Of a stretch of DNA of 64,000 nucleotides, positions 1 through 64,000 are shown one piece after another. Numbering within the stretch: the first letter of the stretch is position 1; every line of letters starts with the position of its first letter. Source of the stretch: a virus; the IMG/VR virus record IMGVR_UViG_3300029922_000001, positions 294,512 to 358,511 of that record; one strand, given 5' to 3'. The notes beneath the pieces are model-generated. The model was given only the letters and a program-made list of their open reading frames with translations. It was not told the DNA's origin and made no database searches. The position numbers and the translations under genes are program-made.

Positions 1-722
1 ATTACATCAATTTCTCTTTTTAAAGATTCTGTTGCGCTAGGTCCATATGCTGGCTCATTGGTACAAATTGTATTAGGTGGTAAACCTTTTTTAAAACTAA
101 TTACGCATTCAGGGTTACTGGTGAAAATAATTTCATTTACACTTGATCCACCAGGCATTTTATCAAATATCATTTTAAAAGAAGTGCGGCTACTACCAAT
201 AAACAAATCTTTTATGCTGTAATAAACATTATATCTAGATGTTAATGTTTTATTAGCTTCAATAAAGTTTTCCATCCATGTTGGTTTTCTATCTTTTTTA
301 AGAGGCACTAGTTCGTAGCTCAATGTGGTTTTAACAAGATTATCCCATGAATATTTATGTAAAGAACCGTTATATATTTTAGTAAAATCTAATGTGTTTT
401 CAGATGCTTTAGCAATTCTACTAGTTGCATAACACTCAATGCCAGTCATGTCGTCACCTGGTATGTTGAAGATTAAAGTGTAATTGTTTCGTTGTGTAGC
501 AATAATATACTGAAGGTGAACTTGTAAATTTTCAGTATCCTCAATTGAGCAACATTGGTTTTTGTTTTGTAATAGAACTTTGGATTGAAAATTACCTTTT
601 CCTACTAATTCTTTAATCCATTCATCTTCTATGATTTTAATCCATTCATCTACAATGAATTGTGTGGTTTGTTTGTGATAGTGTATCGTCTGATCCACTG
701 ATTCAGTTTTTTCTTTATTCAT
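1..722 (-). CDS. Hypothetical protein, C-terminus beyond the window
   Basis: The frame is open from the ATG at 722 down to base 1 (240 codons), so the stop lies outside the window. An AAGGA Shine-Dalgarno-like box sits five bases before the ATG, and a TATAAT hexamer at 772-767 would give a leader of about 40 nt. This gene therefore has a normal leader, unlike many neighbours. The protein is soluble-looking with no signal peptide. A short internal duplication (two DEWIK segments near residues 25-38) is visible. I recognise no family. Confidence 0.75.
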   Translation of the reverse strand, partial: MNKEKTESVDQTIHYHKQTTQFIVDEWIKIIEDEWIKELVGKGNFQSKVLLQNKNQCCSIEDTENLQVHLQYIIATQRNNYTLIFNIPGDDMTGIECYATSRIAKASENTLDFTKIYNGSLHKYSWDNLVKTTLSYELVPLKKDRKPTWMENFIEANKTLTSRYNVYYSIKDLFIGSSRTSFKMIFDKMPGGSSVNEIIFTSNPECVISFKKGLPPNTICTNEPAYGPSATESLKREIDV

Positions 723-780
723 TTTTATCCTTATTGATAGTACATTCTTGTCCTACCAATAAGGATATTATACAAATTTA

Positions 781-1107
781 TTAAAGATAATAGCTTAGAA
801 ATTTAATTGTGATATCGCAATTAAAAGTTTTTTTAATTTTATTAATTTCTTCAGGAAAAGCTTGTTCTAAATTTTTAATTGATATTTTATTTAAATTTAA
901 TTCTAACACTTGTTCTTCACTATTTTCATGATCTTTTATGTAATAATCGCCGTTATAGTTAGGCAGTAAATATAAATGATTATTTTTAGGAGAAAACACC
1001 CATAATTTTTGAAGCAATACCGTTTCTGCAAATGCAGCAAGTTCTCCATAACTTGAATTAAATACTTGAATTACTGGTCCTAAATAAACATTTTTCTTCA
1101 TAGACAT
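781..1107 (-). CDS. Hypothetical protein, 108 aa
   Basis: The ATG at 1107 is preceded by TATAAT and a 7-base spacer, the arrangement that predicts a leaderless mRNA here. A second ATG follows two codons later. The product is a small soluble protein with an aromatic-rich N-terminal half and a Leu/Asn/Lys-rich helical stretch near residues 60-80. It ends in TAA. No family recognised. Confidence 0.65.
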   Translation of the reverse strand: MSMKKNVYLGPVIQVFNSSYGELAAFAETVLLQKLWVFSPKNNHLYLLPNYNGDYYIKDHENSEEQVLELNLNKISIKNLEQAFPEEINKIKKTFNCDITIKFLSYYL

Positions 1108-1122
1108 AATTAGTATTATAAT

Positions 1123-1770
1123 TTATTTGAGTGCTTTACTGTTTTTGGGGACATCAATATAGGTTGTATATCCACCATTCTTAAAGTTTGCTGAACCACC
1201 ATTACAATTGATGGTTCCCATATGTCTACTGTGCGCTTTACTCATTTTAACTAGAGGATACTTAATGGTGTATTTGTAACCGTTGATCCAGTATTTTTCT
1301 TGTTCTACTTTTTCAGGATCTGGGTTTTCTTTAGCCAATTCCTCTGCCAAATCCTCTTCTGCTCTTTTAAGAGAAGCCTTGGCTTGTTCAAGAGCTTCTT
1401 CAATTTTTCTACGATCTTTAGGAGTGAGATTTCCTTTGATAGCCAATCCTTTTGCACTACCAACTTTTTTAACCACTTCTACAAATTCTTCAGTAAAGTA
1501 CTCATCCCAGCAACTACCAAAATGAATTCTGCCTGAAGGCTTAACTTCGTAAACATCCCAGTCGCCTTCAAAAGCTTCTTTCCAGATTGTGTAATGTGGC
1601 GCTTCTTGCCCAGTCATATAAATAACTTCCCCGCAGTGATAGAAGTTCTTTTTGTTATGAAAAGGATTGATTCTATCTCCAGGTTTGTATTTAGTAGGCG
1701 AAGCGTGATAGAGTTTTTGGGAGTATTTATCCTTTTCTCTCTTTTCAGCACGTTTTTCCGCTTTGATCAT
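1123..1770 (-). CDS. Arr-like ADP-ribosyltransferase fold protein
   Basis: The start at 1770 is chosen because GGTATAAT lies seven bases upstream; the frame is open further back, but that would translate the promoter. After a basic helix (residues 1-16) the 215-residue protein reads LYHASPTKYKPGD, then VIYMTGQEAPHYTI, then DWDVYEVKPSGRIHFG. This order resembles rifampin ADP-ribosyltransferase (Arr): H-x-(S/T) followed by KPGD, a V-Y-x-T strand and a V-Y-E-V-x-P-x-G strand. Arr enzymes bind NAD and modify small molecules or proteins. An Ala/Glu/Lys-rich coiled coil (about residues 125-160) is unusual for Arr. The fold is inferred from pattern only and the target is unknown. Confidence 0.45.
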   Translation of the reverse strand: MIKAEKRAEKREKDKYSQKLYHASPTKYKPGDRINPFHNKKNFYHCGEVIYMTGQEAPHYTIWKEAFEGDWDVYEVKPSGRIHFGSCWDEYFTEEFVEVVKKVGSAKGLAIKGNLTPKDRRKIEEALEQAKASLKRAEEDLAEELAKENPDPEKVEQEKYWINGYKYTIKYPLVKMSKAHSRHMGTINCNGGSANFKNGGYTTYIDVPKNSKALK

Positions 1771-1859
1771 AGTAAAAATTATACCACATTGGAAGCTTGA
1801 AAAGTGTCGGACTTTGTAAATAACTTCCGACATTTTTCAAGTTGTGGTATACTAAGTTA

Positions 1860-2123
1860 ATGGAACGCAGGAAGATAGAAAAATGCCCAAGTTGTGATTC
1901 ACCAAATATTGATCCTGGTGAGTATTGGTTTAAATACCACACTGATAGATATTTACTGTGTCATTCTTGTGGAGAAACATATGATAACGCCACTAGTGCT
2001 GAGCTAGATAGAGATATTGAACTGCGTAAACAGCGTTATCGGGAAATTGACGCTGCCCAAGAAGAAAAAGATTATCAATTGTATTTGAAACTAAAAACTA
2101 GATTTAAGGGTAGAGATGTTTGA
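1860..2123 (+). CDS. Small zinc-ribbon protein, 87 aa
   Basis: GGTATACT ends six bases before the ATG at 1860, predicting a leaderless message. Two knuckles, CPSC (residues 9-12) and CHSC (about 33-36), form a classic four-cysteine zinc ribbon, followed by a charged helical tail. Such proteins bind nucleic acid or act as protein adaptors; the target is unknown. The last codons overlap the next gene by 8 bases, so the two are probably translationally coupled. Confidence 0.7.
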   Translation: MERRKIEKCPSCDSPNIDPGEYWFKYHTDRYLLCHSCGETYDNATSAELDRDIELRKQRYREIDAAQEEKDYQLYLKLKTRFKGRDV

Positions 2124-2415
2124 AAATATTAAAAAATGGTGGAGTCTTGAAATAAACAAAATTACATGTCCTCATGAATATGAAATTGATTATTTCTATA
2201 GTAACGGAGTTTGCAGAGAACCTTATTATTGGTGTCCTGATTGTAAAAGGGGTATAGAACCTGAAGGTATTGAGTTTGCTCCTGGTGAATGGCGTAATCG
2301 CACTCCAGATGATGACATCATTATTGTTCATTGGAATCCAGATGCGCCCATTTCTAAAGAATGTCTCAAAATGAGAGAAGAATTTGAAGCAACACAATAT
2401 AAATGCAAGATATAA
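2116..2415 (+). CDS. Hypothetical cysteine-containing protein, 99 aa
   Basis: Overlaps the end of the preceding zinc-ribbon gene and is presumably co-transcribed with it. It has CPHEYE near residue 18 and WCPDCKRG near residue 39, a possible split metal site (C, H, C-x-x-C). No family recognised. It stops at TAA, and part of its 3' end forms the -10 of the next gene. Confidence 0.65.
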   Translation: MFENIKKWWSLEINKITCPHEYEIDYFYSNGVCREPYYWCPDCKRGIEPEGIEFAPGEWRNRTPDDDIIIVHWNPDAPISKECLKMREEFEATQYKCKI

Positions 2416-2421
2416 TGAACT

Positions 2422-2691
2422 ATGGAAAAAATTCGATCAGAATATAAGATAGGTAAATTTAGTGATTTTGACAACGTTGTATTTGATTTGCAACTTGTTG
2501 AAATCGAAGGACCAGAAGGTAGTTCAAATAATGTAGTTCAAATAATGCCAAGAATTGATGGCGCTTTTCTTCAGAGAACTATTTTGTTTATGCCAAGTCC
2601 AGAAGGTCTTCGTCGCTTAGGCAATGCATTTCTTGATTTAGCAAATGATGTAACAAATCTTGAGTCAGAGCAACTAAATTCGCAAAGTTAG
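2422..2691 (+). CDS. Hypothetical protein, 89 aa, ending in UAG
   Basis: The ATG lies five bases after TATAAT, so it is probably leaderless. The product is a mixed alpha/beta protein without recognisable motif. The stop is TAG at 2689-2691. Because the window encodes an amber-suppressor tRNA, the alternative reading matters: with UAG read as sense the same frame runs through two further TAG codons (2716, 2770) to a TAA at 2797-2799, giving about 125 residues. The shorter protein is the default. Confidence 0.65.
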   Translation: MEKIRSEYKIGKFSDFDNVVFDLQLVEIEGPEGSSNNVVQIMPRIDGAFLQRTILFMPSPEGLRRLGNAFLDLANDVTNLESEQLNSQS

Positions 2692-2694
2692 GGG

Positions 2695-2799
2695 TATAAT
2701 ACGAATATGAGACTATAGGTAACATCAAAAATATCGGTTTCCAGAGTAAGGAGGGCATTTAACATGTTGTAGAACATTATTAAATCACGTCCTCCTTAA
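2695..2799 (+). promoter_or_regulatory. Leader with strong SD, amber mini-ORF and RBS-masking hairpin
   Basis: TATAAT (2695-2700) is followed six bases later by an ATG (2707) opening a frame with UAG at its fourth codon. Downstream, AAGGAGG (2748-2754), one of the strongest Shine-Dalgarno sequences in the window, lies 9 bases before ATG-TTG-TAG (2764-2772). TAAGGAGG (2747-2754) pairs perfectly with CCTCCTTA (2791-2798), so the ribosome site can be masked. If UAG is suppressed, the ribosome continues eight codons into the 3' arm and stops at the TAA there. This may be a leader controlling the gene at 2858 and the amber-containing gene at 3234. Function is inferred. Confidence 0.4.
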
Positions 2800-2857
2800 A
2801 TTGTTTATTTCATTCGCAATTCGTCATTCTCGTGTGAATTCAAAGGAAATAAACAAA

Positions 2858-3247
2858 ATGGAACTATTAAAACAATTAAATAAAACTCAAACAGAACAAT
2901 TTTTCATCAACACTAATTATAAAACTATGGTCGTTAATTGGAAACAGGCTTGTAAAGATGGCGTAGAATTAACCGTAGCTGATAATTTATTATATACTAT
3001 CATGAGAGGCAAAAGTTTGTTCAAAGCTTTTCGCCCATTATCTTCAACTAAAGCTTTATTAAGAGGTTGTGGTGAATATCAATCATACACCAATGCTTAT
3101 TATATGATTGTATATGGCAAATATAATAAGCATATTTTTGGTGATGTTAATATTAAGTCAATTCAAGCTTGTGTACCATCTGGTGGAGATATTGATGATC
3201 AAAATGCTTTATATTATATTATAGGATGGAATAATGCATCAAAATAA
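2858..3247 (+). CDS. Hypothetical protein, 129 aa
   Basis: The start at 2858 is chosen over upstream in-frame starts because AAAGGAAA sits about 7 bases before it. The protein is rich in Tyr and Asn with no signal peptide. It overlaps the PTH2-like gene by 14 bases and follows the structured leader at 2695-2799. No family recognised. Confidence 0.65.
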   Translation: MELLKQLNKTQTEQFFINTNYKTMVVNWKQACKDGVELTVADNLLYTIMRGKSLFKAFRPLSSTKALLRGCGEYQSYTNAYYMIVYGKYNKHIFGDVNIKSIQACVPSGGDIDDQNALYYIIGWNNASK

Positions 3248-3557
3248 ACCACCTTATATTTACATATTTGTCCGGCAAGATATTCCTCTTGCCGATCAAA
3301 TAGTCCAAACAGGTCATTCCTGTCAAGAATCAGGTGCAAAATTTGGATGTCCTGAAAATTGTCATTTGGTCTTACTAAGCTGTAAGAATGAGCACGATCT
3401 TTTGTAGGTAGCTCAAAGATTAGAAATGAATCAAATTAAATTTATTAATTTTTTTGAGCCTGACGATCAAATGGGTTACACAGCTATTTGTACTGAACCA
3501 TTAATAGATCGTCGTAATCTCTTTAGAAAATACAAACTCTGGAAATATGAGGTATAA
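3234..3557 (+). CDS. PTH2-family peptidyl-tRNA hydrolase-like protein with in-frame amber codon
   Basis: From the ATG at 3234 the frame reads IYIFVRQDIPLADQIVQTGH and, near the C-terminus, FFEPDDQMGYTAICTEPL. These are hallmarks of the PTH2-like proteins of phages, related to peptidyl-tRNA hydrolase 2, which frees tRNA from stalled peptides. Codon 58 (3405-3407) is TAG, after which the same frame continues with VAQRL and the conserved C-terminal half to TAA at 3555-3557 (107 codons). Both halves are recognisable, so this is either a gene that needs amber suppression or a fresh nonsense mutation. Glu or Gln would suit the position by my memory of the family. The tRNA at 59091 could supply the decoding. 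Confidence 0.7.
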
Positions 3558-3564
3558 TTCAAAC

Positions 3565-3891
3565 ATGAAAAGAGAGTATAACTGGGAATTAAAGGATGCT
3601 AGTCGTGGATATTGGGATGTAATTGCCACCGAACGTGGAAAATCTAATCCCAATCCCGAAAATCATTATGATCCAGGTTTCTATGAAACCTATTGGGATG
3701 TCACAATTAAGACGCAATCTTATCAACCTAAATATGCTATTAGCTTCCAAGCTAAAAGTGATTACGATGAACCGTTGCGTATTTATCAAATAGCGCACTA
3801 TGTTCATGAACATATCATGTTGTTTTATGATGCTTGTATTCTAGAAAGTCATTCACCAACAACAAGAGTGATTTATAAGGACGTAGAATAA
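3565..3891 (+). CDS. Hypothetical protein, 108 aa
   Basis: GAGGTATAAT ends six bases before the ATG at 3565, predicting a leaderless mRNA; the -10 overlaps the TAA of the PTH2-like gene. The protein is aromatic-rich with a DVTIKTQ strand in its middle. It probably heads the operon with the two membrane proteins that follow. No family recognised. Confidence 0.65.
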   Translation: MKREYNWELKDASRGYWDVIATERGKSNPNPENHYDPGFYETYWDVTIKTQSYQPKYAISFQAKSDYDEPLRIYQIAHYVHEHIMLFYDACILESHSPTTRVIYKDVE

Positions 3892-3894
3892 GAT

Positions 3895-4347
3895 ATGTCT
3901 GAACGTGAATTTACTCTTTTTATTACTGGACTAATTACAATAGTTATCACAATTATTGTAATTATTGGCATCATTCAAAACACCCCCAAACGAAAAGAGG
4001 AAGAGGCAAAAAGGAAAGCATTTTTGGATGAATTTCTAAATAGCGAATATGTAAATGATAATTTCCCTGCACCATTATATATTTATCAAGTGAATCAAAG
4101 TGGTAGTAATATGATTTATCAAGCTGGTCATTGGGAGTTTATGGCTGAAGGTTATAGATACAATAATCATATGAATGAATTTTATACAGATGGTCAAATT
4201 GTGCATTCTTTTCCTTATAACCTTGTGATTAATAGGTGTGGTGGACCATATCGAAATATGAGAGACTTTTATTTTGATCCCAAAGTTCATAGATTTGTGA
4301 CTCAAGAAAAAATGCTTAGTATGTATCAGAATAGTAAACAGGTATAA
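3895..4347 (+). CDS. Membrane-anchored protein, paralogue of the next gene
   Basis: An N-terminal transmembrane helix (about residues 8-30, Ile/Val/Thr-rich) is followed by a basic stretch and a soluble domain. The domain shares P-x-P-L-Y-I at its start and a C-G-G-P-Y segment near its end with the gene at 4355, so the two are tandem paralogues. The domain is probably cytoplasmic because the flanking KRKEEEAKRK is strongly positive. It starts 4 bases after the previous stop. Function unknown. Confidence 0.7.
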   Translation: MSEREFTLFITGLITIVITIIVIIGIIQNTPKRKEEEAKRKAFLDEFLNSEYVNDNFPAPLYIYQVNQSGSNMIYQAGHWEFMAEGYRYNNHMNEFYTDGQIVHSFPYNLVINRCGGPYRNMRDFYFDPKVHRFVTQEKMLSMYQNSKQV

Positions 4348-4354
4348 TAAGACT

Positions 4355-4804
4355 ATGACGGATGCTCAATTTGGAATTGAATTATGGATTTGCGGTATTA
4401 TTTGTGCGTTAGTGGTTATATCTGGTGTTTGTTCATTCATAAAAGATATAAAAAATGCTGTTGCTACTCAAAGATTAAAAGCGGAATTTTTATCTAGTGA
4501 TTTCTTGCATAGAGAACTATCAAAGCCTCTTTATATTTTTCGTGTTCTGAATTCACAACGAAAAGACGCAAGCTACACTTATCTTTTAGCAAATAGTTAT
4601 GAGGAAAATATAGCTGGTGGAATTAATTTTATTTTTGATGAACCCAATGATGAATATAGTACTTTGAGTTTCCCAAAGGGTTCAATTATCTGTGAAAAAG
4701 GTGGACCATATAAAACAGCATATGAAGCTTGCGAAGACAAAACTATTACATTTTTAACTAAAGATTTATTGCTAGAAGCCTATAAAAAACAGTATAAACC
4801 ATAA
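4355..4804 (+). CDS. Membrane-anchored protein, paralogue of the previous gene
   Basis: TATAAT ends six bases before the ATG, so it can be transcribed separately from its neighbour. It has one N-terminal transmembrane helix (about residues 9-29) and the same soluble domain as the 3895 gene, with K-P-L-Y-I-F and KGGPYKTAYE. Duplication with separate promoters suggests two variants of one envelope-associated function, such as exclusion or host-membrane modification. That role is inference. Confidence 0.7.
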   Translation: MTDAQFGIELWICGIICALVVISGVCSFIKDIKNAVATQRLKAEFLSSDFLHRELSKPLYIFRVLNSQRKDASYTYLLANSYEENIAGGINFIFDEPNDEYSTLSFPKGSIICEKGGPYKTAYEACEDKTITFLTKDLLLEAYKKQYKP

Positions 4805-4805
4805 A

Positions 4806-5054
4806 ATGGACACCGAAAAATTACCTATAAAATGGAGTGCTGTAATAATGTCTTATTACAATGCTTCAATGCAATATTATCAAAAACGGAAAGAACCTTA
4901 TAACACGCTACCAACTCCAGAGCATAATTTTATTTGGATTTGGTATAGCGAACTCAATCGTTTGGATGGTCATTGTGGATGGTTAGAAGTGAATTTACAT
5001 GCTGAAAAATATGGTAGATATTTTCTACAAAAGAGATATAACAACGCTAAGTGA
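4806..5054 (+). CDS. Hypothetical protein, 82 aa
   Basis: Starts one base after the preceding stop and so is translated in the same operon. It is aromatic-rich, with FIWIWYSELNRLDGHCGW in the middle. No transmembrane helix and no family recognised. Its TGA stop leads directly into the GAGGTATACT promoter of the next gene. Confidence 0.6.
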   Translation: MDTEKLPIKWSAVIMSYYNASMQYYQKRKEPYNTLPTPEHNFIWIWYSELNRLDGHCGWLEVNLHAEKYGRYFLQKRYNNAK

Positions 5055-5068
5055 GGTATACTTATCGT

Positions 5069-5443
5069 ATGAATTTTAAGAAATTTACCATTTTCTATTT
5101 TGATAATTTGGATGACTCTTATCAGAGTGATGAATACCTTGAAGATTTCAACAATCTTGATGAAGAAGAATATAAAGAACAGCCTCAATCCAAACGAATC
5201 GAATGGGTTTTGAATAAGATTGAAGAAGCACAAAAGCAAGATTTGATTACAATTATTACAACTAATGATTATTGGTTTATTCGCTTAATTGAACTTAGTG
5301 TTGAACCCGATCAATTTTGCATTTACAATGCAGGTCAAAATTGTATTGTGGATTCATTTGTAGAATTAAAACCAAATCCAACATTAGACATTGGTGAATA
5401 CATTTTTAGAAAATCGGTAGTTAGAGCATTAAAGGGTGGTTAA
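5069..5443 (+). CDS. Acidic hypothetical protein, 124 aa
   Basis: TATACT ends six bases before the ATG at 5069. The N-terminal third is very acidic (Asp/Glu/Tyr around residues 12-40), a feature of some DNA-mimic or protein-binding phage proteins, but I see no specific motif. Its last codons fall inside the first copy of the 43-bp direct repeat described below. Confidence 0.65.
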   Translation: MNFKKFTIFYFDNLDDSYQSDEYLEDFNNLDEEEYKEQPQSKRIEWVLNKIEEAQKQDLITIITTNDYWFIRLIELSVEPDQFCIYNAGQNCIVDSFVELKPNPTLDIGEYIFRKSVVRALKGG

Positions 5444-5702
5444 ATGAGTAAAAAGATTTTGTTAACTGCTCATGATGCGACGATCCTTTCACTCGTAGTC
5501 CGCTCGGCGGGCGTAAAGTTAGAACTTAGGGAACGGCTTCTCAGCCGGGGATCTGAGCAGATCCAACGGATCGGTCGTTACTATATTTCCAATCAAGAGC
5601 CTTTAACTGAGGCTGAAAAAAACCGGGCGGAAGAGCTGAAAAAAGTTCTGCTACGCTAAATTAAAGGGTGGTTAAATGAATAAAAAGATTTTGTTAACTG
5701 CT
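5428..5702 (+). repeat. Pair of 43-bp direct repeats flanking a GC-rich insert
   Basis: Bases 5428-5470 and 5660-5702 are identical except for one base. Each copy holds the intergenic segment, the start codon and about the first nine codons of the CoaB-type gene. The 189 bases between them are about 49% G+C by count, far above the surroundings. This is what an insertion that duplicated the start region of the downstream gene would leave. Confidence 0.8.
5444..5659 (+). CDS. Chimeric small ORF, 71 aa, probably acquired
   Basis: The first nine residues (MSKKILLTA) copy the N-terminus of the next gene apart from one residue; the rest is unrelated and encoded by GC-rich DNA with Arg codons such as CGG and CGC that are rare elsewhere here. 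The C-terminal part is a charged helix (LTEAEKNRAEELKKVLL). It borrows the ribosome site of the CoaB gene through the repeat, so it is probably translated. Function unknown. Confidence 0.55.
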   Translation: MSKKILLTAHDATILSLVVRSAGVKLELRERLLSRGSEQIQRIGRYYISNQEPLTEAEKNRAEELKKVLLR

Positions 5703-6806
5703 GGTCCAATTCCAGCAAGATTAGATTCGGTAAAATATATTACTAATCGTTTTAAGGGCGGTTTAGCAATGACTTTAGCCAAAGATTTAGTTCAATATGG
5801 ACACGATGTTACCGTTGTAGCATGGAAGCATTCAGGAATTGCCTTTGACGGTTTGCATAGCCCAAGTAACTTCTTGTACGTTGATGATGTTTATGACTAC
5901 TATAATAAGGTTTTGAATTTTAAAGCAGATGCTTACATTTTGGCAGCGGCTGTAGCTAATCTTGGACCATTAAATCCAATAGAAGGTAAATTCCCTTCTC
6001 ATAAATATAAAGAGGGCGATGTATTCTCTATTGATTTTACGATTATGCCTAGAGTTATTGATGCAATCAAATCGAAGTATCCAACATCTACATTGATTGC
6101 CTATAAGCTATTTGATGGCACCGAAGAAGAATTAATTGAAGCCGCAAGACATACTCTTTACGATAGCAAAGCTAATGTGGTGTTTGCAAACAGTCCTATT
6201 ACAGCTAAAAATCAAAAGATTGTAGTTACGCCTGATGGTTCAACATTCAAGGTTGACTTTAAACAACATGTTGAGTTAATTCAAGAAATGTTAAACCTAA
6301 AACATTATGGTACTAGAATCTTAGATGAATTTTGGTATACAACCAATCAAGATGATAAATACATTATTGATAATTATCCAAGAACCAAGATTATGGATAT
6401 GACATTTGGCACGTTTGCTATTCGCAATCGGGAAGATGATGGTTTTATTACAACAACTAGAGGAAAGAAAACTGGTGAACATGACACTGCTTATGTTCAA
6501 AAAGTAGATCATGATACATTAACTGTGTATGCCAGTCAAAAGGCAACATTAAATGCGCCACTTCTTGACATGGCTTTCAGATTGAATCCTAATATCAAGT
6601 ATTTGATTCATGATCATAAATTTTATGCAGATGCAAATTATCAATATAATGATTACGCATTCCCAGGTACAACACAAGATAACCAGGTCGCTCATAAAGT
6701 AGATGCTGATCATTTTATGTGGATTTTGCCGCATCATGGGTATCTTGCTGGTTTTGAAGATTATAGGGATTGTGTTGATTTTATTGGTAATGTTAGGAAA
6801 ATATGA
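5676..6806 (+). CDS. CoaB-like phosphopantothenate-cysteine ligase fused to a class II aldolase-like domain
   Basis: The N-terminal domain (about residues 1-210) has ILLTAGPIPARLD, the GGLAMTLAKDL helix, ADAYILAAAVAN and a KIVVTPDGS strand. This is the DFP/CoaB fold that joins phosphopantothenate to cysteine using CTP or ATP. The C-terminal domain (about 235-376) matches class II aldolase/adducin proteins: FGTFAIR, GFITTTRGKK, a partner helix APLLDMAFR, IHDH and PHHGYLAG with the usual metal histidines. I do not know this fusion from bacteria. The usual CoaC decarboxylase partner is absent. It overlaps the methyltransferase gene by 4 bases. With CoaD and CoaE homologues at 34.2-35.5 kb it suggests CoA synthesis. 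Confidence 0.75.
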   Translation: MNKKILLTAGPIPARLDSVKYITNRFKGGLAMTLAKDLVQYGHDVTVVAWKHSGIAFDGLHSPSNFLYVDDVYDYYNKVLNFKADAYILAAAVANLGPLNPIEGKFPSHKYKEGDVFSIDFTIMPRVIDAIKSKYPTSTLIAYKLFDGTEEELIEAARHTLYDSKANVVFANSPITAKNQKIVVTPDGSTFKVDFKQHVELIQEMLNLKHYGTRILDEFWYTTNQDDKYIIDNYPRTKIMDMTFGTFAIRNREDDGFITTTRGKKTGEHDTAYVQKVDHDTLTVYASQKATLNAPLLDMAFRLNPNIKYLIHDHKFYADANYQYNDYAFPGTTQDNQVAHKVDADHFMWILPHHGYLAGFEDYRDCVDFIGNVRKI

Positions 6807-7432
6807 TAAATATGTGGAGTAATTATCGTGATACTTTCCCAACACGTTACATTGAAGAAGGGTATTTTGACAAGTGGTTATCAGAAGAAATTGAGGATTG
6901 GTATATTAACACTGCTTTAGATATTGGCGGTGGCACCGAAGGCACTCAGGTTCTAAATCAACCTAATTTAAAAGTTTCTTTGCTTGATCCATTTGTTGAT
7001 AAAAAACCTGATTGGATGTATGATAAGGTTGATTGGGATACGACCAATAAATATGATTTAATTGTATGTCGTGGTAGTGTAAACTATCTTACTATTGAGC
7101 AATTAAAGAAAATTAAAACAATGTTAAATGTGGGTGGTGAATTCATCTTTAATACCTTTGTTAATCCTCCACCTGTCACATGGACAGAAAGACCATATAA
7201 AACTCTAGATGGTGTTAAAGGTACTGAAAGAAGTAAATTTAATCCTGATGATGACACCATACAACATGAGTTAATATCAGAAAATGGGGATAAAACAGAA
7301 CATATTATTTTGTATTATGCTCCAATATTATTTAAAGAAATTTTCCATACTATTCAATTATTGGAATATAGGAAAAATTCTATGATTGGATGCTACATTA
7401 ATGTCCCACCTAAGAAGACGCATGAGGTATAA
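6803..7432 (+). CDS. SAM-dependent methyltransferase-like protein
   Basis: ALDIGGGTEG (near residue 40) is a class I methyltransferase motif I, and YDLIVCRGSVNYLTIEQL followed by LNVGGEFIFNTF matches motif IV and post-motif IV strands. The usual acidic end of beta-2 is LLDPF. Substrate unknown; location between CoaB-aldolase and the macro-domain gene suggests a small-molecule or nucleotide substrate. It overlaps the upstream gene by 4 bases. Confidence 0.65.
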   Translation: MINMWSNYRDTFPTRYIEEGYFDKWLSEEIEDWYINTALDIGGGTEGTQVLNQPNLKVSLLDPFVDKKPDWMYDKVDWDTTNKYDLIVCRGSVNYLTIEQLKKIKTMLNVGGEFIFNTFVNPPPVTWTERPYKTLDGVKGTERSKFNPDDDTIQHELISENGDKTEHIILYYAPILFKEIFHTIQLLEYRKNSMIGCYINVPPKKTHEV

Positions 7433-7440
7433 TAGACGCA

Positions 7441-8013
7441 ATGAGTAAAGTAAAGTTGGTACAAGGTAGTGTTTTGGAACAGGATTGTCAAGTCCTCGTG
7501 AATGCAGCAAATATACATATGCGCGGAGGTGGCGGTTTAGACGCAGTTTTTCATAAAACTGCTGGTCCTAATCTTTTAGTTGAACTTAAAAAAGCCGCGC
7601 CCTATAAGGTGAAGACTGGAGAGTGTATTGTTACTACCGCCTGTGATTTGCTAAGTGATGTTACTAAGTTGATTCTTCACGTAGCTGGTCCAGTTTATGA
7701 CAGTAAGGTAACTGACGACATTGAGTTGCTTTCCGCTTATTACAACGTCTTTCGATGCGCTTATCAAATGAACGTGACATCCATCGCTGTTCCTGGTATC
7801 TCTGTTGGCATCTTTGGATTCCCTATTGAAAGAGCGTCTAAGCTTGCAGTAATGGGAATGCTTTTGGCGGCACAAAACTTTGCAGATAAATGTACATTGC
7901 TTGACGAAATTCGCTTTGTTATGTTTAAAGATGAAGAATATGATGCATTTTATGCTGCTTTGGAATCTGTTCAAGGTGAAGAACTCTATGGCTTAGAAGT
8001 GGAGCTAGATTAA
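7441..8013 (+). CDS. Macro-domain protein (ADP-ribose binding or hydrolysis)
   Basis: Canonical macro signature: LVNAAN at about residues 19-24, the glycine-rich GGGGLD loop at 29-34, FHKTAGP, GECIVTTA and LILHVAGPVY, then a VPGISVGIFGFP loop. Macro domains bind ADP-ribose, and many remove it from proteins or DNA. A TATAAT seven bases before the ATG makes it leaderless. It overlaps the next gene, and a NADAR gene lies one gene further on, so the operon looks devoted to ADP-ribose removal. Confidence 0.9.
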   Translation: MSKVKLVQGSVLEQDCQVLVNAANIHMRGGGGLDAVFHKTAGPNLLVELKKAAPYKVKTGECIVTTACDLLSDVTKLILHVAGPVYDSKVTDDIELLSAYYNVFRCAYQMNVTSIAVPGISVGIFGFPIERASKLAVMGMLLAAQNFADKCTLLDEIRFVMFKDEEYDAFYAALESVQGEELYGLEVELD

Positions 8014-8420
8014 TGAATTTAATAGATCGTCGTGTTAATGATGAAAACACTCATTGGATTGCTTATGTAGTTGAGGATAATGGGTGTGATTACACCTTGG
8101 CTTGTGGACATATTGCTTATGCTCTCAAATCGGTGACGCAAGAAGAAGCGTGGGAAGAAATTTATTCCATTCTTTATCATGACCATAATGATGAAAATGA
8201 TGAAGGGGAAGGTTTGGATGAATCAAGGGAACGGAAGCTTTCTCATGTTATTCTTTTAGAGGTAACGAAGATTAAGCGCGTCCTAGAGGAAATGCGTGAT
8301 ATCCATAAAGAAAAGCAAGAAGCTATTCGTAAGGGTAAAGCTATTTTAGATGAAATCAATAAGCAACAAAATGAAATTGCTGAATTAGCTAGATTAAAAG
8401 CTAAGTATGAAGGAAAATAA
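8013..8420 (+). CDS. Hypothetical protein with C-terminal coiled coil, 135 aa
   Basis: Lies between the macro and NADAR genes and overlaps both by one base, so the three are translated together. The N-terminal half is a mixed domain with an acidic DHNDENDEGEGLDE linker. Residues about 85-135 form a Lys/Glu-rich coiled coil. No family recognised; it may bridge its neighbours. Confidence 0.65.
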   Translation: MNLIDRRVNDENTHWIAYVVEDNGCDYTLACGHIAYALKSVTQEEAWEEIYSILYHDHNDENDEGEGLDESRERKLSHVILLEVTKIKRVLEEMRDIHKEKQEAIRKGKAILDEINKQQNEIAELARLKAKYEGK

Positions 8421-8872
8421 TGATTATTCCAAGTGATGATGGTATCACACATATCAATGTGTATTCAAAGGGTAAAACTGAACTAGGAAGGTTTCTTAGT
8501 AATTTTTACCCTGTTTACATTGAAACGGAAGATGGTTGTTTTGAATCAATAGAAGGATATTGGTATTGGCTTGGAACAGATCATCCTGATAGAGATAAAT
8601 TACGTTTAATGTCAGGCTACGAAGCAAAAAGCGTTGGTAAAAATTTCCGTGTTACAGATCGTCTTTACATGGATAGTGAAGAATTTAAACGTAAAATACG
8701 CGATGCAATGACTTGGAAAATGAATAATAATCCAGAAATGCTTCGTATGCTTCAACAAAACATTTTACCTCTACAACATTATTATGTTTTTTATGGTAAA
8801 GTCATAACACCTAAAGATAATTTATGGGTATTGGAACATATTAGGGATTTAGCTTATGGGGATTTATTTTAA
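8420..8872 (+). CDS. NADAR (YbiA-like) domain protein
   Basis: The protein opens with INVYSKGKTELGRFLSNFYP, then a DGCFESIEGYWYWLG segment and a helical core with YEAKSVGKNF. This order (SK, LSNF, a DG turn, an S-x-E helix start) is that of the NADAR/YbiA family. NADAR proteins act on ADP-ribose linkages, and some reverse guanine ADP-ribosylation of DNA made by DarT1-type toxins. Adjacent to a macro domain in one operon, an anti-DarT role is a fair inference. Confidence 0.75.
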   Translation: MIIPSDDGITHINVYSKGKTELGRFLSNFYPVYIETEDGCFESIEGYWYWLGTDHPDRDKLRLMSGYEAKSVGKNFRVTDRLYMDSEEFKRKIRDAMTWKMNNNPEMLRMLQQNILPLQHYYVFYGKVITPKDNLWVLEHIRDLAYGDLF

Positions 8873-8930
8873 GACACTTAAAATTTAAATAATCAAAGGA
8901 ACTAGACTCAATTTTCATAATTAAACACTT

Positions 8931-9404
8931 ATGAAAATAATAAAATACCCAGCAAGTAAATTAGTGAACTTCATTAGTGTCCACAATGAAAAAATAGCAG
9001 TTTGGGCTGTTCGTTGTTTTGGGTCAATGTGGATGTTCTGGTTATTTTTTGTGTATGGTCTTTTGCCTTCAGTGCCAGCCATTGCTCCATATCGTGATAC
9101 ATTTTTGTACTACTCTAATTTTGTACAGCTTATTGCATTACCACTTCTTCTTGTTGGAACTCTATTAACTGGAAGATGGTCCGAAGTTCGCGCTCAGCAA
9201 GATCATGAAATGATTGTTCAAGAACTTAATTTAATGAATGAACTTATTATAGATGTTGCTGAAGTTATTACAAACGTTGCTGAAGTTACAAAAGAAGAAC
9301 ATGATTTAGGAGTTCAAAATTCCATGCTTAATGAAAAGTTAGACAAACAACAAAAAACATTAGATGAACTTATGGAAAAATTAAGATATAACTTCCCTGG
9401 TTAA
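8931..9404 (+). CDS. Two-helix membrane protein with C-terminal coiled coil
   Basis: Two transmembrane helices (about residues 25-45 and 62-82) are separated by a short loop (PSVPAIAPYRDT), followed by RAQQDHEM and a long coiled coil to the end. This layout is common in small bacterial inner-membrane proteins of unknown role. A short gap (8873-8930) with a GGAAC box precedes it, and it sits between NADAR and L7/L12 genes. Confidence 0.65.
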   Translation: MKIIKYPASKLVNFISVHNEKIAVWAVRCFGSMWMFWLFFVYGLLPSVPAIAPYRDTFLYYSNFVQLIALPLLLVGTLLTGRWSEVRAQQDHEMIVQELNLMNELIIDVAEVITNVAEVTKEEHDLGVQNSMLNEKLDKQQKTLDELMEKLRYNFPG

Positions 9405-9447
9405 CCTGTATAACCTTTATAGGCTATAATAGCCAAAGAGGTTAAAA

Positions 9448-9828
9448 ATGACGATAGATAATGTAAAAGTGAGTGCGGCTGTTGAGGCAATTAGTGGATT
9501 GTCAGCTAGTGAATTAAAGACACTAAAAGATGATTTGTATGCAAGGTTTAACATCAAAGAATATGAAGCTATGCCTGTATTTACACCTGTAACAAAGGTT
9601 GAAGAGGTTGAAGAACAGACAGAGTTTGATGTAATTCTAACTAGTGCTGGTGATTCTAAGTTGAATGTCATTAAGGTAGTTCGTGAACTTACTAGCTTGG
9701 GTCTTAAAGAATCCAAAGATTTAGTTGATAACGTGCCTAGAGCTATTAAGGAAGCGGTGTCCATTGAAACAGCAAATAAGATTAAAGAATCAATTGTTGC
9801 AGTTGGTGGAGTCGTTCTTATTAAGTAA
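9448..9828 (+). CDS. rplL: Ribosomal protein L7/L12 (bL12) homologue
   Basis: 126 residues, the normal bL12 length. The N-terminal dimerisation helix reads [20 protein letters not shown], an acidic hinge follows (about 45-58), and the C-terminal domain has [33 protein letters not shown] and AIKEAVS, the surface that binds elongation factors. bL12 is among the few ribosomal proteins known from phages. It has a TATAAT promoter with a 17-base leader carrying GAGG, so unlike many genes here it has a Shine-Dalgarno site. Confidence 0.95.
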
Positions 9829-10029
9829 ATGTTTAGTGAGAACGAAGTCGTTTTAACCCTTATTAGCGGTAAGCTAGTTGATGCTTTAATTGTTGAAAAG
9901 AAGCATACCTATGTAGAGATGTTCGGTCAGGTAGTTTTAGATAAAAATTTCTATAAACTCCAGACCGATGTCTATAATTTCTTAATTATGCGCAAGGAAG
10001 AAGAAATTATTAAAAAACCAAAGGAATAA
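9829..10029 (+). CDS. Hypothetical protein, 66 aa
   Basis: Starts at the base after the L7/L12 stop codon and must be translated from the same message. It is a short alpha/beta protein with a charged KEEEIIKKPKE tail. No family recognised. The tight coupling suggests matched expression with L7/L12. Confidence 0.6.
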   Translation: MFSENEVVLTLISGKLVDALIVEKKHTYVEMFGQVVLDKNFYKLQTDVYNFLIMRKEEEIIKKPKE

Positions 10030-10054
10030 TTTTGTTTTTAATTAAACGAAATAT

Positions 10055-10876
10055 ATGGGGCTACTAAGAACTCTCTGTATATTAACAACGATGTTATATG
10101 CGCAATTGGCATATTCTGATTATCTCTTTTTGAATACGCCAGAAAGCGTTAGAAAACCTGGTTATCATGTGTTCTCTACTCTGGAAAAAGATAAGTCTAC
10201 ACGTATTTTCTTTCACTATTGCAATAAAACACACGCGGGTATGTATTTTATTGCAATAGTTGATATGTATGATGCCAAATTTGGTTATGCAGTTGATTAT
10301 GATCCTGGTGTAGCTGGAGCTAAAGCTGTTAATGGTTTTAACAACAGTATACAAACCGCACTTAAAGACATTAAGATATATTTACCTAAAGGTGATACTT
10401 TGTCTGGTATTATTGAAGGCAAGTCTAGGAAGACAGATTGGGTTAATTATTTCAATTATATAGATCCTAAAGTTGTTGGTTATGGTTTAAACATTACTAG
10501 TGTTAATGGATTTGCAATTAATGATCCTATAGTTACTCATGTTTTCAATATGGACACTAAAAAGGTTTATTTCGAATTTGGTAATGAAAAAATGAATTTA
10601 TTCAACGGTTCTTATGGAATCACACATAGATTTGATATCCATAATGTGAGTGATAAATCTAAAAAATATATTATAAAATTATCTCCAAGAGGCGGTAATT
10701 TGATTTTTGCATATAAAACCGTATCACAAAATGTCTTAACGCCTATTCTTTTAGCTAGACGCTGGTATGATCTAGAAACAATCACATTAAAACCTGGTGA
10801 AAATTGGTGGCTAGAAGATATCATTACAGGTGGTTTCAATTATCCTGTAGCTATTGCTGTGGTTCCTGTGCTATGA
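10055..10876 (+). CDS. Secreted protein with Sec signal peptide, 273 aa
   Basis: Residues 1-21 form a signal peptide: basic start, a hydrophobic core LCILTTMLYAQLA and a likely cleavage after YAQLAYS. The mature part is beta-rich with no cysteine network or catalytic motif that I can see. Export suggests a periplasmic or surface role, for example exclusion of other phages. This is one of three envelope-directed soluble products here, with the lipoprotein at 46737 and the signal peptidase at 42837. Confidence 0.65.
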   Translation: MGLLRTLCILTTMLYAQLAYSDYLFLNTPESVRKPGYHVFSTLEKDKSTRIFFHYCNKTHAGMYFIAIVDMYDAKFGYAVDYDPGVAGAKAVNGFNNSIQTALKDIKIYLPKGDTLSGIIEGKSRKTDWVNYFNYIDPKVVGYGLNITSVNGFAINDPIVTHVFNMDTKKVYFEFGNEKMNLFNGSYGITHRFDIHNVSDKSKKYIIKLSPRGGNLIFAYKTVSQNVLTPILLARRWYDLETITLKPGENWWLEDIITGGFNYPVAIAVVPVL

Positions 10877-10913
10877 GAAGGATTGTTGTGTTTAAACTTA
10901 TAATTTTATAATC

Positions 10914-11429
10914 ATGAATGAAAAATTAGCTTTAAAATGTTTGTTGTATGCCGCTAACGAGTTAGATGGTCCCCAATTTAAAAAAGAAGTTGACGCTATT
11001 ACTAATATTATGCAGAGAGTTGCGGCACGACCAACTCAACAAAAATTACAACAGACAAATAATGCTAAATACGGTCCAAGATTACAACAAGCAGTTAAGG
11101 ATTTTTGGCGTAAATATAAAACGCATTACCCAGCAGAAGCAGACGCTTTACAAAATGAATGTTTTATGGTGTTGCCAGTTGCATTACTTGATGTAGGAAG
11201 ACAAGCTCTAAAAGATTCTGGTGCGGATTTTAAATTCTCAGCGACAGATAAGGGTTATGAAAACTTTTTAGATCAATATTTTATTGATTATTTTAAGTTT
11301 TTTTTGAAACAGGCTGGTTTTTATAAAAATGAAAGCCAAGAAGAAGATTTTGACACTTGGCATCAAAATAATATAAACAAAACAAAAGACATTGTGCCTG
11401 GTAATTTAGATTATTCTATAGACAAGTGA
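10914..11429 (+). CDS. Hypothetical protein with LD-rich N-terminal helix motif
   Basis: The N-terminus LLYAANELDG, then EVDAITNIMQRVA, resembles the N-termini of the proteins at 27832, 29028, 32496 and 33202 (pattern A-x-x-L/F-D, then A/V-D-x-I/F-D, then a helix ending in Arg and Ala). The remainder is helical (PRLQQAVKDFWRKY). Several sharers look like virion proteins, so this may also be packaged. Function unknown. Confidence 0.6.
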   Translation: MNEKLALKCLLYAANELDGPQFKKEVDAITNIMQRVAARPTQQKLQQTNNAKYGPRLQQAVKDFWRKYKTHYPAEADALQNECFMVLPVALLDVGRQALKDSGADFKFSATDKGYENFLDQYFIDYFKFFLKQAGFYKNESQEEDFDTWHQNNINKTKDIVPGNLDYSIDK

Positions 11430-11455
11430 TCTAATATATATGCTATAATTAATTC

Positions 11456-11773
11456 ATGAGAAATCCTTGGAGGCAAGCCATTGATGAAGTCAGATCATTA
11501 TCTGACGAAGAAGCTTTACAAAGGGCTTCAGTTAATGGTAGAATCCGTGGAGTAATCAACAGTGCAGAACAAGCACGTAGTATCTTAATTAAGATGTATG
11601 GTCATGACAACATCAACTATCAGAAGAAGTTGATTAATGGTGAAGTCGAACAAATACATTATAAAATTGATCAACCTATGTTGTTTTCATCAGAAGAATT
11701 AAAAGAACCAGATTTGACTTTTGAAGAAAAGATTCAACGATGGAATTTGAATACTCAACAAGCAATAAGGTGA
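11456..11773 (+). CDS. Hypothetical protein, 105 aa
   Basis: TATAAT ends six bases before the ATG (leaderless). Helical, soluble, with a SAEQARSILIKMYG segment. It ends one base before the HNH-RNA ligase gene and is probably co-transcribed with it. No family recognised. Confidence 0.65.
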   Translation: MRNPWRQAIDEVRSLSDEEALQRASVNGRIRGVINSAEQARSILIKMYGHDNINYQKKLINGEVEQIHYKIDQPMLFSSEELKEPDLTFEEKIQRWNLNTQQAIR

Positions 11774-11774
11774 T

Positions 11775-12803
11775 ATGATGAAACTAGATAGACAAGCCTT
11801 TAATGAAGCGGTAAGGAAGCGTGACAAAGATCAATGTGTCATGTGTAAATCACCAGCAAGCGAAGTTCATCACATTATCGAACGCAAACTTTTTGTGGAT
11901 GGTGGCTATGTTATGGATAATGGTGCCACATTATGTGGTGACTGCCATCTGAAAGCTGAACAAACAATTATCAGTGCGAAACAAATTAGACTGGCTGCTG
12001 GTATTACGAATGTGGTGCTTCCTGAAGGTGTTGGTGACGATACAGATTTTGATAAATGGCTCAATCCAGTATTAACAAACAATAGAAGATTAAAAGGTCC
12101 ACTGTTTGAGACTGAACAAGTTCAAAAGGTTTTAAAGGATGCAAATCTATTGGATCTTTTTGATGATTATCTCAAATATCCAAAAACACCGCATTTGTGG
12201 TATTCTAATACTTCTAGTGATGATAAATATATTGAATCAATGAGAATTATTGAAAATGAAGAAATTGTAGTTACTGAAAAAATGGACGGAGAATCACTAA
12301 CTTGGTATTCAGATGGCTATTATCATGCACGTAGTTTAAGCGGTCGGGGAGGGGAAGATAGAAGCCTTGCCGCTGCGATAGCGAATCAAACACAGTACGA
12401 TTTACCCAAAGGTTGGCGTGTTTGCGCTGAAAACGTTGTGCGACAACATTCTATTGTTTATAAAAATTTAAACAGCTTTATATATGTTTATTCTATTTGG
12501 GATGAAAATAATAATGCTCTTTCTTGGAAAGAAACAGAAGAATGGTGTGAACTATTAGGTCTAACTACTGTTCCTGTTTTATATAAAGGTAAATATAATA
12601 AAGAATTCATTCATTCATTATACTCTCCAGTAAAAGAAAATGGAGATGAAATGGAAGGTTATGTTATTCGCGTGGCTAGATCATTTCATTTTAGTGAGTT
12701 TAGTCAGTGTATCGTAAAATGGGTTAGAAAAAATCATGTTAATAAAGACAGTAAACACTGGAGATATTCGGCAATTAAGAATAATTCATTAAGTTTTATT
12801 TAA
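11775..12803 (+). CDS. HNH nuclease-RNA ligase fusion
   Basis: Residues 12-65 form an HNH/zinc module: CVMC (21-24), VHHIIE (31-36), NGATLCGDCH (49-58). From about 100 the protein is an RNA ligase of the nucleotidyltransferase superfamily. The adenylated lysine lies in TEKMDGES (169 is K of KMDG), motif III-like RVCAENVV follows, motif IV is EGYVIRV and motif V KWVRKNH. This ligase family seals breaks in RNA such as tRNA cut by host defence nucleases. The HNH domain keeps its histidines and so may be an active nuclease. Fusion of cutting and sealing in one chain is unusual. Confidence 0.8.
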   Translation: MMKLDRQAFNEAVRKRDKDQCVMCKSPASEVHHIIERKLFVDGGYVMDNGATLCGDCHLKAEQTIISAKQIRLAAGITNVVLPEGVGDDTDFDKWLNPVLTNNRRLKGPLFETEQVQKVLKDANLLDLFDDYLKYPKTPHLWYSNTSSDDKYIESMRIIENEEIVVTEKMDGESLTWYSDGYYHARSLSGRGGEDRSLAAAIANQTQYDLPKGWRVCAENVVRQHSIVYKNLNSFIYVYSIWDENNNALSWKETEEWCELLGLTTVPVLYKGKYNKEFIHSLYSPVKENGDEMEGYVIRVARSFHFSEFSQCIVKWVRKNHVNKDSKHWRYSAIKNNSLSFI

Positions 12804-12914
12804 TAATTTCCAATCTTTTTCCCAGATGGTTATCAATTTATAACCCATATTTTTAATTTTTTGTTCTCTTGATAATGTTCTTTTATAAACATCTTCAAAT
12901 GTACCTTTTAACAT
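12789..12914 (-). pseudogene. Remnant of a Vsr-like/homing nuclease C-terminus
   Basis: On the minus strand 41 codons read TFEDVYKRTLSREQKIKNMG and then YKLITIWEKDW. This is the C-terminal end (T-x-x-R-E, G-Y-x-x-x-x-I-W-E-x-x-W) of a nuclease family with a restriction-endonuclease-like fold common in large viruses. An in-frame TAA immediately upstream removes the catalytic N-terminus, so it is a fragment. It overlaps the last 15 bases of the ligase gene. Confidence 0.55.
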
Positions 12915-13017
12915 CGGATGTTTTTATGAATTATTGTCAATCACAAAACACCGATAATGATCCTAATGATAAGCTTAAAATTCTTGCGTGGTGGACTTTT
13001 TAAGGTATACTATAGTT

Positions 13018-13539
13018 ATGACTCAGAACGATAAACTCAGTAAAGAAATTGAACAAATAGAACTTGAACTCAAAACCAAAAAAGATCAACTAGAAACAAT
13101 GAAGTTGCAGCTTCAATATGCCCCCTGGAGTTTATTGGTTGATTTTCTGATTTCAAATGGATTTATACACGAAGAACAATGGGATGTATATTCTAAAAAT
13201 TTTTCAGATCCTATTCAGTATTGTGTAGGTATTGATACAGAAGAAATGGCAGTAAGAGGTTTCTTTTACAACCTAGAAGAAGATGAAGACTTCTCTAATT
13301 CAAATGTGTATTCCGTTGAAGAACAACAGGAATTCATTGACTATCTTTGCAAACTCCAAGTGCCAGCTTCTTATGTGGTTCACATTAATTGCGATATTCT
13401 ATTTTACGCAATTAATGATAATACAGACGACATATTGCATGATATTAATGATAAACTGAAATATGGAGACGATAATCTTAGCAACACTATTTCAAAATCA
13501 ATTACTCTTGAAAAAATGCCTCAATGTTGTATAATTTAA
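13018..13539 (+). CDS. Coiled-coil hypothetical protein, 173 aa
   Basis: GGTATACT ends six bases before the ATG at 13018, preferred over upstream in-frame starts that would translate the promoter. Residues 4-40 form a coiled coil; the rest is acidic and mixed. No family recognised. It stops three bases before the next ATG. Confidence 0.65.
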   Translation: MTQNDKLSKEIEQIELELKTKKDQLETMKLQLQYAPWSLLVDFLISNGFIHEEQWDVYSKNFSDPIQYCVGIDTEEMAVRGFFYNLEEDEDFSNSNVYSVEEQQEFIDYLCKLQVPASYVVHINCDILFYAINDNTDDILHDINDKLKYGDDNLSNTISKSITLEKMPQCCII

Positions 13540-13541
13540 GC

Positions 13542-13898
13542 ATGATGACGCAAGAAGATATTGATAATATTCCCGATAAAAAGTTAGGGCAATATACTAA
13601 GTATGCCCTAACTCAATGGCTTAAAGATCACGATTTAAGCAAAACAGATCCTGGTACCGCTACTCATTTTTATGCAGGATTAATCTGGTTTGGCTGGCTT
13701 ATGAAAGATGCCGGTTCTACTGAGTTTATTGCTAATGTTAAGGGTCTAACGTATAAAGATGTAAAACAGGGTGATTTTGAAGTTATTATAAGAAAAGCAG
13801 ATTATGAGCCTATTGAAATTACTTTATGGGGTAAAATAGTTTCCCCATTCAGGCAGCTTCTCGGTAAGAAGCCAAGACAATTTAAGTTTTGGTATTAA
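13542..13898 (+). CDS. Hypothetical protein, 118 aa
   Basis: TATAAT lies inside the end of the previous gene, six bases before the ATG at 13542. It contains ATHFYAGLIWFGWLMKDAGS, a partly hydrophobic helix, and a basic C-terminus. It converges with the metallopeptidase gene and overlaps it by 17 bases. No family recognised. Confidence 0.65.
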   Translation: MMTQEDIDNIPDKKLGQYTKYALTQWLKDHDLSKTDPGTATHFYAGLIWFGWLMKDAGSTEFIANVKGLTYKDVKQGDFEVIIRKADYEPIEITLWGKIVSPFRQLLGKKPRQFKFWY

Positions 13899-14580
13899 TT
13901 ACACTTTCTGTAAAGTGTTTAAAAAGTGCTTTTTTAATTTTAATTTTATTTTCAGGATATAAATATTTATCTATTGCTTGCCAATGGTTATTTATAGAAA
14001 GAGCTTTATTTAAATCTTGATATGAAACAATTTTTACATTAGGCGGAAAATCATTAATTATATTTACAAGTTGAGCCTGTCTTTCTTGTGGATCGTTGTA
14101 ATATATTGCATCATGATAATTAGATTGATTATTTTTATTCATTGATTTAAGAGCCTTATTTATGTTTTGGACTTTTGGTAATCTATCTATGTGATTATAT
14201 TGATCTTGCATCGCATGAGATAATTCATGCGCCAAATCGGTTTTAAATAAATTGTAATTACTATTTTTTAGTATATCCATTGCCATATAAATTGTATTTG
14301 TTTCTTGATCATATTCTCCACCAACTGTGCCATTAGATATAGAGAATAATAATATTATATTTGGTGGATTTTTAAACACATTACTTTGTGTTATTATTTT
14401 ATTTATTTCTGGTGTCATTATTTCAATTAATGTTTTTAATGGTTTATCATTATCGTACCAATATTCTTGTAAAACTGCTTTTAAAATATCACTACGATAA
14501 TTACTTTCCATGTAATTTACAATTGAAACTGATAAGGAATTTACATTTTTTATTAGATTTTGAGCATGTCTATACCACAT
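13882..14580 (-). CDS. Tagged zinc metallopeptidase
   Basis: HELSH at residues 118-122 within DLAHELSHAMQDQYNH is a zincin active site (HExxH), placed after a strand TNTIYMAMD as in M48- or SprT-like peptidases. The third ligand is not obvious. The protein begins MWYRHAQN, the same N-terminal tag (W-Y-R/K-x-A) as the large ADP-ribosyltransferases and the zeta-like kinase. No -10 hexamer lies at leaderless distance, so it probably shares expression with other late or virion genes. I infer a packaged protease that acts early in infection or during maturation. Confidence 0.65.
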   Translation of the reverse strand: MWYRHAQNLIKNVNSLSVSIVNYMESNYRSDILKAVLQEYWYDNDKPLKTLIEIMTPEINKIITQSNVFKNPPNIILLFSISNGTVGGEYDQETNTIYMAMDILKNSNYNLFKTDLAHELSHAMQDQYNHIDRLPKVQNINKALKSMNKNNQSNYHDAIYYNDPQERQAQLVNIINDFPPNVKIVSYQDLNKALSINNHWQAIDKYLYPENKIKIKKALFKHFTESVINTKT

Positions 14581-14585
14581 TATAG

Positions 14586-15839
14586 TTAATATTCAGAATC
14601 TCTAAACCCAGTCCTGCGTCTTGAATTCTTACCTTTCATTTCTTTAGTGATTGAATCAACATCTTTCATCGTTTGGTTAATCATAATGTCTAATGCGTAT
14701 TTGAAACATTCAACCATATCAGGTATTTCATAGTGCTTATAAGATGCCACTGTGAATATTTCTTTTAGAGAAGCATAAGACACGTTCTTTTCTGAAAGCT
14801 TATTGATTAATACTATAATTTTCTCTGCATCTTCAAAGTCAACATTAATTTTGTAAAGATAATACTTGAAATACTTTTCAATATCGTCTTGTGTTGGTAA
14901 TCCAAAAATAAATTTTCTATCGAACCTACTAGGTCGATAAAGTAAAGCTTCGTCTATATCTTCAGGATGGTTTGTGGTACCAATAAAATAAGTATTATTG
15001 ATTTCTTGTTGACCGTCTAACATGTTTAAAAAATCAGACAAGTTTGCCTCTTGTAATAAAACGTCTAAATCCTCAAAAACAACAACGCAATGTGGTGGGT
15101 TTTTGAATGTATCAAAAATATCTGGTAGTTCAGAAGGTCCGAGTCTTCCAGTTATATATCTAAATTGATACTTACCAGTTGATGCTAAGCCTTTAAGAAT
15201 GCTAGATTTACCACAACCCGGCGATCCTATCAATAGACTGCCTCTCTTGTGTGGAATTCCTAGTTTCTCTGCAACTTCTTTACCATTTGTAAAAAAGTTA
15301 TCAATGTCTTCTAAGAATGCATCTTTAATTTCGGCAGGTAATAAAACCTCATTCAAATCCACAAAGGGAATATTATGTGGTGCCCATGATCCTTGTTCAT
15401 ATTTTAAGTGCAAATTGGTTTCATTTAAAACCTGTGCTTTGCTGAAGTAGTTGTAAATGTATTTAAGATCGTCTCTACTTTGGCAGAATACATATGCGCC
15501 CCCAGCAGTTTCTAAATTAATAGATACAAAATAATAGACTCTGTTATCAAATGACATTTTAAATACACCTTCATGAAAGAAATCGTACATTCCAAAAATT
15601 GTAAATTCAGGGTGTAATACTTCAATTTTCTCTGAAAGTAAAGATGTTAACAAATCAACTTTACCATAACCTATAGAAAGGCAAAGGTTGTGTTCTGGTG
15701 GGATTATATTGCCATGTGCAATTAACTCTCTAAGAGCCAATCCATGTTTCGTGTTTAATCCAATCAATCCGATGTCGTTTGTTTCAATTTTGATGTCATT
15801 TGGAAAGTCATCAACATGGTTATAGCTTCGGTAGAACAT
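14586..15839 (-). CDS. BCS1-like AAA+ ATPase
   Basis: Walker A GSPGCGKSS (about 205-213), Walker B CVVVFEDLD (about 251-259), sensor 1 IGTTNHPED and an arginine-finger region YRPSRFDRKF show a complete AAA+ module. The 190-residue N-terminal domain is unlike classical substrate domains. The start at 15839 is set by TATAAT six bases upstream; a Met five codons earlier would translate the promoter. A related ATPase lies at 50115. Such ATPases remodel proteins; the target is unknown. Confidence 0.8.
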   Translation of the reverse strand: MFYRSYNHVDDFPNDIKIETNDIGLIGLNTKHGLALRELIAHGNIIPPEHNLCLSIGYGKVDLLTSLLSEKIEVLHPEFTIFGMYDFFHEGVFKMSFDNRVYYFVSINLETAGGAYVFCQSRDDLKYIYNYFSKAQVLNETNLHLKYEQGSWAPHNIPFVDLNEVLLPAEIKDAFLEDIDNFFTNGKEVAEKLGIPHKRGSLLIGSPGCGKSSILKGLASTGKYQFRYITGRLGPSELPDIFDTFKNPPHCVVVFEDLDVLLQEANLSDFLNMLDGQQEINNTYFIGTTNHPEDIDEALLYRPSRFDRKFIFGLPTQDDIEKYFKYYLYKINVDFEDAEKIIVLINKLSEKNVSYASLKEIFTVASYKHYEIPDMVECFKYALDIMINQTMKDVDSITKEMKGKNSRRRTGFRDSEY

Positions 15840-15884
15840 AATTTTATTATACATTTCGTGAACTCAATGTGGTATGCTGTTTTT

Positions 15885-16229
15885 ATGATCTTAACTGATA
15901 TCGAAATTTATAGTTGTTGTATTTTTGGACAAAATTATACATTTATTGAACACTCCAAAAAGAATATTAAATTATGGAAACAACTTCTCGTTGCTTTATC
16001 TGAAAGAAATATTCGTTTTGAAATTAATTCATCTGAAGGTAATGATAAATACAATGATGACTGTTATTGTTTTCTTAATGATTATAAAACTACAATTTAT
16101 GTGTTAGATAATTACAGTATTTGCTATCCTTTGATGGATGGAGAATCATGTGATTGGGAAATCGGATCATTTAAGAAATTAATGAATTTTATTGATAATT
16201 TTAAAGATCATCCAGCTAGAAAGATTTGA
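15885..16229 (+). CDS. Hypothetical protein, 114 aa
   Basis: GGTATGCT ends six bases before the ATG at 15885, a slightly degenerate form of the leaderless promoter. The protein has a helix ERNIRFEINS and a Tyr/Asp-rich central part. It precedes the TyrRS gene, which has its own promoter. No family recognised. Confidence 0.6.
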   Translation: MILTDIEIYSCCIFGQNYTFIEHSKKNIKLWKQLLVALSERNIRFEINSSEGNDKYNDDCYCFLNDYKTTIYVLDNYSICYPLMDGESCDWEIGSFKKLMNFIDNFKDHPARKI

Positions 16230-16251
16230 TCTAAGGTATACTGTTTTCATT

Positions 16252-17388
16252 ATGAAACGAATCGGAGAATTTCCACAAAAAGAAGAAGTGCTTAAGCTAT
16301 TGAGGACGACTGAAAAATCGCTTGTTTGTAAACTTGGTGTCGATCCTACAGCAACTGAGGTTACTTTGGGGTGGGCTGTCGTTTTACGCGAACTAAAGCG
16401 TTTACAAGTGTGTGGTCACAGTATCACATTAATTATTGGCGATTTTACGGCTGGCATTGGTGATCCTACAGGTAAGAGCAAAACTCGTGTACCATTGACA
16501 CACCAACAAATTAATGATAATGTCAATGCGTTATTACCACAGATTTTTACTATTTTAGATCCTACAAAGACTTCTGTTAAGTTTAATTCTGATTGGTTGG
16601 CTTGTAAGTCATTTGCTGAAATGATGCGTATTATGGCAAATATTACTGTTCAACAAGCTTTGAATCGTAATGACTTCCAGAATCGTTTAGAAGACAATGC
16701 ACCCGTAGGATTACATGAAATTATGTACCCTGTTTGTCAGGCTTTGGATTCGGTACATATTTGGGCAGATATTGAAATTGGTGGAGAAGATCAATTATTT
16801 AATGTTATGATGGGTAGAGATTTAATGAAGCAAATGGGTATGAAACCTCAGTTGCCGTTACTTTTCCCATTGCTTTTAGGTGTTGACGGTACGCATAAAA
16901 TGAGCCAAAGTCTTGGTAATTTTATTAGTATTCGTGATACTCCTGAAGATATGTTTGGTAAAACGATGTCGATTCCAGATAGTGCTATGCCTAACTGGTT
17001 CCATTTGCTTACTGATATTTCTTTTGAGTCTGCACAGAAGGAAAATCCTAGAGATACTAAATTAATTTTGGCTGAAGAGATTGTACGTCAATTCCACGGA
17101 TTTGAAGCAGCAACTTTGGCAAAAATTAATTTCATCAATAGGTTTACTCATAAGATTGTAATGCCTACTGAAATTCTGGGTTTTTCTAGAGAGGATGCAA
17201 ATGAATCTTGGATGACAATTCTTGAAGAAGCTTTACCAGGAGAAAGCAAGAATAACCTTAAAAGATTGGTTCAACATAAGGGAGTGAGGTTGAACGGTAC
17301 ACCAATTGAGAGTGTGAAGGATTTCCCAGAGGAAGGGATTTTGACAATTGGGAAACTAAGAGCGTGGAAAGTAGAGAGTTACGATTAA
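16252..17388 (+). CDS. tyrS: Divergent tyrosyl-tRNA synthetase
   Basis: The start at 16252 follows GGTATACT by nine bases. Class I synthetase features: GVDPTATEVTLGW (29-41), LIIGDFTAGIGDPTGKSKTR, the tyrosine-pocket region, GGEDQLFNVMMGRDL, HKMSQSLGN (KMSKS loop, 216-220) and a C-terminal S4-like domain (LVQHKGVRLNG). The HIGH motif is TLGW at 38-41, so both histidines that normally act in adenylate formation are changed. The neighbouring DPTA threonine is kept. It could be a weak or retuned enzyme. Whether it charges the CUA tRNA at 59091 is open: bacterial TyrRS prefers discriminator A, that tRNA has G. Confidence 0.9.
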   Translation: MKRIGEFPQKEEVLKLLRTTEKSLVCKLGVDPTATEVTLGWAVVLRELKRLQVCGHSITLIIGDFTAGIGDPTGKSKTRVPLTHQQINDNVNALLPQIFTILDPTKTSVKFNSDWLACKSFAEMMRIMANITVQQALNRNDFQNRLEDNAPVGLHEIMYPVCQALDSVHIWADIEIGGEDQLFNVMMGRDLMKQMGMKPQLPLLFPLLLGVDGTHKMSQSLGNFISIRDTPEDMFGKTMSIPDSAMPNWFHLLTDISFESAQKENPRDTKLILAEEIVRQFHGFEAATLAKINFINRFTHKIVMPTEILGFSREDANESWMTILEEALPGESKNNLKRLVQHKGVRLNGTPIESVKDFPEEGILTIGKLRAWKVESYD

Positions 17389-17396
17389 CTCTCTAC
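17371..17396. terminator. Hairpin between convergent genes
   Basis: GTAGAGAGTT (17371-17380) pairs with AACTCTCTAC (17387-17396), a perfect 10-bp stem with a 6-base loop. It contains the TAA of TyrRS and the TAG of the convergent gene. There is no long T-run, so it is a stability or bidirectional stop element rather than a textbook intrinsic terminator. Confidence 0.6.
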
Positions 17397-17698
17397 TTAG
17401 CTTCGAATTGAAAGAATGCGTCGTAACTTTCACAATAACCAGGCTTATCATAGGTTACTTTCCAGCCGACTTTATTAAATGCAGGTTCAATGTCTAGCCA
17501 TTTTGAATCAAAGATTTCTGATCTTGCATAGCCAAGTGCTTCTAGGGCACTAACAATAGCATCTTGCTTGATTGTAAAGTAAGTAGAATTTTTTTGCTTA
17601 ATTAGATCATTAACCACGTTGACTACAAAATCAGGTGGTGTATATTCTGCTTTAAGCTTTTTAATATCGGCTGGCGAAATTGGTTTTACTTTGTCCAT
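17393..17698 (-). CDS. Hypothetical protein, 101 aa, ending in UAG
   Basis: The start at 17698 (MDKVKPISPADIKKLK) is chosen because upstream codons lie in a divergent promoter region with TATACT 12 bases before the ATG. The protein looks like a small alpha/beta phage protein (PPDFVVNVVNDLI, ALGYARSEIFDSKW). The stop is TAG inside the convergent hairpin. No function known. Confidence 0.65.
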   Translation of the reverse strand: MDKVKPISPADIKKLKAEYTPPDFVVNVVNDLIKQKNSTYFTIKQDAIVSALEALGYARSEIFDSKWLDIEPAFNKVGWKVTYDKPGYCESYDAFFQFEAK

Positions 17699-17725
17699 AT
17701 GATTTATTGTAGTATATAATAAACT

Positions 17726-18166
17726 ATGATTGATATTCTGAAAATCTGGAAAGCACAAAATGATGGGATTAAAGAATATGACAATAAGGCATTATTTAAT
17801 TTTGAAACACTAGAATATGAACTTAAAAAGCTTTCTGCTAAATATGCAGGGCATCAATATGATGATGAAGTCTTAATAGAACATAAAGGGTTAATTTATT
17901 TAGTAAACACTAAGTATTCATTTGATGAAGATTATCAGCTAATATTAGATAAATATCCTATCGAACCAGTTAGCCACACGGATCAATCTGTTGATTGGTT
18001 AAGTACTTTGCACAATCAAAAAAAAGGCTGGGTTAAAGATTCAGATGGTGGATATTCCAGAGAAATTAAAGTTAATCAAGAATTTAACTATACAATGCCC
18101 AGTAGAATAAAAGTAGAAGGATATCGTCCTGAATTTATTAAAGGAATACCAATAATAACAATATAA
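17726..18166 (+). CDS. Hypothetical protein, 146 aa
   Basis: TATAAT ends five bases before the ATG (leaderless), back-to-back with the gene at 17698. The sequence is acidic and soluble, with a HQYDDEVLIEHKGLIYLVN strand pair. An intrinsic terminator follows. No family recognised. Confidence 0.65.
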   Translation: MIDILKIWKAQNDGIKEYDNKALFNFETLEYELKKLSAKYAGHQYDDEVLIEHKGLIYLVNTKYSFDEDYQLILDKYPIEPVSHTDQSVDWLSTLHNQKKGWVKDSDGGYSREIKVNQEFNYTMPSRIKVEGYRPEFIKGIPIITI

Positions 18167-18174
18167 TCTTGATA

Positions 18175-18210
18175 GGGTGTCGTAGGGTCCACTGCGGCAC
18201 CCGCTTTTTT
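18175..18210 (+). terminator. Rho-independent terminator
   Basis: GGGTGTCG (18175-18182) pairs with CGGCACCC (18195-18202), an 8-bp stem with one G-T pair, followed by GC and six T (18205-18210). It ends transcription of the 17726 gene just before the next -10 (TATAAT from 18212). Confidence 0.85.
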
Positions 18211-18226
18211 GTATAATATAATTAAG

Positions 18227-18877
18227 ATGACTAAGAAAAGTGATAAATTTTACAAGAGAGGTAGCAAAAAGAAACATTATATCTGTACCGGATCTAATAA
18301 TACATATATTGGGCGTCACGCTGGACAATCTTTAATCACAGGTTGTAATAGTGTCTATGATCGTATAGCGGCTTATGAAAGAGATGTCACAGGTAAAAGC
18401 TATCTTATTGGTGTAAACAAGGGTAGAATGCCAATCGTAGTTGAAGAGAATTTTATTGTTGAACCAGAAGAGTTTTGTATTCCAGAAATTGAATTAATTG
18501 ATGATGGTTATCGTATTAAACTCAATGACAAGATTAGAGAATCTTTCGTAAATGGTCATTTTAATGAAAGAGATATAGAAGTTAACAGTTGGGTGGTTAC
18601 TAAGCGTAAGGGTGAAGATGTTTACGTTGTTCCAGGTGTTGATATTGGACCAACCAAATTTCCTCATGAAATTTTAGTTAAAAGGGCTATTCTTCCCAAT
18701 GGCGAAGTTATTGCACAAAATGAAGATCCAAATATGCCTAATTATAAAAAACCAATTTATAACTGTAGTCATGAAGAATTATCTGAAGCGATGGTAAAAC
18801 CAATTAGAGACGCTTTAGCACTTTCTGGAGTAGTTAAAGATCCTAAAATTGATTTTGGAGAGTTAAATGTTCAGTAA
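18227..18877 (+). CDS. Hypothetical protein, 216 aa
   Basis: Two overlapping TATAAT-like hexamers precede the ATG at 18227, directly after a terminator. The N-terminus is very basic (KKSDKFYKRGSKKKH), followed by a mixed domain with VYVVPGVDIGPTKFPHEI. It heads an operon running to 21513. No family recognised. Confidence 0.65.
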   Translation: MTKKSDKFYKRGSKKKHYICTGSNNTYIGRHAGQSLITGCNSVYDRIAAYERDVTGKSYLIGVNKGRMPIVVEENFIVEPEEFCIPEIELIDDGYRIKLNDKIRESFVNGHFNERDIEVNSWVVTKRKGEDVYVVPGVDIGPTKFPHEILVKRAILPNGEVIAQNEDPNMPNYKKPIYNCSHEELSEAMVKPIRDALALSGVVKDPKIDFGELNVQ

Positions 18878-19079
18878 AATTAAAGCAAAAATTAAAGCAA
18901 AAATTAAAGATATAAGAATCAATAGATTATTAAATATGAACGTTTCATTATGGAACTACAACACTAAGCCTGATGGCACTTATGACTGGAATAATTCTTT
19001 TTGCAAACTTAAAGAATTAAGAAAAGAAGAAATAGATTGGTGGTTGGAATACGAAGGATATAAAAAATCATTACAATAA
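18867..19079 (+). CDS. Small basic protein, 70 aa
   Basis: Overlaps the previous gene by 11 bases. The N-terminus repeats KIKAKIKAKIK and is encoded by repeated AAATTAAAGC units, so it is a short simple-sequence expansion. The C-terminus is aromatic and acidic. Function unknown; it could bind nucleic acid through the basic helix. Confidence 0.55.
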   Translation: MFSKIKAKIKAKIKDIRINRLLNMNVSLWNYNTKPDGTYDWNNSFCKLKELRKEEIDWWLEYEGYKKSLQ

Positions 19080-19082
19080 AGT

Positions 19083-19955
19083 ATGAGTAATCCCAAAATT
19101 TACCTTGCCGGTCCCATCTCAGGTTGTTCTTATGAAGGCGCAACAGATTGGAGAGAACATGCTAAGAAAGAATTATCGAATTTCAATATTGATGGTTTTT
19201 CACCAATGCGCAGCAAAGAATATTTACTTGGTAAAACAAGTATTGTATCTGCTCAAGGTGGAAGTGTTTTATCTACACAGAAAGGTATCGTCACCAGGGA
19301 TAGAAACGATGTCATGACCTGTGATGCCTTGATTGTTAATTTATTGGGCGCACAGAAACCCACACTAGGCACAATGATTGAATTAGGCTGGGCAGATGCA
19401 TGGCGTAAACCAATTATTCTAGTTATGGAAAATGAAAATCTTCATGATCACGCAATGGTTAGAGAATTAGCTGGTTTCATTTTACCAACATTAGATGAAG
19501 CAATTGACATTGCTATTAAGCTTCTTAAACCTAATGCTTCTCTTGCTGAAGCTAAGAGAAAAATGGAACCAAAAATTGGGCACACCCAACCTAATCCTTT
19601 TTTTTATAGACCTATGTTAACTGGTGGTAAATTGACAGATAACATTATTGAGGAAATTGAATACGTTAAAAAACTTGAAAAGGATCTAGACGCATTAACT
19701 AGATTACAAGAGATTTATTTAGAAAGCTTTCCAACTGAAAAAGGTGTAGAAGAATATCAACAAAAAATTAAGACAATTGAAAATAAGCTTGCTATTGCAC
19801 AAAGCGAAGAACCTGCTAAATTCGAAGACACTAAATTAATTGATGTAGCTGTTGACAATCTAATGAAGGCAGAATCAACTAAAAAAAGAAGATATGATGT
19901 TGTTGCTAATGCCGCTGAGAAAGCAGGTATGACAGTTAAAGGGGATAAGAAATGA
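19083..19955 (+). CDS. Nucleoside 2-deoxyribosyltransferase-like protein with C-terminal extension
   Basis: IYLAGPISG (about 6-14), WREHAKKEL, TRDRNDVMTCDALIVNLLGA and GTMIELGWADA carry the glycine loop, the DR/D substrate residues and the nucleophile-region Glu of the nucleoside 2-deoxyribosyltransferase/DUF4406-like fold. These proteins cleave or exchange N-glycosidic bonds of nucleosides, fitting nucleotide salvage or base modification. About 120 residues of coiled coil follow the enzyme domain. It overlaps the next gene by 4 bases. Confidence 0.75.
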   Translation: MSNPKIYLAGPISGCSYEGATDWREHAKKELSNFNIDGFSPMRSKEYLLGKTSIVSAQGGSVLSTQKGIVTRDRNDVMTCDALIVNLLGAQKPTLGTMIELGWADAWRKPIILVMENENLHDHAMVRELAGFILPTLDEAIDIAIKLLKPNASLAEAKRKMEPKIGHTQPNPFFYRPMLTGGKLTDNIIEEIEYVKKLEKDLDALTRLQEIYLESFPTEKGVEEYQQKIKTIENKLAIAQSEEPAKFEDTKLIDVAVDNLMKAESTKKRRYDVVANAAEKAGMTVKGDKK

Positions 19956-20485
19956 ATAATAAAGAAACACTACAGCATATAAAAGAATATGAATCTAGAA
20001 CTGGTCGTAAATGGTTAATGATTGAAAATTTAGATAATGAAGATGTATTAGAAAAATACGAAAGAATGGTACAAGCTCAAAAAATATATAAAAGCCAAAA
20101 ACTATCAGATAACGTTTTACCTGAGTTACCAGTGGCTCCCAACATATTAAATGTTTACAGATTTAATTGGGATTGTGGACGACAAGGAAGAGTTGAAGGT
20201 GTATTTATTTCAACTTCACAAACAATAGAACAATTTATTGGTAGGGATGTTTATTTTGGGGAAATCTTAGGTAAGCATAGTGAAGTATACGGAACATTAA
20301 ATGATAAGGATCTTAACACTATTCCTATAAGCGATGAAGATGCTTATTTAATCATGAAAGTTCTTACGAATTTAAATGGTGATGAAATTCATAGTATGTT
20401 GAAAAATATATGGTCAGGTGAACAGCGTAGCTGTACCTTGACCGGTTATAATCCACTCACTAATATTTCTGGAGAAGATTACTAA
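19952..20485 (+). CDS. Hypothetical protein, 177 aa
   Basis: ATGA overlap with the deoxyribosyltransferase-like gene, so it is co-translated. Charged N-terminal helices, then a domain with FISTSQTIEQFIGRDVYFGE and a TNLNGDEIHSMLKNIW helix. No family recognised. Confidence 0.65.
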   Translation: MNNKETLQHIKEYESRTGRKWLMIENLDNEDVLEKYERMVQAQKIYKSQKLSDNVLPELPVAPNILNVYRFNWDCGRQGRVEGVFISTSQTIEQFIGRDVYFGEILGKHSEVYGTLNDKDLNTIPISDEDAYLIMKVLTNLNGDEIHSMLKNIWSGEQRSCTLTGYNPLTNISGEDY

Positions 20486-20486
20486 T

Positions 20487-20834
20487 ATGATTTATTTGTT
20501 TTTGTATGTATGGTTCTGCTACGTGCTGTATTTATTACAAGATGCTAGTGATTGGACTGATGTTTTAGCTTTTGTATTTTTGCCCATTGTTGCACCAATT
20601 TATTTATTTTTCGCTTGGGTTGGTGATTTCTTGAGCGATAAAATTAGTTTTAGGCGTAAAATGAATTGGAATAAAGAACCACACTTAACTGTTAAATTTA
20701 AAATAGGTTCATTGATGTTTGCAACAGTTGATCCACAAGATTCTGATAAATGGTCTGTTGATCCACTCTATACGTTCTCAGGTATTGTTATTCGACACAA
20801 TAAGCTAATTGGCGTCGTAAAGAAGGTAAACTAA
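20487..20834 (+). CDS. Membrane protein, 115 aa
   Basis: Two hydrophobic segments (about residues 2-16 and 26-46) separated by QDASDWTD, then a soluble beta-rich tail ending in GVVKKVN. It starts one base after the previous stop. The tail is probably cytoplasmic (FRRKMNWNK after helix two). Function unknown. Confidence 0.65.
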   Translation: MIYLFLYVWFCYVLYLLQDASDWTDVLAFVFLPIVAPIYLFFAWVGDFLSDKISFRRKMNWNKEPHLTVKFKIGSLMFATVDPQDSDKWSVDPLYTFSGIVIRHNKLIGVVKKVN

Positions 20835-20837
20835 TTT

Positions 20838-21182
20838 ATGATTGATATTCCAATGATTATGGGTGGGAGTTGGTATTCAACTTCAGAAAGAAAAGTGAGA
20901 AGTTTATTTAAGGTTAGTGTTATCAACAATGAGCCTGGAGTTAATACAAATAATATATGCAAAAGATTAATATTTCACTTAGAGCATAATGAGGGTTTTA
21001 CTGTTAATTCTGGTGTTGAAGACGGCTATACAATTACCTTATTAAATGAAAATACTTTTAGTGGAGATAAATACAGTTCTAGTTTTACTGATTTTGAAAC
21101 ATTAGAAAGAAGAATCCAAACTAAGTTCTATTATCATCTTCTAGATTTGGCTATGAAATATGTGGAATCTAAGGTAAACTAA
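20838..21182 (+). CDS. Hypothetical protein, 114 aa
   Basis: Three bases after the membrane-protein gene, same operon. Soluble, with ICKRLIFHLEH and a helical C-terminus (FYYHLLDLAMKYVES). The stop context (AAGGTAAACTAATT) repeats that of the previous gene. No family recognised. Confidence 0.6.
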   Translation: MIDIPMIMGGSWYSTSERKVRSLFKVSVINNEPGVNTNNICKRLIFHLEHNEGFTVNSGVEDGYTITLLNENTFSGDKYSSSFTDFETLERRIQTKFYYHLLDLAMKYVESKVN

Positions 21183-21186
21183 TTAC

Positions 21187-21513
21187 ATGGTTACACCAGA
21201 AGAAGAAAAAGAAATGCGCAAGAAGTTAGAAGCGCATGAAAATAGTATTGAAACGCCTTATAAACTGACATTAGAGTTTCAGTCCGAAGAGGTATTGAAG
21301 CACTTTATGATGGCAATGTGTGAAGGTGTTGAACAGGATTATTGGAATTGGGTTGACGAAAATGATAAATGGAAAGATCCAGTATTAAAGGGGTGCAGTC
21401 AACATCCTAGTATTAAATATGATTTCAAAAATTATAAAATTAAGTTTATTCACCATAATAATCAAGTAACTAAGGATCTTGGGTTTTATTTGCCACCAGG
21501 TGAAGAATTGTAA
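21187..21513 (+). CDS. Hypothetical protein, 108 aa
   Basis: Last gene of the operon. It begins with a charged helix (EEEKEMRKKLEAHE) and continues with an alpha/beta domain holding FQSEEVLKHFMMAMCEG. Its 3' end overlaps the convergent HNH gene by 28 bases. No family recognised. Confidence 0.65.
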   Translation: MVTPEEEKEMRKKLEAHENSIETPYKLTLEFQSEEVLKHFMMAMCEGVEQDYWNWVDENDKWKDPVLKGCSQHPSIKYDFKNYKIKFIHHNNQVTKDLGFYLPPGEEL

Positions 21514-22145
21514 TCTGTATCTAATAAATTGTGGTCATATTCCCAATGATGATTAGGACATAATGCCATAAGATTAGTTATGGCGTTAATGTCAGTTATT
21601 AAGGCGTCATTATCAAAGCTTGCTACACTTTTAATATGACATACTTGACAATGTTTATCATAACCGCAGATTTGGCATGATTTAAATTTACTATTATTTT
21701 TAGTTATTTTTCTAGCATGAGATTGAATCGAACATCTTGCTGCATCATAGTTTTTACTTGATGCAAAAAGATCACCTTTTGTTACCGATTGATACATTGG
21801 ATATTTTATTTGAGGTTCTGTTTTTTCTGTTTTTTCTTGATTTTTATTTTTAAAAATCGTGAAACATCTATGAGAACAAAATGCACGTTCATATTTTTTA
21901 TATTTTTTGTTGTAATCTATTTGAATTTGATTTCTTTCAAAAGACTTTTTACATTCTTCGCAAATTAAAGTGGTCATTATATTTTTTTTTCTGAGTTGGC
22001 TATTGAGACATTGTTGAGAACAAACTGGACGATATTCACCTTTGCATTTATTTTTTCTATTATTATGTTGACACAATAATCTTTCAAATTCTTTACTACA
22101 AACACTACATGTCAATGTAATTTTAGCTGCTTTACTTTGTTTCAT
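21486..22145 (-). CDS. HNH homing endonuclease with zinc knuckles
   Basis: Three metal clusters are visible: CSVC...CSQQC (about 14-50), CEEC...CSHRC (about 62-96) and the HNH core CQICGYDKHCQVCHI, NLMALCPNHHWEYDHN. The first two are FCS-like knuckles that bind DNA. The HNH core keeps the His-His and Asn-His pattern, so it is probably active. It sits alone against the flow of the surrounding operon and next to a non-coding RNA, as mobile endonuclease genes often do. Confidence 0.8.
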   Translation of the reverse strand: MKQSKAAKITLTCSVCSKEFERLLCQHNNRKNKCKGEYRPVCSQQCLNSQLRKKNIMTTLICEECKKSFERNQIQIDYNKKYKKYERAFCSHRCFTIFKNKNQEKTEKTEPQIKYPMYQSVTKGDLFASSKNYDAARCSIQSHARKITKNNSKFKSCQICGYDKHCQVCHIKSVASFDNDALITDINAITNLMALCPNHHWEYDHNLLDTDYNSSPGGK

Positions 22146-22241
22146 ATTTTTGTATTATATATCTAATATAAAAGTTCCTCTAAGATTTATATCAATAATA
22201 AAAAATGATGAAAAAATGTGGTAAATCTTAACGATGATGGG

Positions 22242-22247
22242 TATAAT
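22242..22247 (+). promoter_or_regulatory. -10 element of the 22.3-kb RNA
   Basis: TATAAT preceded by GATGGG, without a good -35 at 17 bases. The first hairpin of the RNA begins 14 bases downstream. No ORF follows for 500 bases, so it drives a non-coding transcript. Confidence 0.6.
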
Positions 22248-22407
22248 ATATTTGCGGTTTAGAGTTCTAGTGAACTCACAAGTTTCATAAGCTTGTCCAG
22301 AATAGTGCGATTCTATTAACACGCACCCACGAGACTTGCTCTGAGAAAACCTGGTTAAAATTCGGTTTTCAGTTAGAAAATCTTTAAAGAATAGGACTCA
22401 GAGATTG

Positions 22408-22664
22408 CGAGAATTTTATTTAGCAGTAATCAGGCTTAGTGTTGTTGAATCCTGAACAACATGAAAAGAATAAAAGATCGAATAAAGATACTCGTAAGAG
22501 TTGAGGGTTTCTAGCTTCCCCCAAAAAGTCTAGAGGACGAGAATTTATTCAGCAGTAGTTAAGCTAGTTTTGAGCGAATGGATCAAAATGAAAAGAATAA
22601 ACGATCATTAAGATACTTGCAAGAGTTGAGGGTTTTCTGGCTTTTCCCGCATAAAAGTTAAGGG
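22408..22664 (+). repeat. Two tandem RNA repeat units (130 and 127 bp)
   Basis: Unit 1 is 22408-22537, unit 2 is 22538-22664; both begin CGAGAATTT and end GGA, and a third CGAGA starts at 22665. Stems covary: GTTGTT/AACAAC in unit 1 corresponds to TTTTGA/TCAAAA in unit 2, both followed by the identical ATGAAAAGAATAAA. A later stem (TCTAGCTT/AAGTCTAGA against TGGCTTTT/AAAAGTTA) has a C-rich loop in both. Compensatory change in paired positions supports a selected RNA fold. Confidence 0.75.
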
Positions 22665-22705
22665 ACGAGAGTTTTGTGTTTGTGTTTGTATTTATATTGA
22701 ATTGA

Positions 22706-22737
22706 AAGCCTTTGGAATTTTCCAAAGGCTTCTTTTT
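22706..22737 (+). terminator. Rho-independent terminator of the 22.3-kb RNA
   Basis: AAGCCTTTGGA pairs with TCCAAAGGCTT around a 4-base loop, followed by CTTTTTA. The T-run merges with the TATAAT of the next gene, so termination and re-initiation are packed in 40 bases. Confidence 0.85.
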
Positions 22738-22747
22738 ATAATAGAGC

Positions 22748-22990
22748 ATGACTCAAATCGAAATTGATAACATCAAATCAGCAAAAGAATTAAGGCATGA
22801 AGAAATTGCTCAAATTAAGACTCAAATTAATATTCTTAAAAAACAAAAAACAGAATTAGATTTACAAGATAACGCTATACAAAAAGCTAATTCCGCAATA
22901 TGTGACCATACATTACCAAATGGTAAAACAGCTTGGCAAGGTGGTTTTATGTTTAGTATATGTTCTATCTGCGATGACTGTGACTTATAA
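22748..22990 (+). CDS. Small coiled-coil protein with C-terminal cysteines, 80 aa
   Basis: TATAAT ends five bases before the ATG. Residues 5-48 form a coiled coil, followed by a cysteine cluster (AICDH, FSICSICDDCDL) that may bind one zinc ion. It overlaps the convergent DraG-type gene by 6 bases. Function unknown. Confidence 0.65.
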   Translation: MTQIEIDNIKSAKELRHEEIAQIKTQINILKKQKTELDLQDNAIQKANSAICDHTLPNGKTAWQGGFMFSICSICDDCDL

Positions 22991-23953
22991 TACTTTATTT
23001 AATTCATCACAAGTCCATTCAATTGCTGCTAGTGTGTTTAGTTTGTGTTCCCATCTAGTTGGGATTGCTTCATAACCATATATCAATCCTAAAATATTAC
23101 CAGCTATAGCACCTGTACTATCTGAATCACCATCATGGTTTACAGCATTGACAACACCTGAAACAAAATCCTTTGATGTTAGCGCACAGTAAATAGCAAT
23201 TGCTAACGCTTGCTCACCTATCCAACCTTGACCTAATATATTAAGCATAGGCATATTGAAATCTTTCTTTGCAAAGTTTAAAGCATGTTTAGAATAGAAG
23301 TATGTGTCGGTTTCACCAGTTACACTTTTAAGGTACTCTAGCGTCTGTTCTACAGCTTTAAATGGTTCAGTCTGGTTATCTAATAAGGATATCAAATAAG
23401 CGAACGCTCCAGCAGAATAAATACCATCAGGGTGGTTATGTGATAGGTTAGCGGCTTCTACAGCAAAATCAAAAGCATCTTCTGGTTCAAAATATAAACC
23501 AATTGGAGCAGAACGCATAACCGCACCACAACCCTTTCTATCATTTGGGATAGGGAATTCAGCATTGTGTTCAATGAGATATTGAAATGAGGTTAAACAC
23601 GTATGTCCAGCAGATTTATCTCCCCACATGCTTTGAAATTGTAATAGACCTTTTGTGTGTAATTTAGAATTATATTGTTTCTTTTGAGTTAAATACCATT
23701 TCTTATATTCTTCGCGAACGTTGTTAAGTCTTTGTTCTTCTGAGTCGCATGGCAAACTTAATGCATAAGCAGTAAATAGTGTTAACTGTGTATCATCAGT
23801 AATACAACCATCATCTCCATAAGCTGGGTGAATGTCTGTAATTCCGTTTTCTCCATATTGATTTAATATTTCAGATCGTGATTTAAACTCAACTGGTGCG
23901 CCTAATGCATCTCCAACCGCACCACCCATAATACAAGCTTTGACGTTATTCAT
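22985..23953 (-). CDS. ADP-ribosylglycohydrolase (DraG family)
   Basis: ACIMGGAVGDALGAPVEF at the N-terminus, the metal-site ITDDTQLT (about 51-58), GCGAVMRSAPIGL, LSHNHP and NHDGDSDSTGAIAGNILG near the C-terminus are the full DraG/ARH signature, including both Asp-rich metal sites. The 322-residue length is normal. These Mg-dependent enzymes remove ADP-ribose from proteins or nucleic acids. A leaderless TATAAT lies six bases before the ATG, and the promoter is back-to-back with the phosphoesterase gene. Confidence 0.9.
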   Translation of the reverse strand: MNNVKACIMGGAVGDALGAPVEFKSRSEILNQYGENGITDIHPAYGDDGCITDDTQLTLFTAYALSLPCDSEEQRLNNVREEYKKWYLTQKKQYNSKLHTKGLLQFQSMWGDKSAGHTCLTSFQYLIEHNAEFPIPNDRKGCGAVMRSAPIGLYFEPEDAFDFAVEAANLSHNHPDGIYSAGAFAYLISLLDNQTEPFKAVEQTLEYLKSVTGETDTYFYSKHALNFAKKDFNMPMLNILGQGWIGEQALAIAIYCALTSKDFVSGVVNAVNHDGDSDSTGAIAGNILGLIYGYEAIPTRWEHKLNTLAAIEWTCDELNKVL

Positions 23954-23986
23954 GATATTATTATACGTATAATGGTATAATCAGAT
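23954..23986. promoter_or_regulatory. Overlapping divergent leaderless promoters
   Basis: Within 33 bases lie a minus-strand TATAAT six bases before the DraG ATG and a plus-strand TATAAT five bases before the phosphoesterase ATG. Neither has room for a leader or a ribosome site. The two polymerases would exclude each other. Confidence 0.65.
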
Positions 23987-24586
23987 ATGGACACATGGCT
24001 TACTGCCGATTGGCACTGCGGAGAAGACAGATTTAAACTTATGGGACGACCTTTTACGTCCCCACAACAAATGATTGATACATTAGTCGAAAACCATAAC
24101 AAATTAGTAGCTCCTGATGCACATGTTTATATGTTAGGTGATGTTTGTGCTAGTCAACATCCTGAATATCTGGATCAAGTATCTCGTTTCAACGGTACCA
24201 AGGTTCTTTTGCGTGGGAACCATGATCGCGGAATTTCAGACAAAGAATTCTCACCTTATTTTCAAGAAATCATTCCAGAAGGCGAAGGAATCTATATCGA
24301 ATTTGGTGGTATTGATTGTTATCTAACACATTACCCAACTTGTGGTAAAAAAGACTGTTTTAATTTAGTTGGTCATGTCCATAACGCATGGCGAATTCAG
24401 CTTAATATGCTTAATGTTGGGGTTGATGCTAATCATTTTATTCCAGTAAATACAAAAGTTATTCCAAGACACATTGAATCACTTGGTAATTTCTATGATT
24501 TAGATGCTTTTGTGTGTTATGACGACATCAATACAAGTCATTGGGCTACCAGAGGGAAGAAAGAAAAATATTTTAACCGCCAATAG
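23987..24586 (+). CDS. Metallophosphoesterase, ends TAG-TAA
   Basis: TADWHCGEDR (D-x-H), MLGDVCA (GD), LRGNHDRG (GNHD), LTHYPT and GHVHNAW are the calcineurin-like phosphoesterase motifs in order. Members cleave phosphate esters of nucleotides or RNA 2'-3'-cyclic ends. The gene ends CAA TAG TAA: an amber codon backed at once by an ochre, so suppression would add one residue only. Confidence 0.85.
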   Translation: MDTWLTADWHCGEDRFKLMGRPFTSPQQMIDTLVENHNKLVAPDAHVYMLGDVCASQHPEYLDQVSRFNGTKVLLRGNHDRGISDKEFSPYFQEIIPEGEGIYIEFGGIDCYLTHYPTCGKKDCFNLVGHVHNAWRIQLNMLNVGVDANHFIPVNTKVIPRHIESLGNFYDLDAFVCYDDINTSHWATRGKKEKYFNRQ

Positions 24587-24971
24587 TAACTTCACCAGAG
24601 AAAATAGGTACAGAATCTAAATGAGCCTGAATGCTTGGTGTAAGTGGTCTATTGAATGTACCAATTCCAACATAACTTGGGAACAATCCTAAATCTGTTG
24701 AATCTTGTGCTAATCTTACTTGTTGAGCAAATGTGTTAAATTGTGTTTGTGCGGCAAGTAAAAAGTTCGTATTGAACTTAGCTAATTTAGTAGAACTATT
24801 ATCAACGCTAGTGTTGACGTTATAAGATAAATTAACAGTAGAAAAACTATTAGTAAGAGTTTGGGTTAAACTTGTACCAGTATGAGACATTGTAAAGTTT
24901 ACTACAGTTACAACTCCAGTGACGGTTACTGAGTTAATTGTGTAATTAATTGTAATGCTTATATCAGCCAT
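24573..24971 (-). CDS. Ser/Thr-rich virion-like protein, 132 aa
   Basis: The chosen start (MADISITINYTINS) gives a beta-rich, Thr/Ser/Asn-rich protein without charge clusters, the composition of phage decoration or fibre proteins. The promoter is unclear; an upstream in-frame start would run into the divergent promoter of the 25031 gene. It overlaps the phosphoesterase gene end by 14 bases. Assignment by composition only. Confidence 0.5.
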   Translation of the reverse strand: MADISITINYTINSVTVTGVVTVVNFTMSHTGTSLTQTLTNSFSTVNLSYNVNTSVDNSSTKLAKFNTNFLLAAQTQFNTFAQQVRLAQDSTDLGLFPSYVGIGTFNRPLTPSIQAHLDSVPIFSGEVTIGG

Positions 24972-25030
24972 GACTATCATTTCTATATAATTGTTTGCAT
25001 ATCCTTTTTCAATGTGGTATACTATCAAAC

Positions 25031-25264
25031 ATGGAACCGACTGAAAGACAAATTAATATACTCAAGCAAGCACCACTTTTTAGAGTGAGGTATGATGAAA
25101 AGGTAGAGCCTTGGGCTGTTACTGTAAAAAATACAATGGTTTGCTGGTGGAAGGAAGTTGAAGAATTGCAGCAACTAGGATTATTGAATCCTAGGAATGT
25201 TTATGAAGCTGATTTGACGCAAGAGGGGCGAATGTACACATATGATAAAAGTAAAACTAACTGA
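25031..25264 (+). CDS. Small winged-helix-like protein, 77 aa
   Basis: GGTATACT ends seven bases before the ATG. The pattern ERQINILKQAP, then EVEELQQLGLL, is shared with the next gene (KQIDILKNTP, DVEDLEEMGLL) and resembles a small winged helix-turn-helix. The pair are tandem paralogues overlapping by 23 bases. A regulatory role is inferred. Confidence 0.6.
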   Translation: MEPTERQINILKQAPLFRVRYDEKVEPWAVTVKNTMVCWWKEVEELQQLGLLNPRNVYEADLTQEGRMYTYDKSKTN

Positions 25265-25511
25265 CAAACAAATTGACATTCTAAAAAATACTCCATTAGA
25301 GTACTGTGATTCTTCTTGGACAAATTTCGGAATGCATAATAACAAATATGCATTCAATCGTAAAACTGGTCATAGAGTTTACGACTGGCACGATGTTGAA
25401 GATTTAGAAGAAATGGGATTGTTAAAATTCCATAACCTACTAAGCACTTTAATTGTCGTATTAACTCCTAAAGGAAAAGATGCAATAGCTGAATCTGTAA
25501 GTATAATATAG
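25242..25511 (+). CDS. Small winged-helix-like protein, 89 aa, ending in UAG
   Basis: Paralogue of the preceding protein with an added C-terminal strand LIVVLTPKGKDAIAE, typical of a wing and final helix. The ATG lies 13 bases after GAGGGG inside the upstream gene. The stop is TAG at 25509-25511, itself within the TATAATATAGACATG promoter-start of the next gene; suppression would add six residues and then meet TAA. Confidence 0.6.
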   Translation: MIKVKLTDKQIDILKNTPLEYCDSSWTNFGMHNNKYAFNRKTGHRVYDWHDVEDLEEMGLLKFHNLLSTLIVVLTPKGKDAIAESVSII

Positions 25512-25513
25512 AC

Positions 25514-25834
25514 ATGGTTGGCGGTAAAGTAAAAGAAGTCATTGATTGTGGTAATCTCGTTTGGGTAAACTGCGAAGAGAATTGTTATAGGATTAGCGGA
25601 TGTAAAGATCCAACTTGTACTCATGAAGAGTGTGCAGTTTATGTAGAGCGTAATGAAAATTCATTAAAGATTAAAGCAGGGGATAAGTTATGGTGGCAAG
25701 GTCAAAGCACTTATTGGACACCACAACCTTTCACTAAAAATGAAGAAGATTTAAAATGTGGAATAGATTATGAAATCGACATTCGCAAAATGAGTGGTTC
25801 AGGAGTTAGTAGACCTGAATTAGTTAGTTGTTAA
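25514..25834 (+). CDS. Hypothetical protein with cysteine cluster, 106 aa
   Basis: TATAAT ends six bases before the ATG. The sequence DPTCTHEECAVYVERN, then SLKIKAGDKLWWQGQSTYWT, resembles a small phage protein type seen in many large phages, but no function is known to me. The cysteines (CEENC, C-x-H-x-x-C) may bind zinc. Confidence 0.65.
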   Translation: MVGGKVKEVIDCGNLVWVNCEENCYRISGCKDPTCTHEECAVYVERNENSLKIKAGDKLWWQGQSTYWTPQPFTKNEEDLKCGIDYEIDIRKMSGSGVSRPELVSC

Positions 25835-25982
25835 GAGTTCCCGATAGTGAGGATCAGCTTAATACGTACCGTTTAAACCGTGGCAAAGTAAGTGATAGGG
25901 AGCAACCTCAATCCTCCGGTATCCCTACCTAGTGGGATGACAACCAGGAAAATAGACTGGTACCGAGGGATATAAGGAGTTT
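25835..25982 (+). promoter_or_regulatory. Structured 5' region that can mask the ribosome site of the next gene
   Basis: CTCC-GG-TATCCCT (from 25914) can pair with AGGGATA-TA-AGGAG immediately before the ATG at 25983, hiding the AGGAG. Inside lie ACCAG/CTGGT and other short stems, and upstream GAGGAT (25849-25854) can compete by pairing with ATCCTC. Mutually exclusive pairings upstream of one small gene are what a riboswitch or protein-controlled leader looks like. No known class fits by eye. Confidence 0.5.
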
Positions 25983-26222
25983 ATGGAATTAGAATTTAAA
26001 GGAACATTTGATGAAGAAAATGATACATTTTTTACAGGTGCAATGAGATACATAGGTTGGGAAGATCCAAATTATCCACTACGTAGTGACGGATACATAT
26101 TAGGTATTCCACTTGAAGAAGTATTTGATTTAAGAAAAGCTGTAATCAATGGTATTACTTTTATTTATCAAGAATCGGAAGAAACGGCTCAAAAAGCTAG
26201 AGAATATTTTGAAGAGGCTTGA
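25983..26222 (+). CDS. Hypothetical protein, 79 aa, under a structured leader
   Basis: One of the few genes with a near-ideal ribosome site (AAGGAG, 6 bases before ATG). Acidic, with GWEDPNYPLRSDGYILGIP and a helical C-terminus ending in Ala. Its TGA stop lies inside the TTGACA -35 box of the following non-coding RNA. No family recognised. Confidence 0.65.
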   Translation: MELEFKGTFDEENDTFFTGAMRYIGWEDPNYPLRSDGYILGIPLEEVFDLRKAVINGITFIYQESEETAQKAREYFEEA

Positions 26223-26249
26223 CAAAATCCAATGAATAAGTGCTATAAT
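26219..26249 (+). promoter_or_regulatory. Sigma-70-type promoter of the 26.3-kb RNA
   Basis: TTGACA (26219-26224) and TATAAT (26244-26249), spacer 19. The -35 contains the TGA stop of the preceding gene. Confidence 0.7.
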
Positions 26250-26256
26250 AAATCAT

Positions 26257-26506
26257 AAGCAGGGAACATCTTGAATCGTTCAAGATCTTTGCTTGCTTAA
26301 AGAGAAGTTTCGTACTTTCAGCTTTAAAAAGTGCATAAGGTTAATATAAATAGTATAATGTAAGTTGTTTTTTGTTTTCGCGTTAAAAGCAAATGGTCCG
26401 ACATTTCGGAAAGTTTCTTACTTTGAACGTAAAATAAGTGGTGGAGGACCTGCGGAAACGTAGCGTCCCTAGAAAAAAGCCTCATAGAAATATGAGGCTT
26501 TTTTCG
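26257..26506 (+). ncRNA. Structured non-coding RNA, about 250 nt
   Basis: Bracketed by a full promoter and a strong terminator with no credible ORF between. Visible stems: AAGCA...TGCTT enclosing ATCTTGAA-TCG-TTCAAGAT near the 5' end, TCCG/CGGA, and GGAC-TGCG-GAAA-CGTA-GTCC with a GNRA tetraloop near 26440-26470. A second TATAAT near 26354 could start a shorter form. No homology claimed. Confidence 0.65.
26473..26504. terminator. Bidirectional rho-independent terminator
   Basis: AAAAAAGCCTCATA-GAAA-TATGAGGCTTTTTT: a perfect stem with a GAAA loop and T-runs on both strands. It ends the RNA on the plus strand and the HNH-AP2 gene on the minus strand. Confidence 0.9.
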
Positions 26507-26983
26507 TTATAACTTAAAATTAAGATTAGCAAATTCACCAAATAGTTCTTTAGCTTTATTATCATAAGCTCTCGCAGCATCTTCTTCATTGATAAAATAT
26601 CCTACAAAAATTCTTTTATTATTAAATCCAATTTGTGATTTCCATTTTTTTCTTGATTTTTCCCAATTAACTCCCATGTATTTACTAGTGCTGTTTTTAT
26701 TTGAAGATTGATTCATGTGGTTTTGTTGGTGCGTACATAATCTCAAATTATATTTTTCATTATCACAGCCATTATGGTTTATATGATCTATGTGAATTTT
26801 TGGATTATTATTATTGATAATTAAACGATGCATACCAGTGGTTTTGTGCTTACCATTTTCTTGTTTAATAGAAGTTTCGGCATATCCATTATTATTGTAA
26901 TACCATTTATAGTTTTTGACAAGATCCCAATCTTCATCATCTATAAAAGCAAATTTACCTTTAGTAAGCGATATTTCAATCAT
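26507..26983 (-). CDS. HNH-AP2 homing endonuclease
   Basis: The N-terminal part WDLVKNYKWYYNNNGYAET is the usual lead-in of this class. The HNH core is GMHRLII, KIHIDHINHNGCDNEKYNLR, and the C-terminus is an AP2 DNA-binding domain (GVNWEKSRKKWKSQI, RIFVGYFINEEDAARAYD). It is complete. TATAAT ends five bases before the ATG. It lies beside a structured RNA, like the HNH gene at 21486. Confidence 0.9.
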   Translation of the reverse strand: MIEISLTKGKFAFIDDEDWDLVKNYKWYYNNNGYAETSIKQENGKHKTTGMHRLIINNNNPKIHIDHINHNGCDNEKYNLRLCTHQQNHMNQSSNKNSTSKYMGVNWEKSRKKWKSQIGFNNKRIFVGYFINEEDAARAYDNKAKELFGEFANLNFKL

Positions 26984-27001
26984 AATTTATTATAATAATT
27001 T

Positions 27002-27778
27002 TTATAATTTATTTTGCATACGATTACATTCATTAACAATTATATTAACAAATTTTTCATTAGTAAAATAATACATATGAGATGTTGGAAAATATTTACT
27101 GATTAGTCCTCCAACGTTTAATTCTATATCAATAATTCTATCATCCTTAGCATAGGCTTGATTAATTTTTTTTATTGGATACCCAATAACATCATAATCA
27201 CTGTAAATATTTAACCATTTAGAAACATTGATGGGTTCACCGCCACCAGTGTTTGCCAAACTCCAAACCAAGATTGGTGAACCAATGGTGAATAGTGTTT
27301 TTAAGCTCTGTAGTGCCTTCTGTGACTTCAAAGAAGCTGTGTAGTATTTATTGCCATCAGAGTCTTTATTCTGTACATCCCAGATAAAATTGTTAGTAAT
27401 AATAGTTCCTAAACTATGTCCTATCCAAAGTAAAACACCATCATCGCCAAGCCAGTCACTAGCTTCACTTAACACAGAATCAACTCTTTGATGAATGGCA
27501 CTATAAACATCATTAGTAGTGTCAGATAATTGATAAGCAACAGCATCGCCAACAAATTCAATCATAAACATACGCAGTGTTTTCCAACCTAAATTAACAA
27601 TTTTACTATCTAATTGATCTTCAGTAGTGCGGACTAAATCTTTCCAAGAACAAGGGAAGACTTTAAGTTCTACATTGGTAAGATCCTTAGTTTGAGATTC
27701 TAGCAAGGTTACAAACTCGTTAGCGAAGTCAGGACCGTTATTACCGATACCATGTATAGCAAAAATAGCGATTTTCAT
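27002..27778 (-). CDS. Alpha/beta-hydrolase (lipase/esterase-like)
   Basis: IFAIHGIGNNGPDF gives the oxyanion-hole HG, LLWIGHSLGT the nucleophile elbow (G-H-S-L-G), YSDYDVIGYP the likely Asp and FPTSHMYYF the likely His. The length (258) fits a single-domain hydrolase. No signal peptide, so it acts in the cytoplasm or from a lysis complex. No -10 is seen at leaderless distance. Substrate unknown. Confidence 0.8.
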   Translation of the reverse strand: MKIAIFAIHGIGNNGPDFANEFVTLLESQTKDLTNVELKVFPCSWKDLVRTTEDQLDSKIVNLGWKTLRMFMIEFVGDAVAYQLSDTTNDVYSAIHQRVDSVLSEASDWLGDDGVLLWIGHSLGTIITNNFIWDVQNKDSDGNKYYTASLKSQKALQSLKTLFTIGSPILVWSLANTGGGEPINVSKWLNIYSDYDVIGYPIKKINQAYAKDDRIIDIELNVGGLISKYFPTSHMYYFTNEKFVNIIVNECNRMQNKL

Positions 27779-27831
27779 AATTTTATGTTCGATTTAACAG
27801 GTTATTTATCCTTAATTTTTAAAAAATAATT

Positions 27832-28515
27832 ATGAAAACTATAATTGCAGAAGTTATGTTATTGGCAAAAGAGTTTGATGAAAATAATATGACATATCAA
27901 GCTGATGCAGTTGATCAAATTACACACGCAATTCTTGCTCAAATAGATTGGAGTAAACATAGAAAACCTGGACAATTAGAAAAAGAAAATAATGCTTTAA
28001 TAGATAAAAATTTAGATTTAAACGTTCGTCGTAATGAAAATACATTAGCTAATTCAACTGTGTTGAATTATTTTATTAACGGTCACGCACCTACTCAAGA
28101 ACAAATTGAAAAACTAATCAAAGATAGAACTGTTACACAAATGCAGAAAATAAGTGATGTTATTAATTTGTATGGAACACAGGATCAAAAAACAAGAAGA
28201 TCACAAACAGTTAAATCTGTTATGTTTGAAGAAGAAGAAAAAAAGAAACTAAAGGGTGTGGACAACAATAAACTAAAATTAAAAATCCAAAAATTAACCA
28301 GTGAAGTAAAGAATATTATCGCAGACATTCGCGCTCTTACTCAGAAAATTAATTTACCAGTTTATAGAGATAAGAAAAATCAACTCCTTAGCGCCATCGA
28401 AGAGAAAAAGTTATTAGTTGAACAGATCAACGATAACATACAGATATTAAAGAATTTATTAATACCTGATACTAATCAAAGTAAATTCTTTGAGCCTTTA
28501 GTTCTAACGGGCTAA
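27832..28515 (+). CDS. Coiled-coil protein with LD-type N-terminal motif, 227 aa
   Basis: N-terminus MLLAKEFDENNMTYQADAVD, then QITHAILAQIDW, follows the same pattern (A-x-x-F/L-D, A-D-x-V/I-D) as the virion-like proteins at 29028, 32496 and 33202. The rest is coiled coil with many Lys, Asn and Gln. It may be a packaged or scaffold protein. It is convergent with a small minus-strand gene at its 3' end. Confidence 0.6.
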   Translation: MKTIIAEVMLLAKEFDENNMTYQADAVDQITHAILAQIDWSKHRKPGQLEKENNALIDKNLDLNVRRNENTLANSTVLNYFINGHAPTQEQIEKLIKDRTVTQMQKISDVINLYGTQDQKTRRSQTVKSVMFEEEEKKKLKGVDNNKLKLKIQKLTSEVKNIIADIRALTQKINLPVYRDKKNQLLSAIEEKKLLVEQINDNIQILKNLLIPDTNQSKFFEPLVLTG

Positions 28516-28667
28516 TAATCGACAGTGCAGTTATCCTTTTTTGTATATAGAGCAAATGGCACACCATTAACCATACCCACAAAAATACTACTATTACAAG
28601 TTTGTTCTTTTGAACAATTACAATCCAACGAAGGGAAGCTAAACAAAGATTTTAAGATTTTTTTCAT
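28512..28667 (-). CDS. Small cysteine-containing protein, 51 aa, ending in UAG
   Basis: ATG at 28667 is preceded by GGAGAATAT, a proper Shine-Dalgarno. The sequence has DCNCSKEQTC in the middle and a final NCTVDY, four cysteines that could form disulfides or bind metal; the N-terminus (MKKILKSLFSF) is basic-hydrophobic. The stop is TAG (28514-28512), overlapping the last codon of the convergent gene. Confidence 0.55.
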   Translation of the reverse strand: MKKILKSLFSFPSLDCNCSKEQTCNSSIFVGMVNGVPFALYTKKDNCTVDY

Positions 28668-28721
28668 ATATTCTCCAATACGGTACAACTCTGTGGAGAA
28701 GCTACTTTGCTTACTTATATA

Positions 28722-29015
28722 TTATACCAAGTATGTCTCTGGATTGGAATATTCTTTGAGGAAAATTGCAGATTCTTCTGGTAATGTTTCTAATGCTGCA
28801 ACTGCAACAGCGGCAATTTGGACGATTTCATGTTCTATGGAATTTCTACCAGTTGGATTTTTAACATAAGCTAAACAAGCTTCGTTTAGTTCTTGTTGTA
28901 AAATAATAAGGAATTCACCTAATCTTTTGTCGGTAGTCCAACCTTTTTTGATTATCTTAGCTTCTTGAAAAACCCTTTCTTGGTTAACAACTTCTAGTAC
29001 AGTTTCACGCTTCAT
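28722..29015 (-). CDS. MazG-like NTP pyrophosphohydrolase-type protein
   Basis: VVNQERVFQEAK, LGEFLIILQQELNEACLAY and GRNSIEHEIVQIAAVAVAALE match the small MazG-like family of phages (four-helix all-alpha NTP pyrophosphatase fold). Family members hydrolyse dNTPs or (p)ppGpp-like nucleotides. The second metal motif is partly changed (E-I-V-Q in place of E-x-x-D), so activity is uncertain. The -10 TACAAT lies five bases before the ATG. Confidence 0.6.
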   Translation of the reverse strand: MKRETVLEVVNQERVFQEAKIIKKGWTTDKRLGEFLIILQQELNEACLAYVKNPTGRNSIEHEIVQIAAVAVAALETLPEESAIFLKEYSNPETYLV

Positions 29016-29027
29016 ACTTTATTGTAC

Positions 29028-30860
29028 TTAGAATGTAAACCCTTCGGTTTTAGCCTTGGCGATTGTTGGATTATCAATTGGGCTAGTTCCTGTTCCGGTG
29101 TTACCGGTGGTTCCATTTGGCTCAATGCTGCCAGTTTGGGCAAGACTTCTAGAAGCTTGATATTTCTTTGTTGCTGCTATTGTTTCTGGTCCAATAATAC
29201 CATCAATAGCGACTGGGAAGCCTTTATTAGTTAAGAATGTTTGCCATTGTTGAATGGTTGGTTTTTTAACGAATGGTTGTGCTTGACTTGTTGATCTATA
29301 GCTTTGTATTTGTTGATTGTAGTTCATTGCAAATTGTGCAAATTGAGGATTTCCATCAACGCTACCAACCAACCAAGGATATTTAGTTCTTAATTGAGGT
29401 AATGCATCTCTAAGTTTAATACCTTGTTTACCCATTGCAACCGCTTCTTGAACGGCTTGTGCCACGACTGGTGTCATTGGAGTGTTCAAAGACATATTGT
29501 TAGTATCTCTTATGTCTTTATGTTGTTGACTTTGTGGAACGACTGTTTTACCAAGAATGTCTAAACCACCACCAGTATCACCAGCAAATTGTGCTAATTC
29601 AGCACCTTGATCTGCTCCAATACCAATAACACCTAAAGCACCAGCAATAGGTTGTAAACCAGGAATAATAGCTGAAATACTACCAAGAAAGTTTGCAAAA
29701 AATCCAATAAATTTAGCTCTTGTATATGCATCATTAGCTAAATCAATTTCTCCACCTTGAATTTTTTGACACCAACTATACGCTTCTGGAACCTGCATAA
29801 TTAAACCAATAAAAGGTAAATATTTAGTGAATTTACTTAAAGCATTTAAGGCTGGCATAGATGCGCTAATCTTAGCTAATGCATTTGAAATTACACTAGC
29901 AACTTCTGAATTTTTAGTTGCCGCCGCAGCAGCTTTATCTAATTCACCAGCAACATTACTAAGATTTTCAGCTTTGGCACTTAAACTAGCAATTTCTTGT
30001 GCGGCTTGAGGGTTATTCATTAATTCTGCATTATTTTTTAAAGCTTGTAGACGTTGAATAGCGGCTTGTTGTGCTTCTGGATTATCAGTTTTATTTAAGT
30101 CTTCTGCGATACTTGTTGCCCAATTTTGCTGTTTTAAATCTCCAGCAGCATTTGTAGTATTTGTGGCATTAGCAGCGGGAGTTGCAGCCGCATTAGCGGC
30201 AGGGGCAAGTTGTGTTAATGCTGCATCTGCTTGAGATGCAGCTTGTGTTGCAAGTTGTGTTTCTTGCGTGATAGCTTGTGCTAATTGTGGATTAGCTTTA
30301 TATACTAATAGAAATTCAGGATCTTGAGTGGCTTTGGAAACAATTTGTGCTCCAATTTTACTAGCTAGAGCATTCATAACCAGGCTTTCATTGCTTCCCA
30401 TACCTCCAGCCGCAAAAAAAGCTATAGCTTCTCTAGAAATATTAACGCCCCGTTGTAACCATTTTTCTAAACCTACAGCATTCTTGTTTTTCATTAAATT
30501 GTAAAAAGATGGATATTTTTTTAATAATAAAGCTTCTACGTATTTTAATAATTCTCTAGTTGCCACACTTCTGGCTAGTCCACCTGGATTATTCCAATCA
30601 CCAAAAGCAATTTTAGAACCCAGATCAGTTAGGCTTTCACCTTGTGCTGGTGTACCTTTTGGCATATTTGGATTTAATAAAATATTAGAATTCCCACCTG
30701 AAGGATCTATATTTTGTGTAGGTGAAATCATTGATGGCGATTGATTGAATGCGTTATTTGGATCAAGGAATCTTTGGGCAGTACGAATCATATTGCGATC
30801 TATTTCATCAGCAAGGTGGTGAAATCCATTTTTATCTAAACTTCTAGCAATACTATCCAT
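29028..30860 (-). CDS. Virion-type protein with peptidoglycan-binding domain, 610 aa
   Basis: The N-terminus (IARSLDKNGFHHLADEIDRN, then MIRTAQ) carries the LD-type motif. A long Ala/Gln/Asn-rich helical region follows, with hydrophobic segments around residues 350-430 (LPFIGLIMQVPEAYSW, FANFLGSISAIIPGLQP) that could enter a membrane. A peptidoglycan-binding domain of the PG_binding_1 type lies near residues 530-575 (IQQWQTFLTNKGFPVAIDG, GPETIAATKKYQ). This architecture suits an internal virion protein ejected through the cell envelope. Confidence 0.65.
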   Translation of the reverse strand: MDSIARSLDKNGFHHLADEIDRNMIRTAQRFLDPNNAFNQSPSMISPTQNIDPSGGNSNILLNPNMPKGTPAQGESLTDLGSKIAFGDWNNPGGLARSVATRELLKYVEALLLKKYPSFYNLMKNKNAVGLEKWLQRGVNISREAIAFFAAGGMGSNESLVMNALASKIGAQIVSKATQDPEFLLVYKANPQLAQAITQETQLATQAASQADAALTQLAPAANAAATPAANATNTTNAAGDLKQQNWATSIAEDLNKTDNPEAQQAAIQRLQALKNNAELMNNPQAAQEIASLSAKAENLSNVAGELDKAAAAATKNSEVASVISNALAKISASMPALNALSKFTKYLPFIGLIMQVPEAYSWCQKIQGGEIDLANDAYTRAKFIGFFANFLGSISAIIPGLQPIAGALGVIGIGADQGAELAQFAGDTGGGLDILGKTVVPQSQQHKDIRDTNNMSLNTPMTPVVAQAVQEAVAMGKQGIKLRDALPQLRTKYPWLVGSVDGNPQFAQFAMNYNQQIQSYRSTSQAQPFVKKPTIQQWQTFLTNKGFPVAIDGIIGPETIAATKKYQASRSLAQTGSIEPNGTTGNTGTGTSPIDNPTIAKAKTEGFTF

Positions 30861-30928
30861 GTTTAATTAATTATGAATATGTTAAGTGTATTCCTTGAAA
30901 TAGTTCAAAAATGTGGATGTATAGATAG

Positions 30929-30967
30929 AAAACCGCAAGAAATATTAAGTATATTTCTTGCGGTTTT
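30929..30967. terminator. Bidirectional terminator-like hairpin
   Basis: AAAACCGCAAGAAATAT (30929-30945) pairs perfectly with ATATTTCTTGCGGTTTT (30951-30967), 17 bp with a 5-base loop and short T-runs on both strands. It lies just downstream of the minus-strand gene ending at 31002. Confidence 0.85.
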
Positions 30968-31001
30968 ACTAACGTTAATTATTTCATCCAAGCCGTTATA
31001 T

Positions 31002-32243
31002 TTAAGGCAACGACTTGATGTAATCGTCTAAGTAACCTTGAACTAAATCACACAATGGTTTCTCACCATAACCAGTTTCTGCAAAGTACTTGGGATCATT
31101 ATATACAGTCAACTTTTTAGGTTGACGACGACCTTGAGATGTTGTATAAGCCAATAATATATCATCCATACTATTAACGATATCTTTCACATTAGACTTA
31201 AAGAAATCTTTAGTTTGATCTAATGAACCTAATTTCCAATTACCTTGATTATCTACCAAAGCATAACCTAATGCGAACAAGAATGGATTCCAAAGATGCT
31301 TCGGAAATTCATATGGAACAATTTCATTAATGAAGTATAGCTTGCGATTACGTTTTACACCACCGCCACGCAAAAACTCTCCGGTTTTCGCATTACACAA
31401 AACGAGATTAGTAACGTCTTGTCTTTTATATGGATGACCAATGTTTCTGATTGGATAATTAAAAGTATTATTACCACAATAAATTTCATATTGCACATAA
31501 TCCATAAACTGGAATTGTTCATAAAGATTAATTGCTGAAACATCTAGTAAAGTTCGTGACATTTTATCATTAAACCCAACAAGCGCAGGAAGAATTTGAG
31601 TCATATTTCGATATGATTGCGATGTTGTAACTAGGTTGTTAATCAAACCACTATTTTTAAAAATCTCAGTAATACTAACTTCACCTTTATTTGTGATCCA
31701 ACTAAATTTATCACCAAATGCCCCAAGGTGTTGTTTAATTTTATTAAATTTACCATTATATAAATCAAACGTTGTAGTTGTTACAGCCCTAGTCTTATTT
31801 AAAGTGATTGGCATCAAATTAGAGATATTAGCTGGTAATCCAACAACGAGATTAATCATAATTCCAGCTTCATTGGGAATTTCTGGATCTTGAGCCATGT
31901 TAATAAATTGTTCAAGCAAATGTCCACCATTCATTTGACCATCGTTAGGACCAAAAAATAGATCAACCGTTTTATTGGCATGATTAATTTTAAATGATGT
32001 ACATGTCCCTGTTACGCCTTGTGATAAATATTGAAAATATTCAGGATATTTAATTGCGTTTTGCTTAATTTCCTTTTCTATTTCTTTATTCTCATTAACA
32101 TTAGGACCGCGCACATTATGAGAGGGAATAGTTTTCCCAGAATCATATAGTTTTTTAATGTGGGGCTTTTTAACAATCAATGAAAGCCGTTTGCCGCCTT
32201 CAAGTTCAGTGACAGAAGAATAATCGAGAGTGATTTTGTTCAT
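31002..32243 (-). CDS. AIPR-like protein, 413 aa (tentative)
   Basis: A segment IPSHNVRGPNVNENKEIEK followed by YFQYLSQGVTGTCTSF and GPNDGQMNGGHLLEQFIN recalls the AIPR family (abortive infection phage resistance): N-V-R, an N-G-I-T-like turn and a conserved N-G-G/Q-x-T-like box. In phages such proteins may counter or copy host abortive-infection systems. TATTAT lies seven bases before the ATG. The match is by pattern and moderate at best. Confidence 0.4.
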   Translation of the reverse strand: MNKITLDYSSVTELEGGKRLSLIVKKPHIKKLYDSGKTIPSHNVRGPNVNENKEIEKEIKQNAIKYPEYFQYLSQGVTGTCTSFKINHANKTVDLFFGPNDGQMNGGHLLEQFINMAQDPEIPNEAGIMINLVVGLPANISNLMPITLNKTRAVTTTTFDLYNGKFNKIKQHLGAFGDKFSWITNKGEVSITEIFKNSGLINNLVTTSQSYRNMTQILPALVGFNDKMSRTLLDVSAINLYEQFQFMDYVQYEIYCGNNTFNYPIRNIGHPYKRQDVTNLVLCNAKTGEFLRGGGVKRNRKLYFINEIVPYEFPKHLWNPFLFALGYALVDNQGNWKLGSLDQTKDFFKSNVKDIVNSMDDILLAYTTSQGRRQPKKLTVYNDPKYFAETGYGEKPLCDLVQGYLDDYIKSLP

Positions 32244-32298
32244 TAGGGATATAATACCAGCTTAAAATCACCATGTCAAGCTATTCAACGCTTATTAT

Positions 32299-32472
32299 TC
32301 ACTTTTGATCTACGTGCTTTATTTTATATAATGGTCTTGTGATATTTGGATTATATTCTGGATTTAAATATGTTTTAAACTCAGCTAAGGGAATTTTACA
32401 AAATTCACAATCATACTTATGATTGAGTTTATTACCGCACTTTTTACAACATCTAATGTATTTTTGGTTCAT
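32299..32472 (-). CDS. Small zinc-ribbon protein, 57 aa
   Basis: Reads MNQKYIRCCKKCGNKLNHKY then DCEFCKIPLAEF: a C-x-x-C pair and a second C-x-x-C pair 15 residues later, a minimal zinc ribbon. TATAAT ends five bases before the ATG (32472). It fills the gap between the AIPR-like gene and the Gln-rich gene. Target unknown. Confidence 0.6.
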   Translation of the reverse strand: MNQKYIRCCKKCGNKLNHKYDCEFCKIPLAEFKTYLNPEYNPNITRPLYKIKHVDQK

Positions 32473-32495
32473 GTTTTATTATAAGAATAAATTGA

Positions 32496-33062
32496 TTATC
32501 CACCACCAATTTGCCCAATTCCATTCATTATTCCCTCTACACTGTTTTGCCAAGCATCTCCAGTGTTTTGCAAGAATCCATCATCTCTTGCACCTTGACC
32601 TTGAGTTTCTGTAATACCCGGTTTTCTTTGTTGTTGATTTGGTTGATTAGGCATAGCATTAGAGAGAGCTTGTATAAATTGTGGAGATTGCATATTATCT
32701 TTAGCATGTTGTAGTGCTTTGGCTTTATCTCCACCAGACCATTTAATATATTGTTGTATTAAATTACCATCTTCTTTTGCTTTTTGTCTTGATTGCTGAT
32801 TAAATTGTTGTGTTCCCCATTGTTGATTAGGATATTGTTTATTGTACTGCTGTGTTTGATTAGGTTGTTGTGATGGTGCTGGAGTATTAGGTTGAACGGT
32901 TGATGGTGTAGTTGTGGTGCTTTGTAAACCAGGATTACCGATTGGAGCAGCAGTCATTAAAGCTAATCTTTGAATATGTTTATCAAAATTATCCGCAATT
33001 TTATACCTGCCTTCTTTATCTGCTTTATTGGCATCTCTAACTAATTGTTCAAGTGTATTCAT
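32496..33062 (-). CDS. Gln/Pro-rich protein with LD-type N-terminal motif
   Basis: N-terminus LEQLVRDANKADKEGRYKIA then DNFDKHIQRLALM has the LD-type pattern. The rest is low-complexity Gln/Pro/Asn (PSQQPNQTQQYNKQYPNQQW) ending in a Gly-rich tail. Such disordered proteins in this cluster are probably virion or scaffold components. The -10 is not obvious. Confidence 0.55.
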   Translation of the reverse strand: MNTLEQLVRDANKADKEGRYKIADNFDKHIQRLALMTAAPIGNPGLQSTTTTPSTVQPNTPAPSQQPNQTQQYNKQYPNQQWGTQQFNQQSRQKAKEDGNLIQQYIKWSGGDKAKALQHAKDNMQSPQFIQALSNAMPNQPNQQQRKPGITETQGQGARDDGFLQNTGDAWQNSVEGIMNGIGQIGGG

Positions 33063-33201
33063 AATGTAACTTATTCTTAATTCAACATTTTATTTCCTTG
33101 TTGGTTTAAAAAGTTTTTAACTTTTTAAACGCATCTATTCTATATGTAATAATTATTTACCATTGAGGTTGTGAAAATTGTGAAGATTGTCCTTGGCTTT
33201 G

Positions 33202-33621
33202 TTATGAACTCATAAATCCGAAATCATCGCCAGTATCTTGTCCCATGCCTTCTTTCTGTGCTAATTCAGCAACTTTGTCGTAAGGCAACTGTTTAAGATC
33301 CTTCATACTGTAGCCAACACCAATAAGATATTGAACAGGATCTTGATCGTCTTCTTCTTGATTCATTTCGCCCATAACTTGGCTATATGCTTCAGGATCA
33401 AAACTAGGATTACCCTCATGAACTTCGTGGAAGTCTGATTGAGGTTCATCTTCATTGAAGCCACTATTTAGAAAACTATTATCTTGTGCAAGTTTAATGA
33501 AAATATTTGTAACTCTATTAGATTGTCTTTGTAAGACATCTCTTAATTGGTCGTTTTTAGTAGCAAGAGTCTGTTCATCTAGTGCATAAGCTACGTCTGC
33601 TAATTCTTTTAAAATGTTCAT
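33202..33621 (-). CDS. Virion-like protein with LD-type motif, possibly truncated
   Basis: N-terminus LKELADVAYALDEQTLATK then VTNIFIKLAQDN is a looser copy of the LD-type motif. The middle is acidic. The frame stops at TAA (33204-33202) after MSS, but the next 14 codons continue in frame as QSQGQSSQFSQPQW before another TAA at 33157. The Gln-rich continuation matches the low-complexity style of the neighbour, so CAA may have mutated to TAA, costing 15 residues. Confidence 0.55.
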   Translation of the reverse strand: MNILKELADVAYALDEQTLATKNDQLRDVLQRQSNRVTNIFIKLAQDNSFLNSGFNEDEPQSDFHEVHEGNPSFDPEAYSQVMGEMNQEEDDQDPVQYLIGVGYSMKDLKQLPYDKVAELAQKEGMGQDTGDDFGFMSS

Positions 33622-33676
33622 GTGTGTTTAAATACCTCTGTTATTTATATTCTTTAGAGGTATTTAATATCCTTTA

Positions 33677-34252
33677 TCATGAGTAAATAACTTCGTTTTT
33701 GATAGCTATTATTGATTTTTCTAACTCTTCTATTGTGTCGTTATTGTAGAAAACGCGATCAGCTTTTTCAATTTTTTCTTGTAATGGCATTTGCATTGAA
33801 ATCCATTTTAATGCAGTTTCTTCATCGTATTTATTGCGTTCCATTAGTCGTTTTATCTGTATTTCAGGATCACAAGCAACTAGCCAACTTTCATAATATC
33901 TTAGATATTGACCAGTTTCAAAAAGTAAAGGATTTTCCACAAATAAGGCTGTACTGTTTGAAATACGCAAATTAACTAGAGGATGAACATAGTGTTCTAT
34001 TTCTTTTTTAAATTCTTTGTTGCCTATTAGAGATTTAATTTGATCTTTAGAAAATGGAAAGTCTATATCAGGATTGTATTTTTTCATCATCATTACAATT
34101 GGATTGGTAATAAATTCGTTTTCATATAACTTAGTAACAATTTCATCTGCGGAAATGACATTTTCCTTTCCAAAATGCTTTGCTAGGAGGGCTAAGAATG
34201 TGGATTTGCCACAGCAAATATTACCAGAAATAGCTATTTTGTGTGAAATCAA
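33677..34252 (-). CDS. coaE: Dephospho-CoA kinase
   Basis: P-loop GNICCGKST (10-18), VISADEIVTKLYE, HPLVNLRI, LFVENPLLFETGQY, and RLMERNKYDEETALKWISMQ followed by KADRVFYNN are the CoaE motifs in order at normal length (191). CoaE phosphorylates the 3'-OH of dephospho-CoA, the last step of CoA synthesis. Its start overlaps the stop of the CoaD fusion (TGA within 34251-34249), so both are made together. Confidence 0.9.
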   Translation of the reverse strand: MISHKIAISGNICCGKSTFLALLAKHFGKENVISADEIVTKLYENEFITNPIVMMMKKYNPDIDFPFSKDQIKSLIGNKEFKKEIEHYVHPLVNLRISNSTALFVENPLLFETGQYLRYYESWLVACDPEIQIKRLMERNKYDEETALKWISMQMPLQEKIEKADRVFYNNDTIEELEKSIIAIKNEVIYS

Positions 34253-35547
34253 AGTTGTTGCTCCAAATAACGGTTTACATAAGATGGTACAAATTCTTTG
34301 CCTTTACCTAACATAGCTAGTTCTCTCACGAGCGAACTACTAACATAAGAATCTTCGATATTACAAGGAATGAAAATGGTTTCTAGATTTGGATTAATAG
34401 CTTTGTTTGCCATAGCTAACTGTAGTTCACCTTCAAAATCACCAATTGGGCGTAATCCACGAATTAACGTATTACAGTTAATTTGTTCAGCATATTTTGC
34501 GACATAACCACTAGTTGTATCTACTGTAATTCTTGGATACTTTAAGCATTCTAGAGCCACTAAAATCTTTCTAATATTCTGTGTAATCTGAGCAGTCTTT
34601 TTAGGATTATCAGCAATTAAGATAAGAACGTTATCAAAAATCTTAGTTGCCTTGTTCGCAATGTGTAGATGTCCGTTGGTGATTGGCATGAAGCTACCCG
34701 CATAAATACATTGTGAATATACTGGTGAATATACTTGTGGACATTCTAGGTAAGGATCATTAAGGAAGGTTAAAGCGGCTTGTTCCCAACGTATACAGTG
34801 TTTTGGAAGTTGAGCTACACGAGGGATATATAATTCAATTTCACTAAGAATCAAATCAGAATCACCTAGTAGATTGTCAATTTCCCAATCAAGATTTTTC
34901 TGAAATTGCTCATTTAAGAAACTCAATTGTTGGAAGTAATATGACTTCATCTTGTTCAAAAATGCTAAACGACCTTTGCGGTATTCGCCATTGGAACAAT
35001 AGCTATATTCAGAACGAATAGATTTTGCATAATTAACATAATTGTCATTGTCTGCACCTAAAATTGCTAGATCGCATTCCATGAATAGTCTAGCGTAGGC
35101 AGGGGCATAAGATGGTAAAAGATCGTGTGTTTTGGTGTACATAATCAAAGGAATAGCACGATCTAAAATAAGACTAGTATCAGTAGCGTTAATATTTAAA
35201 GCGGATAAAAATTCCATTAACGCTTCACAACTAGCTTCTTCATTGTCGGTATTCCCAGCAACACATATTTGATCATGAAATAGAATGGCTAATAGCGGAA
35301 TATAGTAACTTACAATTGGATTACCCATATTGGTCTTGTGGTTTGCTTCGTACATTTTGTACATATCAAAAACATGGTCATTATTGTGATATGGCAGTGG
35401 TGCCTTCTTTTCAAGAACATCTCCAATGAGATTTCTGATTGTTAACTGATCCAATTTTGGATTTAGACAGTGTAAGAAGTCAATGACTTCTTTAGCGTGT
35501 GACGCGACTGTATAGCTATTATTTCTTGGTGTTTTAGTATAGACCAT
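34249..35547 (-). CDS. HD-domain protein fused to phosphopantetheine adenylyltransferase (CoaD)
   Basis: Residues 1-255 are an HD phosphohydrolase-like domain of the COG4339 type: YHNNDHVFDM (53-62), LLAILFHDQI (FHD 90-92), DNEEASCEAL, MECDLAILGA, YRKGRLAFL. Residues 280-432 are CoaD: YAGSFMPITNGHLHI with the TNGH nucleotide motif (290-293), LIRGLRPIGDFEGELQLA, ETIFIPCN and SYVSSSLVREL. CoaD makes dephospho-CoA from phosphopantetheine and ATP. TATACT ends six bases before the ATG. Confidence 0.88.
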   Translation of the reverse strand: MVYTKTPRNNSYTVASHAKEVIDFLHCLNPKLDQLTIRNLIGDVLEKKAPLPYHNNDHVFDMYKMYEANHKTNMGNPIVSYYIPLLAILFHDQICVAGNTDNEEASCEALMEFLSALNINATDTSLILDRAIPLIMYTKTHDLLPSYAPAYARLFMECDLAILGADNDNYVNYAKSIRSEYSYCSNGEYRKGRLAFLNKMKSYYFQQLSFLNEQFQKNLDWEIDNLLGDSDLILSEIELYIPRVAQLPKHCIRWEQAALTFLNDPYLECPQVYSPVYSQCIYAGSFMPITNGHLHIANKATKIFDNVLILIADNPKKTAQITQNIRKILVALECLKYPRITVDTTSGYVAKYAEQINCNTLIRGLRPIGDFEGELQLAMANKAINPNLETIFIPCNIEDSYVSSSLVRELAMLGKGKEFVPSYVNRYLEQQL

Positions 35548-35560
35548 GTATCTAGTATAC

Positions 35561-36202
35561 TCAATCCTTTGGGCATTGTGGTTTGTAATGAATCACTTTA
35601 ACGATATTTTCTTTTCGTAAAACTGGGAAAACAGCTTGTAATAACAACTCACGATTATTACCATTTAAATATTCAGAGGATTGAATAGCCTCAAGATCAA
35701 AGATTTGATACCAGGATTTTCTTTTCAATTCTTCACCTTGTGCTTTGATTTCTTCAGTAATTACAGTACGTTGAAAGTCTTTTCTATCAGAAATGTTGAT
35801 ATTGTAATAGGTTTCATAGAACAAATCATCATCTTCACGAGTTAAAGAACAGTGGCTACCGTTTAATACAGAGTGCCATGCTCCATGATCTGAAATCAAT
35901 ACTTCACACTCAGGAATATCTAACTCTATTAAGACAGTATCTTCACCATGAAAACGATAGCGCCAACTTCTTAAATCTGGTCTTTTAGCAAATGCCCACC
36001 ATAAATCGCCTTCCACTTCAATGCCGCGTAGTTCAGTGAAAACTTCTTTCATCCATTTATATGGTTTTTGAAATCCTTCAGAAATATGACCATTTGGAAA
36101 TTCAAATTCCCAATTATCACCTTTACTAGCGTCTGCTAATAAAAATGTTTTTTCATTGACAAGATCAACAATGTGTTTAGGCTGAAAACTCCAAACTTTC
36201 AT
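35561..36202 (-). CDS. DUF3841 family protein
   Basis: KVWSFQPKHIVDLV, PYKWMKEVF, DLWWAFAKRPDLR, VLIELDIPECEVLISDHGAW and a late SWYQIFDLE give the DUF3841 pattern (W-S-x-Q, Y-x-W-M, W-x-W/F, L-D-I-P, S-W-x-x-I-F-D). The biochemical role of the family is unknown. TACAAT ends six bases before the ATG, placing it head-to-head with the large ART gene. Confidence 0.7.
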   Translation of the reverse strand: MKVWSFQPKHIVDLVNEKTFLLADASKGDNWEFEFPNGHISEGFQKPYKWMKEVFTELRGIEVEGDLWWAFAKRPDLRSWRYRFHGEDTVLIELDIPECEVLISDHGAWHSVLNGSHCSLTREDDDLFYETYYNINISDRKDFQRTVITEEIKAQGEELKRKSWYQIFDLEAIQSSEYLNGNNRELLLQAVFPVLRKENIVKVIHYKPQCPKD

Positions 36203-36260
36203 GCTGATATTGTACCACGTTCATAGGATTTAATGTTTTAACTGTAGAATATAAAGCTAT

Positions 36261-39200
36261 ATGTGGTATCGTTTAGCAAATCCAAATTTCAAAAAAACAG
36301 TACAGCAATTCATTAAGCCAAAAGTTAATAACACTTGGATGAATTCTGCTCCTGTTCAACCTGCTCAACCACCAGTACAACCACCAGTACAACCACTAGT
36401 ACAAACACCAGAACAAACACCAGTACAAACACCAGTACCTGTTAATAAAAATTCGCAATTATATGACAGTGTTATGAATCCTCCAGCAGCTAATTCTGTT
36501 GCTACACCAAGTAGAACACCTATCAGTGATAAGCTTCAATTACTTAAAAGTGATGGATATAAATTACAACATGATGATTACAAAGTTATTAATGACAGTG
36601 ATGGCGGTAATAATTACAGTGATGGCGATTCTTATTCTAATGCTGATAGTGATGGACAACCTTCAAAATATTTAACGAATAAGATGTATGAGCAAGATCC
36701 ACTTGACCCAGAATTATTAGAATTATTCAAGGCTTTTGGCGCTTATGATCAAGAGTATGAAGATAAAACGAAGTACGACGTAAATTATTCAAATTTCTCA
36801 AAGAAAATTGAAGACTACAAAACATCTCAAGATCCAAAACTATTAGAATCGCTCATGCAATATGATAAGGACACTACTTTACATAAATTGACTAACACCG
36901 TTGAGTTGTGTTATGAGTTTCCTGACTTAGTAAAACAAAGAATAATAAGTTCTAGTCTTAGTGGTTTAGATACCTTACCTAAAGGTATTCTTACCCCAGA
37001 ATTCATGATCAATTTTATTCAAGAAGGTAACCCTATAATAACTAAAGATGGTCTTAGTTTAGTCGGAAAAACCATGTCAATGATTTATCATCACAAAGTT
37101 GAATCAACTCCAGAGTTGTTAAATACTTGTTTACAGAATGATTTTAATAAAACTTTGGGGTGGATGACTTCGGACCAAAAAGAACAAGTTAATTTGATGC
37201 AATATGTAGATGGTATGGATTTGAGCAGTATGCAATATTTGCAACCTGAACAAATTGATCAGATTTCACCAGACCAATGGGAAAAAATGATTAGTAAAAA
37301 TCCTAGCGATCTTCAATATGTAGGTTCTCAAATTAAAGATAAAATACCTAAAGAAATCATAAATAAATACTTAACTCCAGATATTATTAGAAATTTATCT
37401 TACAATATCTATCCATATTTGAATTTAGAAAGTCTTGATAAATTAAGAGATACTTATCCAAGTTTTTACACTGATCTTATGCGTTATTACTATGATTATC
37501 TTGATGATTCAATATTGAAGGTTGCCATATCACAATTTAAAAAATGGTTGTATAGCCCAGCGGGATTGAAATATGCACCTATAGATTCAATGAATTCATA
37601 TATGTTTAACAAGCTAAGTAAAAAACAACAAAAAATGATCTTGGAACATGCGCCATACCAAAATATGTCTCATTACATTAAAACACTATTAACTCCTGAA
37701 CAAATTTTTGCAAAAGAAAAAGAATCAGGTTTTAAAGACGTGTTACATGAAGACTTGTACCCTAAGTTTAGTCCAGAACAATTAAAAGAACTGATTCTTG
37801 CTAGTCCAATATATCTTGCTCAACTACCTTGGGCTCAAGCACAAAGTTTAGGTATGGGATTTTACAAACAGTTATTAGCTAAAGATATTAAAAATTATTC
37901 CAGAATACCACTTTCAATTAAAATTAAAATGGGTAAAAGTGTATTTAAAAATATTAAGGTCGCGCAAATACCTTATATTGCTAGTCAATTACCTGCTGAA
38001 GTTATTGAAAAATTAAGCGATAAAGAACGTGACTACATTTTAGATAGAGCGGTTAAATATGGCACAGATTTACCAGCCCAACTTTGGGAATATGCTAAAA
38101 CACCTGCTCAAGAAGCAAAACTTTTTGCTTCTGAACCATCCGTTCAAAGTGTCCCACATGACAAACAAGAGAGCTATAGTGAGCATTTAGAACAAAAATA
38201 TGGAGCCAACTTACCTGAATTTTTCAAGAAACTTGATATTGAAGCAAATTTCTCTTCGTTCTATCGCGCTAATCCTGAAACTAAATCAAATTTTAATGCC
38301 GCATTCAGACAAGAATTTGGACATGGACCTTATATTGATATTCATAGTGTGTTAGATTCTTGGGATAGTGGATATAAACGTACTAGTAGCACAAAACAAT
38401 TACTATACGCTGCCAATAAAATAGTTGGTAAAACCAGTGCTGTTGATCAAGAAAATTTTGATAATACGGACGGTTATGACGGTTATGATGTTGTCAATGA
38501 TTTAGAAGGCACAGAAACCTTAAAAGAATTAGAGTGGGGATTAAAGAAAGTATATCAAAATACACAAGACATGTTTAGACAAATGGGCATCACTCATATT
38601 CCTATTGCTAGATTCAAAGGTGTGTCTATTGAAAATTTAGATAAACGTTTTCCACCAGAAATTGCCAATCAGATTCGCGCTAAATTACAACTTAAAAAAC
38701 CTTTTATGTTAACCTTCCAAAACGCCCCAATGAATGAAAGAGTTATGGCAAGTGCTACGTATAATCCTAATGCGATTTGGAGTTCTTTTGGTGGATCTAA
38801 AGGAAGTAAATCATTAAGTGTTAAGGTCTTCGCTAATGTGCCTGTAGAAAACATTATGGCTGCAAAAAATTCTTGTATGTTAGATGATCATAGTAGTGAA
38901 GATGAAGTTATTATTTTTAACACTTATGATTTACCTTGTACTTTGGTCATTACTTATGGTTATATAGATGTAAATTCTTCTAGCTACAGCGAAGTACACT
39001 CTAATATTTTAAAAAGCATTGGAGATAAAAAATTCTTTAATAAAGCAGAAGTTCCATACACTGAGTTTACTAAGAATAATATCTTCGATACTCAGCCTAA
39101 ACCAGAACACAAACCAAAACCTACTGAAACACCAAGAGCCAAAGCGGATAATGAATTACCTGATTTAAGTGGTGTAGAAGGTGGAATTGAACTACCTGAT

Positions 39201-39347
39201 TTAAGTGGTGTAGAAGGTGGAATTGAACTACCTGATTTAAGCGAATTGTCTAATTTCGATGATGATTCAGAGGACAGTGATTCAGAAAATGAATTACCTG
39301 ATTTAAGTGATGAAGAACTCTTAAAAGAGTTTGGTGGTGATGAATAA
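36261..39347 (+). CDS. Giant tagged ADP-ribosyltransferase, 1028 aa
   Basis: Begins MWYRLANP, the shared tag, then a Pro/Gln-rich linker (residues 35-65) and a long helical-repeat region (about 150-640). The C-terminal third carries an R-S-E-type ADP-ribosyltransferase: R784 in PIARFKGVS, S831 in MASATYNPNAIWSSFG, VFANVPVENIMA, and E880-D-E882 in SSEDEVII. The last 60 residues are acidic with the phrase ELPDLS repeated four times. A virion-packaged ART such as T4 Alt is the closest known concept. The next gene is a paralogue. Confidence 0.75.
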   Translation: MWYRLANPNFKKTVQQFIKPKVNNTWMNSAPVQPAQPPVQPPVQPLVQTPEQTPVQTPVPVNKNSQLYDSVMNPPAANSVATPSRTPISDKLQLLKSDGYKLQHDDYKVINDSDGGNNYSDGDSYSNADSDGQPSKYLTNKMYEQDPLDPELLELFKAFGAYDQEYEDKTKYDVNYSNFSKKIEDYKTSQDPKLLESLMQYDKDTTLHKLTNTVELCYEFPDLVKQRIISSSLSGLDTLPKGILTPEFMINFIQEGNPIITKDGLSLVGKTMSMIYHHKVESTPELLNTCLQNDFNKTLGWMTSDQKEQVNLMQYVDGMDLSSMQYLQPEQIDQISPDQWEKMISKNPSDLQYVGSQIKDKIPKEIINKYLTPDIIRNLSYNIYPYLNLESLDKLRDTYPSFYTDLMRYYYDYLDDSILKVAISQFKKWLYSPAGLKYAPIDSMNSYMFNKLSKKQQKMILEHAPYQNMSHYIKTLLTPEQIFAKEKESGFKDVLHEDLYPKFSPEQLKELILASPIYLAQLPWAQAQSLGMGFYKQLLAKDIKNYSRIPLSIKIKMGKSVFKNIKVAQIPYIASQLPAEVIEKLSDKERDYILDRAVKYGTDLPAQLWEYAKTPAQEAKLFASEPSVQSVPHDKQESYSEHLEQKYGANLPEFFKKLDIEANFSSFYRANPETKSNFNAAFRQEFGHGPYIDIHSVLDSWDSGYKRTSSTKQLLYAANKIVGKTSAVDQENFDNTDGYDGYDVVNDLEGTETLKELEWGLKKVYQNTQDMFRQMGITHIPIARFKGVSIENLDKRFPPEIANQIRAKLQLKKPFMLTFQNAPMNERVMASATYNPNAIWSSFGGSKGSKSLSVKVFANVPVENIMAAKNSCMLDDHSSEDEVIIFNTYDLPCTLVITYGYIDVNSSSYSEVHSNILKSIGDKKFFNKAEVPYTEFTKNNIFDTQPKPEHKPKPTETPRAKADNELPDLSGVEGGIELPDLSGVEGGIELPDLSELSNFDDDSEDSDSENELPDLSDEELLKEFGGDE

Positions 39348-41326
39348 TGATTTGGTATAAACAAGCATCAAATATCGAACCTCAAGAACCTGTTGAGGAA
39401 ATAATAAAACCATTACCTGTTGAGGAAATAATAAAACCATTCGTGCAACCTACACCAATACAACCAATACAAGAAACACCACAGCCACAAGATGAAATTA
39501 GTGCAACTGTGGATACTGTATTAAAAAACCCTTTAGAGTTTGCTTGGTTACCAATTCAGACTAAACAGGCAATAGCAAATCCTTTAGCGTTAGCTTTAGT
39601 TAATAATGGACAGAGCGTATCTTTTGATATTCAGAGACAGTTAACGGATAAAGGTGTTAGTGATATATATAATATTGATCCAATGTTTGTTTTTATCAAT
39701 ATTCATGTATTTCGATTAACTAAAGAAGAAAAGCGAAAATATATTTTACCTTTATTTCCACAGGTTTATACTGGTAGTAATATAGTAAATATGCCATATA
39801 ACACATGGGGTTTATTAACAACCGAAGAACAAATTGATTACCTTGAAAGCCATATGAATAATTACAAATTCTTCCCTTCATTTTTAAAATTAGAAGCTGG
39901 ACCAACCTTTGCATGGCAACATTTATTACAGACAAACTTTGCAGACAAGGTACCTGGTGAAATAATTGATGAATTTACGCCTGAACAATTAAATATTATT
40001 GCTGAAAAAGATCCTGGTATGTTGAAATCAATGTCATTAACTGCTCTTAATAAAATAGACGATGCACATATCGAAGCATATTTTGCTAATCATTTTTCTA
40101 ATAAATATCAAGACGCTAGTGGAAATTTAAAAATAAGATATGGTAATAAGATTTTAGATCAAATAATGGACCCTAAATTGTATGGTGTTTCATATGCGAT
40201 TGGTGCGATACCTGCTGCGGTTATGGCACAGGCAACCCAAGAACAAAAAGATAGAATGGCTACTCTATTGGAGCAAAAACCAGAATTATTAAAAATAAAT
40301 CATGAACTATGGGGTGTAATCTCAGAAGAGAAATTACCAGAATTTTTCAATAAAGATCCAGATGCTGATTATATGCCCGAAGAAATTCAAACTAAATTTT
40401 TAGCATTTTTTAAGCATAAGTATAACTTAAATTTACCTCAATACTATGATGATGAAAAGCTACAGAGTGCAATAAAAACATACTATGGTGATCATAGTGA
40501 TATAGCTTTAGATGATAAATATCCGAATGATCCAACTAGTAGGTATATTAAGAACACCCTTGGACAATGGGATAGTGGCTATAAAAATGAAAATGTATTA
40601 TTAATACATATTGCTTCTGCAATATGTAAACCTAATCCATTAGATGATGAATTATCTATGGAATATACCAGTGGCTGGAATGATGATAAAATAATTAACG
40701 GAGAAGCTACTGATAAAGTTAAGGAAAAGGTGTTGTGGGGTATATCACAAGTTCATAAGAATACACAGCAATTTTTTAAAGTTATGAATATGAAAACAAT
40801 ACCACTAGTGCGATATCGCACTGTTAGTGTTCATAACGTTGCCACTAGATTTTCTCCCGAAAATACAAAATTGATTATGGAACACTATCAAAAAGGTAAG
40901 CCTTTTATGCTTACCTTACAGAATCAGCCAATTCAAGCTAGAAGCTTAGCTAGTTTTTCTTATTCACCAATTGCTGTCTGGAATGGTTTTGGACTCAGTA
41001 AGGGCGAATACACAATAAGCATTAAAGAATTTGTTGAAATGCCAGTAGAGAATGTTTTGGCACTACACGGTTCTGTTATGTGTAAAGATTTGCCAGAAGA
41101 ACATGAGGCTGTTGTTATTGATGGTTATGGACTTCCATGTACCATGATAGTCATGTATGGTTATGACCATTCTAAAAATAATCCAGATACAGACGATAGT
41201 GCAGACCCTAGATACTATCATGACTTAAAAGCATTTATTGAACAAGATTGTCAAGACAAGCGTGATATTGATTTTTATGGAATGAGACAAAAATTAATAG
41301 ATGCACCCAATGTTATTGGGTCTTAA
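39347..41326 (+). CDS. Second tagged ADP-ribosyltransferase, 659 aa
   Basis: Begins MIWYKQASN, then a Pro/Glu linker in which PVEEIIKP occurs twice, helical repeats, and a C-terminal ART domain paralogous to the previous gene: R489/R491 in PLVRYRTVS, S536-F-S538 in LASFSYSPIAVWNGFG, FVEMPVENVLAL, and E585-H-E587 in PEEHEAVVI. Both catalytic-site patterns (Arg, S-x-S, E-x-E) are intact. It overlaps the stop of the first ART gene, so the two are expressed together. Confidence 0.75.
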   Translation: MIWYKQASNIEPQEPVEEIIKPLPVEEIIKPFVQPTPIQPIQETPQPQDEISATVDTVLKNPLEFAWLPIQTKQAIANPLALALVNNGQSVSFDIQRQLTDKGVSDIYNIDPMFVFINIHVFRLTKEEKRKYILPLFPQVYTGSNIVNMPYNTWGLLTTEEQIDYLESHMNNYKFFPSFLKLEAGPTFAWQHLLQTNFADKVPGEIIDEFTPEQLNIIAEKDPGMLKSMSLTALNKIDDAHIEAYFANHFSNKYQDASGNLKIRYGNKILDQIMDPKLYGVSYAIGAIPAAVMAQATQEQKDRMATLLEQKPELLKINHELWGVISEEKLPEFFNKDPDADYMPEEIQTKFLAFFKHKYNLNLPQYYDDEKLQSAIKTYYGDHSDIALDDKYPNDPTSRYIKNTLGQWDSGYKNENVLLIHIASAICKPNPLDDELSMEYTSGWNDDKIINGEATDKVKEKVLWGISQVHKNTQQFFKVMNMKTIPLVRYRTVSVHNVATRFSPENTKLIMEHYQKGKPFMLTLQNQPIQARSLASFSYSPIAVWNGFGLSKGEYTISIKEFVEMPVENVLALHGSVMCKDLPEEHEAVVIDGYGLPCTMIVMYGYDHSKNNPDTDDSADPRYYHDLKAFIEQDCQDKRDIDFYGMRQKLIDAPNVIGS

Positions 41327-41585
41327 TATATTTTGCAATGTCAGTTTGATAATTGGGTAGAACTTCTTTGAAATGCATATCTTTTATGTTTCTCACTAAT
41401 TCTGCCGAAACACAAATATCCATAGTTTGTTGTAATGAATTTTTAGCATTAATTTGTGCTTGATCAACACAGTAATATCCTCTATTTTTTACTTCTTCCA
41501 AAGAAATTGTTTGATCTTTAAAAACAAGACGAGTAAAATCTGTTTTAAGTTCATAGAATTCTTCAGGCGTAATGACATTAGACAT
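41313..41585 (-). CDS. Hypothetical protein, 90 aa
   Basis: TATAAT ends six bases before the ATG at 41585. Small helical protein (ITPEEFYELKTDFTRLVF), convergent with the ART operon and overlapping it by 14 bases. No family recognised. Confidence 0.6.
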   Translation of the reverse strand: MSNVITPEEFYELKTDFTRLVFKDQTISLEEVKNRGYYCVDQAQINAKNSLQQTMDICVSAELVRNIKDMHFKEVLPNYQTDIAKYIKTQ

Positions 41586-41600
41586 ATTTATATTATAACG

Positions 41601-41719
41601 TTAATAATCTAATTTAGTCCAATGTTCATCTTTTGATGGGCTATATTCACTTTCAATAGATTGCTTGATTTCTTATCTTTGACCACACTAACGAAACTAT
41701 CATTCATAATTATCCACAT
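41601..41719 (-). pseudogene. Broken small phage gene (MWI-NDSF type)
   Basis: The minus strand begins MWIIMNDSFVSVVKDK, the N-terminus of a small widespread phage protein (M-W-I/V-x-x-N-D-S-F). The end of the region, in another frame, reads EIKQSIESEYSPSKDEHW then TKLDY and stop, which looks like the original C-terminus. The middle is missing and the two parts are out of frame, so an internal deletion has killed the gene. Confidence 0.5.
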
Positions 41720-41779
41720 ATGATGCGAGTATACCCTATTCTAACAGGGATATTTTTCTTGGACTCATAACATATTTAT

Positions 41780-42835
41780 ATGGCATGGTATCGCAAAGCA
41801 AATACTGGGATTCAACAATTTCAAAATCCGAAGGAATTGTTAATGAACTATAGGCGAAAGGGTTCTGAAATGTTACCCGAATTGATAGAGTTCGTATCTA
41901 AACACTACGGAACTTCACCAGAAGAAGCTAAAAATATAATTTCTGAAAAAACTTTACCTATAGAAGTTATTCAGCAATTTATGAAATATATGCACCATGT
42001 TGAACATCCTCTATTGAAGCCTTCATACAATAGTCAACAATATTCAGATATTGCTGGTGCTTATTTAAATACTAGACGTTCCAAAAATGAAATGCAAGCA
42101 TATATCTTGTTAGGTTTACCAGGTTCTGGTAAATCTACATATGCTGATGCTGCTGGATTGATTGATCCTAATAAAATTGGAGGATTAGAAATAGATGTTG
42201 ATTTATTTAAACCATATAGCCATAAATATTCTCAAGGATATGGATCTTCTTTAGCTCATCCTGATAGTATGGCTTTAGGTGATGTTGCACTTACCCAAGC
42301 GGCTAATAAAGGTAGTAATTTAGTTTTACCACTAGTTGGAGCTAACGCTAATTATATTGAAGGTGTTATTCATCATTTAAAGAAATTAGGCTACAACGTT
42401 CATATTAAATATTTACATTTAGATCACAATAATGCTGTAAACAGAGCAAAAGAAAGATATGAAACAACAAAGCGTTATGTACCATTAGAGTATATTAGTG
42501 GTATTGCAAATCAGCCTTTTGAAACTTATAATAAGATGAAAAATTTAAACAATGCGGATTCTTTTGAAGATTTGAATGCGCTTGATGTTGCAAAACAAAG
42601 ACCACACAGACGACAGAATGAAATATATGAATCAGATACACCATTGTTTGTGACGGCACAAGTGGAAAACAATAGAGATAAAAAAGATAACAATGAAGTA
42701 ATTTTAGAATATCCCTTTAATGAATTTGAGGAATGGGAAGAAACAGTATTAAACTCTTTAAAAAATGCACATCAATTGCTGGAATTTAAAAAGAGATATC
42801 CATACATGCTTCCCTCTAAAGATATGAAGAACTAA
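41780..42835 (+). CDS. Tagged zeta-toxin-like P-loop kinase
   Basis: Starts MAWYRKANTG, the shared tag. After a helical region the kinase core has YILLGLPGSGKST (Walker A 112-120), LEIDVDLFKPY, a lid-like segment SLAHPDSMALGD and NLVLPLVGAN, a layout like zeta-toxin and PNK-type kinases. Zeta toxins phosphorylate UDP-N-acetylglucosamine and block cell-wall synthesis; the substrate here is unknown. It is followed after one base by signal peptidase I. Confidence 0.65.
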   Translation: MAWYRKANTGIQQFQNPKELLMNYRRKGSEMLPELIEFVSKHYGTSPEEAKNIISEKTLPIEVIQQFMKYMHHVEHPLLKPSYNSQQYSDIAGAYLNTRRSKNEMQAYILLGLPGSGKSTYADAAGLIDPNKIGGLEIDVDLFKPYSHKYSQGYGSSLAHPDSMALGDVALTQAANKGSNLVLPLVGANANYIEGVIHHLKKLGYNVHIKYLHLDHNNAVNRAKERYETTKRYVPLEYISGIANQPFETYNKMKNLNNADSFEDLNALDVAKQRPHRRQNEIYESDTPLFVTAQVENNRDKKDNNEVILEYPFNEFEEWEETVLNSLKNAHQLLEFKKRYPYMLPSKDMKN

Positions 42836-42836
42836 A

Positions 42837-43373
42837 ATGAAAAAAATATCAACAAAAACATTCTTAACTAAAAGAAATTTTACCATCATTTTGATGGTGC
42901 TTTTGTTTGCGTGGTATCAGCCTTATAGAATCTTACAAGTTCAGGGGCACAGCATGGAGCCTACACTATTAAATAATGACTTGGTTGTGATTAAGCCATT
43001 TAATGGTGTTATTCATAGAGGGGATATTATTGTTACAAAAGATCCTTCCCCGGATTTAGATACAAATGGCAATCTTATTGTGGTCAATAATATCATTAAA
43101 AGAATAAAATTTCTCCCTGATGATGTCTTCTATATGTCACAAATCAATGGTGTAATGAATACAAGCTACAGTTATGATGAATTAAAACAAAAATTGTCCA
43201 AGAGTGATCTTATATTGATTGATGGTCATTATGTTGGCAAGATTTATAAAACTAGGGTTGACCATAATAAATGTTTTTTACAAGGTGACAATACTAATGA
43301 TTCGATAGATTCAAGAGATTTTGGTCCAATAGATATTAAAAATATATTGTATGTTGTTGCATTGAAGCTATAA
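42837..43373 (+). CDS. Signal peptidase I (S26 family)
   Basis: One N-terminal membrane helix (about 14-28) leads to QGHSMEPTL with nucleophile Ser39, NDLVVIKPF, RGDIIVTKDP, IIKRIKF with the general-base Lys88, and FLQGDNTNDSIDSRDFGPI (box D/E). All catalytic boxes are present. Length (178) is that of short Gram-positive or organellar-type enzymes. It could process exported phage proteins such as the one at 10055. A phage-encoded LepB is unusual. Confidence 0.88.
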   Translation: MKKISTKTFLTKRNFTIILMVLLFAWYQPYRILQVQGHSMEPTLLNNDLVVIKPFNGVIHRGDIIVTKDPSPDLDTNGNLIVVNNIIKRIKFLPDDVFYMSQINGVMNTSYSYDELKQKLSKSDLILIDGHYVGKIYKTRVDHNKCFLQGDNTNDSIDSRDFGPIDIKNILYVVALKL

Positions 43374-43685
43374 ATGTATAATTTCAAAAGATTTTGAAAT
43401 TATATTGTAACAAAGTAAACACGGTAAGGCTAAGCATTTACATAATCTTGAAGCCAAGCTAAAGTCAATTCGAGTTACATCTATAGAACAACTATCGAAA
43501 TTGATTGGTGATTTATAGTCTAAGTAATCATTAAAATCATTAAATAGCCGCATACTATTGGTTAAAAAGAATTCATAATCTATCATTGAGCGAAAACATA
43601 CTAATCCAGACACATTAGAAGTGTGAGACAGAATAATGCCATCATTATTCCATAAGATATACACGCTGTCTAGGGTAATGTCCAT
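43368..43685 (-). CDS. Hypothetical protein, 105 aa, ending in UAG
   Basis: Soluble protein with three to four cysteines near the C-terminus (ASRLCKCLALPCLLCYN). No -10 at leaderless distance. Stop TAG (43370-43368) overlaps the end of the signal peptidase gene; readthrough would add 18 codons to TGA. No family recognised. Confidence 0.55.
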   Translation of the reverse strand: MDITLDSVYILWNNDGIILSHTSNVSGLVCFRSMIDYEFFLTNSMRLFNDFNDYLDYKSPINFDSCSIDVTRIDFSLASRLCKCLALPCLLCYNIISKSFEIIHL

Positions 43686-43735
43686 ATCATTATTTGTACA
43701 GTATCAAGTATAATATGTGGAGAAACATAAGAAAA

Positions 43736-44305
43736 ATGTTTTATGAGTACGCTCAGATGAAGAGAATGATGATGAATAAGTGTAAATTTAATATTGCTTG
43801 GCGTGGCTATTGTAATGCTGAAACTGAAGGCGAATTTTGTTCAATCCACGAAGGCTTGAAGTGTCGCTGTGGTCAACAAGCGAATCGTGAGTGCCCTGAA
43901 ACTTTAGGTGCTTTTATCTGTGGTGGTCTATTATGTGAAAATTGTTTAAGTGTTAATGGTCTAGGTTTTATGAATCATCAACATTTTCCAGCTAATGATG
44001 TTCCAGTTTCTAAAGAAATTTGGATTTTCCGTAAAGTTGGAGAAACTAAATTTGAAAATTATAAGGTTTGTGATAGTGAAGAACTCGCCAAAAGAGTTTT
44101 ATCACAGGTTATAGAATGGTTAGACAAAAAAACATTTACCGTACAACATCAAAGTTCAGATCGCGCTACATTGACTTATGCGATTGGCAATTTACATACA
44201 CAAAGTATTTCTTTTGAAGTTGTGTCAGCGATCTTATTGACAGATAAATATTGGGATCAAATTGAATGTCATCATGATAAATGTGCTTATGTTAATTTGG
44301 GCTAA
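43736..44305 (+). CDS. Zinc-binding protein, 189 aa
   Basis: TATAAT at 43709-43714 precedes several in-frame ATGs; 43736 gives a 15-base leader, and 43757 or later ones are possible. The N-terminal domain has a dense cysteine/histidine set (C-x-x-x-x-x-x-x-x-x-C, CSIHEGLKCRCG, C...CGGLLCENC), a treble-clef or B-box-like zinc module. The C-terminal half is a mixed domain. Role unknown. Confidence 0.6.
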   Translation: MFYEYAQMKRMMMNKCKFNIAWRGYCNAETEGEFCSIHEGLKCRCGQQANRECPETLGAFICGGLLCENCLSVNGLGFMNHQHFPANDVPVSKEIWIFRKVGETKFENYKVCDSEELAKRVLSQVIEWLDKKTFTVQHQSSDRATLTYAIGNLHTQSISFEVVSAILLTDKYWDQIECHHDKCAYVNLG

Positions 44306-44325
44306 TTTTGTGGTATACTCAGATC

Positions 44326-44547
44326 ATGTTGATAAATTGTAAAGATATTCAAATCGTTTCATGGAGCAAACAAGAGATTATTGACTTGCTCATTGGGGAA
44401 ACTCAACGCAAACTTGGCAGGAATTGTTATGGTAGTGATCAGTATAGTGTTGATTTCCTAATTCCTGGTATCAATATTAACGCCGCATTTAAAGGTGCTG
44501 TTGTTAAAGCGGAAGTCACAAAGGACTTACCACAGGAGCAAAAATGA
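44326..44547 (+). CDS. Hypothetical protein, 73 aa
   Basis: GGTATACT ends six bases before the ATG at 44326. Small alpha/beta protein (IQIVSWSKQEIIDLLIGE, FLIPGININAAFKGAVV). Overlaps the next gene by 4 bases. No family recognised. Confidence 0.65.
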   Translation: MLINCKDIQIVSWSKQEIIDLLIGETQRKLGRNCYGSDQYSVDFLIPGININAAFKGAVVKAEVTKDLPQEQK

Positions 44548-45101
44548 AAATAGATCGAACAAATTATGCTTTGGCAAATAAAAACAAAACGCTTGTGGTT
44601 GGTGATCTTTGGGTTACTCCACATTTGACTTGGCTACTTCAAAGTATAGACGAAGGTCGTTTTAAAGATATGGGTCATGGATGGAATTGGATTTCTATTA
44701 CTGGTAACGATGAACCTTGTGATGGAATTTCATTAACCTTGAATTCTTATGAGGTTGGTAGTTTTATGACAAATGGCGAATTGTATACTCAAGCTAAACT
44801 AGCAACAATTGAGATTACAGGAAGTCGATATCAAGGCTTGTATGAACGCTGGAATGACAATACAAGTCGTCCAACTTGGTACGTGGCATGTTCTAGTGAA
44901 GCAGTGGCAAAAGCCGCTGTAGAAGCAATTACAAGCCAAAAAGATGCCAATTTAAGAAACGTAGAACTCGTTGAACAAATTTCTGAAGTAAAGAATTATC
45001 TAACAAACATTAGAGAATTTTGTAGAAAGAATAAGGATCAAAACGATAAGATTGATTTTATTGGTTCTTGGCTTGAAGAAGCTTTAGGTAAGGTGAAATA
45101 A
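44544..45101 (+). CDS. Hypothetical protein, 185 aa
   Basis: Translationally coupled to both neighbours (ATGA and TAATG overlaps). Contains TLVVGDLWVTPHLTWLLQS, GWNWISITGNDEPCDG and a helical C-terminus. No family recognised. Confidence 0.65.
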   Translation: MKIDRTNYALANKNKTLVVGDLWVTPHLTWLLQSIDEGRFKDMGHGWNWISITGNDEPCDGISLTLNSYEVGSFMTNGELYTQAKLATIEITGSRYQGLYERWNDNTSRPTWYVACSSEAVAKAAVEAITSQKDANLRNVELVEQISEVKNYLTNIREFCRKNKDQNDKIDFIGSWLEEALGKVK

Positions 45102-45460
45102 TGAAGATATACACACTCACAACTAAAGAACCGAATGTTATCGGTGAACATTTGCGTAATGAATTTTTCGTCCAGTATCATGGTGACACTTATGTAGGAA
45201 GAGGTTGTTATTCAATCTTTAAACTTCATGATGGTGTTTGCGAATTGGGTATGCAACCTGTCAATGATGCAGATTTTGATATTTGGAAAGTTTATTGTAA
45301 GCGTATTGGCAATGAAACAATCACAATGCGTTATTTTTGGGATGGTGATGGTGTATTAGAATTTATTTTTGCAGATGGTGCTGTACTACGTAACGATGAT
45401 TGCAAAAAGGATTATAATTGGACTTGGTACAATGAGCATGAGGAAATATCAAATGAGTAA
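45101..45460 (+). CDS. Hypothetical protein, 119 aa
   Basis: Overlaps the previous stop by one base and the next start by eight. Mixed alpha/beta with GRGCYSIFKLHDGVCELGM. No family recognised. Confidence 0.65.
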   Translation: MKIYTLTTKEPNVIGEHLRNEFFVQYHGDTYVGRGCYSIFKLHDGVCELGMQPVNDADFDIWKVYCKRIGNETITMRYFWDGDGVLEFIFADGAVLRNDDCKKDYNWTWYNEHEEISNE

Positions 45461-45881
45461 ACCTGTAGTAAAAATTAATAGAGCAAAATGGCGGTTTGGT
45501 GGAGTAGGTGTAGACGAAAATTTAAGGGATATTTTTGGAGACACATGTCTTTGTAATAAAAAAGGATATAAATGTTGTTTGGGATTTGCGTCCTTACAGC
45601 TTATTCCTTCATTAAAAAATGATGATATTTTAAATTATTGTTTTCCTTGTTCGATAAAACTACCATTACCTGTTAGCAAATATAAACATGCTAATTTGTT
45701 GATTGTTGATGAAAATATTGATCCAGATTGGGTAGCAACGGCTATTGCTTACAATGATGATAGTTCGTATAGCTTAGAAGAAAGAGAAAAAAGGCTAACT
45801 GATTTATTTGATCAAAATGGTATCACTCTTCAATTTGAAGGGGATTATACTAAAAAGCAACTTAAAGCACTTCAGGCTTGA
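45453..45881 (+). CDS. Hypothetical protein, 142 aa
   Basis: The start at 45453 (MSKPVVKINRAKWRF) overlaps the preceding stop in ATGAGTAA; longer in-frame starts exist but lie deep in the upstream gene. Contains a cysteine set (CLCNKKGYKCCLGF, CFPCS) that may bind metal. The TGA stop is inside the TTGACT -35 box of the next RNA. Confidence 0.65.
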   Translation: MSKPVVKINRAKWRFGGVGVDENLRDIFGDTCLCNKKGYKCCLGFASLQLIPSLKNDDILNYCFPCSIKLPLPVSKYKHANLLIVDENIDPDWVATAIAYNDDSSYSLEEREKRLTDLFDQNGITLQFEGDYTKKQLKALQA

Positions 45882-45906
45882 CTTTTGATTGAATGATTGG
45901 TATAAT
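45878..45906 (+). promoter_or_regulatory. Sigma-70-type promoter of the 46-kb RNA
   Basis: TTGACT (45878-45883), 17-base spacer, TATAAT (45901-45906). The -35 contains the stop codon of the upstream gene. Confidence 0.75.
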
Positions 45907-45912
45907 ACAAGC

Positions 45913-46134
45913 ATAACTACTTCTGAGTTGTTTATTCATACTGCTGATAAGTAATAGTCGTGTTCTAGGCATGATTTATGAAAGTTGGGTGTCCCTGTAA
46001 AGCAATTATGTGAAGCTAGATATGGAAGGCGTTGCTATACTGCTGATAAGTAATAAAATGTGTTCTAGGCACGATTTATGAAAATTGGGTGTCCCTAGTG
46101 CGTTTTTCATATTCTAGGCGAGAATCAAGATAAA
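45913..46134 (+). ncRNA. Repeat-bearing leader or non-coding RNA
   Basis: About 220 bases between a strong promoter and the ATG at 46135, with no ORF. It holds two 60-bp repeats and ends in ATTCT-AGGCG-AGAAT just before the gene, again containing CGAGA. No terminator is visible before 46135, so it could be a long 5' leader of that gene rather than a separate RNA. Confidence 0.55.
45938..46096 (+). repeat. Two direct repeats of about 60 bp, period 99
   Basis: 45938-45996 and 46037-46096 share ATACTGCTGATAAGTAATA, TGTTCTAGGCA, GATTTATGAAA and TTGGGTGTCCCT, with few differences. A partial third copy of TTCTAGGC lies near 46112. Only two copies with divergent interval, so not a CRISPR array. They look like repeated RNA or protein-binding modules. 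Confidence 0.75.
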
Positions 46135-46656
46135 ATGAAAGACGTTAAAGACTACACAATAGGAGAAATTATTGCACTTGGCATTGGTGACAATATCACT
46201 AATCAGGCAATAGATAAAATTACTGCAATTGTACATTTGGCTTGGGCTAATGGTCATGCAATTGGATTTGAAGAAAAAGAAGAACTTCAATCCATTAGAG
46301 AAAGAGAGTCATTAGCAAATTGTCTTCAAGAAAGTTTTAGAATATTTTCACCATCACACAAGCCTGATTGGATCAATAATCTCCCAAGTGAACAAGATTT
46401 TATTGATTTTGTTAATCCGAAAGAAGAAGCTGCTTCTGTTGCCTGTTTAGTGGATAATCATGGATTTCCTTATTCAGAACGTCGGTTTACTGTGAAAATG
46501 ATAGTTGCCACAAATCCAAAAGGTGTTTATCAGTATGTTATCCAAGATAATGCTCTCAATAAAACTATTACGCTTAAAGGTAAAAACAAAGAAGAAGTAT
46601 ATGCTTTTGCTAGATCTAAGAACTTAGAAGGTCATTATTTCCCATATAACATATAA
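46135..46656 (+). CDS. Hypothetical protein, 173 aa
   Basis: Follows the repeat-bearing transcript; no good Shine-Dalgarno precedes the ATG. N-terminal helical part (IGEIIALGIGDNITNQAIDK) then a mixed domain with RRFTVKMIVATNPKGVYQY. The stop is TAA. No family recognised. Confidence 0.65.
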   Translation: MKDVKDYTIGEIIALGIGDNITNQAIDKITAIVHLAWANGHAIGFEEKEELQSIRERESLANCLQESFRIFSPSHKPDWINNLPSEQDFIDFVNPKEEAASVACLVDNHGFPYSERRFTVKMIVATNPKGVYQYVIQDNALNKTITLKGKNKEEVYAFARSKNLEGHYFPYNI

Positions 46657-46736
46657 ATCGAAAAGAATTCTAAACAACAAAATTTCCGCATTGTTTATAA
46701 AGACAGTGTGCCATCTATTAATAAAGTGAATTGACT

Positions 46737-47063
46737 ATGAATAAATATATATTAATCCCTCTTGCCGTTTTAAGTTTTGGTGTTCTAGGCTGTGATAGTT
46801 CAGATGCATATAAAGCTGATGCAAATCAAATAAATCAGGATCAAGTAAAAGTTGAACAAGATTCATTTGCAGTTAAGCAAATGAAAAAAACTATGTCAGA
46901 ACTCTATCCTGATTACACTGTTATTGGTGTAACTTGTAGTGAGGGTTGGGGCACAATTTGTAGTGCCAGAATATCAAAAAAAGATAACCGTCAACAAATT
47001 TTACAAATAAAAGCAGATTGTGATAGTGGTGGTTGCAATGTAAAATCAACTCAAGTCCAATAA
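46737..47063 (+). CDS. Lipoprotein, 108 aa
   Basis: MNKYILIPLAVLSFGVLGC is a short lipoprotein signal with the modified cysteine at residue 19. The following DSSDAYKADANQ linker has Asp at +2, which in enterobacteria favours inner-membrane retention. The mature domain is small with two cysteine pairs (VTCSEGWGTICS, CDSGGC). Superinfection exclusion is a plausible role (inference). Confidence 0.75.
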   Translation: MNKYILIPLAVLSFGVLGCDSSDAYKADANQINQDQVKVEQDSFAVKQMKKTMSELYPDYTVIGVTCSEGWGTICSARISKKDNRQQILQIKADCDSGGCNVKSTQVQ

Positions 47064-47123
47064 AAATCCCCAATAGCTGAAAATGTGGTATACTGATCTA
47101 CACAGTTAAGGAAAGATATTAAA

Positions 47124-48344
47124 ATGGCACAACCCTCACTTTATACAGACGTTACAGGAATTAGAACACCTGTCAAGATTAATACACCAGCGCAAAAGCG
47201 CATTACAGATATTAAGGTTGAAAAGGTAACCGTACCTCTTGATATCTTCATGAACAGAGTTCGTGAAAATTCTCTTTATAAGAGCGATTATATGGAGCCA
47301 ACTGAAGGATGGCTACGACTTTCAGCTAAGAACGACAAGTTGGTTGCTCCAAATGGCGTTTATCTTAATGATTTTGCAGTTAAGTCACTGGTTGGCTATA
47401 CTGTTATCCCTACCACGGTAGTTGATTATTTGATGAATATTCACCCTGACCTTGGTCGTCTTGCTTATGAAGCTAATTGGGGACTTGATACTCGTAAGGC
47501 TACCGTTGATGCTTCAGATTCTAAGCGATATGCTAAGAAGTATTTGATGCGAAATCGACTTGATGACAAGGGCGATACGGTTTGTCGTGTTGTCGTTACC
47601 GATCAATATGCGATTTTAAACAACATCGAAACTCTTGAAATTCTACAGAAGGCACTTCCTGCTGGTAGCTTTAAGGATGCTAGGACATCTTACAGCTATG
47701 ATAATGGTGATGATATGATTTGCGATATCATTCTCCCTGACTATGTTAAGGTAAATCAAAACGCTGAGTATGGTGTTATTGTTGGACTCAAGAACAGCGA
47801 AATTACTAAGTACACATTTGTTCTTGCTCCTGGTATTTTCGAAGCCAACACTGGTAATACGTTTATGTGGGAAAAGACAAGTTCTAAGTTTAAGATTAAC
47901 GTTAAGCATCGTGGTGAAATTGATCGTGCTGTTCTACAAAATAGTGCAGTAACGGTTGTTCAAACGGTTCTTACTGAAGGTGAAAACTTGATTACTCAAC
48001 TTAATTATCTCAAGGATATTAAGGTTAAGACAATTCCAGAATTGATTTTCCTTCTTGCTAAGGAACGATCTATCAGTAAGAACGTTGCACGTCAATGGTA
48101 TAAGAACTACCATAACTTCTATGGTGATGCTAAGACGGGTTATAACCTTGTTTCTGCTCTAGCTCATACAGCTAAGAAGTTTGAGGGTGAAGATAAGCGT
48201 AAGATTGAAGCTACAGCTTCAATGATTATGACTCCTGGGCTAGATGCTCCAGAAGCGAAGGTTAAGAGTCTTTGGTCAGCTTATATGTCTCGTGCAAATG
48301 AAATCAGCAAGGATGATCTAGACGACTTCTTGGACGATCTATAA
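47124..48344 (+). CDS. DUF932 family protein
   Basis: A 406-residue protein with the DUF932 layout: GWLRLSAKNDKLVAPNG, YTVIPTTVVDYLMN, CRVVVTDQYAILNN, GVIVGLKNSEITKYTF and a helical C-terminus. DUF932 proteins are common in phages and plasmids, with unclear function. It has a true leader (TATACT, about 28 bases, AAGGAAAG) and uses AAG, ATC and TTC far more than its neighbours, suggesting high expression. Confidence 0.75.
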   Translation: MAQPSLYTDVTGIRTPVKINTPAQKRITDIKVEKVTVPLDIFMNRVRENSLYKSDYMEPTEGWLRLSAKNDKLVAPNGVYLNDFAVKSLVGYTVIPTTVVDYLMNIHPDLGRLAYEANWGLDTRKATVDASDSKRYAKKYLMRNRLDDKGDTVCRVVVTDQYAILNNIETLEILQKALPAGSFKDARTSYSYDNGDDMICDIILPDYVKVNQNAEYGVIVGLKNSEITKYTFVLAPGIFEANTGNTFMWEKTSSKFKINVKHRGEIDRAVLQNSAVTVVQTVLTEGENLITQLNYLKDIKVKTIPELIFLLAKERSISKNVARQWYKNYHNFYGDAKTGYNLVSALAHTAKKFEGEDKRKIEATASMIMTPGLDAPEAKVKSLWSAYMSRANEISKDDLDDFLDDL

Positions 48345-48358
48345 GGTATACTACCGGT

Positions 48359-48586
48359 ATGGAAAATTTCAATACCGGTGGGTCTGTTTCTCTAGCCGCT
48401 TTACATCAACGTCAAGCGGCTACTAAGGTTTTATTAGAATCGTTGTATGGGGAAGTCTTAGCTAAAAAGGTTCACACAGATCGTAAATATTTAAATTTAC
48501 TGTTACATGTTCTTGATTCTGATGGTAAAGATCTAGAAGCAGTGGAGAATTTACGTACAATGCTTGAAAAGGATCTGGTATACTAG
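48359..48586 (+). CDS. Hypothetical protein, 75 aa, ending in UAG
   Basis: GGTATACT ends six bases before the ATG. Helical small protein (QAATKVLLESLYGEVLAKKV). The stop TAG (48584-48586) lies within TATACTAGAG, the promoter of the next gene; readthrough would add seven residues to a TGA. No family recognised. Confidence 0.6.
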   Translation: MENFNTGGSVSLAALHQRQAATKVLLESLYGEVLAKKVHTDRKYLNLLLHVLDSDGKDLEAVENLRTMLEKDLVY

Positions 48587-48590
48587 AGTT

Positions 48591-49055
48591 ATGGAACTAA
48601 CCAAAATTGAAACGGCACAAATTCTTGGCACTAAGCCAACTAGTAGACAAGACGCATATAACATCGGTAGGAGACTGGGAGATATTCTTCTTGAGCTAAT
48701 TCCCGATCTGGATTTTAATCAGATTTTTGATAGTACTTTTATGGCTGTCATTCCTGATATGCTTGGCGAATACACTGACGAAGGCAACATGACTCGAAAG
48801 GAATTGATTACGATTATGACACCTTTTCTTCAAGTAAGTGCGGAAATTGTTAGTGAAGATGTTTGTTTTCTCATGGTCTTGGCTATTTTGGATGTTTGCA
48901 ATCTAAAGAATCCTTCTGCTGAACTTCAAGCGTGTCTTGATGAACTTCTAAGTGAAGTAAATACTTATATGGATATGGATTGCACCGAATTTCAAGTAGC
49001 TTATTGGATTGCAAAAAGGATTATAAATGTAGCAAATACTTCAACTGAAGTATAA
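48591..49055 (+). CDS. Hypothetical protein, 154 aa
   Basis: The start at 48591 follows TATACT by six bases; an earlier in-frame ATG would translate the promoter. All-alpha, acidic protein with TSRQDAYNIGRRLGDILLEL. No family recognised. Confidence 0.65.
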   Translation: MELTKIETAQILGTKPTSRQDAYNIGRRLGDILLELIPDLDFNQIFDSTFMAVIPDMLGEYTDEGNMTRKELITIMTPFLQVSAEIVSEDVCFLMVLAILDVCNLKNPSAELQACLDELLSEVNTYMDMDCTEFQVAYWIAKRIINVANTSTEV

Positions 49056-49061
49056 TAAATC

Positions 49062-49775
49062 ATGTCTAAAATATCATACAAATTGTCACCTTCTGATTTC
49101 GCTTTTTTGTATCATGAATGCAAAAGATGCTTTTATCGGAAGGTGAAGCTTAATATAGCTCCACCTAGAACTCCACTAGCAAACATCTTTACAGCTATTG
49201 ATGGTGCTATGAAGGAAACTTTTAGTAAGGATGATTTGTCTGTATATTTTCCAGATTTACCTGCTCTACGTAGTTTAGATGGTTGGGGAGATAAGTATTT
49301 AACTTCTCAACCATTTCAAGTTCCAGAATATGATTTTAGTTTATATATTCTAGGTAAACTTGACAATTTATCAGAATTTGTTGATGGTTCAGGTTATGGT
49401 ATTTTTGATTATAAAACAACAAAACCAAAACCAGAACACGTTCAAAAATACGCTAGACAACAACACGCTTATAAGTTCTGTTTGGAACATCCTGGTACTG
49501 ATAGATTTGGAAAACCTTCACCATTGATTACACCTGTCAATAAATTGGGATTGATTTGTTTTGAACCTAACAATTTCATGATTAAGAAAGCTGAACAAAA
49601 GGTTTGTTTACTTGGTGGATATGAATATTTAGATATTCCAGTTGATGAAGATGGATTTTTAGATTTCTTAGGTGAGATTGCGGATTTGATCGCGCAAGAA
49701 AAATTACCAGAAAGCGGAGAAAACTGTAGTTATTGTCAATATTTAGAGAAAATAGTAGGTAAAATAAACCCATGA
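49062..49775 (+). CDS. Cas4/RecB-like PD-(D/E)XK nuclease
   Basis: LSPSDFAFLYHECKRCFYRK is the N-terminal S-x-S/L-D and cysteine region; LYILGKLDNLSEF then GYGIFDYKTTKPKPEH carries the D and D-x-K catalytic residues (G-x-x-D, D-Y-K-T), followed by QQHAYKFCL. ENCSYCQYLEK near the end supplies further cysteines. Four cysteines in two pairs suggest an Fe-S cluster of the Cas4/AddB type. Probably a DNA exonuclease for recombination or replication. TATAAT ends five bases before the ATG. Confidence 0.8.
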   Translation: MSKISYKLSPSDFAFLYHECKRCFYRKVKLNIAPPRTPLANIFTAIDGAMKETFSKDDLSVYFPDLPALRSLDGWGDKYLTSQPFQVPEYDFSLYILGKLDNLSEFVDGSGYGIFDYKTTKPKPEHVQKYARQQHAYKFCLEHPGTDRFGKPSPLITPVNKLGLICFEPNNFMIKKAEQKVCLLGGYEYLDIPVDEDGFLDFLGEIADLIAQEKLPESGENCSYCQYLEKIVGKINP

Positions 49776-50101
49776 AACCCAGTGAACTTGTTTCCAATGA
49801 TTCGCCATACATGAAAATGGCACCTGATTGTATGTTAGGTGATCGTAATGATATTGTTCCAGGTAGTAGAGTTTTAGTTTGGTCTAAAGAGCTAAAAACT
49901 TTTCGTGTTGGCACTTTGATTAAGTCTGCTAATTGGCGTCATACTGTTTTGGTTGATGGTAATACTCGGTCTACACAATACACAGTCGTCTTTCTATGCA
50001 GTCTTAAAAATTGTAATTCTGCTTTAGCTATTATGAATGAAATTCGTACCTTCCATCAATATAACATGGATAAAATTACCGAAGCCATGAACGCATTGTG
50101 A
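49772..50101 (+). CDS. Hypothetical protein, 109 aa
   Basis: ATGA overlap with the nuclease gene, so co-translated. Contains DIVPGSRVLVWSKELKTFRV and HTVLVDGNTRSTQY, consistent with a small SH3-like barrel. It may be a nuclease partner. No family recognised. Confidence 0.6.
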   Translation: MKPSELVSNDSPYMKMAPDCMLGDRNDIVPGSRVLVWSKELKTFRVGTLIKSANWRHTVLVDGNTRSTQYTVVFLCSLKNCNSALAIMNEIRTFHQYNMDKITEAMNAL

Positions 50102-50114
50102 CGTATAATAGAGC

Positions 50115-51257
50115 ATGAATAAAATCTCAAAGTTTGGTATGGCATTAGATGTTTTTGAAAAAACCGTAGCAACAAACTTATCATTAGCAGTTGACTGTGT
50201 TGGGAAAAAACTATGTGCTTCATTAACTGCATCTTCAACCGATCCTGGTTTTCATCATATTTTAATGTGGTTAGAAAGTTTAGGATTTTCTACAACTACA
50301 AATCATGTTAACTACACTTCAAATAATAGAGAAACCTCTCCTGCTGATGGAATTTATTTTTTAAGATGGAACACTAAAATTTTAATGTTAACCATTTCAA
50401 GTTTAGATCCAACTGTATTTGGAGCAATCAATAAAAAGATAAGTATTAAGATTTTAGGTGGAAACAGAGAAGACGTTAATGAAATCTTAGAAGAAATTAA
50501 ACAACTTAAAGAAAATGTTAATAAAGATTTTATATCAATTTATACTTATGATGGTTGGTGGCGATTATCGGGTAAAAAGGCTCCAAGACCTATAAAAACT
50601 TTGTTTTATGCGGATAATATATTAGAAGACTTAACTCAAGATTGTCTTAGTTTTTTTGAGAAACAAGAAGAATATAGAAATAAGGGAATTCCTTGGCGTA
50701 GAGGTTATATTCTATATGGTGAACCAGGTAATGGAAAAACTAGTTTAGTGTTTGGTATTGCATCGCAATTAAAATTGCCTATTTATGTTGTAAATCTCAC
50801 TCATGCAGATTCATTAGGGAAAATGCTTATTGATATTGATGAAAAATGTTTAATTCTAATTGAAGAAATTGATACATTTACTGTGTCCAGGGCTGATGAA
50901 AACACACCTATTCCTACTACTGAAAACCCAACATTAACCACACATAAAGTGTTTGGTGATTTTTTAAATAGCTTAGACGGTTTAACTTCTAAAGAAGGTA
51001 TTGTTTTGTTTGCAACTACTAATCATAAAGATAAATTAGATGCAGCTTTGATTCGTCCTGGTAGATTTGATAAACATGTAGAAATTAAAAATTGCACTTC
51101 TGAATTAGCTAAAGAAATGTTTTTATTACATTTTCCGAAGAAATCTCCAACTGAGTTTGCAACATTATTTAAAAATAATGATTTATCTGTGAGCTATGCT
51201 CAAGAATTATTGCTAGAAATGAGTGTTACTGGGAATATCCCCAATGAGTTAAAATAA
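50115..51257 (+). CDS. BCS1-like AAA+ ATPase, second copy type
   Basis: TATAAT ends five bases before the ATG. Walker A LYGEPGNGKTS, Walker B CLILIEEIDTF, sensor 1 LFATTNHKDKLDAAL and RPGRFDKHVEI mark a complete AAA+ module. The N-terminal 190 residues include the BCS1-like YTYDGWWRLSGKKAPRP segment before the ATPase. It is more typical of BCS1 than the enzyme at 14586. Substrate unknown. Confidence 0.85.
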   Translation: MNKISKFGMALDVFEKTVATNLSLAVDCVGKKLCASLTASSTDPGFHHILMWLESLGFSTTTNHVNYTSNNRETSPADGIYFLRWNTKILMLTISSLDPTVFGAINKKISIKILGGNREDVNEILEEIKQLKENVNKDFISIYTYDGWWRLSGKKAPRPIKTLFYADNILEDLTQDCLSFFEKQEEYRNKGIPWRRGYILYGEPGNGKTSLVFGIASQLKLPIYVVNLTHADSLGKMLIDIDEKCLILIEEIDTFTVSRADENTPIPTTENPTLTTHKVFGDFLNSLDGLTSKEGIVLFATTNHKDKLDAALIRPGRFDKHVEIKNCTSELAKEMFLLHFPKKSPTEFATLFKNNDLSVSYAQELLLEMSVTGNIPNELK

Positions 51258-51274
51258 GGTATACTAAAATTACA

Positions 51275-51544
51275 ATGGCAACAATGACAGCAGGACAAAT
51301 GATTGGTTGGGATCATGGTTATTTTAAAATTAAAAACGGCAGAACGACTTATCAGGCTGTTATGTTCAATTGTGCAGGAAGACAAGAAAAAGTTCTTCTT
51401 GCACGTCTAGATAACAATCTCAAGCAAACCAATAGGTATGTTGATTGGGATACCATTCTTGAATTTAATGATGAACAGTTTGAAGAATTTAAGATTTGGT
51501 CAGCTAATGAGGATCTTCAAGACATGTCAAAGGCGGGAAACTAA
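51275..51544 (+). CDS. Hypothetical protein, 89 aa
   Basis: GGTATACT nine bases before the ATG. Small protein with DHGYFKIKNGRTTYQAVMF and an acidic C-terminal half. Overlaps the next gene by one base. No family recognised. Confidence 0.65.
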   Translation: MATMTAGQMIGWDHGYFKIKNGRTTYQAVMFNCAGRQEKVLLARLDNNLKQTNRYVDWDTILEFNDEQFEEFKIWSANEDLQDMSKAGN

Positions 51545-52014
51545 TGGGTAAAAAAATATTACAAAAGCCAAGTAAAATCGTTAAAGAATCGCAAGATTAT
51601 AATGCTTGCCGTGACTACATCGAAAATAAATATAAGTGTGATATTCGTGATTTTGGTGGATTTTATAAGCATCCTAAAAAGAATGATGCTTTACTTAAAA
51701 AGCTATGTGTCAAACATGGTCATCCTTATGAACTCATACGTAATGGTTTTAGCCCTAGTCATCCAGATAGCGATAAATTAATGATTAGTGTTAGAAATGT
51801 TTTTGATGAATACGAAAAACTCCAACCTCCATATCAAGATTTTTGGCATTGGATTGTTGAAAATAATAGCATCAATAATGGTGGATATTTTCAACTGAGT
51901 AATTATGATTTTGAAACATGTGAAGAAGATTTCCAAAAGACAATCTTAGAGTATTTCTTATCAGAATTTGGTGAAGGTGAAAATCGTCGCGTTGAGTTCT
52001 ATGTGGAGTGGTAA
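51544..52014 (+). CDS. Hypothetical protein, 156 aa
   Basis: Stop-start overlap (TAATG) with the previous gene. Lys-rich N-terminus, a DPFxFS-free helical middle and an acidic C-terminus (ETCEEDFQKTILEYFLSEFG). It starts the same operon segment as the gene at 52017. No family recognised. Confidence 0.6.
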   Translation: MGKKILQKPSKIVKESQDYNACRDYIENKYKCDIRDFGGFYKHPKKNDALLKKLCVKHGHPYELIRNGFSPSHPDSDKLMISVRNVFDEYEKLQPPYQDFWHWIVENNSINNGGYFQLSNYDFETCEEDFQKTILEYFLSEFGEGENRRVEFYVEW

Positions 52015-52016
52015 TT

Positions 52017-52376
52017 ATGGAAATAAATTTTAAAACAGACAATCTAGAAACAATAAAAAAATGGTTAGAGGAAAATTACACTATTCCTGAAGATTATAGC
52101 ATAACCTTTGAAGTTAGATATAATCCTAAATTCAAAGACGGGGATCGTGTTGAGTTTATTGAAGACTATTCCGATAATGAAGTCTATGAAACAGATAAGG
52201 GAGATAAAGCAACCGTAATCAGTTTGAATAATTATGCTGGTATTGAACTCCGTATTGATGACTTAGAATATGAAGATAATAATATTATTTATATAGTTGA
52301 TCACCGTGGCAGAACAAACGGGCATGGAACATATGCACCAAATTGGGTGCTTAGAAAGATTGAAGATAATGTATAA
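52017..52376 (+). CDS. SH3/KOW-like hypothetical protein, 119 aa
   Basis: Two bases after the upstream stop. FKDGDRVEFIEDYSDNEVYE then GDKATVISLN and APNWVLRKIED form the turn-rich pattern of an SH3-like barrel, preceded by a short helix. Such modules bind nucleic acid or peptides. Start at 52017 (ATG) is preferred over a GTG nine bases earlier. Confidence 0.6.
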   Translation: MEINFKTDNLETIKKWLEENYTIPEDYSITFEVRYNPKFKDGDRVEFIEDYSDNEVYETDKGDKATVISLNNYAGIELRIDDLEYEDNNIIYIVDHRGRTNGHGTYAPNWVLRKIEDNV

Positions 52377-52431
52377 TAAACATGCTAAGATCGTGGCTTA
52401 ACAGCGTGAAGACTTGCAAGGAAAAATAAAT

Positions 52432-52881
52432 ATGTCAATAACACGCTGTAAATTTTATGTATCGTCGGTCACTGTCGAAGCCCATCATGGCTTTGAAAAC
52501 GAAGAAGAAGGACGAACTTGGTCCAAAGTCAACTTAAATGCATCTTACAGTCCAGATCCTGAGACTGAAAATAATTCATTTTGGAAGTATACACCAAGTG
52601 GTTCTATGTCTCTGAGTGTTAAGTATGGTCAACCTTGTGAATTTAAACCTGGTCAATTTTGGTATATTGATACCGAAGCTGATTCAAGTGGTAAATACAT
52701 ACTAACTAAGCTTAATAAAGAGTCAGAAGATTACTTATCTGTAGAACTCAAAGCACAATCAGGTACGGAATATGATTGGGTTACTTTTGGTTTTACTGTA
52801 AGCAATCCTAATGTATTTCCAATGTTTACAAACTTGGGTGCAAAATATAAAGTCACCCTATATCCAGCGAAGAAAAAATGA
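52432..52881 (+). CDS. Hypothetical protein, 149 aa
   Basis: A Shine-Dalgarno AAGGA lies 10 bases before the ATG at 52432, with TATAAT near 52371, so this mRNA has a leader. Beta-rich protein (CKFYVSSVTVEAHHGFENEE, SGSMSLSVKYGQPCEFKPG) that may be a single-domain sandwich. Overlaps the next gene by 4 bases. No family recognised. Confidence 0.65.
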   Translation: MSITRCKFYVSSVTVEAHHGFENEEEGRTWSKVNLNASYSPDPETENNSFWKYTPSGSMSLSVKYGQPCEFKPGQFWYIDTEADSSGKYILTKLNKESEDYLSVELKAQSGTEYDWVTFGFTVSNPNVFPMFTNLGAKYKVTLYPAKKK

Positions 52882-53162
52882 AAAAACTAAAAGTTGATTT
52901 TTGTTATATCTATACCTTCTTTCTTGATGATCAGCCATTGACTCAAGAAAGAAGGTTGATTGAAATTGAGTTCCCAGATAAGCACAAAGAGGTTTGTGCA
53001 TTATATTGGCAAGATCACTCTACTATAGATAGAGATATGAATGCTACGCATTATGATGTTTCCCATGTTCCTGCTATTAAAACAGACTTACATGGTCTTG
53101 AAGTTACTCTTAGACTGCAAGATTTGGATTATCAAAATATGTTGTTTGATTTTGTGGAATAA
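52878..53162 (+). CDS. Hypothetical protein, 94 aa
   Basis: ATGA overlap with the previous gene. Mixed alpha/beta (VDFCYIYTFFLDDQPLTQER). No family recognised. Its 3' end carries the promoter of the next gene. Confidence 0.6.
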   Translation: MKKLKVDFCYIYTFFLDDQPLTQERRLIEIEFPDKHKEVCALYWQDHSTIDRDMNATHYDVSHVPAIKTDLHGLEVTLRLQDLDYQNMLFDFVE

Positions 53163-53177
53163 GCGTATAATATCCAC

Positions 53178-53753
53178 ATGGATGGTTTTTATGAACATAG
53201 ATTTCTTAATCTAGTTGTAGGTGACGAAAGAGATTATTCTCTGAAACCCACAACTCAACACATTGAACAATGGTTGGATTATATTTATAACGTTTATTCA
53301 CAACAAAACGAAGAAACTATGTTGATCGAAAAGATTTTTGGTCAGAGAACATTTAGTGAATCTAGTTATTTTTGGGTTAAAACTATTGCTGATGATTTGA
53401 ATTATCAAATACCATCATTAGAACAAATAGGTAGAGATATCAATATTGAGCCTAATTGGGATTGTAAAACTGCTAGAGAATGGCAGGAAGAAAATAATGA
53501 TATCAAGGTGATTATTCCCTGTGGTTTTCCTAAAAATAGTTGGGATACAGAACGCATTCCTTGGGGTGAATATTGTCATCGAAGGAAAGAATCAGAGTGT
53601 GATAGCACTGGATTTATTAAGCATTTAAAAAACAAAGATAAACTTAGCTATACAATTGCATGTGAAGCAAAATGTGGTCAAAAATTAAGATCATGTCTGG
53701 TTCTTGTAATGGGAAAACTGCCACTGTACTTGATCTTTGTGCTACTTACTTAA
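53178..53753 (+). CDS. Hypothetical protein, 191 aa
   Basis: TATAAT ends six bases before the ATG. The N-terminal 165 residues look like a normal soluble protein with C/H-rich EYCHRRKESECDSTG. The last 25 residues overlap the next ORF in another frame and are hydrophobic (LVLVMGKLPLYLIFVLLT), so the true end could have shifted by a frameshift. No family recognised. Confidence 0.6.
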   Translation: MDGFYEHRFLNLVVGDERDYSLKPTTQHIEQWLDYIYNVYSQQNEETMLIEKIFGQRTFSESSYFWVKTIADDLNYQIPSLEQIGRDINIEPNWDCKTAREWQEENNDIKVIIPCGFPKNSWDTERIPWGEYCHRRKESECDSTGFIKHLKNKDKLSYTIACEAKCGQKLRSCLVLVMGKLPLYLIFVLLT

Positions 53754-53992
53754 TGGAAAAATCTAAGAAATACAATAAAGTTCATCAAGATGAATCTGAT
53801 CAGTGTTTTAAAGATGCTGGTGAATATATCAGAATTGCTACTTGGGTTGGTAACATTTTAGATAATGAATGTTTAAGATATAAAGAGGTAACCAAAGAAC
53901 ATGTATATCAACTATGGGATAGTTTTCATGGTCGCAATATGTTTTCGGAAATTCCACCAGAATATAGAAAAGATTTCTATAATAAGAAGTAA
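53672..53992 (+). CDS. Hypothetical protein, 106 aa
   Basis: Overlaps the previous gene by 82 bases; an alternative ATG at 53693 would shorten it by seven residues. It has a helical body with HQDESDQCFKDAGEYIRIAT. The long overlap is unusual here. No family recognised. Confidence 0.55.
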   Translation: MWSKIKIMSGSCNGKTATVLDLCATYLMEKSKKYNKVHQDESDQCFKDAGEYIRIATWVGNILDNECLRYKEVTKEHVYQLWDSFHGRNMFSEIPPEYRKDFYNKK

Positions 53993-53993
53993 T

Positions 53994-54533
53994 ATGGATA
54001 AACAAACATTAATTGATCAATCAAGTGTGTTAGATGCACAGTTGAGAGCCAACAGACAGGCTTTAAAAAAGTTAGAAAAACAAGAAAAGGGTTGGACTTG
54101 GGGTGAACAAATTAGAACTTTGTTATTGGAAGCTGGATATACAGAGACTATCAATTACGAAGGGCATTCAATTTATAAATTTGAAACATTAGGTGTTAAT
54201 ATTGAGATTGGTGACAGGTTTACCCTTGGACCTTATATTAACGTTTGTATATGTCCCACTCAAAGACCTTATAGCCCTATTTATCATGTGAACTTTGATA
54301 AATATAAAGATTTCTTACGGTTTTATAATTCAATGAAAATTGAAAAGAAAAGACTCTCTATCACTTTTGAAAGAGATGAATATTTTGTTATTTCTGAAGG
54401 TACAAAACCTGAATTCAATAACATTAAAAAATGTCTTAAAGAAAGGATTTTATCTGATCTTCAAGAAGATTATGAATATTGGGAGAGATTGCCAATCACC
54501 GCATATTCCATTACAGAACCGGAAAATATATGA
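53994..54533 (+). CDS. Hypothetical protein, 179 aa
   Basis: The ATG at 53994 follows the preceding stop by one base; a longer in-frame start overlaps that gene heavily. It begins with a coiled coil (VLDAQLRANRQALKKLEKQE), then an alpha/beta domain. Overlaps the next gene in ATGA. No family recognised. Confidence 0.65.
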   Translation: MDKQTLIDQSSVLDAQLRANRQALKKLEKQEKGWTWGEQIRTLLLEAGYTETINYEGHSIYKFETLGVNIEIGDRFTLGPYINVCICPTQRPYSPIYHVNFDKYKDFLRFYNSMKIEKKRLSITFERDEYFVISEGTKPEFNNIKKCLKERILSDLQEDYEYWERLPITAYSITEPENI

Positions 54534-54763
54534 CACAAGAATTAGTGCAAAAATTAAAAAACGGAGACAAGTTTAGCTGGAATAACACCAGCATTTCCAC
54601 AAAAATTTACAATAAAGTGGTTGGACGAATATTCTATGACGAAGTAGATTATGTTATCTACCAAAGCATTCTAGTGAATCATGGCATCATTGGTGTTTTT
54701 GGTGAAGATATAAATAGCGAAATATGGGATGCGGCAACCGAATATAAGATATCAAATGATTAA
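54530..54763 (+). CDS. Hypothetical protein, 77 aa
   Basis: Coupled by ATGA to the upstream gene and by 8 bases to the downstream one. KLKNGDKFSWNNTSISTKIY resembles a small beta-barrel. No family recognised. Confidence 0.55.
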   Translation: MTQELVQKLKNGDKFSWNNTSISTKIYNKVVGRIFYDEVDYVIYQSILVNHGIIGVFGEDINSEIWDAATEYKISND

Positions 54764-55004
54764 AATTTCCTTTTTAGTAAACGAAAACGATTGGCTACCT
54801 AATGATGACACTGAACGATGTCAAGCTACTATTGATGATATATTGCATCATGCAATAGGTAATCAACACTCATTGATTGAACAAGCAATGGTTGATGGTG
54901 CTACAACAGGCAATGATATCTATAAAGATTTAGAAGCGATGTACAGAGTTAAACTTGATATTCTAAAACAAATGCAACGCAATATCAATGTTAAAGTGAT
55001 TTGA
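54756..55004 (+). CDS. Hypothetical protein, 82 aa
   Basis: Start at 54756 within the end of the preceding gene. Helical, acidic at the N-terminus, with CQATIDDILHHAIGNQHSLI. Ends in TGA. No family recognised. Confidence 0.55.
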   Translation: MIKISFLVNENDWLPNDDTERCQATIDDILHHAIGNQHSLIEQAMVDGATTGNDIYKDLEAMYRVKLDILKQMQRNINVKVI

Positions 55005-55069
55005 AATTTATTGGGTGGAAATTATGGATTCAGGAAGGAAACTCAATAGCTATGCTTTAAAATAAAAGT

Positions 55070-55873
55070 ATGGCTATTGAATCATCATCCGACGCATTAT
55101 CGTTTACAAACGATTTAGGAGCAGTTTATGCAGTTTACACTAATGCACTAACTCCTACTGTGTTAACTAACGCATTAGATGCTATGGTTACAGCACGTAG
55201 TGAACTACAGAGTTTACTACCAAATCCAGGTGATTCTCCTACAGTCCAACAAGCTGCGGCATTTGATAATTTCCTTACTTTGCTTACTGCTGTTAGAACA
55301 ATAGAAAAGAATTTAACCCCTCCTGCTTCACCTAGTAATGCTTATATTGACCCAACTTATCAAGCAACAGCAAACGCTCCAGTAGCAACTGCTTTATTTG
55401 GTATTTTAACTAATGCCTGTGTAGCTCTTAATAACTATTTTAAGAATACATACGGAAGTACATTAGCTACTTATGCATTCTCAGGTACACCTTCTCCAGC
55501 TTGGGGATCTTCTTTTACCGCATTATGGCGTAATGCAATGAATGCGGAATTGCCACAAAAAATTGGAACCTTTACAGGTACTTCACCTTTTTCACCTTCA
55601 GGTATTACTTGGGTCTTACCAGATACAGTTGAATTAAGAGTAACTGGTGTTGCTGGAAGTCCTTCAATTTTAAATTTTAGTGGTACTTTCTATAAGTCTA
55701 CTGGTGGTCTTAGCGAAGTCGTCACGGCTCAATTACCAACAACTAGAACAACATCTACTATTTTACCTTTAGTGTCTGCAAGTTCACCTAATACTTGGGT
55801 TTCAGTTTCGGGAACACCTACAATGACAGGTATGCAAGCTGGTGATGTTGTAGAACTTTGGCAACACAGTTAA
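55070..55873 (+). CDS. Virion-like protein, 267 aa
   Basis: Ser/Thr/Ala/Pro-rich with low charge. An N-terminal helical part (TNALDAMVTARSELQSLLP) is followed by a beta-sandwich-like half (TVELRVTGVAGSPSILNFSG, SASSPNTWVSVSGTPTMTG). Composition and shape suit a head-decoration or tail-surface protein. It stands alone among non-structural genes. An AGGAAGG box about 35 bases upstream is too far to be its ribosome site. Assignment by composition. Confidence 0.5.
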   Translation: MAIESSSDALSFTNDLGAVYAVYTNALTPTVLTNALDAMVTARSELQSLLPNPGDSPTVQQAAAFDNFLTLLTAVRTIEKNLTPPASPSNAYIDPTYQATANAPVATALFGILTNACVALNNYFKNTYGSTLATYAFSGTPSPAWGSSFTALWRNAMNAELPQKIGTFTGTSPFSPSGITWVLPDTVELRVTGVAGSPSILNFSGTFYKSTGGLSEVVTAQLPTTRTTSTILPLVSASSPNTWVSVSGTPTMTGMQAGDVVELWQHS

Positions 55874-55893
55874 TCTTTGTGCTATAATAAAGC

Positions 55894-56271
55894 ATGATTA
55901 TTCCTATCATTTTATTAGTTATTGGCATTTTATTGATTATCGTTAGTTGGGTTTCTAAGGACAAAGTATTGTCAAACAAGCTATACGGTCAAGGTATCAA
56001 TTTAGTCGTATTAGATTTACTTTTTGGATTTTTAATTTATGGTACTTCTTGTACAAGCAGAACACAACAAGTAGAAATTCCACGTTCACAATATGAATAT
56101 TTCCAAACCAAAACAGGGATTTTACTTTTCAATCCTCATGAACAAGCTTTTACGGAGGATTATCGTTGTAAGCTAAATCCCGAAAGAGCCATTTTGGTTA
56201 AAAACATTTCTTATAATCAATATGGTTATCAAATGACAGAAAAAGAGAAGTATACAGTAGAATTCAAATAG
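55894..56271 (+). CDS. Membrane protein, 125 aa, ending in UAG; paralogue of the next
   Basis: TATAAT ends five bases before the ATG. Two transmembrane segments (about 2-20 and 36-52) precede a soluble domain with NPHEQAFTEDYRCKLNPERA that is also found in the next gene (KENKQTTKDYLTCLNPDKA). Stop is TAG (56269-56271) overlapping GGGTATACT; readthrough would add six residues. Confidence 0.65.
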   Translation: MIIPIILLVIGILLIIVSWVSKDKVLSNKLYGQGINLVVLDLLFGFLIYGTSCTSRTQQVEIPRSQYEYFQTKTGILLFNPHEQAFTEDYRCKLNPERAILVKNISYNQYGYQMTEKEKYTVEFK

Positions 56272-56285
56272 GGTATACTAAAAAA

Positions 56286-56714
56286 ATGATCACAGTAGTT
56301 TTGCTTTTCTTCTTTTTTGGTGTTTTGTTTATTCTGGGTGCCGAACAATCTCAACATCATAACACGACTTATAATCCTAAATCTAATAAATTTTATTTTT
56401 GGGATTATGTTGCTATGCTTGGACTTATTGGTGGTTTCATGAATGTAGTAACGGGTGGATTTTGTGGTTATGGGTTTGAACCTGATGGTGATAAAACTGT
56501 TTACACTTATGTTTCTCCACGTAATTATGAAATTAAACGACTTAAAGATGGTGTAACCTTTGTTTTTAATAAGGAAAATAAGCAAACAACAAAAGATTAC
56601 TTGACTTGTTTAAATCCTGATAAGGCTGTTGTTTGGTATGTTGTAGAAACCAATCATTATGGCACAAAATATACGTCTTACGAAATCAATCCATATATTC
56701 CACCAACACGATAA
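56286..56714 (+). CDS. Membrane protein, 142 aa, paralogue of the previous
   Basis: TATACT ends six bases before the ATG. Two hydrophobic segments (about 2-18 and 43-60) and the same C-terminal domain as the upstream gene, ending in a Pro-rich tail. Like the pair at 3895/4355 it is a tandem duplication of an envelope protein with separate promoters. Function unknown. Confidence 0.65.
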   Translation: MITVVLLFFFFGVLFILGAEQSQHHNTTYNPKSNKFYFWDYVAMLGLIGGFMNVVTGGFCGYGFEPDGDKTVYTYVSPRNYEIKRLKDGVTFVFNKENKQTTKDYLTCLNPDKAVVWYVVETNHYGTKYTSYEINPYIPPTR

Positions 56715-56738
56715 TTTGAGGTATACTCTGTGTATATA

Positions 56739-56945
56739 ATGAAAAAAATTATTAAAGGATGTTATCAGGGGCGACACTGTTGGAAAAATATTATGAGTGT
56801 TGACAATGGTTATGGATCAGACAAAATAGTACAATGGTGTACTGAGTGTGGTAGTGTAATCATTGTTACTGAATGTGATGGAAGATTGATGAATAAAGGC
56901 GATTTACAGTGTCCAGAAATCACAAGAACAGTACATGCAAGCTAA
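56739..56945 (+). CDS. Small zinc-type protein, 68 aa
   Basis: TATACT lies 11 bases before the ATG at 56739. The core IVQWCTECGSVIIVTECDG recurs in the protein at 57494 (VIKWCKQCGSVI) and more loosely at 57759 (CTHCGNII). These form a small family with one C-x-x-C-G knuckle and a conserved first cysteine. Function unknown. Confidence 0.6.
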   Translation: MKKIIKGCYQGRHCWKNIMSVDNGYGSDKIVQWCTECGSVIIVTECDGRLMNKGDLQCPEITRTVHAS

Positions 56946-56964
56946 TTTGTGGTATACTCAATCT

Positions 56965-57522
56965 ATGATTATAGAAATGAGAATCAGCCAAGAAGAAAAG
57001 GAACGTCTATCTCCCAACGATCCACTTCAAGATGCCATGTTCATCTTAAAAGACATGAAACAGCGATTGTATTTATCTTTGTGTGCAGAAATTGCAAGAA
57101 ACCTGGAATATAAAGTAAAAACGGCAGAAGCCGCAGAATTTTTAGATCATCCAGATGATATCAAGATTCTGCAAAAAGATGTTGAATTTTTCGATAGTCG
57201 TGTTAAACATTTTGAAGTCTTACGTGATATAGTTAGTGATAGCATGTGGGCTATTAAAGGTGGTTTTGATGGACGAATTGAGAAAGCACTAGACATGTCA
57301 TTCCGGTGTAGCCAATATGATGGTAGTCATCATAAAGATTGGTGCAATGATCAAATGGTGAGGGCACTTACTGGTTGTCCAATGGTTGAAAAGAAAGCTA
57401 TTGATTGTCGTGGTAAAGAATACACCTATGAAACACAAGGTGAGTCAGATGATTATCTAGCATGGATTGAAAAATACACAGAGGGAGGACAGTATGAATG
57501 GAATACAGGCACCCCTGCATAA
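56965..57522 (+). CDS. Helical hypothetical protein, 185 aa
   Basis: GGTATACT ends six bases before the ATG at 56965; translation from upstream would read through the promoter. All-alpha, with LQDAMFILKDMKQRLYLSL and a C-terminal CRGKEYTYETQGESDD tail. Overlaps the next gene by 29 bases. No family recognised. Confidence 0.65.
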   Translation: MIIEMRISQEEKERLSPNDPLQDAMFILKDMKQRLYLSLCAEIARNLEYKVKTAEAAEFLDHPDDIKILQKDVEFFDSRVKHFEVLRDIVSDSMWAIKGGFDGRIEKALDMSFRCSQYDGSHHKDWCNDQMVRALTGCPMVEKKAIDCRGKEYTYETQGESDDYLAWIEKYTEGGQYEWNTGTPA

Positions 57523-57766
57523 CATCTTACATGAGTTACAACGTCCTTTGACTGGATGTTGTTTTGATATGCATGAATTTGTAGAAATTCATCAAGAAGA
57601 TCATGGCAATGGAGAATCTACAGTGATTAAATGGTGCAAACAATGTGGTAGTGTAATATCATCATTAGAATTAAATCATGTGTTGTTTGCAAAAGGTGAT
57701 TTATATATTCCTGAAGTTACACAACTTACCGCAAATGCCAATTCGGAGGATTTTATAGATGAATGA
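57494..57766 (+). CDS. Zinc-type protein, 90 aa
   Basis: A strong GGAGG lies five bases before the ATG at 57494, inside the upstream gene. Shares the WCKQCGSVI core and the KGDLYIPEVT segment with the 56739 protein (KGDLQCPEIT), so they are paralogues. Function unknown. Confidence 0.6.
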   Translation: MNGIQAPLHNILHELQRPLTGCCFDMHEFVEIHQEDHGNGESTVIKWCKQCGSVISSLELNHVLFAKGDLYIPEVTQLTANANSEDFIDE

Positions 57767-57986
57767 ACAAATTTGTATTCCTAGAAAGCGAAGGTGGAGT
57801 AAAAACTACGACACCCATCATAATTACGTTGCAATATATGACACACAACATAAAAGTTACATACCAGATGGTATGAAATTTCAAAATTTTTCTACTGAAA
57901 ACATTATGGCTATGAAAACAAAAGAAGATAAAAGCACATATGTTCATTCTATATGTACTCATTGTGGTAATATAATTAAAAGATAA
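57759..57986 (+). CDS. Zinc-type protein, 75 aa
   Basis: GGAGG precedes the ATG at 57759 by 9 bases. Third member of the local family, with SICTHCGNIIKR at its C-terminus and DTHHNYVAIYDTQH in the middle. It overlaps both neighbours. Function unknown. Confidence 0.55.
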   Translation: MNEQICIPRKRRWSKNYDTHHNYVAIYDTQHKSYIPDGMKFQNFSTENIMAMKTKEDKSTYVHSICTHCGNIIKR

Positions 57987-58699
57987 TGATCATTTTTGCG
58001 ATACTTGCTGCTATAGCAACAATATTGGGTGGACTATTTAGTTTGAGGTTTTCAGACTATAGGCATATTATTCGTGCATTTAGTGCAGGAGCGGTAATTG
58101 GTGTCTGTTTGTTTGATCTACTTAAAGAAGCACTAGTGTCCACCCAAGGGCATTACGATTTCAGTACTGTTTTATTAGTGATGGCATTTGGTTTTGGAAT
58201 TTACTTTACTATAAGTAACTGGATTAGTTTGACTTCACACAGTAATGATGAATGTAAAAACAAAAAACACAAAACCATTCTCGGAGCAGGTAGTTTATCA
58301 CTTCATAGTGTTCTTGATGGCGTTGCTTTAGGTTTGACATTTCATGTTTCACCAATATTGGGTCTTGCAATGGCATGTGGTATTATCTCACATGATTTTT
58401 CTGATGGTATCAATACAACCAATATGGTGATTAAAAATGGTGGTTCCTTTAAGGAAGCTTTACACTGGTTGTTTATAGATGCATTAGCTCCAATTGTTGG
58501 TGTTATTCTTACTTTGTTCATTGTGTTATCTGCACATGTTATGGGATTGGTTTTAGCTTGTTTTGCAGGATTCTTTCTCTATATTGGTGCATCTGATTTA
58601 ATCCCTGAGTGTCACCATGAACATCCTAAGTACTTAACAAGTATTATGTTTTTTGTTGGTTTACTCTTTATGTGGGTTGTAATTCACTTCGCAGGTTAG
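57986..58699 (+). CDS. ZIP-family divalent metal transporter
   Basis: Seven to eight hydrophobic helices. The signature helices carry LHSVLDGVALGLTF and HDFSDGINTTNMVI, the intramembrane metal-site residues (H-S-x-x-D-G, H-D-x-x-D-G) of ZIP transporters, then FLYIGASDLIPECHHEHP. ZIP proteins import zinc or iron. Several small zinc proteins and a metallopeptidase in the window may relate to it. The stop is TAG (58697-58699), and the frame continues in phase into the next gene. Confidence 0.85.
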   Translation: MIIFAILAAIATILGGLFSLRFSDYRHIIRAFSAGAVIGVCLFDLLKEALVSTQGHYDFSTVLLVMAFGFGIYFTISNWISLTSHSNDECKNKKHKTILGAGSLSLHSVLDGVALGLTFHVSPILGLAMACGIISHDFSDGINTTNMVIKNGGSFKEALHWLFIDALAPIVGVILTLFIVLSAHVMGLVLACFAGFFLYIGASDLIPECHHEHPKYLTSIMFFVGLLFMWVVIHFAG

Positions 58700-58714
58700 G
58701 GTATACTTGCGTAT

Positions 58715-58930
58715 ATGAACACAGACATATGCTTTACCAAAAACGGATTAAGGTATTCTATAACAGAAAACGCCTACGATCTTAATGCTTCGCACGTTAA
58801 ACTCCCAAGCGGAGAATATTATCGCATTGAATCTTGGCTGGAATCTATGCCACCACAAGTTATTCTTAGTAATAAACCAGAAACTATAGATTTGGATGAT
58901 GTAATAGCTTATGCAAAAACAATTAATTAA
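58715..58930 (+). CDS. Hypothetical protein, 71 aa, in phase with the ZIP gene
   Basis: GGTATACT ends seven bases before the ATG, arguing for separate expression. It lies in the same frame as the ZIP gene with only the TAG and five sense codons between, so amber suppression would make a ZIP fusion with a cytoplasmic C-terminal domain. Small alpha/beta protein. No family recognised. Confidence 0.6.
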   Translation: MNTDICFTKNGLRYSITENAYDLNASHVKLPSGEYYRIESWLESMPPQVILSNKPETIDLDDVIAYAKTIN

Positions 58931-59081
58931 GGAAGTCGATCACTCTTTTGATGATGATTTCTATCAAAAATACGTAACACCACAAACTAGAACAATTCGA
59001 ACTCATACTACGTAATGGTAATACAATGTATCAGATAATACTATTCGAAAATGGATAAAAGCTTATCAAAGTGAGGTATAA
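58911..59081 (+). pseudogene. Decayed helix-turn-helix gene fragment
   Basis: A 34-codon frame from the ATG at 58911 ends in TAA at 59013, and after a second TAA the same frame reads YNVSDNTIRKWIKAYQSEV, a clear helix-turn-helix end of the homing-endonuclease type. In another frame the preceding bases read HKLEQFELILRNGNT, which would fit just before it. The pieces are out of phase, so this is a frameshifted remnant. Confidence 0.45.
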
Positions 59082-59082
59082 T
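59077..59082 (+). promoter_or_regulatory. -10 of the tRNA gene
   Basis: GAGGTATAAT with the TATAAT at 59077-59082; eight bases separate it from tRNA position 1 (59091). Transcription should begin at or within two bases of the mature 5' end. Confidence 0.65.
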
Positions 59083-59090
59083 TAAAGCAT

Positions 59091-59161
59091 GTCTTAGAAG
59101 CATTTTGGTGATGCAAGGGACTCTAAATCCCTATAACGGAGTTCGAATCTCCGCTAAGACG
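59091..59161 (+). tRNA. Amber-suppressor tRNA, anticodon CUA
   Basis: Full cloverleaf: acceptor GTCTTAG/CTAAGAC (7 bp), D stem GCAT/ATGC with a GG-containing loop, anticodon stem AGGGA/TCCCT with loop CTCTAAA (anticodon CTA at 59123-59125), 4-base variable loop, T stem CGGAG/CTCCG with loop TTCGAAT, discriminator G, no encoded CCA. The CUA anticodon reads UAG. G73 and the short variable loop do not fit tRNA-Tyr, -Leu or -Ser; Gln is the likeliest charge but is not proven. Positions 8/14 and 15/48 are A-T and T-A, swapped from the usual T-A and G-C tertiary pairs. Confidence 0.9.
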
Positions 59162-59171
59162 CGAGAAAAAT

Positions 59172-59339
59172 ATGAAAAAACTCACAAAAAAAGAAAATGC
59201 TATTTTTGATGCAGCATGGGATGAAGGCTATGAAGCCTATCATAAAGCTGTGTTACGTGAAAATAATCCTCATATTGTTTTAGTGGCAAATGATGGTTGG
59301 GATGAAGGTTGGGAAATTGCATGGGAAGATGATCAATAA
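59172..59339 (+). CDS. Small acidic protein, 55 aa
   Basis: Begins ten bases after the tRNA and is probably on the same transcript; GCGAGAAAAAT separates them. It has two copies of a W-D-E-G-x-E motif (AAWDEGYEAYHKA and GWDEGWEIAWEDD). Function unknown, but linkage to the suppressor tRNA is notable. Confidence 0.6.
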   Translation: MKKLTKKENAIFDAAWDEGYEAYHKAVLRENNPHIVLVANDGWDEGWEIAWEDDQ

Positions 59340-59356
59340 GGTGTATAATAACGATA

Positions 59357-59584
59357 ATGAAGAAAATGAAGAAAATTCAAGCTAAATATGTTACCGTGTG
59401 GGATAGTGGACTAAGGATTTCTGCAAACTGTGAAATTGATATTTCAGTAAGACCAGTGCGCTTAATGAGCGTAGAATCAGTTTATAATCCAGATATTCAA
59501 GCTGGTAATATTATTGAAGAATATATTACACACCACGAATATGATCCAGAATATGTTCCAGTATATAGGGAATGGGAAGTTTAA
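59357..59584 (+). CDS. Hypothetical protein, 75 aa
   Basis: TATAAT ends seven bases before the ATG. Basic N-terminus (MKKMKKIQAKYVTVW) and beta-rich body. Its TAA is inside the palindrome at 59574-59591. No family recognised. Confidence 0.6.
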   Translation: MKKMKKIQAKYVTVWDSGLRISANCEIDISVRPVRLMSVESVYNPDIQAGNIIEEYITHHEYDPEYVPVYREWEV

Positions 59585-59599
59585 ACTTCCCCAACGAGA
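59574..59599 (+). other. Perfect palindromic hairpin followed by CGAGA
   Basis: GGGAAGTTTAAACTTCCC (59574-59591) is an 18-base perfect palindrome spanning a stop codon. CAA and then CGAGA (59595-59599) follow. The same hairpin-CGAGA order fills the non-coding regions and follows the tRNA. No T-run is present, so it is not an ordinary terminator. Confidence 0.6.
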
Positions 59600-59622
59600 A
59601 AATTTGAGGTATACTTGTTCAC

Positions 59623-59856
59623 ATGAAGAATTATTATAGCTCTGAAAAAATCAACGAAAGAATTAATGAAAGAACTAAGATTTATGATTTGCTTGCAGAA
59701 GTAATTGGAAAACCTAGTTTTCTTAATGAATTGCAAAAAAGATATCCCAATGTTGATTGGAACCAAGTACAATATGATGATGGTCAAACTAGTTTAATGC
59801 ACGTTCAGAATGATATTGAACATTTAAATATTGACGCGACAATTTACTACCCATAA
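59623..59856 (+). CDS. Hypothetical protein, 77 aa
   Basis: GAGGTATACT ends seven bases before the ATG. Helical (KINERINERTKIYDLLAEVI) with NERTK-type repeats at the start and an acidic tail. It ends one base before the next gene. No family recognised. Confidence 0.6.
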   Translation: MKNYYSSEKINERINERTKIYDLLAEVIGKPSFLNELQKRYPNVDWNQVQYDDGQTSLMHVQNDIEHLNIDATIYYP

Positions 59857-59857
59857 T

Positions 59858-60478
59858 ATGCTATATACATTTGATAAAGAATACACATTCTCCATTACAG
59901 ACGCTGAAATCAAGCGTTGTGAAGAATTCGCAGATGCTTCTACAAACGACTATTGGAAGCGCAACCAAACTGATTCAGATCGAATCAAACAACAGATTGT
60001 TTTCGGAAAACTAGGAGAGCTAGTTGCCGCTAAGTTCCTTGTACGACATTTGAAACAACCTGTTATGGAACCAGACTTCCGCATTTACACTAGAGATACC
60101 AAAAGTTGGGATGCGGACTTCCCCTATAAGTCATTAGGACTTGGAAATAAGAATTTCCATGTTAAGGCTTATGCTCCAAGTGATAAACCAGAATCATGGG
60201 CATTTCAATTTAAGAACAAGAGTGGCAACGGTGGAACCGATAAGCTATTTGAGAACTTCCCAGAACATAAGAAGGATTGTGTTATCTGTGTTTTGGTTGA
60301 TGTAGATAATAAAAAGGGCTACATCAGAGTATTGGCTAATTGGGGAGACTTGCATTATCTTCTACGTGATCCAATATCTTATCAATTGAGAGGATTGAAG
60401 AAGTTCCTTTATTATGAGGACCTTATCAATCTCAAGAACGAAGAAAAAGATAGTGAAAAATCTGATTCAGAAGCTTGA
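59858..60478 (+). CDS. PD-(D/E)XK-type endonuclease-like protein, 206 aa
   Basis: VFGKLGELVAAKFLV gives the leading Glu helix, MEPDFRIYTRDTKSWDADF the D and D-A-D region and FHVKAY the x-V-K strand of restriction-endonuclease-like folds common in phages, followed by SWAFQFKNKSG. The catalytic D...x-x-K spacing fits. It ends in an acidic tail whose stop codon lies within the TTGACA of the next RNA promoter. Likely a DNA endonuclease; target unknown. Confidence 0.65.
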   Translation: MLYTFDKEYTFSITDAEIKRCEEFADASTNDYWKRNQTDSDRIKQQIVFGKLGELVAAKFLVRHLKQPVMEPDFRIYTRDTKSWDADFPYKSLGLGNKNFHVKAYAPSDKPESWAFQFKNKSGNGGTDKLFENFPEHKKDCVICVLVDVDNKKGYIRVLANWGDLHYLLRDPISYQLRGLKKFLYYEDLINLKNEEKDSEKSDSEA

Positions 60479-60503
60479 CAAAGACTAGGAAGATGGGTAT
60501 AAT
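60475..60503 (+). promoter_or_regulatory. Consensus sigma-70-type promoter of the 60.5-kb RNA
   Basis: TTGACA (60475-60480), 17-base spacer, TATAAT (60498-60503): the best promoter in the window. The -35 overlaps the upstream stop codon, as at 26219 and 45878. Confidence 0.85.
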
Positions 60504-60509
60504 GAATAC

Positions 60510-61080
60510 GTTGCAGGGTTGAGAGACTGTAGCTGGAGCCTCCTAAAAAGGTTTGGTTGGATTCCTTGTAAAAATCCAACATGAAACCGAGAGGAATGAC
60601 CCATAACTTAGCAGACCTCTTTCTAGCGGGGGTTCTCGAAAAAGCTAGAAACCGAGGGGCTGTTCGATTTCAGCGATTGTAACCTTTCTTAGTAGGATTC
60701 TCGAAAACTAAGAACCGAGAAGGTGTATTAATGGCTTCTTTCCTGGTAGAAGTTCTCGAAAAACTAGGAACCGAGAGTTGATTTTAAGTTCAATCATTGC
60801 CTTGCTTGTTGGGTTCTCGAAAAAACAAGCTCCTTCCGAGATAGATCGTCTAACGATCACGCAGAAAAATAGTGGGGTGTTCTCGGACTCCAGGTACCAA
60901 CTATGAAGTATGAAGTAAAGTAAACGAAAAATAATTGTCCCATGAGATTGGGTTGACCAACTCCGCAAGTTTAAGCGACTGATTAACTATGCGTAAAAGT
61001 AAAAAGTGCAAATATTATAAATGGCGTAAGTAGTTTATTTTGCGAATTTTCCTCAGAAATGAGGGAAAACGAGAAAATAT
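60510..61080 (+). ncRNA. Non-coding RNA with daisy-chained hairpin array
   Basis: No credible ORF. After a first hairpin (GGTTT-GG-TTGGATT/AATCCAA-CAT-GAAACC) the sequence holds four similar hairpins whose stems differ but covary: TTTCTAGC/GCTAGAAA (60620), TTCTTAGT/ACTAAGAA (60686), TTCCTGGT/ACTAGGAA (60740), GCTTGTT/AACAAGC (60804). Each loop contains TTCTCGAAA and each stem is followed by CCGAGA or CCGAGG. A fifth loop with TTCTCGG lies in GGGGT/ACTCC (60874). Each CCGAG can pair with the TTCTCG of the next hairpin. The 3' end is uncertain. Confidence 0.75.
60620..60888 (+). repeat. Hairpin repeat array, loops TTCTCG and linkers CCGAGA
   Basis: Loops at 60633, 60698, 60752, 60813 and 60879 carry TTCTCG. 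Linkers at 60587, 60652, 60715, 60771 and 60836 carry CCGAGA or CCGAGG. The first linker precedes the first loop and the last loop follows the last linker, so five linker-to-next-loop pairs form with none left over. The last loop has TTCTCGG and would pair CCGAGA over six bases. Confidence 0.7.
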
Positions 61081-61085
61081 GATGG

Positions 61086-61091
61086 TATAAT
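61086..61091 (+). promoter_or_regulatory. Internal -10 in the non-coding region
   Basis: TGGTATAAT (TATAAT 61086-61091), an extended -10 without -35. It may start a second RNA covering 61.1-62.0 kb. Confidence 0.5.
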
Positions 61092-61097
61092 AAGTTA

Positions 61098-61999
61098 TAC
61101 AAAAGAACATTGAAAATTGAATATGAGCCGCGCTCAATAAATATCGGAAAAGAACGGTAAAATTGAAGTTTAGTAAATTTAAATCCGTCACCTAATCAGG
61201 TAAAAACATGAAAGTAAATAGATAATACGGAAATCATTAACTGCTTAGTCAGTTACTATCATTAAGGGGAAAGAAAGAATAAGATAGTCCACCGACGCGA
61301 TACATATTAAAGTAGGGTACGAAATAGAAATATGAACGTATCTTGGAATTAATTTTCCAACGAGATTTGTTGAAAAACAAAATAGGGATGGGATAGACCG
61401 AATAAACGCTTTTGGAGTCTGCAACAGTAGTTGTGACGATGAATTAAGAAGTTAGAAATAATAGTTCACTGGGCACCCATGCGAATTAAGGATGTCAAGA
61501 TCGGGAAGGTGGCAAACTTCCCTTGCGAGATGTTAGAAATACTATAAAAGTACACCAACTTAGTTGTGGAAAATTAATTAATTCTAGCACTCCGAGATTT
61601 ATTAGGTGGCAAAACCGCAATATTTATAAGTTGCGTACCTAGCTGTAGGGTGATAGCCTATCCGTTTTTATAGGGTAAACATACAGTCTAATGAATCTCT
61701 AAATTGAAAACTGAATATGGAATAACACTCGCTCTAGAGCTATCGGCTTTTAAACAACCTGGTGCCAAAATAAAGTAACGGCTATAACTATATAGTTAGT
61801 TTTCGAATTATAGTGAAAGGAATTAATATTCCTAACGAGATTTATATGATCGCAGATTCCGCTTGCAAACATAGTTGGTTTCGGGAGCGACGTTAATGGG
61901 TATATCCCACGAGATTTTTACAGACTGTTTGATTGGATTATCTAACAAAACATAAAGAACATCAACACTAAACCGCAAAAGAAAGAGTCATGTACTACC
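61098..61999 (+). ncRNA. Non-coding region rich in hairpin-CGAGATTT modules
   Basis: About 900 bases without a credible ORF on either strand. Hairpins end directly in CGAGATTT or a close form: TTGGAA/TTCCAA at 61343, GGGAAG/CTTCCC at 61503, a stem before CTCCGAGATTT at 61592, AGGAAT/ATTCCT at 61818 and TGGG/CCCA at 61897; a sixth (TTTTCC/GGAAAA then CGAGAAAA) lies just upstream at 61047. I found no tRNA T arm. It may continue the RNA starting at 60510 or be separate. GOLLD- or ROOL-like RNA is possible but unproven. Confidence 0.6.
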
Positions 62000-62098
62000 A
62001 TGAACGCTTTTGCATTTTTACCATTCTGTTATTTGTTTGTAAGAATCTTCTGGAGCAATTGTAGTAGTTGCTTGGTTATTGTATCCCTTTCATTTCAA

Positions 62099-62125
62099 TT
62101 TGCCCTACCCACAAGGTGGGGCAAA
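62099..62125 (+). terminator. Hairpin closing the non-coding region
   Basis: TTTGCCCTACC (62099-62109) pairs with GGTGGGGCAAA (62115-62125), 11 bp with one G-T pair and a 5-base loop. Only AACTGTTT follows, so termination strength is uncertain. The TATAAT of the next gene begins at 62132. Confidence 0.55.
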
Positions 62126-62143
62126 ACTGTTTATAATAGCATG

Positions 62144-62425
62144 ATGACAGCTATAGAAATTTTACAAGCAGCCTTGGATAATGATTTACGCATTATCACT
62201 TTTATCAATGATGGTCAAAATCCACAAATTAAAGGTAAGTATCTAGCACAATTCTTTGTCTTCCCAGTAAAATCAACTGATATTGTTCTAACTGGTGAAG
62301 GTGATACTATCGAACAAGCTATTTTAGATATTCAGCCATATTTCGAAGAGTATGGATATAATATGCCACCCAAAATATCAGAAAAAGATGAAGAAATTGA
62401 TCTAGAAACGAAAACTGAGGTATAA
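62144..62425 (+). CDS. Hypothetical protein, 93 aa
   Basis: Two adjacent ATGs (62141, 62144) follow TATAAT by three and six bases; the second fits the leaderless rule. An upstream extension of the frame to 62000 would cross the hairpin and promoter and is not used. Small protein with AIEILQAALDNDLRIITFIN and an acidic C-terminus. No family recognised. Confidence 0.6.
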   Translation: MTAIEILQAALDNDLRIITFINDGQNPQIKGKYLAQFFVFPVKSTDIVLTGEGDTIEQAILDIQPYFEEYGYNMPPKISEKDEEIDLETKTEV

Positions 62426-62434
62426 TAAGATCAA

Positions 62435-62878
62435 ATGGGAAATCTAAATCTAAAAACATCAGACACACCTGAAAAGCAAATGGAAGCTTCTGGTTGTTTG
62501 ACTCTAATCTTTTGTCTATGCCTTACACCGTTCGTTTGGTATTACATGACAATGTACAACGCTTATGTTTTTGCTGACATCTGGAATTGGTTCATGCCTG
62601 TTCTCTTTGGCGTAAAAGCAATTACTATGTGGCACGCTGCCGCTATCGGTTCACTCTCTGGATTTATCACTTCCGGTCTTTATGTGTTGCACGTTAGTAC
62701 TCAACAGGAATTTAATAAGATTAAGAAGGCTTTGAATATTCCTGATGAACAATTGCTTACAGGATGGGATGTTCTTGGGCATTTCGTTAAACTTTGGGGT
62801 ATTGGTATTATGGTTATCACTGTTATGTGGTTCTTTGCCTATGTCGTCAATGTGTTCTTCTTCACGAAGGGCGGTTAA
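62435..62878 (+). CDS. Membrane protein, 147 aa
   Basis: TATAAT eight bases before the ATG. Three hydrophobic helices (about 21-43, 62-84, 118-141) with a charged loop (QQEFNKIKKALNIPDEQ). Codon use leans to AAG, TTC and ATC, as in the DUF932 gene, which suggests strong expression. Function unknown. Confidence 0.7.
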   Translation: MGNLNLKTSDTPEKQMEASGCLTLIFCLCLTPFVWYYMTMYNAYVFADIWNWFMPVLFGVKAITMWHAAAIGSLSGFITSGLYVLHVSTQQEFNKIKKALNIPDEQLLTGWDVLGHFVKLWGIGIMVITVMWFFAYVVNVFFFTKGG

Positions 62879-62880
62879 AT

Positions 62881-62905
62881 ATTTCCCCAATAGGGGAAAT
62901 CGAGG
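62881..62905 (+). other. Hairpin followed by CGAGG and a promoter
   Basis: ATTTCCCC (62881-62888) pairs with GGGGAAAT (62893-62900), a perfect 8-bp stem with loop AATA, followed directly by CGAGG, which merges into GAGGTATACT. It matches the hairpin-CGAG module elsewhere and also marks a gene end and the next start. Confidence 0.6.
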
Positions 62906-62917
62906 TATACTGACAAT

Positions 62918-63289
62918 ATGATTTACTTTATCTTATATGTATTGTTTGTATTAGTTTCTTTTGTGCTGGTGTTAAAATTCTACCCTTATGAATTCGCTGA
63001 ATGCAAAATTGATGATTCGTCTCAAGAATACGATCTAGAAATTAATCCTATTACGAATCGACTAGAAGTTGTAAAAACTAAAGACATTGACGAAAGCTAT
63101 GTGTTTGAATTTTTATTGTTATATCCATTCTATATGCTTAAATTGCTATTTAAGTTTTTAGCATATTGGACATACCGTACATTTAATAAGGGTATTACCA
63201 AAGAACAGAAATTAGAAGCAGAACTTCAGGATTTAAACCAGGCAATTAAGGAAGCAAAAGCAGAATTAGATAGTCTAAAAGAGGTATAA
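62918..63289 (+). CDS. Membrane protein with C-terminal coiled coil, 123 aa
   Basis: TATACT ends six bases before the ATG. An N-terminal hydrophobic helix (2-22), a soluble segment, a second hydrophobic region (about 62-84) and a coiled coil (KLEAELQDLNQAIKEAKAEL). Possibly a two-pass inner-membrane protein. Function unknown. Confidence 0.65.
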   Translation: MIYFILYVLFVLVSFVLVLKFYPYEFAECKIDDSSQEYDLEINPITNRLEVVKTKDIDESYVFEFLLLYPFYMLKLLFKFLAYWTYRTFNKGITKEQKLEAELQDLNQAIKEAKAELDSLKEV

Positions 63290-63296
63290 TTCAAGC

Positions 63297-63323
63297 ATGT
63301 TAGGCGAAATTATCCGCAAATGA
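63297..63323 (+). CDS. Possible 8-residue peptide gene
   Basis: GAGGTATAAT ends six bases before an ATG that opens only eight codons (MLGEIIRK) and a TGA. Another GAGGTATACT with its own ATG follows within 15 bases. It may be a leader peptide or the stub of a lost gene. Low certainty. Confidence 0.25.
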   Translation: MLGEIIRK

Positions 63324-63337
63324 GGTATACTTAGCAA

Positions 63338-63937
63338 ATGCTTATAGATCCAGATCATATTACAAACTACAATCGCACAGAAAAAGAACTTCAGTGTTTT
63401 CTATTATTTGCTATTATGGTTGCTGGTAAAAAAGCTAAAATGATGGCACCTAAATTAGATCATTTTCTTTTCATAAATGATCAGCTAATGCCATTTGAAT
63501 TCATTCAGAAGTTGATGAATAATGATGTACTTTATGGTGCTTTATTGCATTCTAAAATCGGTAAGTATAAGTTATTATTACAGTCTTTGCCTCAATTAGT
63601 GAATAGTGGCTTAGATTTGCATACGTGTACGATAGAGGATTTGGAAAAGATTAAAGGTATTGGTCCTAAATCGTCTAGATTTTTTATATTACACTCACGC
63701 CCTAATCAAAGGATTGCGGCACTTGATACGCATATTTTGAAATTTATTAAAGAGAATTTAGACCCCAAAGCACCTAAGCAAACCCCAAGCGGAAAACGAT
63801 ATTTGCAGTTAGAAAAACTTTTTGTTGAATATTGTGAACAAAATAATCTCTGCATAGCAGATTTTGACCTTCAGCTTTGGGTAAAATATTCATCAGAGAA
63901 CGATAAAAAAAGGAAAGGAAAGAAAAAAAATGTTTGA
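63338..63937 (+). CDS. HhH-GPD DNA glycosylase-like protein
   Basis: GGTATACT ends six bases before the ATG. IEDLEKIKGIGPKSSRFFIL is a helix-hairpin-helix, followed by IAALDTHILKFI with the conserved Asp of the HhH-GPD base-excision glycosylases. The typical lysine of bifunctional members is not evident. The usual Fe-S cluster cysteines are absent. It could remove damaged or modified bases. The Lys-rich tail overlaps the next gene by 8 bases. Confidence 0.65.
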   Translation: MLIDPDHITNYNRTEKELQCFLLFAIMVAGKKAKMMAPKLDHFLFINDQLMPFEFIQKLMNNDVLYGALLHSKIGKYKLLLQSLPQLVNSGLDLHTCTIEDLEKIKGIGPKSSRFFILHSRPNQRIAALDTHILKFIKENLDPKAPKQTPSGKRYLQLEKLFVEYCEQNNLCIADFDLQLWVKYSSENDKKRKGKKKNV

Positions 63938-64000
63938 ATCAACTGAAACTACGTATACTTTAGATAAGACTAAATTGGAAAATTTTCTCACTGAGAAGCT
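63930..64000 (+). CDS. Start of a gene running off the right edge
   Basis: ATG at 63930 with AGGAAAGGAAAG just upstream, inside the end of the glycosylase-like gene. The visible 23 codons (MFESTETTYTLDKTKLENF and on) are open to the window edge. Not enough to identify. Confidence 0.55.
   Translation, partial: MFESTETTYTLDKTKLENFLTEK

Follow-up and report, generated by a model that had tools for sequence, protein, structure and literature searches.

A tandem hairpin array in a huge phage whose linkers very probably copy the phage's RNA 3'-end motif and whose loops are antisense to it

A noncoding region of a huge-phage genome carries a tandem array of hairpins with two constant elements: linkers of the form CCGAG(A), which we hold with high confidence to be copies of a 3'-end (trailer) motif used by RNAs throughout this phage, and a loop hexamer, UUCUCG, which is the reverse complement of CGAGAA, that is, of the trailer plus one base. 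Judged by sequence, this combination suggests that the target of the array RNA is the RNA-maturation signal of the phage itself. The window that we analysed is a stretch of 64,000 nt (G000:C1:294512-358511) from a 441,498-bp huge-phage virus record, and the rest of the record was searched for the array motifs beyond the window. The array lies in approximately 1.5 kb without a convincing gene, flanked by an ORF that ends at 60478 and, from 62000 onwards, by further ORFs. The plus strand of the array region contains no long frame, even when TAG or TGA is read as recoded, and for this reason a coding region was rejected as the identity of the array. The consensus promoter of the original prediction is present with a perfect match, placing the inferred transcription start near 60510, and the 3' end of the array RNA is likely formed by a hairpin with CGAGA behind it at 61047-61074. 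The features are as follows.

60475-60503, plus strand: sigma-70 consensus promoter, TTGACA-17-TATAAT, 12 of 12 positions matching
60550-60586, plus strand: leading hairpin H0, core stem GTTGGATT/AATCCAAC at 60556-60580, loop without TTCTCG; stem pair probability 0.81-1.0
60587-60592, plus strand: linker/trailer motif 0, CCGAGA, identical to the tRNA trailer motif
60589-60621, plus strand: alternative nested helix GAGAGG (60589-60594)/CCTCTT (60616-60621), using linker 0; pair probability only 0.02
60620-60651, plus strand: hairpin 1, TTTCTAGC/GCTAGAAA, TTCTCG in the loop at 60633-60638
60652-60657, plus strand: linker/trailer motif 1, CCGAGG
60686-60714, plus strand: hairpin 2, TTCTTAGT/ACTAAGAA, TTCTCG in the loop at 60698-60703
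60715-60720, plus strand: linker/trailer motif 2, CCGAGA
60717-60740, plus strand: alternative nested helix GAGAAG (60717-60722)/CTTCTT (60735-60740), using linker 2; pair probability approximately 0.43
60740-60770, plus strand: hairpin 3, TTCCTGGT/ACTAGGAA, TTCTCG in the loop at 60753-60758
60771-60776, plus strand: linker/trailer motif 3, CCGAGA
60804-60830, plus strand: hairpin 4, GCTTGTT/AACAAGC, TTCTCG in the loop at 60814-60819; recovered by the model of units 1-3
60836-60841, plus strand: linker/trailer motif 4, CCGAGA, 5 nt 3' of the stem
60873-60892, plus strand: hairpin 5, of another type, TGGGGT/ACTCCA, TTCTCGG in the loop at 60880-60886, no CGAG directly 3'
61047-61074, plus strand: hairpin TTTTCCTCA-GAAA-TGAGGGAAA(A), then CGAGA, directly before the next TATAAT

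Behind the array lies a further 0.9 kb or so of noncoding sequence (61085-61970) with a TATAAT near 61087. It is made up of segments delimited by CGAGA and holds four copies of CGAGATTT, mostly after hairpins; it probably represents one or more further structured RNAs, and it has no Rfam match.

The hairpin array is real. The four hairpins with differing stems that had been predicted at 60620, 60686, 60740 and 60804 are present as single-hairpin units with a period of 56-65 nt, stems of 8, 8, 8 and 7 bp, and loops of 13-16 nt. Their stem changes are compensated: in units 1-3, two of seven pairs are altered on both sides, one is altered on one side and none is broken. The near-fixed loop hexamer and the CCGAGA/CCGAGG linkers are likewise borne out, with TTCTCG (first bases 60633, 60698, 60753, 60814 and 60880) and CCGAG (60587, 60652, 60715, 60771 and 60836) each occurring five times. 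CCGAG begins 0-5 nt after the preceding stem, and pairing within a unit would indeed be strained, as in units 1-3 a linker of 0 nt would have to bridge 8 bp. When a unit was defined as TCTCG inside a loop, a stem of at least 7 bp and CGAG within 10 nt, four units were found in the real sequence and none in 2000 dinucleotide shuffles. When units 1-3 were used to build a covariance model, it recovered unit 4 with an E value of 0.017 in the window and of 0.12 genome-wide, but the covariance search for which the original prediction had called found no relative outside the 441-kb record. The units are probably related by duplication.

Folding of the whole RNA gave a stability no greater than that of shuffles (z -0.07), so that the support for the array is local. 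In this global fold, partial pairing extends to some of the loops and the majority of the linkers. In the nested alternative listed above, part of the linkers pairs with the bases that immediately precede the next hairpin and the loops stay free. The two ends of the array depart somewhat from what had been described. The extra first linker exists as CCGAGA at 60587, but it follows the H0 hairpin rather than standing free. The fifth loop, said to close the array, is present as TTCTCGG, but sits in a different kind of hairpin, to which the global fold assigns a low probability owing to competition with the helix CTGGAG (60533-60538)/CTCCAG (60888-60893).

The linkers have a counterpart throughout the phage. 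CGAGA lies no more than 4 nt from the 3' end in 23 of the 24 tRNAs called by ARAGORN, the remaining one having CGAG, while permuted pentamers are found there 0-4 times and the shifted 5-mer ACGAG 11 times; the intron mode of ARAGORN was set aside since it made far too many false calls. A further tRNA, found by Rfam only, ends in CCA-CGAG. The motif follows the encoded CCA where there is one; in the other tRNAs it follows the discriminator, either directly or after a single C. Across the genome 65 of 180 copies of CGAGA (36%) are noncoding, that is, within the ORF-free 7.7% of the genome, as against 4-11% for permuted pentamers. A pattern of a T-arm followed by CGAGA has 25 matches in this phage, seven of them with the ACCGAGA form used by the array, and none in the reversed control. 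Six other huge phages, each encoding 28-62 tRNAs, give no match to the same pattern, and no other 5-mer comes as near to being universal behind the tRNAs of those six. Given that the T-arm pattern is absent from the other huge phages, that CGAGA is enriched in noncoding sequence and that it stands at tRNA ends, we believe that the linkers are very probably this phage-wide motif. The array carries the same punctuation at its five linkers, with CGAG(A) directly after a structured 3' end, and its units end in A-CC-GAGA, as do the phage tRNAs. We found no description of phage tRNA trailer motifs in the literature. Among the comparison genomes, the tRNA 3' flanks of LR745206.1 and LR756502.1 most commonly hold CAAAA/ACAAA (up to 27/53 and 18/29, respectively), which may reflect a weaker trailer preference in these two genomes.

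CGAGA is also present where an isolated tRNA is immediately followed by an ORF, which ties the motif to the RNA 3' end and not to the next tRNA. Examples, one of them outside tRNAs, are given below.

59091-59166, plus strand: tRNA with anticodon CUA, then CGAGA at 59162-59166; an ORF starts at 59172
59575-59599, plus strand: hairpin GGGAAGTTTAAACTTCCC, 3 nt, then CGAGA at 59595-59599, between two genes

Outside tRNAs, stable hairpins precede CGAGA at roughly 2-4 times the rate seen for most permuted pentamers (22/157 at score 14), and closed structured segments delimited by CGAGA occur at 22253-22329, 22335-22407 and 61531-61592 of the window and at L095:12373-12702. The last of these (G000:172373-172702) is a 330-nt structured RNA within a tRNA cluster (z -1.8), closed by a 12-bp end helix that is followed by CGAGA, and has no Rfam match. 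Another noncoding cluster, which has a TATAAT to itself, lies at 22242-22690 of the window; it combines tandem units some 128 nt long with closed hairpin units, and CGAGA closes each of them (22330, 22408, 22538 and 22666). One of its hairpins (22508-22542) resembles those of the array, with a loop that lacks TTCTCG. Avoidance of CGAGA was considered as proof of cleavage and dropped, as a third-order expectation of 146 copies stands against the 180 found and there is no depletion.

Several other observations concern the tRNAs of this phage. Two tRNAs have a CUA anticodon (window 59091-59162 and L095:12128-12200) and, going by that anticodon, may be TAG suppressors. ARAGORN missed tRNA-like genes at L087:7975-8172 and at L103:12380-12582 and 12680-12920, some with long insertions, and several of these end in T-arm, acceptor and CGAGA. 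The phage also encodes a tRNA-His guanylyltransferase-like protein (phrog_4717; L095:15885-16700) and a tyrosyl-tRNA synthetase-like protein (window 16246-17385). Separately, AGGCC, CGGCC, GGCCG and GGCCT occur zero times in the record, which suggests that GGCC sites are strongly avoided.

The loops mirror the trailer. UUCUCG is constant in all five loops while stems and flanks differ, the unrelated hairpin 5 included, and the hairpin 5 loop, UUCUCGG, matches CCGAGA. Elsewhere in noncoding sequence, TTCTCG is mostly the opposite strand of CGAGAA. Predicted loop-trailer duplexes have energies of -6.6 to -13.0 kcal/mol, compared with -2.0 +/- 1.8 for shuffled loops. We estimate from base composition that an antisense pentamer would fall in a loop by chance with a frequency of about 0.006, a figure that rises if other notable motifs are allowed. 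The complementarity rests on one conserved 6-mer and, with that chance and units related by duplication, its statistical weight is only moderate.

If the loop match were a chance feature copied by duplication, the array could be a simple precursor from which stable small hairpins are released at CGAGA sites, the units being perhaps mimics of the tRNA acceptor end (7-bp stem, discriminator A, CC). The tRNA-like unit ends agree with this, as does the cluster at 22242-22690, where tandem CGAGA-ended units and a similar hairpin occur without a TTCTCG loop. However, a chance feature would hardly be expected to persist in five of five loops, including that of an unrelated hairpin, while stems and surroundings diverge, and the low chance of an antisense pentamer in a loop weighs in the same direction; we consider such a precursor distinctly unlikely.

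The original prediction gave the complementarity another meaning, namely a chain in which each loop pairs with the next linker, either within one molecule or between molecules to form multimers, producing a rigid tandem architecture. The number and order of the complementary segments do fit this, CCGAGA is the best partner of loop 5, and RNA-only cages with kissing loops are formed by the ROOL and GOLLD phage RNAs (PMC12286853). The complementarity of linker n to loop n+1 is therefore present, but that register is not singled out: each linker is about equally complementary to each loop, the motif is invariant and no loop-linker covariation is seen, so that the pairing register cannot be read from the sequence. 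Nor does the constancy of the linkers call for an explanation specific to the array, as had been supposed. Since CCGAG(A) is a general trailer motif after tRNAs and other structured RNAs, the constant linkers need no intramolecular partner. Given, in addition, that the nested alternative occupies linkers and that shuffles are equally stable, we regard a chain of this kind as quite improbable, and the original interpretation as a whole as partly supported.

Searches for relatives left the array and its trailer as features of one genome: no relative with either of them was found in IMG/VR, GTDB or the phage collection. No DNA similarity to the array was detected in phages, a pattern scan of IMG/VR for the loop-stem-linker unit returned single chance matches and no cluster, and a scan of GTDB genomes for the trailers, as a clue to the host, gave 44 scattered single hits, approximately the number expected by chance. 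The ORF upstream of the array had no relative either. A match to a known Rfam family had been named as grounds for abandoning the prediction; Rfam 15 gave none over the array at gathering or relaxed thresholds and only a 16-bit chance match downstream. Within 60510-60900 no tRNA, with its cloverleaf, T-arm and acceptor stem, was found, and neither a covariance model nor ARAGORN placed a tmRNA at the array. The downstream glycosylase, used as bait, led to LR756508, Phosso and L084, and in LR756508 a tmRNA lies near the glycosylase gene. The idea that the array is a degenerate tmRNA was rejected, as the phage has its own tmRNA and the array matches neither a tmRNA nor a tRNA. That tmRNA (L101:13574-13927; G000:293574-293927; Rfam 62.9 bits) is located just upstream of the window and has no CGAGA within 25 nt 3' of its end.

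Based on these observations, we tentatively prefer to read the array as a precursor of hairpin modules with trailer punctuation, whose loops may pair with the trailer in cis, in trans or both. On this reading, a noncoding RNA some 400 nt long, which may reach to 61069, would be transcribed from its own sigma-70 promoter and would serve as a tandem precursor of small hairpin RNAs. As its units carry (A)CCGAG(A) at their ends, the same punctuation as the phage tRNAs and other structured RNAs, it is probably channelled into the tRNA-type 3'-end processing pathway that they share, where it would be cut at CGAGA sites like pre-tRNAs. The phage proteins yielded no CCA-adding enzyme and no RNase E/G, RNase Z-type or Cas6 domain, so that cutting would fall to host enzymes or to an unrecognised phage protein. 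The most likely action of the RNA would be base pairing between loop and trailer. Pairing in cis would shield the array's own sites or time their cleavage, and in trans the RNA would act as a multi-site antisense or sponge on pre-tRNA trailers, tuning their maturation. That such pairing is functional is plausible, if somewhat short of probable. The wider proposal, that the phage possesses its own RNA 3'-end code (CGAGA) together with a dedicated multi-loop antisense RNA which coordinates RNA maturation by pairing, is on the doubtful side. To our knowledge, an RNA-guided tRNA-processing layer of that kind has not been described. Huge phages carry many tRNAs, the maturation of which is little understood. 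That nearly all tRNAs of this phage share one trailer motif, which the six other huge phages examined lack, points to a signal for maturation or punctuation that is specific to this phage, and an RNA with five antisense copies of it would open the control of phage tRNA processing by RNA guides or RNA sponges to direct test.

Decoy RNAs of the CsrB/RsmY type are tandem hairpins with one constant GGA loop and unconstrained stems that titrate their target at multiple sites. The array is likewise a series of tandem hairpins with one constant loop, a constant 3' motif and free-running stems, and its linkers copy a motif that something must recognise at tRNA ends. It could therefore titrate a host or phage protein, for example a processing nuclease, that recognises hairpin plus CGAGA, the loop being read by protein instead of paired. 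However, the array loop is UUCUCG and not GGA, which is absent from the loops as a common element (it stands before the hexamer in loop 2 and at the 3' edge of loop 5, and the others have none), and its hairpins carry the tRNA-trailer motif. As a decoy of this kind would also leave the exact antisense match of the loop to a motif of its own genome unexplained, we think it unlikely. The 3'ETS-leuZ of E. coli is an excised tRNA trailer that acts as a sponge for sRNAs. The array resembles it in the base pairing that would involve a pre-tRNA spacer or trailer, and differs in being separate and antisense to a trailer common to nearly all tRNAs. In Cas6-processed CRISPR arrays, tandem hairpins are cleaved at the 3' foot. 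Such cleavage is conceivable here too, but the stems diverge while loop and linker are fixed, there are no spacers and no Cas6 domain was found in the phage, and a CRISPR array was rejected. ROOL and GOLLD are large noncoding phage RNAs, often located near tRNA islands, that form kissing-loop cages in which one contact has been termed a daisy chain (PMC12286853). The array has no Rfam match to either and is a simple tandem of short, trailer-punctuated units. Among ROOL, GOLLD and CsrB-type RNAs, none combines an antisense array with a trailer motif found across the genome. With polycistronic phage tRNA arrays, the array shares units with short spacers and the 3' punctuation of this phage's tRNAs, whereas its units are single hairpins instead of cloverleaves.
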